Assembly: GCA_030833185.1 (NCBI GenBank)
Contig: JAURHQ010000019.1
Location: 1 to 32,754, forward strand
DNA length: 32,754 bases
Direction of reading: 5' to 3'
Origin: Gammaproteobacteria bacterium
GTDB taxonomy: Bacteria; Pseudomonadota; Gammaproteobacteria; Ga0077536
A program made the translations under genes and the position numbers. The notes under the pieces were generated by a model, which saw nothing but the letters and a program-made list of their open reading frames with translations, was not told where the DNA came from and searched no databases. This document shows, in pieces, positions 1 through 32,754 of the stretch; position 1 is the first letter of the stretch, and the number at the start of each line of letters is the position of its first letter.

Positions 1-223
1 CAAAGCCACCACGATGCGCCTTCAGATCGCGCAGGCGGCCTACGCGCTTTACCTTGTGCTTCCCCTCGACCGGGCCCGGCAGGTTGCGGCCGAGCGCGGT
101 CAGCCAGAGTTGTCGATCGGTGGGCAGGCCCTGCACGGCCGCAAATACGCCTTTGCGCCTGACCTTGTGAATCTCGGCTAATGCATCGGCAGCGTTCTTC
201 TGTAGCATCTTGAGTACATGCAT
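1..223 (-). CDS. IS4-type transposase, N-terminal part (runs off left edge)
   Basis: Translating the minus strand from the ATG at 223 gives 74 open codons to the window edge. The protein begins MHVLKMLQKNAADAL and contains LTALGRNLPGP followed by KHKVKRVGRL. This pattern (LTxLGRxLPGP, then KHxIKRVxRL) is typical of the N-terminal domain of IS4-family transposases, which precedes the DDE nuclease. A Shine-Dalgarno-like GGGGAGA lies about 6 bases upstream of the ATG and supports this start. The catalytic part lies outside the window, so whether the element is intact cannot be judged. It sits immediately past the 3' end of the RND transporter gene, so the element probably ends between about 224 and 351. 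Its terminal inverted repeat cannot be identified because the other end is missing. Confidence 0.75.
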   Translation of the reverse strand, partial: MHVLKMLQKNAADALAEIHKVRRKGVFAAVQGLPTDRQLWLTALGRNLPGPVEGKHKVKRVGRLRDLKAHRGGF

Positions 224-351
224 GGCGTCTCCCCGGCGACCTGATGGTTTTGGCGAACAAGCAGATCGCCTGGCGTCATGCATGTTCCCAAACACTAATC
301 CGTTGGTTTAGGCAATTATTTTCTGGGGAGCCGACAGACTCTGAGCCCAAA

Positions 352-2721
352 TCATTTTGGCGGTGGGGTGGCGGCGCCCACGATGAAGCTGGGCCGGAAC
401 ACCCGCACCAGCAGCGGGATGATGGTCACCGCACCGATCATGTGGCTGGTCAGCACCATGCAGAGCAACAGCGCCATATCGCTGTTGAAGCGCAGCGAGG
501 AGAGCGGAATCCACCAGGCAATGCCACCCACCACCATCGCCGCCGTGAACAGCACCGCGGCACCGGTGGTGCGCATCGCGACCACAATGGCCTCGTCGAT
601 CGGGCGGTGCCGGGCTTCCTCGCGGATCCGGTCCAGCATGTAGATGACGTAGTCGACGCCAAGCCCCACCCCCACCGAAGTCACCGGCAGCGTGTTGACG
701 TTTAGACCAATGTCGCGCAGCGCCATGAAGGCGCGGTTGACCATCACCGCAAGGCCCAGCACCGCGAACACCATCAATCCGGCCTGTATGGACCGATAGG
801 GTAGCGTCACCGAGATCATCACCAGTGTGATAATGAGCAGCGTCATGGTGTGGTCTGACTCGCGCACCTCCTCGTTGGCCGCGGCGACCAGTCCGATGAT
901 GCCGCCCGCGAAGCGCGGGGTAACGCCCTCCATGGGATGCTCGGCAAAAAAGCGCTTCGCGGCAGCGACCGCTTCGGCGACCGTCTCGCCGGTGGCGTCC
1001 TTGTAGAACACCACGACGTTGGCCGTGCGGGCTTCCTGATCCATGTATTCCAGAATGACCCGCGGCGTTGGCGAGCCGGCCTGATACATGAACAGCATGT
1101 TGCCGATGTCGCGCGAGGTGGTCGGCATGGTGGCCCAGCGCGGGTCGTCGTAGTGATAAAGCCGATTGATCGAACGCACCAGGTGCGGCACCTCACGGGT
1201 GCCGCCAAAGCTGCGGGTGCCCGCCATATAGCGTGCAAATTCCTGCGTGGTGCGCACAACAGCGGGGTCCCACATGCGCTCCGGCTTGTCGCCTTCCAGA
1301 TAGATGTTGAGCTGGTTGGCGCCGGCGAAGCGGCTGGCGATATGCGCCGCCGCGACGTTGAACTGACTGTCTGGAAACAGCAGCGGTGTACCCGGCCGGG
1401 ACTCGCCAATCGGCGGATTCCAGCCGAAGTAGAAAGAGCCGGCCGCCACCAGCGCCACCGCCCCGATGATGGTGCGGGTGGCACGCGGCGTGATGATCCA
1501 GCGCCCCATTGCGTGCATGGTCCGGGCGGGCAGGTCTTCGCCCTCGCTGACGGGGGCGAGCTTCGGGGTGGGCAACAGGGCCATCACCAGCGGCACCAGA
1601 ATGCCCACGGTCACAATATTGCTAGCCGACCACACCGCGCAGAAATAGCCGAGCTTCGCGATCATCGGGATGGAGGACACTGCCAGCACCATCAGCCCGG
1701 CGGTGTCGGTGAAAATGCCGATCGACGCCGGCACGATGAGTTCGCCCATCGAGGTCCGCACCGCCCGCTCGCGCGGCTGGCCGAGGCGAATTTCGTCGTA
1801 ATAGCGCTCCATCATCTGTACGCAGTGGCTGGCGGTGCGGGCGGAGATGAGGATGGGCACGACCAGCACCAGCGGGTCGAGGTTGTAGCCCATCCAGCCG
1901 ATGAAGCCGAGACCCCAGATGGCAGACAGCGCGGTGCCCAGCATGGGCACCAGCACGCCCGACAGCGAGCGAAAGTGCAGCCACAGCAGAATCACAATCA
2001 CGCCAAAGGTGACGAGGAAAATGGTGCTCAGTTCGGCGGAGTGGTGGTACAGCCAGCCTTTCAGCATCGGCTCGCCGGCCACGTAGAGCTTGGTCGAGCC
2101 GTCGTCTTCAACCTCGGCTTTCAGCTGTTGCAGGCGACGGTGGATTTCCCGGTAGTCGAGCCGGTCCTCGTCGAAGCTCGCCACAATCAGCGCCGCGCGT
2201 CCGTCGGTCGACAGATAGCTGCCGTAGATGATGTCGTTGTTCAGCATTTCCTCGCGCAGCTTTTTCAAGCCGGCCGGATCGCTGGGCAGCACGCGTGGCA
2301 GCACGGGCTCGGACTTGATGACCCCGCCCTCGCCGGTGTAGACGCGGCGGATTTTGGGGTGGGCGATGCTTGCCACCTGATAGTGATTGGCGCCGCGAAT
2401 CAGGTCGATTTCGCTGGTCAGCATCCGAATCTTGCCGAGCGTCGCGGTGGTGAAAATGTCGGCCTTGGGGTCGGTGACTTCCAGCGACATCGCCACCACG
2501 TTGGCGCCGCCAAAGGTCTGCTTCATGTCGTTGTAAGTCTTGATGAACTCGTGATCGCCCGGCAGCAAATCGAGAAACCTGGAATAGACCTCGATGCGGG
2601 GAATGGCCCAGGCCAGGATCAGCGTCGGCACGATTACGATCAGGAAGCTGGTCCATTTGCGGTCCATCAGCCAGTTGGCAAGGCGATGGCCGCGGGTATC
2701 GGGAATGGGCGGAGTGTGCAA
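352..2721 (-). CDS. RND/MMPL-family transporter (hydrophobic-substrate exporter type)
   Basis: This 789-residue inner-membrane protein has the two-fold RND layout. A first membrane helix at about residues 24-45 is followed by a periplasmic domain and a cluster of helices at about 220-380. A further helix near 415 leads to a second periplasmic domain and a second helix cluster at about 630-780. Family members move lipids, hopanoids, sterols or other hydrophobic compounds using the proton gradient. Single-chain proteins of about 800 residues like this one are common beside DUF1329 and acyl-CoA metabolism genes, and such genes occur further along this window. The first available start is TTG at 2721 with only a weak ribosome site (GAGAAA), so a shorter start at the later ATG (Met-Asp-Arg-Lys, about residue 20) is possible. 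The stop lies about 130 bases from the transposase start. The substrate is unknown. Confidence 0.85.
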   Translation of the reverse strand: MHTPPIPDTRGHRLANWLMDRKWTSFLIVIVPTLILAWAIPRIEVYSRFLDLLPGDHEFIKTYNDMKQTFGGANVVAMSLEVTDPKADIFTTATLGKIRMLTSEIDLIRGANHYQVASIAHPKIRRVYTGEGGVIKSEPVLPRVLPSDPAGLKKLREEMLNNDIIYGSYLSTDGRAALIVASFDEDRLDYREIHRRLQQLKAEVEDDGSTKLYVAGEPMLKGWLYHHSAELSTIFLVTFGVIVILLWLHFRSLSGVLVPMLGTALSAIWGLGFIGWMGYNLDPLVLVVPILISARTASHCVQMMERYYDEIRLGQPRERAVRTSMGELIVPASIGIFTDTAGLMVLAVSSIPMIAKLGYFCAVWSASNIVTVGILVPLVMALLPTPKLAPVSEGEDLPARTMHAMGRWIITPRATRTIIGAVALVAAGSFYFGWNPPIGESRPGTPLLFPDSQFNVAAAHIASRFAGANQLNIYLEGDKPERMWDPAVVRTTQEFARYMAGTRSFGGTREVPHLVRSINRLYHYDDPRWATMPTTSRDIGNMLFMYQAGSPTPRVILEYMDQEARTANVVVFYKDATGETVAEAVAAAKRFFAEHPMEGVTPRFAGGIIGLVAAANEEVRESDHTMTLLIITLVMISVTLPYRSIQAGLMVFAVLGLAVMVNRAFMALRDIGLNVNTLPVTSVGVGLGVDYVIYMLDRIREEARHRPIDEAIVVAMRTTGAAVLFTAAMVVGGIAWWIPLSSLRFNSDMALLLCMVLTSHMIGAVTIIPLLVRVFRPSFIVGAATPPPK

Positions 2722-2942
2722 GGGCGTTTCTCGGGCGTTGGGGCGGCGGCAAGGCGCGACCGTGGAGCGTGCTGTGCGCGGCCGGGAGGATGCGGGCGCG
2801 CGTCAGCCCGGATTATGCGGGCCGCGCCGTCGACTGGCGACCATCCCGCGCAGGCCAGCGCCAGACGGGCGATGGTGGGCGCGATTGCGGTAAAGGCCGT
2901 CCTGCCCCGACTGATACCGTCGTTGGCTGCGCGCACGCGTTT

Positions 2943-2965
2943 CGGCGTTGCCGCTCCCACGGGAG
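2943..2965. repeat. REP-like palindromic unit, copy A
   Basis: These 23 bases are identical to 3017-3039. The unit starts CGGCGTTGCCG and ends with a near-palindrome, CTCCCACGGGAG. Its reverse complement (GGGAGCGGC, a spacer, then GCCG) resembles the GTAGGAGCGGC...GCCGCG units at 28154-28217, so both probably belong to one REP-type family. Intergenic position and dyad symmetry fit REP elements. Confidence 0.6.
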
Positions 2966-3016
2966 AGGGCGCTTTTGCCCTTGACCCGCGTGGGCGTGTA
3001 ATTGCTGTTGGCGTCG

Positions 3017-3039
3017 CGGCGTTGCCGCTCCCACGGGAG
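3017..3039. repeat. REP-like palindromic unit, copy B
   Basis: Exact 23-base copy of 2943-2965, 74 bases downstream in the same orientation. It is preceded by GCGTCG, which extends the GCGGCG side of the dyad. See copy A for the family argument. Confidence 0.6.
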
Positions 3040-3157
3040 GGGCGCGACCTGACTTTATGTCGGGCTTGGGAAAATCAGGTCTCCGGCAGAATCGGTGCTC
3101 GGCTATTTCTGCAGACCGGGTGACACTAGCCCTCACTTTCCGCCTTGCAGGTAGTTC

Positions 3158-3448
3158 ATGTCTGACCTCTCCCGTCTGCCGGACGACCCCGCCTTGCGCA
3201 GCTTCGCCGAACTGGACCGCGCGGCCGGCCTGCCCAAGGGCGCGCACTTTCGGGCGTTCAAAGCCCTCGGCGCGGCGCTGCAGGAGGGCGTGCATTTTTA
3301 CTGCTGCGACAGCCGCGAAGTGCCCGAAATCTTCGCCCGCCTGCTGGCCAGCGGCCGGCTCTATCCCGGCACCGTGAACGCGGTGTTGTTGGCACCGGCC
3401 GGACAGGCGGCGCTGCGCGAGGCCTTGGCCGGCGGGCGGTGTCCCTAA
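3158..3448 (+). CDS. Small conserved-type hypothetical protein (96 aa)
   Basis: The frame encodes 96 residues, MSDLSRLPDDPALR to AGGRCP. The ATG is preceded by GCAGG at a distance of about seven bases, and third codon positions are strongly GC-biased like the neighbouring true genes. There is no signal peptide or membrane helix. The sequence is mixed helix with an acidic and aromatic centre (HFYCCDSREVPEIF) and a hydrophobic LYPGTVNAVLLAPAGQAALREAL tail region. I do not recognise the family with certainty. It somewhat resembles short uncharacterised proteins of Xanthomonadales with a GRxYxxxVNxVLLxxAG ending. It lies 122 bases upstream of the first BVMO on the same strand, but a spacer with a dyad separates them, so co-transcription is uncertain. 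Confidence 0.6.
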   Translation: MSDLSRLPDDPALRSFAELDRAAGLPKGAHFRAFKALGAALQEGVHFYCCDSREVPEIFARLLASGRLYPGTVNAVLLAPAGQAALREALAGGRCP

Positions 3449-3457
3449 ACCTCGACA

Positions 3458-3475
3458 GACCGTTAGACTACGGTC
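3458..3475. promoter_or_regulatory. Candidate operator dyad upstream of BVMO 1
   Basis: GACCGT and ACGGTC form a perfect inverted repeat with a 6-base spacer (TAGACT). The 18-base dyad is centred about 105 bases upstream of the BVMO GTG start and just after the preceding stop. Size and symmetry fit a TetR-type operator. No regulator gene lies next to it, so this is only a candidate. Confidence 0.35.
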
Positions 3476-3570
3476 GATAAGCGCGTCCGACCGGTGTGGC
3501 CCCTTGGGGCCGCTGCCGAAGCGCGGGCCCCCGAGCGTCGCATCCCGTTTTGCCTAGAGAGGAGTGTTCT

Positions 3571-5190
3571 GTGACTACCCAGCCGTCTTCCCCTGCCCGT
3601 TACGACGCCATCGTCGTGGGCGCCGGCCTGTCCGGCCTGTATCAACTGTACAAGCTGCGCGAGCGGGGCCTTGCGGTCCGGGTGATTGAGGCCGGCACCG
3701 GCGTGGCCGGCACCTGGTACTGGAATCGCTATCCGGGTGCGCGCTGCGACTCCACCGCCGAGTGCTATCAGTACTGGTTTTCGGACGATCTGCTCAACGA
3801 GTGGAACTGGAGCGAGCGCTTCCCGGCCCAGCCCGAGACCGAGCGTTACCTGAACTACGTGGCCGACAAGTTCGAGCTGCGCCGGGACATCCAGTTCAAC
3901 ACCCGCGTGGCCTCGACCGTTTACGACGAAGCGCGCGGGCGATGGACCATCAACACCACCGGCGGCGAGCGGTTTGAAGCGCAGTTCCTGGTGATGGCGA
4001 CGGGCGGGCTGTCCTCGCCGCAGATTCCCAAGTTCGCCGGCTACGACACCTTCAAGGGCCAGTCTTTCCACACCGGTCGCTGGCCGCACGAGCCGGTCGA
4101 TTTCACCGGCAAGCGGGTGGGCATCATGGGCACCGGCGCTACCGGCATCCAGGTCATCCAGACCATCGCGCCGCAGGTCGGGCAGCTGACCGTCTTCCAG
4201 CGCACGCCCAACTACGCCATCCCCATGAAGAACCCGCGCTACGACGAGGCCCGCATGGCCGAATTGCGCCAGCGCTATCCCGAAATGAAGGAACTGGTGC
4301 ACAACACTTTCACCGGCAACGACTACGACTTCGGGACCGTGACCTTCGATGAACTGACGCCCGCGCAGCGCGAAGCCCGGCTGTGGGAGTACTGGCACGA
4401 AGGTTCGCTCAAGTTCTGGGTGGGCGCGTTCGGCGAGCTGTTCGCCGACCAGCGGGTGAACGACTACGTTTCGGAATTCGTCCGCGCGCGGATTCGCGAG
4501 CGCGTGAAAGATCCGGTCACCGCCGAGAAGCTCTGCCCGAAGGACTACGGCTTCGGAACCCGTCGGGTGCCGCTGGAGACCAACTACTTCGAGGTCTACA
4601 ACCAGCCCAACGTGACCCTGATCGATACCAACGCCGATCCCATCGAGTGCTTTACCCCGACGGGTGTGCGCACGGCCAGCGGCGAACACGCGCTGGACGT
4701 GATGATTTTCGCCACCGGTTTCGATGCCGGCACCGGCGCGCTGACCGCGATCGATATTCGCGGCCGCAACGACCTGTCCCTGCGCGAGACCTGGGCGCGT
4801 GACGGTGTGCACACCTGGATGGGCCTGCAGGTTCACGGCTTCCCCAACCTGTTCATGATCATGGCGCCGCTGTCGCCGGCCGCCGCGTTCTGTAACGTGC
4901 CGACCTGCTCGCAGCAGCAGGCCGACTGGATCACCAACTGCATCGACTACACCCGCCAGCAGGGCCGCAAGGCGATCGAGCCCAGCGCCGAGGCCGAGGC
5001 ACGTTGGGGCGAGCACCACGATGAACTGGCCAACGCCACCCTCGTGCCGAAGACCAAGTCCTGGTACATGGGCACCAACATCGAAGGCAAGCAGCATCGG
5101 CTGCTGGCCTACGTGGGCGGCGCCAGCACCTATCGCTACGCCTGCGACAAGGTCGCGGCAGAGGGCTATTCCGAGTCCGTGTTCAGTTAA
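3571..5190 (+). CDS. Baeyer-Villiger monooxygenase, cyclohexanone/phenylacetone monooxygenase type
   Basis: This 539-residue class B flavoprotein monooxygenase is expected to insert one oxygen next to a ketone carbonyl, giving an ester or lactone, using FAD, NADPH and O2. An FAD Rossmann motif, GAGLSG, is at residues 17-22. The BVMO fingerprint FxGxxxHxxxWP reads FKGQSFHTGRWP at 161-172. An NADPH Rossmann motif, GTGATG, follows at 187-192, then QRTPNY, and a late ATGFD typical of the family. The length matches the single-domain CHMO/PAMO/steroid monooxygenase group. The GTG at 3571 is chosen because AGAGAGGAG precedes it by about six bases; earlier in-frame ATG codons lack such a site and would add non-homologous residues. 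A strong terminator follows directly. The true substrate (cyclic, aromatic or steroid ketone) cannot be read from the sequence. Confidence 0.92.
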   Translation: MTTQPSSPARYDAIVVGAGLSGLYQLYKLRERGLAVRVIEAGTGVAGTWYWNRYPGARCDSTAECYQYWFSDDLLNEWNWSERFPAQPETERYLNYVADKFELRRDIQFNTRVASTVYDEARGRWTINTTGGERFEAQFLVMATGGLSSPQIPKFAGYDTFKGQSFHTGRWPHEPVDFTGKRVGIMGTGATGIQVIQTIAPQVGQLTVFQRTPNYAIPMKNPRYDEARMAELRQRYPEMKELVHNTFTGNDYDFGTVTFDELTPAQREARLWEYWHEGSLKFWVGAFGELFADQRVNDYVSEFVRARIRERVKDPVTAEKLCPKDYGFGTRRVPLETNYFEVYNQPNVTLIDTNADPIECFTPTGVRTASGEHALDVMIFATGFDAGTGALTAIDIRGRNDLSLRETWARDGVHTWMGLQVHGFPNLFMIMAPLSPAAAFCNVPTCSQQQADWITNCIDYTRQQGRKAIEPSAEAEARWGEHHDELANATLVPKTKSWYMGTNIEGKQHRLLAYVGGASTYRYACDKVAAEGYSESVFS

Positions 5191-5198
5191 GCGTCCGG

Positions 5199-5232
5199 CC
5201 GGGCGCGCCGCCGTCGGCGCGCGCCGGTTTTT
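5199..5232 (+). terminator. Intrinsic terminator after BVMO 1
   Basis: A GC-only stem is formed by 5199-5210 (CCGGGCGCGCCG) and 5215-5227, with a CCGT loop and one bulged G, followed at once by TTTTT (5228-5232). It sits nine bases after the BVMO 1 stop and should uncouple the two monooxygenases. Confidence 0.8.
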
Positions 5233-5268
5233 CGTTATGTCCGCAAGTTGTGTAGAGGAGCAGCCCGC

Positions 5269-7179
5269 ATGAGCAGTCCGTTGAGTGAACAGGAAATCGC
5301 GAAGTTCACCGAAGCCGTCGCCATCGCCAATATTCCCACCCTGCTCATGACGCTGGTGCAAATGACCGGCGAGCGGCATTGGCTGGAGCCGCCCTACCGC
5401 CCGGCGCGCAGCGTCGGTCTGGGCGATAACGACACCGGCGGCCTGCCGGATGACATACAGGACGAAATCCGCGCCGCGACCTTGAAGGCCATTCTGGCCT
5501 GGCGCGCCGGCAAGCCGCTGGCGATCGACGAGCCCTCGCCGGAAATGCTGGTGGAAATGCTGTCGGTCGCGATGGGCGAGGAGGTGCCGGCGCACTACGG
5601 CCGCTTTACCGCAGAACTGTTCGGCCATCGGCCGGTGCCGCAAGACAAGGTGGCCGTGCCACCCGGCTTCCACGTGGTGGTGATTGGTAGCGGCGTGTCC
5701 GGCATTTGCGCGGCGGTCAATCTGAAGGCGGCGGGCATTCCCTTCACCGTGATCGAGAAGAACGACTCGGTCGGCGGCGTGTGGCGCGAGAATCACTATC
5801 CGGGTGCCGGCGTCGATACGCCCAACCATCTCTATTCGTTTTCGTTTGCGAAGTACGACTGGCCCATGTACTTCGCGCTGCGCAACGACCTGCACACCTA
5901 CCTGAAGCACGTCGCGGCGGAGTTCGAGCTCTACCCCTATATTCGCCTCAATACCCGGGTGCAGACGGCTGTCTACGACGAAGCCGCGCAGGGCTGGCAG
6001 GTGACGGTCACAACGCCCGAGGGCCAGACCGAGGTGTTGAAGGCCAATGTGGTGATCAGCGCGGCGGGCATCTTTAACCCGCCGGTGTGGCCAAAGATCA
6101 AAGGCCTCAAGACCTTTGCCGGCCCGTGCTTCCACACCGCCGAATGGCGTGATGACGTTGACCTCAAGGACAAGCGGGTGGCCATCATCGGCAACGGTGC
6201 CAGCTGCATGCAGATTGGACCCGAGATCCAGCACACGGTGAAATCGCTGACCATCTTCCAGCGCTCGCCGCACTGGGCCGCGCCCTTCCCGCAGTTCCGC
6301 AAGCAGGTGCCGGACGCCATGCGTTTCCTGTTTAACGAGGTGCCGCTGTATCAGGCCTGGTATCGCGTGAAGCTGGGCTGGACGATTAACGACCGCGTGC
6401 ACGCGACGCTGCAAAAAGATCCGGATTGGCCGTACAAGGACCGTTCGCTCAACGCCACCAACGACGCCCACCGCGCCTACTTCACGCGCTACATCAAGGA
6501 AGAACTGGGCGACCGGCAGGACCTGCTGCCGAAAGTGCTGCCGACCTATCCGCCCTTCGGCAAGCGAATGCTGATGGACAACGGCTGGTATCGCATGCTG
6601 CGTAATGAGCGGGTTCACTTGGTGGAAGAACGCATCAGCCACGTCGATGCGCATGCCGTCCATACCGAGGACGGCGTGGCGCATGAGGCGGACGTGCTGG
6701 TGATCGCGACCGGGTTCGACGTGCTGAACTTTGTGAACACCTACGAAATCGTGGGCCGCGGCGGGCAGACCCTGCACGAGGCCTGGGAAGGGGATAACGC
6801 GAAAGCCTATCTCGGCACGGTGGTGCCAAACTTCCCCAACCTGTTCGTGATGTACGGCCCCAATCTGCAGCCCGGGCATGGCGGCAGCCTGATCGTGGTG
6901 GTGGAGATGCAGATGCGCTTCATTATGGACATGCTGCGGCAGATGAATGCCCGCAACGTGGCGGCGGTGGAATGCCGGCCGGAGGTCCACGCCGAGTACA
7001 ACCGCAAGGTCGATGAGGCGCACGCCAACATGGTGTGGTCGCATCCCGGCATGACCACCTACTACCGCAACGATCGTGGCCGCATCGTGGTGAACGGGCC
7101 GTTTCTGAACGTGGATTTCTACGAGATGACGCGGCAGGCGAAGCTGGAGGAGTTTGTGCTGGAGCCCAGATCGGCGTGA
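5269..7179 (+). CDS. Baeyer-Villiger monooxygenase with N-terminal extension, 4-hydroxyacetophenone monooxygenase (HAPMO) type
   Basis: This 636-residue FAD/NADPH ketone monooxygenase carries about 130 extra N-terminal residues before the first Rossmann motif (GSGVSG, 140-145), as in 4-hydroxyacetophenone monooxygenase (about 640 residues). The BVMO fingerprint reads FAGPCFHTAEW at 283-293. The second nucleotide-binding motif is GNGASC at 308-313, where the last glycine is replaced by cysteine, followed by QRSPHWAAP. ATGFD occurs later. The ATG at 5269 follows AGAGGAG by eight bases and is preferred over the upstream ATG at 5248. HAPMO-type enzymes convert aryl alkyl ketones to aryl esters, but many relatives accept other ketones, so the substrate is left open. 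It lies downstream of BVMO 1 but behind a strong terminator. It ends 66 bases before the convergent VOC gene. Confidence 0.9.
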   Translation: MSSPLSEQEIAKFTEAVAIANIPTLLMTLVQMTGERHWLEPPYRPARSVGLGDNDTGGLPDDIQDEIRAATLKAILAWRAGKPLAIDEPSPEMLVEMLSVAMGEEVPAHYGRFTAELFGHRPVPQDKVAVPPGFHVVVIGSGVSGICAAVNLKAAGIPFTVIEKNDSVGGVWRENHYPGAGVDTPNHLYSFSFAKYDWPMYFALRNDLHTYLKHVAAEFELYPYIRLNTRVQTAVYDEAAQGWQVTVTTPEGQTEVLKANVVISAAGIFNPPVWPKIKGLKTFAGPCFHTAEWRDDVDLKDKRVAIIGNGASCMQIGPEIQHTVKSLTIFQRSPHWAAPFPQFRKQVPDAMRFLFNEVPLYQAWYRVKLGWTINDRVHATLQKDPDWPYKDRSLNATNDAHRAYFTRYIKEELGDRQDLLPKVLPTYPPFGKRMLMDNGWYRMLRNERVHLVEERISHVDAHAVHTEDGVAHEADVLVIATGFDVLNFVNTYEIVGRGGQTLHEAWEGDNAKAYLGTVVPNFPNLFVMYGPNLQPGHGGSLIVVVEMQMRFIMDMLRQMNARNVAAVECRPEVHAEYNRKVDEAHANMVWSHPGMTTYYRNDRGRIVVNGPFLNVDFYEMTRQAKLEEFVLEPRSA

Positions 7180-7192
7180 TCGAAGCGCGGAT

Positions 7193-7217
7193 GGTGGGGA
7201 AGCACGCCCCGCCACCC
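7193..7217. terminator. Weak hairpin between convergent genes
   Basis: GGTGGGG and CCCCGCCACC can pair with one bulged base, between the stops of BVMO 2 (plus) and the VOC gene (minus). There is no clear T-run on either side, so terminator function is a guess from position. Confidence 0.3.
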
Positions 7218-7245
7218 GCGCCCGACTCGGCGCCGCAGCGTGCCG

Positions 7246-7731
7246 CTACTTCCAGCTTGCACCGCCGGCGTTTTCCCAAATCTGGATCATGTTGCCGTCC
7301 TTGTCGTAGAAGAGAAACGAGCGGCCTATGTTCGCGCACTGCCAGACGTATTCGGTCTGGGTCTGGTAGCCGGCGGCGCGAACTTTCGCAAAGAAGCTGT
7401 CGATGTCATCCACCAACAGCCCCAATTCATGAAAGCCGGTATGGCCATAGCGAAGATTTTCCGACGGTGTTTTCTGGATGGCCGGTACTTCGCATTCCTG
7501 TAGTTCGATCAGCGCACCTTCGGGTGAACTGAGCAGCGCCATCTTCGAGCGCGCGCCTTTGACTTTGAAGATATCGTCGAGCAAGGCAGGGTACATAAAG
7601 GTATTCGGCCCTGGGGCCGGACCGTCCGGAATCACCGTTTCGACCGCGAGTTCAAATCCCATGACGTCGCGCCAGAGGTGGATGGCTTCCTGCAAATCCG
7701 AGACAAAAATGGCCATGTGATGAAAACGCAT
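7246..7731 (-). CDS. VOC-superfamily (glyoxalase/bleomycin-resistance/dioxygenase fold) protein
   Basis: This 161-residue soluble protein has two beta-alpha-beta-beta-beta modules of the vicinal-oxygen-chelate fold. It opens with MRFHHMAIFVSDL, with candidate metal ligand His4 or His5. The other expected ligands are Glu76 (ALIELQEC), His101 (GFHELGLLVDD) and Glu153 (NMIQIWE). The full H-E-H-E set suggests a metal-dependent enzyme such as a lyase, epimerase or isomerase rather than a mere binding protein. The ATG at 7731 follows AGGGGAGA at good spacing. It lies 100 bases downstream of the CoA transferase on the same strand, so the two may be co-transcribed. In this setting a role on an acyl-CoA or ketone intermediate, such as a methylmalonyl-CoA-epimerase-like step, is possible but not shown. 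Confidence 0.8.
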   Translation of the reverse strand: MRFHHMAIFVSDLQEAIHLWRDVMGFELAVETVIPDGPAPGPNTFMYPALLDDIFKVKGARSKMALLSSPEGALIELQECEVPAIQKTPSENLRYGHTGFHELGLLVDDIDSFFAKVRAAGYQTQTEYVWQCANIGRSFLFYDKDGNMIQIWENAGGASWK

Positions 7732-7831
7732 GCTGGCTCTCCCCTGAAGCGATTGTTTTTAGCGGCTAACGGCCGGCGCCGCGTTGGCGCGGACCTGTCG
7801 CAGCATTGAGCCAGACGCCGCGTTTTGGCAA

Positions 7832-9091
7832 TCAGCCACCGTCGCGCCAGGCGCGCGCCAGTCCTTCGCGGTCATCAGGATGGGCAAGCTGAATCAGGGC
7901 GCGCGCGCGCTCACCCATGGTCTTGCCACGCAGCTGCGCGCTGCCGTACTCGGTGACGAGATAGTCCACATCCCCGCGCGTGGTCACCACGCCCGCGCCG
8001 TGCTGGAGCCGGGCCACGAGGCGTGAACGCCCGTGTTTGGTCCGCGCCTGGAGCGCGATGATCGCCTTGCCGCCGGCCGACCCCGCCGCGCCGCGAATGA
8101 AGTCCAACTGCCCGCCGAAGCCCGAGATGACTTTGGGCCCGATGGAGTCGGCGCAGACCTGTCCCGACAGGTCGACTTCGACCGCCGAATTGATCGCCAC
8201 CACCTGCGGGTTGCGGGCGATCACGGTCGGGTCGTTCACCGTGTCGCTCCCTAGAAACAGCAGTTCAGGATTGGCGTGGACGAAGTCGAACAGTGCCCGC
8301 GTGCCAGACACAAACGAGGTCACGGTCTTGCCCGGGTGAAAGCGCTTGTGACGGTTAGTGACCACACCGCGTTGCAGCAGCGGCAGCAGTCCGTCGGAGA
8401 ACATCTCGGTGTGCACGCCGAGGTGTTGATGGTCGCCCAGCGCCATCAGCACCGCGTTGGGGATCGAGCCGATGCCGACCTGCAATGTGGCGCCGTCATC
8501 GACCAGGGCGGCGATGTGGCGGCCAATTTGCCGATCGGTGTCGCTGAGGCGCTCGGGGCTGGCTTCGCTCAGCGGCTGGTCAACCGCCAGGCCATAATCG
8601 ATTTCGCTGACGTGCACCACGCCCTCGCCCAGCGTGCGGGGCATTTGCGGGTTTACCTGCGCAATGCGTAGCCCCGCCATGCGCAGCGCGGTGCGCGCCA
8701 CGTCGACACTGGTCCCCAGCGAGCAGTAGCCCGCTGCGTCGGGCGGAGAGATCTGGAGCAGGCAGGCGTCCGGACGCTTGCTGCCGCGGAGCAGGGCTGG
8801 AATGGCGGACAGGAAGCAGGGCAGGTAGTCGACCCTCGAATAATCCAGCAGTCCGCGCACGTTGGCGCCGACAAAAAAATTGGTACAGCGAAACTGACCG
8901 GCATATTCGGGCCGGCAATAGGCGGCCTCGCCCATGGTGTGGAGATGCATCAACTCCAGTTCCTCGCAGCGGGCGGCATTGGCCAGCAGGTGTTCGAGCA
9001 GCCGGTGCGGGGTGGCGGCGGCGCCGTGCACAAACACCCGACCACGGGTGGGCAGGACGTCTGCAATCGCGGCAGAGGACAGCATTTTCAT
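7832..9091 (-). CDS. Acetyl-CoA hydrolase/4-hydroxybutyrate-type CoA transferase
   Basis: This 419-residue family I CoA transferase of the acetyl-CoA hydrolase/4-hydroxybutyrate CoA-transferase group moves CoA between short acyl groups through a glutamyl-CoA intermediate. GIGSIPNAV occurs at about 206-214. The catalytic glutamate should be Glu229 in HTEMFSDG. The conserved GFGGQLDF turn is at 324-331, and YLVTEYGSAQLRGKT near the C-terminus is typical of the family. The ATG at 9091 has AGGAG six bases upstream. That ribosome site lies inside a perfect 12-base palindrome, CAGGAGCTCCTG (9092-9103). The gene diverges from the GGDEF/EAL gene and leads into the VOC gene. The product of a ketone monooxygenase pathway after ester hydrolysis could be its substrate; this is inference. 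Confidence 0.88.
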   Translation of the reverse strand: MKMLSSAAIADVLPTRGRVFVHGAAATPHRLLEHLLANAARCEELELMHLHTMGEAAYCRPEYAGQFRCTNFFVGANVRGLLDYSRVDYLPCFLSAIPALLRGSKRPDACLLQISPPDAAGYCSLGTSVDVARTALRMAGLRIAQVNPQMPRTLGEGVVHVSEIDYGLAVDQPLSEASPERLSDTDRQIGRHIAALVDDGATLQVGIGSIPNAVLMALGDHQHLGVHTEMFSDGLLPLLQRGVVTNRHKRFHPGKTVTSFVSGTRALFDFVHANPELLFLGSDTVNDPTVIARNPQVVAINSAVEVDLSGQVCADSIGPKVISGFGGQLDFIRGAAGSAGGKAIIALQARTKHGRSRLVARLQHGAGVVTTRGDVDYLVTEYGSAQLRGKTMGERARALIQLAHPDDREGLARAWRDGG

Positions 9092-9103
9092 CAGGAGCTC
9101 CTG
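9092..9103. promoter_or_regulatory. Palindrome enclosing the CoA-transferase ribosome-binding site
   Basis: CAGGAGCTCCTG is a perfect 12-base palindrome directly before the CoA-transferase ATG (minus strand). It contains the Shine-Dalgarno AGGAG and its complement CTCCT. The arms are adjacent with no loop, so a fold in single mRNA is constrained. It could be a protein site or chance. Confidence 0.35.
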
Positions 9104-9236
9104 GGCTCGAAGGGGTGGGACCTTTCGACGGCGGGTTCAAGTATGAACGGGTGGCGCCGCTAGACGGAACTCAAGCCACAGCCTGCCGTCCCGACCGCGG
9201 CAGTACGTTGCGTCACATCAAGGGGTGTCGCTGTTT

Positions 9237-11642
9237 ATGCTGACGAAGATGCTGAGACCGGGCAGCCTGCGCGAACGCATCATCCTGTTTTTTACGTTGC
9301 TGTTGCTGGGCGTCTCGGCGGCAGTCTTTCTGGTGGTCTTGCCGCAGATCAGCGGCATTTTTCGGGATCACACGTTTCAGGAACTGGCCGGCGCCGAGCG
9401 CGTGCTGCGGCGGGTGATTGCCCAGAACCAGATTCGACTGGCCGAGTCGGCCAGCCTGCTGGCCGCCGATTTTGCCTTTCGGACCGCAGTGACCAGCGAT
9501 GACCAGCCCACCCTGCGTTCCGCGCTGGAAAATCACAGCGCCCGGCTTGGCGCTGACGTCGCCATGCTGCTCGATCTGGAGGGTGCGGTGCGTGCCGACA
9601 CCTTGCCGTCGGAGGCGGCGCGCCAGCCCCATCCCTTGCCCTCGTTGATCCAGAAAGCGCAGCAGGAAGGGGTGGCCACCAGTCTCGCCATCATGAACGG
9701 GCGCGCCTATCAGTTAGCAGTCGTGCCGGTGTTGGCGCCAGATCCGATCGGATGGGTCGCGGTCGGCATCGAATTGAACGACAAATTCGCGCGCGAATTG
9801 CGCACCCTGCTGGACGTGCACGTGAGCTTCATGCTGCGCGCGGCACGCCACGACTTTGTCGGGATCGCCTCGACTCAGGCCAATACGCCGCTGCTCGATC
9901 TCACCGATGCCGTGCGCCGCAGCGCGCATGCCAACAACGGGATCCCGGCCGCCACGCTCACCATCAAGGATTTCGACTCCCGGCTTTCCAGCATCGATTC
10001 GGTAGATTCCGAAAGTGTTCTGTTCGTCTTGCAACGAACCGAGGCCAGCGCTAGCGAAATTTTTCAGCCCTTGATCAGCACGCTGGGCCTGATCGCCGCC
10101 GGCGGTCTGGGCCTGTGCCTGATCGGGGGCGCCTTGATGGTCAGCTTTGTGACCGGTCCGCTGGACCGACTGGCAGCCGTGGCGCGGCGGATTCGGGAGG
10201 GCGATTTCGAGGCCCGCTCCGAGACGCCGGGCGATGACGAGTTCGGCGAATTTGCCGCGACCTTCGACCACATGCTGGAAACCATCGCGGGCCGCGAAAA
10301 AGAAATTCTGCGGCTGGCCTACGAGGACCCGCTGACCGGGCTGCCGAATCGCGTCAGCCTGCAGCGGGAGCTGGATAATCGCGCGGGCGCCGGGACGTCT
10401 TTTGTCCTGATGCTGCTCGACCTGCAGCGCTTTCGGCTGATTAACAGCACGCTGGGCTACGAAGCAGGCGACGAACTGCTGAATATCGTAGCGACGCGTT
10501 TTCGATCGCTGGTTAAAGCCACGGATTTTGTCTCCCGCACGGGCAGTAACGTGTTCGCCGTGATCTGCGCGATGAAAGACGGCGATCAGGTGAAGATGGT
10601 CGCCGACCGTCTGCAGGATGCCCTGTCGCACCGGATTTTTGTGGGCGTACAGGAAGTGGACGTCACGGCGGCCGTTGGCGCTGTGCAGTTTCCGGAGCAG
10701 GGCAGCACCGGGGCCGTGCTGCTGCGGCGCGCGGAAATTGCGCTTTATCACGCCAAACATGCCAACGGTGGATTCTGTCTGTATGAACCGGCGCTGGATG
10801 CCACCCGTCGCGACAGCCTGCATCTGCTGGGCGATCTGCGTCGCGCTGAAGAAAAGGGCGAACTGCTGCTGATGTATCAGCCCAAGGTCGACCTGCGTCG
10901 CGGCAAGGTGACCAGCGTAGAGGCGCTGATCCGCTGGCGCCACCCGGTGCGCGGCATGGTCCCGCCCGGCGAGTTCCTTCCCTTCGCCGAACAAACCGGG
11001 GCGATTCGTCGCATCACGCGCTGGGTCATTGGCGAGGCGATCGCCCAGATCGGACGCTGGGAGCAGGACGGGCTCAAGTTGCAGGTTTCGATCAATATTT
11101 CGGCGCGAGACTTGGCCGACGACGCGCTGGTGGCTTATTTCGCCAGCGCCTTGCTGGGCAGCACTCGCGGCGCCAGCGCGCTGTGCGTGGAAATTACCGA
11201 GAGCGCGATGATGGAAGACTCCAGCGTGGCGTTCTACAGCATCGAGCGCCTGCGCCAGTTGGGCATTGCGGTCAGCATCGATGACTACGGCACGGGCTAT
11301 TCGTCGCTCTCCTACATCAAGAATCTGAAAGCGAGCGAGCTCAAGATTGATCGCGCGTTTGTGAACGATCTCGACAGCAGCGAAGAGGACAAGGCGATCG
11401 TCCGCTCGACCATCGAACTCGGGCACAACCTTGGACTGCGGGTGGTCGCGGAAGGGGTGGAGACGCCCGCCCAGCTCGGCAAGCTATGCGAACTGGGCTG
11501 TGATTACGCGCAGGGCTATTTGCTGTCGCGACCGCTGACCGCAGAGGCCCTGATCAACTGGGTGCGGGATTTTGATTTCAGCGCTGTGCGCAGTATCAAA
11601 CCAACAGCCGTCGCGCCGGATGGGCGCGTGCTGGCTAACTAG
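9237..11642 (+). CDS. Membrane GGDEF-EAL protein with degenerate GGDEF, predicted c-di-GMP phosphodiesterase
   Basis: This 801-residue inner-membrane signalling protein has membrane helix 1 at about 15-35, a periplasmic sensor domain at about 36-277 and helix 2 at about 278-303. A HAMP linker follows to about 350, then a GGDEF domain and an EAL domain. The cyclase signature is destroyed: where RxGGDEF is expected the protein reads RTGSNVF (about 433-439), so no c-di-GMP synthesis is expected. The EAL site looks complete: EAL at 562-564, SINIS, EITES, IDDYGTGYSS, KIDRAFV and VAEGVET. It should therefore hydrolyse c-di-GMP, with the dead GGDEF perhaps binding GTP. The ATG at 9237 lies 11 bases after AAGGGG. 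A GTG at 9225 overlaps that site and is less likely. The next gene, 62 bases on, encodes a periplasmic copper-site protein that may feed the sensor domain. Confidence 0.88.
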   Translation: MLTKMLRPGSLRERIILFFTLLLLGVSAAVFLVVLPQISGIFRDHTFQELAGAERVLRRVIAQNQIRLAESASLLAADFAFRTAVTSDDQPTLRSALENHSARLGADVAMLLDLEGAVRADTLPSEAARQPHPLPSLIQKAQQEGVATSLAIMNGRAYQLAVVPVLAPDPIGWVAVGIELNDKFARELRTLLDVHVSFMLRAARHDFVGIASTQANTPLLDLTDAVRRSAHANNGIPAATLTIKDFDSRLSSIDSVDSESVLFVLQRTEASASEIFQPLISTLGLIAAGGLGLCLIGGALMVSFVTGPLDRLAAVARRIREGDFEARSETPGDDEFGEFAATFDHMLETIAGREKEILRLAYEDPLTGLPNRVSLQRELDNRAGAGTSFVLMLLDLQRFRLINSTLGYEAGDELLNIVATRFRSLVKATDFVSRTGSNVFAVICAMKDGDQVKMVADRLQDALSHRIFVGVQEVDVTAAVGAVQFPEQGSTGAVLLRRAEIALYHAKHANGGFCLYEPALDATRRDSLHLLGDLRRAEEKGELLLMYQPKVDLRRGKVTSVEALIRWRHPVRGMVPPGEFLPFAEQTGAIRRITRWVIGEAIAQIGRWEQDGLKLQVSINISARDLADDALVAYFASALLGSTRGASALCVEITESAMMEDSSVAFYSIERLRQLGIAVSIDDYGTGYSSLSYIKNLKASELKIDRAFVNDLDSSEEDKAIVRSTIELGHNLGLRVVAEGVETPAQLGKLCELGCDYAQGYLLSRPLTAEALINWVRDFDFSAVRSIKPTAVAPDGRVLAN

Positions 11643-11704
11643 CGCGCAAGCGCACCACTTCCTCCAGCGGAGTCTGGCAGAACCAACACCAGATCGGACG
11701 ACAG

Positions 11705-12349
11705 ATGTTTGCTGAATATCGATGGATAGGATTGGGCGTCGCGCTTTGTGCGTGTGCGCAGGCGGAAACGGTATCCGTGAGCATCACCGACACCGGCGGG
11801 GCGGCGCTCGCACGGGCGGTGGTGGTGGCCGTGGCTGCGGGGCAGACCGCAAGCGACCACAAACAAGAGGCAAAGGTCGATCAGATCGACAAAAGCTTCG
11901 TGCCCGGAGAACTCGTCGTTCAGGTTGGCACCCTGGTGCACTTTCCCAACTCCGACAAGGTGCGACATCAGGTCTATTCCTTTTCACCGGCCAAGAGTTT
12001 TGAGCTGCCGCTCTACGCCGGGGCCGAAGCCGAACCGGTGCTATTCGACAAGCCGGGCCCGGTGACGCTGGGCTGCAATATCCATGACTGGATGCGCGGC
12101 TATATCTATGTGGCCGACAGTCCCTGGTTTGCGCGGACCGACGAGCAGGGCCACGCGACGCTGGACCTGCCGCCGGGGGACTACACGGTCCATGTCTGGC
12201 ATCCGCAAATGCGGGAGACCGAAGACAGCACCCGTCAGCCCCTGAGCCTCGCCGCTCAGGGAACGGCCGAGATGACCTGGAAGCTTGGCCTGAAGCCGGT
12301 GTTCTCGCCGCGTCGGGCGCCGATGGGGGATGCGGGCGGGGGCTACTGA
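11705..12349 (+). CDS. Secreted cupredoxin-fold protein, 'methylamine utilization protein' type
   Basis: This 214-residue protein has a signal peptide (about residues 1-20, cut after AQA) and is predicted periplasmic. A plastocyanin-like copper site is visible: His88 (VRHQVYSF), then Cys124, His127 and Met130 in GCNIHDWM. That is the His/Cys-x2-His-x2-Met ligand set of type 1 blue copper proteins. A carboxypeptidase-regulatory-like beta domain (ARTDEQGHATLDLPPGDYTV) follows at about 143-190. Proteins of this type are often labelled methylamine utilization proteins, but no mau cluster is present here. It follows the GGDEF/EAL gene by 62 bases on the same strand, so the pair is probably co-transcribed. 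The ribosome site before the ATG (GGACGACAG) is weak. Likely role: periplasmic redox or copper partner of the c-di-GMP protein; this is inference. Confidence 0.8.
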   Translation: MFAEYRWIGLGVALCACAQAETVSVSITDTGGAALARAVVVAVAAGQTASDHKQEAKVDQIDKSFVPGELVVQVGTLVHFPNSDKVRHQVYSFSPAKSFELPLYAGAEAEPVLFDKPGPVTLGCNIHDWMRGYIYVADSPWFARTDEQGHATLDLPPGDYTVHVWHPQMRETEDSTRQPLSLAAQGTAEMTWKLGLKPVFSPRRAPMGDAGGGY

Positions 12350-12557
12350 GGCGCCCGACGGCTCACCGGCTAGCGTGATGATTCCCGGGTTTTAATCCCG
12401 GCGGGCAACATGCGATGTTCAACCCACCGCAGGCTCAGCATTTGGGCCCGGCCCCTCGCTAGATTGCACCTGCGCTCATCAGGCGATGGGCGCGGGGGGA
12501 TTTGTACCAGATTGCAGCCCCCGCCATTCGGCACTGCTGCTAAACCGGAGCATCCGC
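12350..12557. other. Intergenic spacer
   Basis: About 200 bases with no gene seen. A small CCGGG-ttttaat-CCCGG hairpin near 12385-12401 lacks a T-run, so it is at best a weak terminator for the copper-protein gene. The promoter for the helicase presumably lies here but was not recognised. Confidence 0.4.
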
Positions 12558-14186
12558 ATGTCGCTTTCCGTACAAACGCTCTACCCACACCAGATCGCTG
12601 GGGTGCAGTTTCTGCTGCGCCATCAGCGGGCCGTACTGGCCGACGATATGGGCCTCGGCAAAACCCGACAGGCCATTGTCGCCGCCAACGAAGCCGCACC
12701 CGACGGCCTGATGCTGGTGATCTGTCCCGCCGCGCTCAAACTCAACTGGGCGCGCGAAATCCGCCTGGTCGATGCGGCCTCAGCCATTGACGTTATTGGC
12801 ACCGCCAGCGTGCCGGCCACCGCGCCGCGCTGGGTCATCGTCAACTACGACCTGCTGGCGCGCGAAGCCGAACGGCTGCGGGCTTTGCCCTGGTCGGTGG
12901 TCATTGTCGACGAGGCGCACTTCATCAAGAACGCGAGCCAGCGCAGTTCGCAGGTGCTGAAACTGCTAGGCGTGACCGAGGGGCGCGCCAACCCGGCGGG
13001 TCCGCGACCGCCCTACGTGTTCCTGTTGACCGGCACGCCCATGCCCAATCGGCCGCGCGACCTCTTTAACCTGCTCCGCGCGGTTGAGCATCCGACGGCG
13101 CGTAGTTTCGTGTCGTTCGCCAAGCGCTACTGCGCGGCCTATCGCAACGACTACGGCTGGGTCACCGACGGCGCGTCCAATCTGGCAGAACTCAATCTGC
13201 TGCTGAAAGAAGTGATGCTCCGCCGCACCAAGGACGAGGTGCTGGATTTACCGCCCAAAATCCGCAGTTTTGTCCCGGTTTCGCTGGAAGGCGACGGTGC
13301 GCAGAAAGCGAGTGTGGCGTTTGCCGAGTGGTTTGGCGCGGCCCCCAGCGACCGGCCGAACGACAAGGCCTTTCTGGGCCAGCTGAGCAAACTTCGTCAC
13401 ACCCTGCACAAGGCCAAACACAAGGCCTGCGCCGAGCGCATTCGCGACGTGCTGGCCAGTGGCCGCAAAGTGGTGGTGTTCTGCTGCTATCAGGATGGTG
13501 TGACGCGCCACAAGAAGGCGCTAGGCGCGCGCGCTGTCACCATTACCGGCAGCGACGACGCCGCGGCCCGCATGGCGGCGGTGGATGCCTTCCAGCACGA
13601 CCCGACCGTGGAGGTCGCGCTGTGTAATCTCATCGCTGGCGGGGTGGGGATCACGCTGACGGCCGGCACCCACGTCATTTTTCAGGATCTGGACTGGGTG
13701 CCGGCCAACCATCTGCAGGCCGAGGACCGCTGCTACCGGCTGGGGCAGCACGCTTCGGTGACGGTGGAATACCTGATGGGCGCCGGTACGCTGGACGGCT
13801 ATATCGCCCGCCTGCTGGACGCGAAAATGGCGCTGATTGCTGCGGTCGAAGCGAAAGACCTGCCGGAGACGTCTTTCCTGGAGGACTTGCAGCGCGAACT
13901 GCAGGCGCTGGGGCCTGCCTTGTTGCAGGAGGCGCAGGCGCTGGGGGCCACCGGCGAGGTGGCCGCCCGGATCGACGCCATCGGCGCGCAGGTGGCGCAA
14001 CTGGGCCGGGTTTCACCCTTGGCCGAACAAGGCGTGTGGGAATTCCCCAGCAGCAGCTCGCCGGGCAAGTTTTACCGCGTGACTTTTGGCCGCGCCGGCC
14101 ATCTGGAGTGCGACTGTCCGGGCTTTGCCTACCGTGGACAGTGCAAGCATGTGCGCGAGGCGCGCAGCCAGACGACGGCATCCTGA
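12558..14186 (+). CDS. SNF2-family DEAH helicase with C-terminal SWIM zinc finger (SMARCAL1-like core)
   Basis: This 542-residue cytoplasmic DNA-dependent ATPase has Walker A DDMGLGKT (29-36), DEAH (118-121), LTGTPMPN, the SNF2 linker LRRTKDEV and a second RecA lobe ending in QAEDRCYRLGQ. All helicase motifs needed for ATP-driven DNA translocation look intact. The core is short, as in SMARCAL1/annealing-helicase relatives, with no large insertions. The C-terminus carries a SWIM-type zinc finger, CxCx8CxH (Cys518, Cys520, Cys529, His531), expected to bind DNA or protein. The ATG at 12558 is chosen because CCGGAG lies seven bases upstream; an earlier in-frame ATG at 12486 would add unrelated residues. 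It appears to be a single-gene unit. Likely role is DNA repair or replication-fork processing. No restriction or defence partner genes are adjacent. Confidence 0.88.
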   Translation: MSLSVQTLYPHQIAGVQFLLRHQRAVLADDMGLGKTRQAIVAANEAAPDGLMLVICPAALKLNWAREIRLVDAASAIDVIGTASVPATAPRWVIVNYDLLAREAERLRALPWSVVIVDEAHFIKNASQRSSQVLKLLGVTEGRANPAGPRPPYVFLLTGTPMPNRPRDLFNLLRAVEHPTARSFVSFAKRYCAAYRNDYGWVTDGASNLAELNLLLKEVMLRRTKDEVLDLPPKIRSFVPVSLEGDGAQKASVAFAEWFGAAPSDRPNDKAFLGQLSKLRHTLHKAKHKACAERIRDVLASGRKVVVFCCYQDGVTRHKKALGARAVTITGSDDAAARMAAVDAFQHDPTVEVALCNLIAGGVGITLTAGTHVIFQDLDWVPANHLQAEDRCYRLGQHASVTVEYLMGAGTLDGYIARLLDAKMALIAAVEAKDLPETSFLEDLQRELQALGPALLQEAQALGATGEVAARIDAIGAQVAQLGRVSPLAEQGVWEFPSSSSPGKFYRVTFGRAGHLECDCPGFAYRGQCKHVREARSQTTAS

Positions 14187-14206
14187 GTCTGCGCGGGCAC
14201 AATAGC

Positions 14207-14227
14207 TGCGCGCCGTACCGGCGCGCA
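14207..14227. terminator. Perfect 9-bp stem-loop after the SNF2 gene
   Basis: TGCGCGCCG (14207-14215) and CGGCGCGCA (14219-14227) pair perfectly around a TAC loop, 20 bases after the helicase stop. No T-run follows. The hairpin ends just before the GGAG ribosome site of the Nudix remnant, so it could be a terminator or an mRNA structure. Confidence 0.4.
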
Positions 14228-14244
14228 GGGGCTTGGAGCCGGAC

Positions 14245-14352
14245 ATGAGCAACGACGAACTTTTCGATGTGGTCAACGCGCAGGACGAGGTTATCGGCGT
14301 GGCGCCGCGGTCACGGGTGCACGCTGAAGGCCTGCGCCATCGCGCGGCACAC
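14245..14352 (+). pseudogene. Nudix hydrolase, 5' fragment only
   Basis: The ATG at 14245, with GGAG six bases upstream, opens a frame reading MSNDELFDVVNAQDEVIGV, then APRSRVHAEGLRHRAAH. This is the standard opening of Nudix hydrolases of the isopentenyl-diphosphate-isomerase-like/YfcD group (DELFDVVxxxDxVIGxxPRxxVHxxGLxHRAxH). After about 36 residues homology stops. The expected core strand and the Nudix box (GX5EX7REUXEEXGU) are absent, and the frame runs on as arginine/serine-rich nonsense to a stop at 14448. Around 14336-14352 the sequence passes, with a frame change, into a piece of pmbA. A full-length product is therefore not made. The start is intact, so a short chimeric peptide could still be translated. 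Confidence 0.75.
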
Positions 14353-15010
14353 CGCAGCCGACGAGTGTGCGGGGCTCGCCGATCCTGCCCTCTTGGCGAC
14401 GGAGTTTCCGGATCTGGGTCTCGATTTTCCGTGGGCACTGAACCCTGAGGAGGCCGTCGAGCTCGCGCGCCGTGGCCAGCTTGCGGCGCACGCGCGCCAC
14501 GGCGTCGGAGGAGGAGCTGCGCGACAGGCCGTGCTTGGCCAGCAGCGCCGCCAGCGCGCCACGGCCGCCTTCCAGCAGACCAAACGCGCGGCCCTGGCGC
14601 TGCGCCCCGCCCCATTCACGGGTGGCGCGAATCATCGCGGCCCAGAACAGGAGGATGGTCGTCACGCCCCACCAACCGTAGAGCCAGCGCAAGCCCGACG
14701 GTCCGGGAAAGCTGGCGAGGTAAAGCCCGCCCAGCGCGGTGGCGAGCAGCCCCACCACGATCAGACGCCGCGCCGGGTGGCGATCCGCCAGCCAGCCGCC
14801 GGGCACGTAGCTCAGCATTGCGGTCAGGCCGTAAACGGCAAAGGCGTCGCCCAGCGCGGTGTTACTGATCCCGAAGGCTTCAAGCACGCTGGGCCGAAAA
14901 AAGCGGGGAATGTGGAACGGCAGGCTGAACACCGCCTCGCCGGCGAGGATGATGCACAGCAGGCCGAGATGCTGACGCCAGACGGGCACGGGCGGCGACT
15001 CAGGGATCAT
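14291..15010 (-). pseudogene. MFS transporter, truncated after about four helices
   Basis: The frame from the ATG at 15010 reads MIPESPPVPVWRQHLG and gives four convincing membrane helices with the loop GGWLADRHPARR between helices 2 and 3. It reaches RAFGLLEGGRGALAALLA, the start of helix 5, at about 14540. Beyond that it becomes charged, non-membrane sequence (KHGLSRSSSSDAVARVRRKL and onward), antisense to the pmbA and Nudix pieces, and stops at 14291. The frame encodes 239 residues, of which about 157 look native; a normal MFS protein has about 400-430. The ATG overlaps the stop of the intact MFS gene in ATGATCCCTGA, so the two were translationally coupled. A longer upstream start is not supported. 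It is probably non-functional. Confidence 0.75.
14334..14490 (+). pseudogene. pmbA: PmbA (TldE) metalloprotease-family protein, internal fragment
   Basis: In the frame one base off from the Nudix remnant, 14334 to about 14490 reads AIARHTAADECAGLADPALL followed by ATEFPDLGLDFPWALNPEEA and VELARRGQLAA. This matches the N-terminal third of PmbA/TldE (compare E. coli IARYTSPDPCAGVADKELL...PDLDLFHP...EAIELA). PmbA works with TldD in peptide maturation and antitoxin turnover. There is no start codon in context and no downstream PmbA sequence, so only about 50 internal codons survive, joined on the left to a Nudix start and on the right to unassigned sequence before the opposed MFS fragment. The match was recognised by eye from memory of the family; the boundaries are approximate. 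Confidence 0.65.
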
Positions 15011-16286
15011 GGGCGCTACGCGAGGCGAGCGCCTCGACTTCCGGGTCGTCGAGCGCGGCGATTTCCTGTCGATACTGCCGGCGCCGGTTGAAGACCGCGA
15101 AGGCATAACCCGCGGTGCCGACCAGCGAGCCGGCAAAGATCAGCCCCCAGACCGCCCGCGGGCTGCCGGTTGCGCTCCACACCGAGGCGGTGATGAGCGG
15201 CGCCAGCGCCATCGCGAACATCATGGGCAGCGCGAGTGCGCCCATGGTCCGCGCATAGTGCTCGCGCCCCAGCCACTCGGCCGGCGCCACGCCGCGCAGG
15301 ATGGTGGTGACCCCGTGCCCGGTGCCGAAGCAGACCGCGAACGCGCTGAGCCAGCCGAGGCTGGGTGGCGCGTAGAGGAGAATCAGCAAGCCCAGCGGCA
15401 CAATCGTGGTGGTGACCGCGCCAAGGCGCGCGGTGCTGGCACGGCGGCCAAGCGTCACCATCAGGATTCGCGCGCCGACCTGCACCGGGCCAATGAGCGC
15501 AAAGCAGAAGTAGATGTCCTTGCGCGGCACGCCTTCGGCGCCGAGCACCGGCACCAGCTGAAAAATCAGGCTGGAGGCGGTCAGGCTGTAGGAGGTGTAC
15601 CAGAGCGCAAGGCCCCAGAAGACCGGATTGCGCAGCCGCTCGCGCATCACGCGACGCCCTTCCGCCCGGTCGGCCGCGCTTTGCGGTGCCAACGCATGCC
15701 CGCGCGGCGGCGTGAAGCACAGATGCACGGGCAGATTGAAACCGAGATTCATGAGCGCCAGCAACACCAGACTCTCGCGCCAGCTCATATGCGCCAACAG
15801 GGCACCGATGAGCGGCACGAAGACCGTGCCCGAGAAGCCGGTGACCAGCGTGACGGCAATCACGCCGCGTCGCGCCTCCGCGCCGAACTGCTGGTGGATG
15901 ACGGCGAAGATGGTCTCGATCAGCACGCAGGACATACACACGCCGAGCGCGAGCCACAGGGCATAGAACACCAGCAGGCTGTGCACCTGCGACCAGGCGA
16001 GGAGCAACAGCCCCGCGCCCAGCGAGCCGGCGCTCATCAGCCAACGCCCGCCGTAGCGGTCGAGCAGCGTACCGACGGGATAGGCCATGAGCCCGGTGAC
16101 CAGCAGGCCGGCGGTCAAGGCGCCGTTAAGCGCCGGCAGCGCCCAGCCGAGTTCCTCGGCAATGGGACCGGCGAAAAGCGAAAAGCTGTAATAGAGCGAG
16201 CCCCAGGAGACGACCTGGGCGAAGGCCAGCGGCCAGAGCATCACCCACGGCCGGTGACGGGCGTGCCAGAGTGCAGAAAGGGTCAC
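15000..16286 (-). CDS. MFS transporter (complete)
   Basis: This protein of about 428 residues has roughly twelve membrane helices and an MFS loop 2-3 signature variant, GTLLDRYGGRWLM. A long central loop (RGHALAPQSAADRAEGRRVMRERLR) separates the two halves. The subgroup resembles monocarboxylate/oxalate-formate-type importers, but the substrate cannot be assigned. The start is uncertain: the GTG at 16286 begins VTLSALWHARHRPWVM just before helix 1 and is preferred over an ATG at 16358 that would add a polar, arginine-rich leader. Neither has a strong ribosome site. It lies 164 bases downstream of hyuB on the same strand and may bring in that pathway's substrate. Its last codons overlap the start of the truncated second MFS gene. 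Confidence 0.85.
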   Translation of the reverse strand: MTLSALWHARHRPWVMLWPLAFAQVVSWGSLYYSFSLFAGPIAEELGWALPALNGALTAGLLVTGLMAYPVGTLLDRYGGRWLMSAGSLGAGLLLLAWSQVHSLLVFYALWLALGVCMSCVLIETIFAVIHQQFGAEARRGVIAVTLVTGFSGTVFVPLIGALLAHMSWRESLVLLALMNLGFNLPVHLCFTPPRGHALAPQSAADRAEGRRVMRERLRNPVFWGLALWYTSYSLTASSLIFQLVPVLGAEGVPRKDIYFCFALIGPVQVGARILMVTLGRRASTARLGAVTTTIVPLGLLILLYAPPSLGWLSAFAVCFGTGHGVTTILRGVAPAEWLGREHYARTMGALALPMMFAMALAPLITASVWSATGSPRAVWGLIFAGSLVGTAGYAFAVFNRRRQYRQEIAALDDPEVEALASRSAHDP

Positions 16287-16395
16287 GTCAGAACGGACGC
16301 GCGCCGGACCGCCGCGATAAGGTCTGTCGCCACAGTCGACGCCCGCGGCGACCATCAAGGCCGCGCCTGCGACGGGCGGAGGGGACCAGATTTCG

Positions 16396-16416
16396 CCGGT
16401 GGTGCACGCTCACCGG
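16396..16416 (-). terminator. Hairpin between hyuB and the MFS gene
   Basis: CCGGTG (16396-16401) and CACCGG (16411-16416) form a perfect 6-bp stem with a 9-base loop in the 164-base gap after hyuB. No T-run follows on the minus strand. It may be only a partial terminator or an mRNA-processing structure. Confidence 0.3.
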
Positions 16417-16450
16417 GGTTTGGCCGCCCTGCCCGTCCGCGCTTTACCGC

Positions 16451-18250
16451 TTATGCAGCCAGCTGTTGCCGAAGCGCGCGCGTCGCGGATTCGTCGATGC
16501 GCATGGCCGCCGCGTCGATGACCACCCCGTAGCGCTCGCGGGCCGCGGTCACCGACACGTACTCGTCGAGCACATCTTCCAGCACCGCCTGCGGATCGCG
16601 CTCCCACGGCCGGCCATAGCCGCCACCGCCGGTGCTCTCGAACATGAAGGTCTCGCCGTGGCTGAAGGGGTGGGCGCAGAGCAGCGGGTTCTTCCAGTTG
16701 CCCTCGGCATCCAGCCCGCCGATGACTTCGCGGTGACCGTCGGTGTGGATCTTGATCTGGCGCTGCACGTCGGAGTGCTGCCCGCCGGCAACCCCGGGGC
16801 TGCCTTCCAGGGTGCGCGCGGTTTCCATGCTCAGCGCGCCTTCGGCGAGATAACGCACTTTGAAAATCGCGCCCAGACCGCCGCGATAACGGCCCGGACC
16901 ACCGCTGTCCTGACGGAGCTCGAAGGCCTCGTAGGCGATGGGGAACAGCAGTTCTGCGGTTTCCGCCGGCATGTTCATGCAGTTGCCGAGCGGGTCTTCG
17001 GTCACGTTCATGCCGTCGCTGAAGGGCGTCGCGCCCCAGCCACCGGCGGGCAGGTCGGAGAAGACGTCGGTCGCGCCATTGGTCGCCACCACCGAGGACA
17101 CAAACCAGTTGCAGTCGGCGCTGGTCGAGCCGGTCACCCGCTCCGGAATGGCCTTCGCCAATGCCTGCCAAATGGCGCTCGTGATCTTGGCCGAGGTCAG
17201 CGTGGTGCAGCCGATGGTCGGCGCCGGCCACTTGGCGTTCAGCCAGGAGTTCTCCGGAATGACCAGCGTAATCGGGTTGAACATGCCCTGGTTCTGCGGC
17301 GCGTGCGGCGCAAGGAAGAACTGCAGCGAATACAGCGACGCCGACGCCGTGTTGGCGTAGGGCGAGTTAATCGCGCCCTTCACCACCGAATCGGTCCCGC
17401 TGAAATCCACCGTGATGCCGGAGCCTTCGACGATGAGCTTCACCTTGATCTGGATGGGCTTGTCGGAGAAGCCGTCGGTGTCGGCGTAGTCTTCTCCTTC
17501 GTAGACGCCGTCCGGGATCTCGCTGATGCTCTTGCGCACGATCCGTTCGGTGTATTCCTGCAGCTGCTTCATCGCAGCTTTCAGCGTGACCACGCCGTAT
17601 TTGGCCGCCGCGCGCTGCATTTCCAGAATGGCCGCGCGCAGGCAACCGACGTGCGCCTGCAGGTCGCCTTTCACGAAATGCGGCGTGCGGGTGTTGTTCA
17701 TCAGGATGTCGACGATTTCCTGCCGCACCACGCCGCGCTCGTAGACCTTCACCGGCGGCAAGCGCAGGCCCTCGCCCGCGATATGGGTGCCGGCAAAGGC
17801 CTGACCGCCGGCGGCGCCGCCACCGAGGTCCATCCAGTGACCGCGGCTGACCGCAAAGCCCAGCAGTTCGCCCTCAAAGAAAATGGGCGACATGAAGGTC
17901 ATGTCGTTGATGTGGGTGCCGCCCTGATAGGGGTCGTTCACGCACAGCACGTCGCCTTCAAAGATGTTGGGCAGGCCGTAGCGGCGGATGATGGCTTCCG
18001 CGCTGAACTTCATGGCCGCGAGGTGAATCGGGCAGTTCGCCGCCTGCGACAGCAGCTGGCAGTCGTAGTCGTAAATCGCGTTCGAGAAATCGACCATGTC
18101 CGCCAGGATGGGCGAGAACGAGGCGCGCTGGAGCACGGTCGACATGCGGTCGCTGGCGTACTCGAAAATGCTGCGTAAGACTTCAAAGGTCACCGGGTCG
18201 AGCTTGGTCTGGTCGACGACCGCGGCATCTACAACCACTTTTTTGTCCAT
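16451..18250 (-). CDS. hyuB: Hydantoinase B/oxoprolinase-type subunit (HyuB)
   Basis: The 599-residue protein has the full-length hydantoinase B architecture: LDPVTFEVLRSIFEYASDRM at the start, NDPYQGGTHINDM near 108, DFSGTDSVVKGAINSPYANT in the centre, and GGPGRYRGGLGAIF with GGGGYGRPWERDP near the end. HyuB proteins pair with an ATP-using HyuA subunit to open cyclic amides (N-methylhydantoin, 5-oxoproline) or, in acetone and acetophenone carboxylases, to carboxylate ketones. The ATG at 18250 has GGGAG nine bases upstream. The gene lies 26 bases after hyuA, so the two are one transcript. The aryl-ketone monooxygenase elsewhere in the window makes acetophenone-carboxylase chemistry thinkable. 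The flavoprotein directly upstream favours an N-methyl amide substrate instead. Confidence 0.9.
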   Translation of the reverse strand: MDKKVVVDAAVVDQTKLDPVTFEVLRSIFEYASDRMSTVLQRASFSPILADMVDFSNAIYDYDCQLLSQAANCPIHLAAMKFSAEAIIRRYGLPNIFEGDVLCVNDPYQGGTHINDMTFMSPIFFEGELLGFAVSRGHWMDLGGGAAGGQAFAGTHIAGEGLRLPPVKVYERGVVRQEIVDILMNNTRTPHFVKGDLQAHVGCLRAAILEMQRAAAKYGVVTLKAAMKQLQEYTERIVRKSISEIPDGVYEGEDYADTDGFSDKPIQIKVKLIVEGSGITVDFSGTDSVVKGAINSPYANTASASLYSLQFFLAPHAPQNQGMFNPITLVIPENSWLNAKWPAPTIGCTTLTSAKITSAIWQALAKAIPERVTGSTSADCNWFVSSVVATNGATDVFSDLPAGGWGATPFSDGMNVTEDPLGNCMNMPAETAELLFPIAYEAFELRQDSGGPGRYRGGLGAIFKVRYLAEGALSMETARTLEGSPGVAGGQHSDVQRQIKIHTDGHREVIGGLDAEGNWKNPLLCAHPFSHGETFMFESTGGGGYGRPWERDPQAVLEDVLDEYVSVTAARERYGVVIDAAAMRIDESATRALRQQLAA

Positions 18251-18276
18251 TTGCTTAACTCCCGTCAGCTTGCGAT

Positions 18277-20316
18277 CTAGACGTTTGAAACCAGGTTCTT
18301 GCTGATGTCGATCACCAGATTACCGAAACGATCCACGGTAGCCACCGCGTTGGGCGGCAGCACCGCGCAGGCGTGCTCATACTCCACGATACAGGGCCCG
18401 GCCACAGTGGCCGCCGGCGCCAGCGCATGGCCGTTATAGACCTTGCTCGCGTGCCAGGCCTGATTGAACCAGATCTGGCGCTCACCCTTCACCGGATCAC
18501 CGCCCTGCACGCCCACTTCGACCGCCGGCGGCGACTCCATTTTGCCCGTGACGGTGACGCCCAGCGACACCAGCGCCGGTGCGAAATCGTCTGAGCTCAC
18601 ACCATACTCGCGCTCGTGGCATTGGTGAAACAGCGCTTCGATGGCCGGAATATCCGCAGCCGTCAGCACGTGCGCCGGAATCGGCGTTTCCACTTCGTAG
18701 GTCTGGCCAACGTAGCGCATCTGCGCCGTGCGGCGGACCTCAATCCGCTCGCGCGGCACGCCGTCTTCGGCGAGCAGGCGGATGCCTTCGGCTTCCAGCT
18801 GGGCATACAGCGCGTTCACCGCTGCCAGATCGGCGGTCGCCACCGGCGAGAAGTAGAAGGCCTCCAGATCGTGCCGGAGGTCCATGGCCGTCGCGCCAAA
18901 GGCCGAGGCAACGCCGGCGTGGATCGGCATGATGACGCGCGGGATGTTCATCGACTCCGCGACAAAGCAGGCGTGCATCGTGCCCGCACCGCCGAAGCTG
19001 GCGAGGATAAAGTCGCGCGGGTCGCGACCGCGGGAAACCAGCACTTTCTTCACCGCCTGCGCCATGTTCTCGCAGCCAATGCGAATCATGCCGTCGGCGG
19101 TTTCGATCGTGGACAGCCCGATACCCGCCGCGAGTCGCGCCATCGAGGCTTCGGCGGCGTCGCGATCCAGCGTCATCTTGCCGCCCAGCGTCGGCTCGAT
19201 GCGGCCGAGCAGCAGGTTGGCGTCGGTAATCGTGGGCTCGGCGCCGCCCAGGCCGTAGCAGACCGGGCCGGGCTTGGAACCCGCGCTGCGCGGACCGGCG
19301 CGCAGCGACCCGCCCTCGTCTATCCAGCCGATCGAGCCACCGCCGGCGCCCACGCTGTGAATGTCCAGCATGGGCACGATGCAGGGGATTTCCCATTCAA
19401 TTTCGTGATCGCGGGTAATGAGCCCTTTGCCGTTCTCCACGATCGACACGTCGAAGCTGGTGCCGCCGACATCGGTGTGAATGATGTTGGGGTAGTCGCA
19501 GAGCTGGCTTAAGTAAGCCGCGTAGGCCACACCGCCGGCGGGGCCTGATTCGATCAGTTCTTCCGGGTGCTGCTTGGCGTAGTCGACGCCGGTGATGCCG
19601 CCGCTGCTCTTCAGAATCATCAGCGAACCGGCAAAGCCTTCGCCTTTCAGGGCCGCTTCGAGGCGCGCGAAGTAGACCTCCATCACCGGAATGGTGGCCG
19701 CGCGGATCGCGGTGGTCGTGAACCGGCCGTGCTCGCGAAATACCGGCCGGGTCTCGGAGGAGATCACCACGAAGGCATCCGGGTTCACTTCCTTGATGAT
19801 GTCGCGCATGTCGCGCTCGTGCTGGCCGTTGCGATAGGCGTTGATGAACGCGACCGCCACCGACTTGATGTTATGCGCGCGGATTTTCTCGGCAATCGCC
19901 AGCGCTTCTTCGCGCTGGAGCGGGCGTACCACCGCACCCTGCGCGTCGGTGCGTTCGTTCACCGTATAGCGATAGCGGCGCTTGATGATGGGCCGCGGCT
20001 TGACCTGATAGGGGTCGTAGAGCTGTTCGCGATGCTGGCGACCGATTTCGATGGTGTCGCGAAAACCTTCGGTGGTGACCATGGCCGGATCCGGATAGTC
20101 GCGCTCGATCAGCGCGTTGGTCGCGGTGGTGGTCCCGTGCATCAGGTGCGAGATCTGGTTGAACGCAATGCCCGCCTCGCGGATCGCGTTCACCACGCCT
20201 GGCGCGCGATCGGGCCGGGTGGTCAGGACTTTGGAGGTCACCTGCTCACGGGTCTCGTCGTTCCAGGCGTAGAGGTCTGTGAAGGTGCCGCCTACGTCGA
20301 TGCCTACGCGCCACAT
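18277..20316 (-). CDS. hyuA: Hydantoinase A/oxoprolinase-type ATPase subunit (HyuA)
   Basis: This 679-residue cytoplasmic protein of the ASKHA fold has the ATP-binding phosphate-1 motif DVGGTFTD at 7-14, then HGTTTATNALIER. A second phosphate motif, DVGGTSFDVSIV, follows, with SVGAGGGSI, TDANLLLGR and FGGAGTMHA. All hallmark segments of hydantoinase A are present and the length is normal for the family. It should provide ATP-driven activation of the cyclic amide carbonyl for ring opening together with HyuB. The ATG at 20316 follows AAAGGA by about eight bases. It is 29 bases downstream of the dehydrogenase gene and 26 upstream of hyuB, which indicates an operon. Confidence 0.92.
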   Translation of the reverse strand: MWRVGIDVGGTFTDLYAWNDETREQVTSKVLTTRPDRAPGVVNAIREAGIAFNQISHLMHGTTTATNALIERDYPDPAMVTTEGFRDTIEIGRQHREQLYDPYQVKPRPIIKRRYRYTVNERTDAQGAVVRPLQREEALAIAEKIRAHNIKSVAVAFINAYRNGQHERDMRDIIKEVNPDAFVVISSETRPVFREHGRFTTTAIRAATIPVMEVYFARLEAALKGEGFAGSLMILKSSGGITGVDYAKQHPEELIESGPAGGVAYAAYLSQLCDYPNIIHTDVGGTSFDVSIVENGKGLITRDHEIEWEIPCIVPMLDIHSVGAGGGSIGWIDEGGSLRAGPRSAGSKPGPVCYGLGGAEPTITDANLLLGRIEPTLGGKMTLDRDAAEASMARLAAGIGLSTIETADGMIRIGCENMAQAVKKVLVSRGRDPRDFILASFGGAGTMHACFVAESMNIPRVIMPIHAGVASAFGATAMDLRHDLEAFYFSPVATADLAAVNALYAQLEAEGIRLLAEDGVPRERIEVRRTAQMRYVGQTYEVETPIPAHVLTAADIPAIEALFHQCHEREYGVSSDDFAPALVSLGVTVTGKMESPPAVEVGVQGGDPVKGERQIWFNQAWHASKVYNGHALAPAATVAGPCIVEYEHACAVLPPNAVATVDRFGNLVIDISKNLVSNV

Positions 20317-20345
20317 AATCTTCGTCCTTTGCTAAATCTTTCGCG

Positions 20346-22811
20346 TTAAAGGGGAGAGTCGGCGCCGCGCAGCCGCGCGTTAGCCGGGTCGTATAAAGGC
20401 TGCAGCGCGACGCGCGCGGCGTGGCGCTGGCCGGCAATTTCAATCTCGTAGCGCGCATTCGTCACGAAGGCGTCGCTGACGCCGTCTGGATGACTCACAT
20501 AGGCCATGGCCACTGCCCCGCCAAGCGTGTGCCCATACATCGCCGAAGTCACGTAGCCGTTCAGTTCGCCGTCCCGCCTTACCGGCTCGTTGTGATACAG
20601 CAAGGGCTGCGGATCGGTCAGCAGCAGCTGCACCAGACGGCGTTTGGGCAGGCCGGCCTCGCGCTGCTTCAGCAAGGCCTCGCGGCCCGCAAAACCGCCC
20701 GGCTTGTCCCAGGCGATCGCGAACTCAAGCCCGGCTTCGAGCGGCGTGTCGTGCGGCCCGATGTCGTGCGCCCACTCGCGGTAGGCTTTTTCGATCCGCA
20801 GCGAGTTTAGCGTGTGATAACCGCAGTGGCGCAGGCCAAAGTCAGCCCCGGCGGCGGCCAGCGCGTCGTACACCGGCAGCGTGAAGGCGGTGGGGATATA
20901 CAGCTCATAGCCCAGTTCGCCGGCGTAGGACAGGCGCAGGGCAAGCAGCGTCTGGTAGCCGATCTGGATTTCCTGCGCCCGGCCGTAAGGGAAAGCGGCG
21001 TTGGAGAAATCGTGGCTGCTGAGACTTTGCAGCATCGCCCGCGACCGCGGTCCCTGCAGGCTCAGCATTGACCAGCTGCCGGAGACGTCTGTCATGACAC
21101 AGCGCGCCTCGTCCGGAATCTGGTTGCGGATCAGCGCCTCGACGTGCGTGTGGGTGAACGCCGCCGCGACCACCATGTAGCGGTCCTCGGCCAGCCGGGT
21201 GACGGTGAGGTCGGCTTCAATGCCACCGATGGCGTTCAGAAACGCGGTGTACACCACCCGGCCCACCGGCACCGACATCGAGGCGGTGGTCATGCGGTTC
21301 AGGACGCGCTCGGCGTCTTTGCCCTGCACCAGAAACTTCGAGAACGAGCTCTGCTCGAACAGGCCCACCGCTTCGCGCACGGCGCGGTGTTCTTCGGCGT
21401 TGTTGTCGAACCAGTTCTGGCGGCCCCAGCTGTATTCGTAGGCGGCGGGCTGGCCGGGACGCGCATACCAGTTGGGGCGCTCCCAGCCGGCGGATTCTCC
21501 GAAGCAGGCGCCGGCGGCGGCCAGCCGGTCGTGCAGCACGCTCTTCTTCACCCCGCGCGCGGTCTCCCACTGGCGGAAAGGCCAGTGATCCTGATAACCG
21601 ATGCCCAGCGCCTCGATGTTGCGGTCGTGCAGATAGCGCGGGTTGTTTTGCCAGGCCTGGGTGCGACGAATGTCGACCGACCACATGTCCATCGGCGGCA
21701 GGCCGGTGGTAATCCACTGCGCCATGACCATGCCAACCCCGCCACCGGACAGAATGCCCAGCGAGTTCATGCCGGCCGCCACAAAAAAGTTTTGCAGATT
21801 CGGCGCCGGGCCCATGAGGTAGTTGTGGTCCGGCGTGAAGGATTCCGGACCACAGAAAAACAGCTTGATGCCGTGGTCCATCAGCGTCGGCACGCGCGAC
21901 ATGGCTTTTTCGACCACGGGCAGCAGGCGGTCCCAGTCGGCCTGAATATCGTCGAAACAGAAGGACTCCGGAATGCCGTCCATGCCCCAGGGTTTGGCCA
22001 CGGGTTCGAAGTAGCCAACCATGATCTTGCCGGCCTCTTCGCGGATGTAGGCCGAATTGCCGGGGTCGCGCAGGATCGGCAGCATCTTGTGCACGCCAGC
22101 CACGGGTTCGGAAATCAGGTAGTAGTGCTCGCAGGCCTGCAGCGGCACGTTAACGCCCGCCATGTTGCCGACCTCGCGGGCCCACATGCCGGCGCAGTTC
22201 ACCACGAACTCGGCGGTGATATCGCCGCGGTCGGTGCGCACGCCGGTGACCTTGCCCTTGGCCTGCTCGATACCGATGACCTTGGTCTGCTCGAGAATTT
22301 GCGCGCCGCCCATGCGGGCGCCCTTGGCAAGCGCCATGGCGACGTCCGCCGGGTTGACCCGGCCGTCGTTCGGAAAATGAAACGCCGCCTGCACGTTGGA
22401 CACATCCGCCAGCGGCCACATGACCTTGACCTCGGCGGCGGTGATTTCGTGACTTTCCACGCCAAAGGAGCGCGCCATGGCGCAACCGCGGCGCATTTCA
22501 TGCGCCTTCTCCGGCGTCATGGCCAACTGGATGGAACCGCACTGGATAAGCCCGGTGGCCTGCCCGGTTTCGGCTTCAAGCCGGCGGTAAAGGTCCTGCG
22601 TGTATTTGGCGAGCTTGGTCTGGGCTTCGGTATCTCGCAGCGTGGTCAACAGGCCCGCCGCGTGCCAGGTGGTGCCGCAGGTCAGCTGCTTGCGCTCCAG
22701 CAGCACGACGTCGGTCCAGCCCAGCTTGGTCAGGTGATAGGCAATGGAACAGCCAATCACCCCACCGCCGATGATGACGACACGGGCATGGGACGGCAGC
22801 GGTTTGGTCAT
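20346..22811 (-). CDS. FAD-dependent dimethylglycine/sarcosine dehydrogenase-like protein with GcvT folate domain
   Basis: This 821-residue two-part enzyme has an N-terminal DAO-type flavin domain with GGGVIG at 15-20 and CGTTWHAAGL at 45-54. His50 stands where dimethylglycine dehydrogenase carries covalent FAD. The C-terminal half (about 440-810) is a GcvT-like tetrahydrofolate domain, with LRIEKAYREWAHDIGPHDTPLEAG. Relatives oxidatively demethylate dimethylglycine or sarcosine and hand the one-carbon unit to folate. The ATG at 22811 is chosen because GGGAG lies six bases upstream; a TTG two codons earlier is possible. It is the first structural gene after the XRE-cupin regulator, separated by a 110-base AT-rich gap, and runs into hyuA after 29 bases. 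Confidence 0.9.
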   Translation of the reverse strand: MTKPLPSHARVVIIGGGVIGCSIAYHLTKLGWTDVVLLERKQLTCGTTWHAAGLLTTLRDTEAQTKLAKYTQDLYRRLEAETGQATGLIQCGSIQLAMTPEKAHEMRRGCAMARSFGVESHEITAAEVKVMWPLADVSNVQAAFHFPNDGRVNPADVAMALAKGARMGGAQILEQTKVIGIEQAKGKVTGVRTDRGDITAEFVVNCAGMWAREVGNMAGVNVPLQACEHYYLISEPVAGVHKMLPILRDPGNSAYIREEAGKIMVGYFEPVAKPWGMDGIPESFCFDDIQADWDRLLPVVEKAMSRVPTLMDHGIKLFFCGPESFTPDHNYLMGPAPNLQNFFVAAGMNSLGILSGGGVGMVMAQWITTGLPPMDMWSVDIRRTQAWQNNPRYLHDRNIEALGIGYQDHWPFRQWETARGVKKSVLHDRLAAAGACFGESAGWERPNWYARPGQPAAYEYSWGRQNWFDNNAEEHRAVREAVGLFEQSSFSKFLVQGKDAERVLNRMTTASMSVPVGRVVYTAFLNAIGGIEADLTVTRLAEDRYMVVAAAFTHTHVEALIRNQIPDEARCVMTDVSGSWSMLSLQGPRSRAMLQSLSSHDFSNAAFPYGRAQEIQIGYQTLLALRLSYAGELGYELYIPTAFTLPVYDALAAAGADFGLRHCGYHTLNSLRIEKAYREWAHDIGPHDTPLEAGLEFAIAWDKPGGFAGREALLKQREAGLPKRRLVQLLLTDPQPLLYHNEPVRRDGELNGYVTSAMYGHTLGGAVAMAYVSHPDGVSDAFVTNARYEIEIAGQRHAARVALQPLYDPANARLRGADSPL

Positions 22812-22854
22812 CGGCAACTCCCGGTCAATGCCGGCTTTGAAGGTCTGCCAACAA

Positions 22855-22904
22855 TATCCATATCTGAATAATCTGCCTAGCTAATTTTCAAATTCCGATA
22901 TCTG
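22855..22904 (-). promoter_or_regulatory. AT-rich promoter/operator region with direct repeats before the dehydrogenase operon
   Basis: Two direct repeats, TATCCATATCTG (22855-22866) and TTCCGATATCTG (22893-22904), lie 38 bases apart in an AT-rich patch that stands out from the GC-rich surroundings. It is just upstream of the dehydrogenase-hyuA-hyuB genes and just downstream of the regulator gene. This is a natural binding place for the XRE-cupin protein, but binding is inferred. Confidence 0.5.
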
Positions 22905-22921
22905 CGCGCCGCGCTTGGCGC

Positions 22922-23545
22922 CTAGTAGGTGGGCGGGGTCATGGCCCACACCACCACCGTTTTGGCCCGCCCCGGATTGCGGTAGCGATGCGGACGATTG
23001 CTGGGAAAGCTGAAGCTGTCCCCGGTATCGAGGTGCAGACTCACGCCATCTATCCAGAGTTCCAGCTTGCCGGCGACGACCAGTCCGGCTTCTTCCCCTT
23101 CATGCGCATAGGGGCTCTCGCCACTGGAAGAACCCGGCGCGAACGTGGAATAGAGCAGGCCGATCTGGCGTACCGCCAGCGAATTCAACTGATAGTCGTC
23201 GATGCCTTCGGCGAAGCTGATATGGCGGCGTGCATCACGCCGCACGATGTACTGACTCGCATGATCCAAGGGCACTTCGGGCGTGAAAAACCATGAAATA
23301 TTGACGCCCAGCGCGCGGCTGATGTCGTGCAGGGTCTTGATAGACGGAGAGACCAGATCGCGCTCGAGTTGGCTTAAGTGACCGACCGAGATCCCGGTGA
23401 TGGCGGAGACCTCGGCCAGCGTGCGGGTCTGGCGCTGCCGCAGCCCCCGCAGCTTGGCGCCAATCAGGCCAGTGTCTGACGCTTCGGGCGGCGCCCCGGC
23501 GGGTGCGGCCCGCCGGGGGGCGGGCGTTTTTTTCCTGACGCTCAA
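22922..23545 (-). CDS. XRE-family regulator with C-terminal cupin sensor domain
   Basis: This 207-residue cytoplasmic transcription factor has a low-complexity Ala/Pro/Arg leader (1-25), a helix-turn-helix at about 28-85 (GLRQRQTRTLAEVSAITG, then ISVGHLSQLERDLVSPSI) and a cupin barrel at about 125-200 (YAHEGEEAGLVVAGKLELW, DTGDSFSFPSNRPHRY). This is the layout of PuuR-like regulators, which respond to a small catabolic substrate bound in the cupin pocket. The best-supported start is TTG at 23545, with GGAG eight bases upstream; no ATG fits before the HTH. It probably controls the adjacent dehydrogenase-hydantoinase genes, which begin 110 bases downstream on the same strand. A 9-bp inverted repeat lies 17 bases upstream of its start. 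Confidence 0.88.
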   Translation of the reverse strand: MSVRKKTPAPRRAAPAGAPPEASDTGLIGAKLRGLRQRQTRTLAEVSAITGISVGHLSQLERDLVSPSIKTLHDISRALGVNISWFFTPEVPLDHASQYIVRRDARRHISFAEGIDDYQLNSLAVRQIGLLYSTFAPGSSSGESPYAHEGEEAGLVVAGKLELWIDGVSLHLDTGDSFSFPSNRPHRYRNPGRAKTVVVWAMTPPTY

Positions 23546-23561
23546 GCGGGATCTCCGGCTG

Positions 23562-23588
23562 CGGGGTGCCCGTCATTATGGCACCCCG
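23562..23588. promoter_or_regulatory. Perfect 9-bp inverted repeat between the CheW-fusion and regulator genes
   Basis: CGGGGTGCC (23562-23570) and GGCACCCCG (23580-23588) form perfect arms around a 9-base spacer. It lies 37 bases after the CheW-fusion stop and 17 bases before the regulator's TTG start on the minus strand. It could be an autoregulatory operator or a hairpin terminator or attenuator. No T-run follows. Confidence 0.5.
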
Positions 23589-23625
23589 GCCTCTTCCCGC
23601 ATCCGTCGCCCGAGAGCGACTTGCC

Positions 23626-26289
23626 TTATTCGGCCAAAGCCGGGACCTCGTCCGCTGCGGGCTCAAGGCCCGGCACTTCGGCGTTGGCCTTGGCCCGTGC
23701 CCGTGAATCAGCCGCCATGCCGGAGGCCAGGCGCGCGGACAGACGGTCCACGCTAAGCACCAGCAAGAGGCTGTCTTCGGCCGGATTGTCCGGCGCAATC
23801 GCGGCATCTGCCAGCATCGCACCGCCGCTGACCACCTCCGGTAGCGGGCTGATGCGTGACTCGTCCACTTCCGGGATTTCACCCAGCGCGTCGACCACGA
23901 TGCCAAAACGGGTGTGCGGATTTTTCTCGATGACCACCACCGGCTGCGCCTTGCGCTGGGTGAACTCGGTCCCCTTGCGGACCAGACCCAGCATGCTGCG
24001 GATGTCGAACACCGGCATCGGCATCTTCTCGTAGGTCAGATAGCCGATGCAGTCGACGCCGGCGCCCGGCGCGGCCGTGATGTTGCTGATGTCGACCGAC
24101 TCCAGCACCTGCGTCGCGCGTAGGCCAAACCACTTCTGCGCCAGCTGGAAGGTCGCCACTTCGACAGAATTTGCGCCATGGCCACGGTCGGAGCGAATGC
24201 TCGGGCAGGCGATGTCGTCGTCCTGAACTTGGCGCTCGGTGATCGGGCAGAGTTCCTTGCAGACGATGGCGATGACTTCGTTCTGGTAGGAGTCGGTATC
24301 GCTCTTGTATTCGCGATAGCCGCTGGAGGCATGCGCACCGACGGCGTAGTAGTGCCCGTTCAGCGGGATGACGCCGGTCGTTTCCGTCCCTGCGTCGAGC
24401 TCAAAGCAGGAGGCGGCGATCGGCAACCGATCGCCCGGCTTGAAGCGCTCGTCGGAGCAGGCGATCACACGGCCATCGCGCGACGCGAAGACGCCGAAAC
24501 TGCCCGCATCGATGCGGCCGTTGGCGTCTTTGGGCAGCGCGTCGCACAGCATGGCGGAGAACTGGGGCGCGGAGTCGAACACGATGCCAATGCCGCCCAC
24601 CACGCGCGAACCTTCCGGGTCGCGAATCGCGGCGCCGTAGATGTAGGTGTGGCGTCCCGCATAGAAGTGACTGGGCAGAAAATCCGACACCACATAACCC
24701 TGCGAATCGCCGATGGCGGGGACGCGGCGGTGCCACTCTTCGCCAACGCTCTGGCCGACCAGATCGCCCTCCGCTGGATTTGAAACCGCAAGGATCTTGC
24801 CGCTCACATCAAACACGATGAGGTTGGTGTAGACCGTGTACAAATTATTGATGTAGGCCAGCACATTGCCGATGCGCTCGCGGTCGGCCTCGCCCACCTC
24901 GCCACCGGCGAGCAGTTCGCGGAAGCTTGAGGTCAGCGCCCACCAGCGGCAGTCGTTCGCCCGCTCGTAGAGGTTGCGGTCCATGATGTCGATGGCCAGC
25001 GACGCCTGAAAGCGGCTGTCTTCCAGCACCGAGGAAACCACGGTTTCGTGCAGGTTGGCGATCGAACGCTGGAACACCGACTGCGTGCGAGCGCCGGTAT
25101 TGCTGATTTCCCACAGCAGGATTTTGGAAAACCCGGTGTCGCGTGCCTGACCAAAGCGACATTGTCGAACGTTGCCGTTCCACACCGATCGATTCAGGTC
25201 GCGCTGGATGCGCTCGGCCTGCACCGGGATTTGGCGCAGGCTGTCACTGAACAGCTTGGAATGTTCCATGATGCTGTCGAGCGCCTCGCGCGGAATGTCC
25301 CGCAAGAAACCGGACGAATCCCGATTAAACGCATGTTGCAGCGGCAACATCACCTGCGCGTGCCACGGCGGTCCGGCGTAGCCCTGATAGCCGGTGCTAC
25401 CGCGCGTGCAGGCCAGATATTCCTGAGCGGCGAACTTCTGTACCCGGTATTCCTCGTCCAGCACCGGCGACAGCTGGGCACCCACGGGAATGTGATAGAC
25501 GTCCGAGCTGGCGATTACACGCCCGGTTTGATCCAGCAGCGTGATGACCGACCAGTCGTCCGGCGCCACCAGATTGCCGAAGATCCCGCGCAGTTCGTTA
25601 TCGAAGCGGAAGCACAGGCACAGCACGCCCAGCGGCGTACCGTCGGTATCAACGACTCTGAAAGAGTAGATCAGCGCGGGCGTGGTCTGCGGCAGGAAAT
25701 CCACCACGTCGAAAGTCTCCACATAGCCTTCGGCGGTATCCAGCGACGTGCGGTGAAGGCTGTGTTTGGTGTGCGTAATGCCCGGCGCGTCGTTCAGACG
25801 CGCCACGATGCGGCCGGAGACATCGCTGAGCACCACGTCGGAGTAGACCGAATACTTCGCGACATATTCGGCGAAGCGCAGTCGCAGGGCTTCAAGTTGC
25901 AGGTCGTCTATGCCGCCGTGCTGGGTGACTTCGCGCAGCGCGGCGCAGATGTCTTCGTCGGTGGCGAGAAAGCCAATGTCGGCGGTGCGCTCGAACAGGT
26001 TGCGAACCAGGATGTCGATCGCGACCTGGGCTTTAGAGGTCATTTCCAGCACGCATTTGCGCAAGGTCTCGCTGGCGAGCTGGTTGAGCAGGGAACCGGT
26101 GAGTTTATGGAAGGACTGACGGGTTCCGTTCATGTCGGTTCCCGTACCGGACAACTGGCCAAGCAGCGTGAGGTTGTCCCAGACGCTTTGCAGGTTGTTG
26201 AGTTCCTCGCGGCATTCGTCGACGGCCTGCATGTTACGCATCATGCCGTCCAGGCCCACCTCGATCTCGATGTTCTTGTACTTCGCCAT
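23626..26289 (-). CDS. Soluble tandem cache-like sensor fused to a CheW domain
   Basis: This 887-residue protein has no signal peptide or membrane helix that I can see. Residues 1-75 are a helical leader. Two related sensor modules follow, at about 80-330 and 420-690. Each begins with a similar helix (AIDILVRNLFERTADIGF at about 90; AIDIMDRNLYERANDCRW at about 430) and then a YSVYSDVVLSDVSGRI or YTVYTNLIVFDVSGKI strand pair typical of cache/PAS-like folds. Residues of about 708-850 form a CheW domain (VATFQLAQKWFGLRATQVLE, MPVFDIRSMLGL, VVVIEKNPHTRFGIVVDAL). CheW couples receptors to the CheA kinase. There is no methyl-accepting coiled coil. The ATG at 26289 has AAGGAGAGAGG upstream and is preferred over a start at 26343. 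The gene lies 80 bases upstream of the regulator on the same strand. Confidence 0.85.
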   Translation of the reverse strand: MAKYKNIEIEVGLDGMMRNMQAVDECREELNNLQSVWDNLTLLGQLSGTGTDMNGTRQSFHKLTGSLLNQLASETLRKCVLEMTSKAQVAIDILVRNLFERTADIGFLATDEDICAALREVTQHGGIDDLQLEALRLRFAEYVAKYSVYSDVVLSDVSGRIVARLNDAPGITHTKHSLHRTSLDTAEGYVETFDVVDFLPQTTPALIYSFRVVDTDGTPLGVLCLCFRFDNELRGIFGNLVAPDDWSVITLLDQTGRVIASSDVYHIPVGAQLSPVLDEEYRVQKFAAQEYLACTRGSTGYQGYAGPPWHAQVMLPLQHAFNRDSSGFLRDIPREALDSIMEHSKLFSDSLRQIPVQAERIQRDLNRSVWNGNVRQCRFGQARDTGFSKILLWEISNTGARTQSVFQRSIANLHETVVSSVLEDSRFQASLAIDIMDRNLYERANDCRWWALTSSFRELLAGGEVGEADRERIGNVLAYINNLYTVYTNLIVFDVSGKILAVSNPAEGDLVGQSVGEEWHRRVPAIGDSQGYVVSDFLPSHFYAGRHTYIYGAAIRDPEGSRVVGGIGIVFDSAPQFSAMLCDALPKDANGRIDAGSFGVFASRDGRVIACSDERFKPGDRLPIAASCFELDAGTETTGVIPLNGHYYAVGAHASSGYREYKSDTDSYQNEVIAIVCKELCPITERQVQDDDIACPSIRSDRGHGANSVEVATFQLAQKWFGLRATQVLESVDISNITAAPGAGVDCIGYLTYEKMPMPVFDIRSMLGLVRKGTEFTQRKAQPVVVIEKNPHTRFGIVVDALGEIPEVDESRISPLPEVVSGGAMLADAAIAPDNPAEDSLLLVLSVDRLSARLASGMAADSRARAKANAEVPGLEPAADEVPALAE

Positions 26290-26832
26290 AGGTCGCCTCT
26301 CTCCTTTTCTGCGAGGGTTTACGCTGCAAACCGGTAGCGGCAAGGGCGCGGCGGGACTTTAGTGCAAGATGTTGATTTTTATGAATATTTAAACATGAAA
26401 AGGCACCATGTTCGTGCGCGAGACCGAAATTCCGCACCATCACGGTTAGTTTTTTGCAGGGCCTGATCGGGCGCACCGTGACAAGCGTTACAAAATCGCA
26501 AGAAAGAACGGCTGTTTAGCCCTGCTGTCACCCATAAAAGTCGCAACACAGGGCGGGCGGCTTCGCGGCCACTCGCCCGTCCGACCTCAGGCGGATTGAT
26601 TTGTCCAGATTTGCCTTTCTACGGTGCGAAAAATCGGCGCTTAAAGGCGGTTTGTGCCAAGGCGGGGCTAAAGCGGGGAAAACGCGGCGTGGGTCGCTTT
26701 TTCCGTTCGCTCTATCGACTCTGCCGCGGCCGCCCCTGCCTCGCGAGTCGCTGGCAGGATGTCCGGCTGCGGCTTGAGACAGCCCGCAAGTCATCGGGCT
26801 ACCATGCCGGCCTTCAGGGGAGGACTCGACAC
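26290..26832. other. Divergent intergenic region between the CheW fusion and the thiolase
   Basis: These 543 bases hold no gene I can support. Frames extending the thiolase upstream lack a ribosome site and have atypical composition. The part at about 26355-26550 is AT-richer (for example TGATTTTTATGAATATTTAAAC) and probably carries the promoters of both divergent genes. A small inverted repeat, CGGGCG...CGCCCG, occurs near 26552-26577. No riboswitch or small RNA was recognised. Confidence 0.5.
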
Positions 26833-28071
26833 ATGAACAATGTCTTCGTGGCCGGCGTCAGCATGACGCCCTTCGGCAAACAACTCGATCGCACAATCAA
26901 ACAGCTCGCCGGCGAGGCGCTGGCCGGGGTGCTGGCGGATGCCGGCGCCGAGACCAGCGATATTCAGGCGGTGTTCTACGGCAACTGTGTGCAAGGCCAC
27001 ATGGAAGGTCAGGACATGGTGCGGGGCGAAATCGCGCTGCGCGACGCGGGTATTCAGCGGGTGCCTGTCGTGAACGTAGAAAACGCCTGCGCCACCGGCA
27101 GCACGGCCTTCCATCTCGCCGCCAACTATGTGCGCGCCGGTGCCGCCGACATCGTGCTGGCCATTGGTGCGGAGAAAATGTTTTCACCCGACAAGGCCCG
27201 CATGTTCAGCGCGTTTGACGGGGCATGGGATGTTCATCAGGTGGAGACCAGCCGCGACACGCTGATCCGGATGGGCGACGGTGTGCCGGTGCCGCCAGGC
27301 ACGACCTCTGACAAACCCTATAGCGTGTTTATGGACGTGTACGCCGGCTTCTGCCGCTTGCACATGAAGACCTTTGGTACGACCCAGCGTCAGCTGGCCG
27401 CGGTGGCCGCCAAGAACCACGACCACTCGGTGCACAACCCGCTGGCGCAGTACCGGCGGCCGTTCTCGATCGACGAGGTGATGAGCGCGCCGCCGATCAT
27501 CTATCCGCTGACCTTGCCCATGTGCTCGCCGGTCAGCGACGGTGCGGCGGCAGCGATTGTGTGCAATGCCGCGGGTCTGGCCAAACTGAAAGGTCGCAGC
27601 AGCCGCGCGATCCGCGTGCTGGCCAGCGTGTTGCAAACCGGCAGCGACCGCGCGCCGGAGGATTACGCCAACCATGCCACGGCTCATGCGGCGCGCCGGG
27701 CCTGGGCGGAAGCCGGCATCGGGCCGCAGGACGTCTCGCTAGCCGAGGTGCACGACGCCACGGCCATGGGTGAAATCATCGAGCTTGAAGCGCTGGGCCT
27801 GACCCCATTGGGCGATGCGGGCCCGGCTGCCGAGCGCGGCGAGTTGTCGCTCGGCGGTCGGCTGCCGGTAAACGTGTCCGGCGGGCTGGAGTGCAAAGGT
27901 CACCCGATCGGCGCTACCGGGCTGGGGCAGGTGTTTGAGCTCGTCACCCAGCTGCGTGGCGAAGCGGGCGTGCGGCAGGTGGCAGGCGCCAAGGTCGGGC
28001 TGTCCCAGAATGGCGGCGGCATCATCGGCGTCGAAGAAGCCGTGGTCGCGGTGACGGTGCTGGGGCGTTAA
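26833..28071 (+). CDS. Thiolase of the SCP-x/acetyl-CoA acetyltransferase-like group
   Basis: This 412-residue thiolase-fold enzyme has the nucleophile Cys86 in VENACATGST. VHDATAMGE carries the SCP-x-type histidine motif in place of the usual NEAFA, and GGLECKGHPIGATGLGQV is followed by LSQNGGGIIG. The HDAxA motif is a mark of the SCP-2/SCP-x thiolase group, which cleaves branched or sterol side-chain 3-ketoacyl-CoA and includes lipid-transfer-like thiolases. The ATG at 26833 is chosen for GGGGAGG nine bases upstream. There is no DUF35/OB-fold partner gene next to it, though such partners are frequent in this group. It stands alone, diverging from the CheW fusion and followed by a REP-type repeat cluster. 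A role in degrading an acyl-CoA formed by the nearby ligase is plausible. Confidence 0.87.
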   Translation: MNNVFVAGVSMTPFGKQLDRTIKQLAGEALAGVLADAGAETSDIQAVFYGNCVQGHMEGQDMVRGEIALRDAGIQRVPVVNVENACATGSTAFHLAANYVRAGAADIVLAIGAEKMFSPDKARMFSAFDGAWDVHQVETSRDTLIRMGDGVPVPPGTTSDKPYSVFMDVYAGFCRLHMKTFGTTQRQLAAVAAKNHDHSVHNPLAQYRRPFSIDEVMSAPPIIYPLTLPMCSPVSDGAAAAIVCNAAGLAKLKGRSSRAIRVLASVLQTGSDRAPEDYANHATAHAARRAWAEAGIGPQDVSLAEVHDATAMGEIIELEALGLTPLGDAGPAAERGELSLGGRLPVNVSGGLECKGHPIGATGLGQVFELVTQLRGEAGVRQVAGAKVGLSQNGGGIIGVEEAVVAVTVLGR

Positions 28072-28112
28072 GCGCGAGGCGCCTATCAAGCCGGTAAGCT
28101 TGCAGGCGCAGT

Positions 28113-28161
28113 GTGTACGCCGCGATTGGGCTGGCGACAACGCTGAGGATTCTCGCGGCGC
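28113..28161. repeat. REP-type repeat unit 1 (direct copy)
   Basis: These 49 bases beginning GTGTACGCCGCGATTGG and ending TCTCGCGGCGC recur at 28206-28254 with two mismatches, offset by 93 bases. The unit lies in the 240-base gap between the thiolase and DUF1329 genes. Confidence 0.75.
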
Positions 28162-28217
28162 ACGCGCCGCTCCTACGGGGGTGGAGATATTCTTGTAGGA
28201 GCGGCGTGTACGCCGCG
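28154..28217. repeat. Large inverted repeat of REP type
   Basis: 28154-28176 (CGCGGCGCACGC... to CTCCTAC) and 28195-28217 (GTAGGAGCGGCGTGTACG...) are reverse complements with two mismatches over 23 bases, separated by 18 bases. The GTAGGAGCGGC...GCCGCG core is the kind of REP element common in GC-rich gammaproteobacteria. It may also stop transcription from both sides. Confidence 0.75.
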
Positions 28218-28254
28218 ATTGGTCCGGCGACAACGCTGAGGATTCTCGCGGCGC
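28206..28254. repeat. REP-type repeat unit 2 (direct copy)
   Basis: Second copy of the 49-base unit at 28113-28161, with two substitutions. Its left part forms one arm of the inverted repeat. Confidence 0.75.
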
Positions 28255-28280
28255 CGCGCCCACAGGGGCAGTGGCAATCC

Positions 28281-28302
28281 TGTAGGGGCGGCCTCGCCGG
28301 CG
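28281..28302. repeat. Degenerate REP unit
   Basis: TGTAGGGGCGGCCTCGCCGGCG resembles the TGTAGGAGCGGC...GCCGCG core with several changes, ten bases before the DUF1329 stop. It is probably a decayed member of the same cluster. Confidence 0.5.
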
Positions 28303-28311
28303 TCGCTGAGA

Positions 28312-29688
28312 TCAGGTGCCTAAACGTCGAATCGCGGCCTCGGTCAGGTACTGGTCGTACAGGCTCTGGTCGTTGACCTTCATCTCGTAGCCGCCGCGGA
28401 TGGTGCGGGTTTGTTCAAGCCGGGTCATGCGATTGCTTTGCACGTCGTGCGCATGGACGTTGACCCAGGACCAGTACGGCCGGTTGCCGTCCATCACCTT
28501 CTTGTCACCGTTCTCGTACAGCGAGTAACAACCGTCGAACGACTTGAACGGCTCGCCGCGCCGGTCAAAGGTCACCATGTTGACCGGCAGCAGCGTACGG
28601 GCGTCGAACCACACGCGCTTTTTACCCACCGGGGCCTGCGGGTAAGAGGTCGGCTCGGCCTCCACCACGATCACTTCCGGAATCAGCTCCACCTTGGTGT
28701 CCCAGAAGGTGATGCCCTTGGGCCCGCCATGGGCCTTGCCCTCCCAGTTGGGTTCATCGCTGTTCCAGTTCTGCGTCAGGCCGGCCAGAAACGGACCGCG
28801 ACCGACCACCTTGAAGTTGCCCCAGGTGAGATACGGGTCGCCCGCCGCCCAGGCGTCGGACAGGTACAGGGTGGTACCGGGAATCAGCGGCTCGAAGCGC
28901 TGACTGGCCGGGAAACGCCGCACCCGTTTGAAGGCCGGCAGATAGCCCAGCAGTTCGGGAAAGGTGGCCTGATCGTAGTCCCAAATATTGAGGAAGGACG
29001 TGCCCTTGGCGTCGTTCGGGTGGGTGAAAAAGACCGACTGATAGCGCAGTTTCTTTTCCGAGCCCGGCATATAGGGTTTGGGGTCCAGCGTGACCCGGCC
29101 CACCGCGGCCATTTCGCACCAGGCGATTTCGTAGGTGTAGCCCTGCTCGCCGTCCGGATTAATTTCGTAATCCTTAACCATATAGAACGACACATCGTGC
29201 CTCCCCCAGGAGAGCGTGATCGGCACGAACACTTCCAGCGCCGACTGCGGTTCGGGGAAGGGGCAACCGCCGATCCACGGCTGGCCGTCGGTGGTGTAGC
29301 AATTGCCCTTGGCGTCCAGCATCGCCTTGCCCTTGTTGCGCAAGGTGGCTTCGATGTAATCGACGGGCGAGAGATGGGTCATGTCCTTGGTGCTTTCCAC
29401 CACCCCAATCTTCCGCCCCATCTGTTTGATCTGCATGAAGCGGATGGGATCCAGCAGGTCCTGCACCTGATCCACGTTATTGGCGTCGATGACGTCGCCG
29501 GGCTTCAGCTTGCCTTTGGTGTAGACCTCGATCGACTGCAGTTCGTCCGGATAGACGTTCTCGAAGGTGCCGTTGGCGGCGACCGCGTCCCACACCGAGC
29601 CAAACACGCCAGCGCCCAGAATGCCGCGCGCGGTCTGCTGCAGGAAATGGCGGCGGCTGTAGTTGGCGTCGTATTTACGAATGCGCAT
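28312..29688 (-). CDS. Tat-exported DUF1329 protein
   Basis: This 458-residue protein has a twin-arginine signal (SRRHFLQQ at 11-18, then a hydrophobic stretch around ARGILGAGVFGSVWDAVAA). It should be folded in the cytoplasm and exported to the periplasm. The mature part matches DUF1329, a LolB/LppX-like fold linked to handling of hydrophobic molecules. Typical segments are QDLLDPIRFMQIKQMG, GRHDVSFYMVKDYE, KRVWFDARTLLPVNMVTFDRRG and YWSWVNVHAHDVQSNRMTRL. The ATG at 29688 has GGGGAG seven to eight bases upstream. In many gammaproteobacteria DUF1329 genes sit with DUF1302 and RND/MMPL genes. Here the RND gene is about 26 kb away and DUF1302 is not in the window. It lies 129 bases downstream of the acyl-CoA ligase on the same strand. 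Confidence 0.88.
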   Translation of the reverse strand: MRIRKYDANYSRRHFLQQTARGILGAGVFGSVWDAVAANGTFENVYPDELQSIEVYTKGKLKPGDVIDANNVDQVQDLLDPIRFMQIKQMGRKIGVVESTKDMTHLSPVDYIEATLRNKGKAMLDAKGNCYTTDGQPWIGGCPFPEPQSALEVFVPITLSWGRHDVSFYMVKDYEINPDGEQGYTYEIAWCEMAAVGRVTLDPKPYMPGSEKKLRYQSVFFTHPNDAKGTSFLNIWDYDQATFPELLGYLPAFKRVRRFPASQRFEPLIPGTTLYLSDAWAAGDPYLTWGNFKVVGRGPFLAGLTQNWNSDEPNWEGKAHGGPKGITFWDTKVELIPEVIVVEAEPTSYPQAPVGKKRVWFDARTLLPVNMVTFDRRGEPFKSFDGCYSLYENGDKKVMDGNRPYWSWVNVHAHDVQSNRMTRLEQTRTIRGGYEMKVNDQSLYDQYLTEAAIRRLGT

Positions 29689-29817
29689 GCTGGCTCCCCG
29701 GAACGTGTTTCTAGTCGTTGTATGGCTTCTGTAGCGCCCTGCGGCCGGCGCACTTGAAAGCCTGTTTCTGTGAGTACGCCCTTGGCCTACGCACAGTTCA
29801 AATCGCGCCGCGGCAAG

Positions 29818-31377
29818 TCAGTTCACCGCCCGATCGGTGTTGACCCAGAACTTCTTGCGGATCTCGGTCTTCAACACCTTGCCGACCGGCGAGCGCGGCA
29901 AATCCGGCCAGATTTCGACCTGCTTGGGCGCCTTCACGCTGCCCAGTCGCTCTTTGGCAAATTCGATCAGCTCGTCGGGCGTCAGCTGCTGGCCGGGCCG
30001 TAACAGCACGATGGCGGTCACCGCTTCACCCCAGCGGGCGTCCGGCACGCCGATCACCGCGCAGTTCTCTACCGCCGGGTGGGCGTTGATCGCGCTTTCG
30101 ACTTCGGCCGAAAACACGTTAAAGCCGCCGGTGATGATCATGTCTTTCTTGCGGTCGACGATGTAGACGTAGCCTTCGGCGTCCTGCCAGGCGACGTCGC
30201 CGGTGTGATGCCAGCCAAAGCGATGCGCCTCGGCCGTGCCTTCCGGATTACGGTAGTAACAGGGCGCGACCAAATCGCCGCGCACCACAATTTCGCCGCG
30301 TTCGCCGCCCGGCACCATCTCGCCATCGTCGTCCATCACGCCCATCAGGGTCAGCGTGCAGGGCTTGCCGCAGCTTTTCAGCAGATGGGCGCGCGCCGGG
30401 TCGCGGGCGGCTTGCGCCAGTTCCTGCGGCGGCAGATAGGTGATGAGCATCGGCGCTTCAACCTGTCCGTAGCATTGGCACATGCAGGGCCCGAAGACTT
30501 CCACCGCTTCACGCAGTTTGTCCGGCGAGACCGGCGAGGCGGCGATCAGGAAGTGCGTCAGCGAGGAATAGTCGAACTCGCGTACGCGCGGATGCGCGAG
30601 CATTGAGTACAGCGCCGTCGGTGGCAAAAAGAGATGCGTCACGCGGTGCTGCTGGATGGTTTCCATCAACTCCAGCGGGTCGACTTTTTCGACCACCACA
30701 TGAGTCGGCGCCTGCGGCGTCAGCATGAAGGCCAGAATGCCGGCGGCGTGGGTCATGGGCGCCGCGCACAGATGCACCGGCGGCGCGGCGGACGGCATGG
30801 TGATCGAGGTCTCGGCAATCAGCGTCGACCAGGTGAGGTTGTTCCACATGATGCCTTTGGAACGCCCGGTGGTACCGCCGCTGCCGAGAATGGTCGTCAT
30901 GCGCTGGGCGTCGTAGGGGATGTCGGCCACGCGGTGGTCGTCGCCCTCCGCCATGAAGGTGCTTAACGCGGGCGCGTCGGTGTCGCTGCCATCAATGCAC
31001 ACCACATGGCGCAAGCTCGGCACCTGTTGGCGAATCGCCTGCACGTTCTCGCGGAAGCTGCTGTGATAGAACAGCCACTCGCACTCGGTGAGGTTCATGA
31101 AATCGATGTTGGCGTCCAGCGCGTTGCGCGCGTTGATCGGCACCCAGGTCGCGTTGGCGCGGAACGCGCCCAGCACGCAGGCAAAGGCCTCCACATCGTT
31201 CGGTGCATAGACCGCAATGCGGCCGGCCTCGCTCAAACCGCGGCGATCGATGGCGGCGCCAATGCGGTGGGAAAGCGCCTGCATTTCGCGGTAGCTGTAT
31301 TGCGCATTGGCGGCGATGAACGCCGTGCGTTCGGGGTGGGCGTTGGCCGCCTTGTCAAAAAAATCGATGACGCGCAT
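29818..31377 (-). CDS. Acyl-CoA ligase (AMP-forming, ANL superfamily)
   Basis: This 519-residue enzyme activates a carboxylic acid to its CoA thioester through an acyl-adenylate. The P-loop-like motif is ILGSGGTTGRSKG, with CYGQVEAPM as the A5 motif. TGDVAWQDAEGYVYIVDRKKDMIITGG covers the adenylate-binding aspartate and the hinge. The C-terminal catalytic lysine is Lys500 in SPVGKVLKTEIRK. The subgroup resembles fatty-acid, cyclohexane-carboxylate and steroid-acid ligases (FadD3/FadD17-like). The exact substrate cannot be read. The ATG at 31377 has AAGGAG seven bases upstream. It follows a TPR-like gene by 42 bases and precedes DUF1329 by 129 bases, all on one strand. A role in activating an acid released by ketone oxidation would fit. 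Confidence 0.9.
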   Translation of the reverse strand: MRVIDFFDKAANAHPERTAFIAANAQYSYREMQALSHRIGAAIDRRGLSEAGRIAVYAPNDVEAFACVLGAFRANATWVPINARNALDANIDFMNLTECEWLFYHSSFRENVQAIRQQVPSLRHVVCIDGSDTDAPALSTFMAEGDDHRVADIPYDAQRMTTILGSGGTTGRSKGIMWNNLTWSTLIAETSITMPSAAPPVHLCAAPMTHAAGILAFMLTPQAPTHVVVEKVDPLELMETIQQHRVTHLFLPPTALYSMLAHPRVREFDYSSLTHFLIAASPVSPDKLREAVEVFGPCMCQCYGQVEAPMLITYLPPQELAQAARDPARAHLLKSCGKPCTLTLMGVMDDDGEMVPGGERGEIVVRGDLVAPCYYRNPEGTAEAHRFGWHHTGDVAWQDAEGYVYIVDRKKDMIITGGFNVFSAEVESAINAHPAVENCAVIGVPDARWGEAVTAIVLLRPGQQLTPDELIEFAKERLGSVKAPKQVEIWPDLPRSPVGKVLKTEIRKKFWVNTDRAVN

Positions 31378-31419
31378 GCGTCTCCTTTCTGCTCATCGTT
31401 GGCGGCAGACCGCCGGTGT

Positions 31420-32505
31420 TCAGGATGCCGTCGCGCATTTAAGCCGCGAACGGGCGGCCTGCCAGCGCTTTTCGGTGGCGGCATCCGGCGCTTTTTGCCG
31501 CGCCACTTTCACCACCAGTTCGCAGGCCGATTCCGGCCGCGTGGAGCCCGCGCGAATTTCAATCCGGCTCAGCATGCCGTCCCACCAGATGGGAAAGCTG
31601 GGCGGGACTTTTTTCGTGATGATGGCCCAGGCATTGTCGGCTTCGATCAGCCGCTTGGTCTGCTGCGCCGAGCGGGCCAGCATACGGTAGCCGTCGCCGG
31701 TCTTCGGATAGTCGGCCACCAGCGCGCGAGAGCCGGTGTAGGCCGCTTCACCCTGCCCGTCGGCCAGCAGCAGCTCGATGTGCAGCAGCCGGAAGCGGCG
31801 TTCCATTTCTGGCAGGGCTTTGAGTTTAGGCGCCAGCGCCGCGGCAAACTCGGCCTGCAGCGCGGTGTCTTTCAATTGTTTCACCCAGGGATAGAGCTGC
31901 TCTGCCATCCACGCAGGAACCGCCGCGCCGGCGGCCTCGACCTGGCCCAGCGCAAGCCGGGGCGCGTTTTGGCGGTCGTACAGCCGGAGGCGCGACCAGA
32001 AGTACACGCGCTGGTCATTCACGCTGACGCCGGGCTGCTGCTCGGCCAGCGCGATGGCTTGCAGCACGGCGGCCGGATCGGAATCCGCCACCGCGCGCAG
32101 TTGCAGCGAGAACACCAGATTCTGCTTGTTCTTGCGCTGCTCTTCCGGCAGCGCCGCCCAGACTTTTAAACCATCGCGGGCCAGCGCATCGAGCTGCGCG
32201 CCCGGACGGTTGGCCTGCTTGGCAAATTCGCGGGCAATCACATAGAAGCGCGAGGTCTCCACGCTGCCCGCGGCGCCAGCGGGCGACTTGATCTGCGACA
32301 AGAGCTTCAGCGCGCCGGCGGTGTCGCCGGCGCTTTGCGCCAGCGTGACGCGCGCGCCCAGCGCGTCAGGATCGGCGGGGTTCAGCTTTATAAAGCGCTG
32401 GGCGGCGGCTTTCAGCTCGGCCCGCGAACCGCCGGTAGACTTCGCGTCAGGGCGCTTGGCCCGCGCCACATAGGCCAGCTTGGCGGCGGCGCGCTCGAGC
32501 TCGAG
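31420..32505 (-). CDS. TPR-like helical repeat protein, 5'-truncated
   Basis: About 362 codons of an alanine/leucine-rich all-helical protein lie upstream of the acyl-CoA ligase. Paired-helix repeats are visible, for example AAAQRFIKLNPADPDALGARVTLAQSAGDTAGALKLL and IELLLADGQGEAAYTGSRALVADYPKTGDGYRMLAR, as in tetratricopeptide proteins. No enzyme motif is seen and the function is unknown. The frame stays open past 32505 to 32643, but that part is antisense to a hemW-like fragment and no longer looks helical. The real N-terminus, probably with a signal peptide, is therefore missing. The break coincides with CTCGAGCTCGAG at 32494-32505. The ligase starts 42 bases after the stop, so both would be on one transcript in an intact locus. 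Confidence 0.65.
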   Translation of the reverse strand, partial: LELERAAAKLAYVARAKRPDAKSTGGSRAELKAAAQRFIKLNPADPDALGARVTLAQSAGDTAGALKLLSQIKSPAGAAGSVETSRFYVIAREFAKQANRPGAQLDALARDGLKVWAALPEEQRKNKQNLVFSLQLRAVADSDPAAVLQAIALAEQQPGVSVNDQRVYFWSRLRLYDRQNAPRLALGQVEAAGAAVPAWMAEQLYPWVKQLKDTALQAEFAAALAPKLKALPEMERRFRLLHIELLLADGQGEAAYTGSRALVADYPKTGDGYRMLARSAQQTKRLIEADNAWAIITKKVPPSFPIWWDGMLSRIEIRAGSTRPESACELVVKVARQKAPDAATEKRWQAARSRLKCATAS

Positions 32506-32754
32506 CACCTCAACAGCCGCCTCCCCGCCGCTGGCTACGACTGGTACGAGATCAGCAACTGGGCGACCGCAGGCCACGCGTCTCGACACAACACGCTCTA
32601 TTGGGAGCGCGCCAGCGTTGCCGCCGTTGGCCCAGGTGCGCACGCGTTTGATGGCGTGACGCGCCGATGGAACTCCGCCAACCTCGATGCTTGGGAAGCG
32701 GCGCTGCAGCAGGGCGAACTTCCACCGGGTGGCGAATCAGAGGCCGAGAGCGGC
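32494..32754 (+). pseudogene. hemW: HemW-like radical SAM protein, internal fragment (runs off right edge)
   Basis: In the frame of 32494 the plus strand reads LELEHLNSRLPAAGYDW, then YEISNWATAGHASRHN, TLYWERASVAAVGPGAHAFDG and TRRWNSANLDAWEAALQQGELPPGG. The YEISNWAxxGHxSRHNxxYW and GxGPGAHxFDG segments are hallmarks of HemW/coproporphyrinogen-III-oxidase-like radical SAM proteins, which insert heme. The N-terminal part with the CxxxCxxC iron-sulfur motif should precede this, but that side is occupied by the opposed TPR gene, so the fragment is 5'-truncated. Codon use (GCT, TCT, GTT, CCA, CGA) looks less GC-biased than its neighbours. The GPGAHAFDG...RRWN wording recalls HemW from other phyla more than typical gammaproteobacterial copies. 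It is either a transferred fragment or a misjoined contig. Confidence 0.7.

Follow-up and report, generated by a model that had tools for sequence, protein, structure and literature searches.

In the usual view, Cache domains sense signals mostly outside the cell, and CheW acts as a passive adaptor. Upadhyay 2016 described the Cache families as principally extracellular, with Diacid_rec and YkuI_C as the exceptions (PMC4822843). CheWS of Treponema denticola is a CheW domain fused to a CheR-like SAM sensor, for which binding and taxis have been measured, and its report describes it as the first characterized CheW-fused chemotaxis sensor and counts 30 CheW architectures in Pfam 35 as unstudied (PMC10653840). 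In Azospirillum, chemotaxis proteins have been linked to nitrogen metabolism, without a known sensor of the tandem dCache-CheW kind discussed here (PMC8561660). CheV also fuses a CheW-like domain to a second regulatory part, which in its case is a receiver domain.

We analyzed a stretch of 32,754 nucleotides from a Gammaproteobacteria bacterium (contig JAURHQ010000019.1; hereafter, the window), which encodes a protein with two tandem dCache modules followed by CheW (Table 1). Like CheV, it joins CheW to a second regulatory part, but it displays no receiver domain in Pfam. Both CheWS and the window protein are soluble CheW-fused sensors lacking a receptor signaling domain, and the input of CheWS is an internal metabolite; the sensor of CheWS is a C-terminal CheR-like SAM-binding domain, whereas that of the window protein comprises two N-terminal dCache modules. 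By analogy, a CheW-fused intracellular sensor is a plausible interpretation of the window protein. To our knowledge, the sensor part of CheWS has no sequence relation to the window dCache modules. The family is apparently undescribed: NCBIfam offers no family matching the tandem dCache-CheW protein, and the literature searched, which covered few subscription journals, yielded no description of CheW-Cache fusions or of Cache/CheW genes in nif clusters. Both CheW-borne sensing and dCache domains are already known; what the searched literature did not contain is a large family with tandem, predicted cytosolic dCache modules on CheW, with links to nif genes and sigma-54.

Table 1. The tandem dCache-CheW gene, its parts and its host locus (positions in the window)
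Feature	Position	Strand	Evidence and remarks
XRE-cupin regulator	22922..23545	-	Pfam; host-locus gene, not part of the CheW system; in relatives, the locus has it but no CheW gene
Segment missing at the corresponding locus in the close relative G003	23584..26815		Flank alignment; about 51 bp in G003 instead of 3.2 kb
Tandem dCache-CheW gene	23626..26289	-	Open frame, Pfam, AF2; 887 aa, ATG start
CheW domain, residues 708-870 by structure (Pfam 711-851)	23680..24168	-	Pfam PF01584; aligned to solved CheW
dCache module 2, residues about 420-690	24220..25032	-	hhalign, AF2, Foldseek; occurs also in soluble MCP-hairpin proteins
Motif RNLYERANDCRWWA, residues 438-451	24937..24978	-	Invariant across 55-sequence alignment
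Second helical hairpin, residues 349-450	24940..25245	-	AF2; homologue of hairpin 1, hhalign E 2.3e-7
dCache module 1, residues about 85-330	25300..26037	-	hhalign to module 2; Foldseek dCache matches
Motif RNLFERTADIGFLATD, residues 96-111	25957..26004	-	Mostly invariant across 55-sequence alignment
N-terminal helical hairpin, residues 21-108	25966..26229	-	AF2 secondary structure; no MCP-tip homology
Thiolase, divergent neighbor across the insert	26827..28071	+	Pfam; adjoins XRE-cupin in G003, G002 and G006

Domain architecture and predicted fold

A first-pass annotation had proposed a soluble protein with two Cache modules, derived from an internal duplication, and a C-terminal CheW domain, devoid of both a receptor signaling domain and a methyl-accepting coiled coil, and all of these elements are borne out by our analysis. 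The CheW domain is recovered by Pfam (E 2.3e-15; 56.9 bits versus a curated cut-off of 23.5), and dCache_1 (PF02743) matches two stretches of the protein (E 3e-8) at 33.8 bits, which is below its curated cut-off of 45 bits. There are no Pfam matches in the 887 residues to MCPsignal (PF00015), HAMP or receiver domains, nor to CheR or methyltransferase domains. The two sensor regions (residues 80-345 and 415-695) are homologous to each other (hhalign E 1.3e-20 over 235 columns, 26% identity). By simple hydropathy, taken as 19-residue means and without a dedicated topology predictor, the protein peaks at 1.32, so that no membrane helix is indicated; by the same measure, the dCache modules are predicted to have neither an extracytoplasmic placement nor flanking membrane helices.

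The AlphaFold2 model, obtained with an input of 55 aligned sequences (pLDDT 87.2, pTM 0.82), is laid out as two units, each a helical hairpin plus a two-lobed Cache, followed by CheW. Each hairpin continues into the long first helix of the module that follows it, and both modules fit the dCache plan of two PAS-like lobes behind a long helix. In Foldseek searches against the PDB, the sensor part retrieves dCache domains (DctB 3e4p, E 2.5e-9; Tlp3, PctA and McpH), with matches spanning E 1e-9 to 1e-6, and the C-terminal part retrieves CheW (2qdl, TMt 0.79; 2ch4_W, TMt 0.84), in keeping with the Cache fold earlier suggested for the sensor regions. With the dCache_1 domains of DctB, Tlp3, PctA and McpH the window modules share the fold, the profile similarity being weak. 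They differ from the dCache_1 domains of transmembrane chemoreceptors and kinases, which lie outside the cytoplasm between two membrane helices, in being soluble, duplicated and below the Pfam cut-off. By hhalign, the helical hairpins have no detectable homology to an MCP tip (E 0.63 and 0.022), and we rejected the idea that they are degenerate tips. Foldseek also aligned ~600 columns of the tandem dCache model with another tandem Cache protein, the calcium-channel alpha2-delta subunit; the TM-score is low, so the overall arrangement differs.

Conservation, spread and potential chemotaxis partners

When one genome per species was scanned by pattern, at least 592 relatives were recovered among the 597 matches listed, spread across Beta- and Gammaproteobacteria, Thermodesulfobacteriota, Deferribacterota and Verrucomicrobiota. 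In the 55-sequence alignment, the architecture is retained over the full length at 42-72% identity, indicating that the combination of tandem dCache and CheW is not a chance feature. An apparent extra fused domain in one relative (L021, a 1402-aa ORF) proved to be a start-extension artefact. The gene is accessory across host lineages: it is carried by 26 of 200 Rhodocyclaceae genomes, by 6 of the 398 genomes of a Pseudomonadota sample (by full-length ORF) and, in the window's own genus, by two of eight other genomes (G008 at 98% identity and G002 at 46%).

The CheW domain of the family departs from the canonical form at the NLRG motif, which reads GYLTYEKM in the window protein where T. maritima CheW has GVINLRG. 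Upon aligning the family profile to solved CheW proteins, this site reads G-Y-x-M-Y; the R is retained in 16 of the 55 sequences and the following G in 20, and N is not among the common residues. Accordingly, the canonical contacts with CheA and receptors may be altered, which makes standard docking uncertain. Candidate partners do exist: CheA is encoded in each of the 53 carrier genomes tested (a count made in carriers), which would permit binding. In the genome of the window there are three genes for CheA and about 11 for MCPs. The loss of NLRG, together with the long helices ahead of each module and the response-regulator genes of PilG-like appearance that a few loci have at a distance of 3-7 kb, would also fit an inert or structural adaptor, in which a non-binding Cache scaffold or dimer spacer tunes array packing or links CheA to, for example, type IV pili. 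The sensor cores, however, are more conserved than the CheW domain in the same alignment and have invariant polar and aromatic residues, with RNLxERxxD invariant in both modules, which is unexpected for a mere spacer; we hence consider a purely structural role unlikely and favor a sensory one.

The same sensor in soluble MCP-hairpin proteins

Module 2 also matches soluble proteins of ~300-440 aa that carry a single Cache with the motif RNLYERTCDVRWWATD behind a minimal MCP hairpin. These are annotated as 'methyl-accepting chemotaxis protein' and come mostly from genomes outside the window's class, in other classes of the same phylum. Among those scanned, MCPsignal was found in 17 of 17 and dCache_1 in 15 of 17; hhalign relates these proteins to both modules of the window protein (E 7e-26 and 1.7e-34), and the model of one such protein matches dCache structures. 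They share with the window protein the sensor family, with the motif RNLxERxxDxRWWAxD, and the lack, by eye, of any predicted membrane helix, and they differ from it in having a single Cache after the MCP tip and neither a CheW domain nor a nif association (3 of 27 versus a background of 37 of 398). The presence of one sensor family in both CheW and MCP-hairpin fusions suggests that it feeds chemosensory signaling by two routes. Judging from these sequence relationships, the sensor is a cytosolic branch of dCache that would feed such signaling in two architectures. Such ORFs of about 300-440 aa (L118-L141), with an N-terminal MCP hairpin and a C-terminal RNLYERTCDVRWWATD Cache, also occur on named plasmids, from Methylobacterium, Burkholderia, Paraburkholderia and Rhizobium.

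The window copy in its host locus

The locus that hosts the window copy has the order thiolase (divergent), XRE-cupin, DMGDH-like DAO-GCV_T, HyuA and HyuB. From the placement upstream of a regulator and a catabolic operon, the first-pass annotation had suggested sensing of that pathway's substrate; for the DMGDH-like/hydantoinase operon seen here, the protein would couple such a substrate to chemotaxis. Its gene does share a strand with the XRE-cupin gene and lies 80 bp upstream of it, and in G002 the copy is separated by ~2.4 kb from another hydantoinase A/B pair, which is encoded on the opposite strand. Against this, the host locus exists without the CheW-Cache gene in the same-genus genome G003 (91-96% identity), in G002 and G006 (75-88%) and, as far as the contig fragments reach, in G033 and G027, so that the neighborhood lends no support to sensing of an operon substrate. 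Moreover, hydantoinase genes are missing from the vicinity of the relatives, the motif core stays invariant in lineages with a different metabolism, and the G002 copy belongs to a different subfamily, elsewhere on its contig. Across the family, the contexts are unrelated, with no conserved hydantoinase neighbors and with nif as the recurrent one. The first-pass annotation had named unrelated contexts as evidence against its proposal; they count against the inference from the adjacent pathway, which we regard as very improbable. As a distinct observation, the different-subfamily gene in G002 (L144; G002:C50:44000-63500) is near its hydantoinase pair and also near arginine/putrescine-type genes.

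Flank alignment places the difference between the window and G003 between positions 23583 and 26816, and insertion in the window lineage would be the simplest reading of the vacant site. The closest relatives of the window protein are from Methylobacter (72% identity), with neighbors other than those in the window; it groups with Methylobacter proteins in the tree with a quartet support of 100, and two of these are nif-adjacent. The window copy therefore looks like a horizontally acquired gene inserted into an unrelated catabolic locus, with a direction of transfer that we infer. The GC content of the segment is 0.624 versus 0.643 for the window, and base composition gives no sign of the insertion.

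Linkage to nitrogen fixation genes and promoters

Beyond nif, no family-wide common neighborhood was found among about 79 loci. Genes for nitrogen fixation are found within 8 kb of the CheW-Cache gene in at least 15 of these (counted by clusters, with representatives confirmed by NCBIfam as nifE, nifK, nifD, nifT, nifB and TIGR02935 and the rest assigned by BLASTP clustering). For instance, nifT begins 28 bp downstream of the CheW-Cache gene in L042, nifE lies 109 bp downstream in L053, and in G671 the gene is between nifHDK and draG-like/nifB genes (ORF list read by eye). The nif-adjacent members are scattered over the tree (9 label changes versus 14.8 in shuffles). At the level of genomes, nifH is above the cut-off in 38 of 50 carriers versus 37 of the 398 genomes of the Pseudomonadota sample. 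As the carrier lineages are rich in diazotrophs, we also compared genomes within Rhodocyclaceae, where nifH is found in 21 of 26 carriers versus 63 of 174 non-carriers (Fisher p 2e-5, not phylogenetically corrected); the latter 63 are thus nifH-positive genomes without the tandem dCache-CheW protein. The link is not universal, as five distant carriers of the Pseudomonadota sample have no nifH, and nifH was likewise not found in the window genome.

The promoter regions offer a second link. Sigma-54-like -24/-12 sites (score of at least 13, by an ad hoc consensus count over 250 bp upstream) are present in 41 of 77 members versus 54 of 1297 controls, which are ORFs of these same loci and include spurious ones (Fisher p 5e-31). 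The same scan found no such site upstream of the window copy or of its Methylobacter relatives L013-L015. Sigma-54 also serves flagellar and other regulons, and these sites are hence not proof of nif control; NifA upstream sites (TGT-N10-ACA) are scattered and not obviously above chance.

An alternative cue is C1 metabolism, with the protein acting in a formaldehyde-type taxis rather than reporting nitrogen status. Many carriers are methylotrophs (Methylobacter, Methylovulum, Methylovorus and Methyloversatilis), and Methylobacterium, which encodes related soluble MCP-hairpin-Cache proteins, performs formaldehyde taxis by means of MtpA, a cytosolic MCP with no recognized sensor domain described in Methylobacterium aquaticum (PMC10613068); MtpA may itself belong to the soluble MCP-Cache proteins. 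Many other carriers, however, are not known methylotrophs (Deferribacterota, Gallionellaceae and Thiobacillus), and the recurrent neighbors are nif rather than methylotrophy genes. We accordingly rank a C1 cue as weaker than nitrogen status and think it quite unlikely.

Proposed function

Taken together, we posit that the window protein is probably a cytosolic signal-input protein for chemotaxis arrays. The two tandem cytoplasmic dCache modules would respond to a metabolite or state inside the cell, by binding or reading it, and the C-terminal CheW domain would place this sensor in or near the CheA/CheW ring. A change in the dCache modules could then alter CheA kinase coupling without a membrane receptor, along the lines proposed for Treponema CheWS, with a potential effect on motility. 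The regulon of many members seems linked to nitrogen fixation and sigma-54, which points to a state relevant to N2 fixation as the likely cue, potentially redox, oxygen or nitrogen/carbon status. A broader generalization, that such CheW-anchored cytosolic tandem dCache proteins are widespread receptor-independent inputs that are expressed from sigma-54 promoters, carried with nif genes and couple the nitrogen-fixation or redox state to CheA, is offered more tentatively as a possibility. If true, CheW-borne sensing would extend to a second type, and these proteins would be candidates for connecting nitrogen fixation directly with taxis.

Additional conserved neighbors

Close to the CheW-Cache gene, nif loci repeatedly encode a conserved protein of 320 aa that has no match in NCBIfam (L053:6003-6962, L014:6153-7115 and L018:509-1495). 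A Cys-containing protein with leucine-rich-variant-like repeats, also without an NCBIfam match, is found in L043 (6568-7323), with relatives in L014, L042, L046, L052 and L053. Likewise, a conserved protein that is SIR2-like by eye is found near the CheW-Cache gene in L146 (6778-7626) and, as cluster 33, in L032, L036, L042, L043 and L066; some of the loci with this neighbor are nif clusters.
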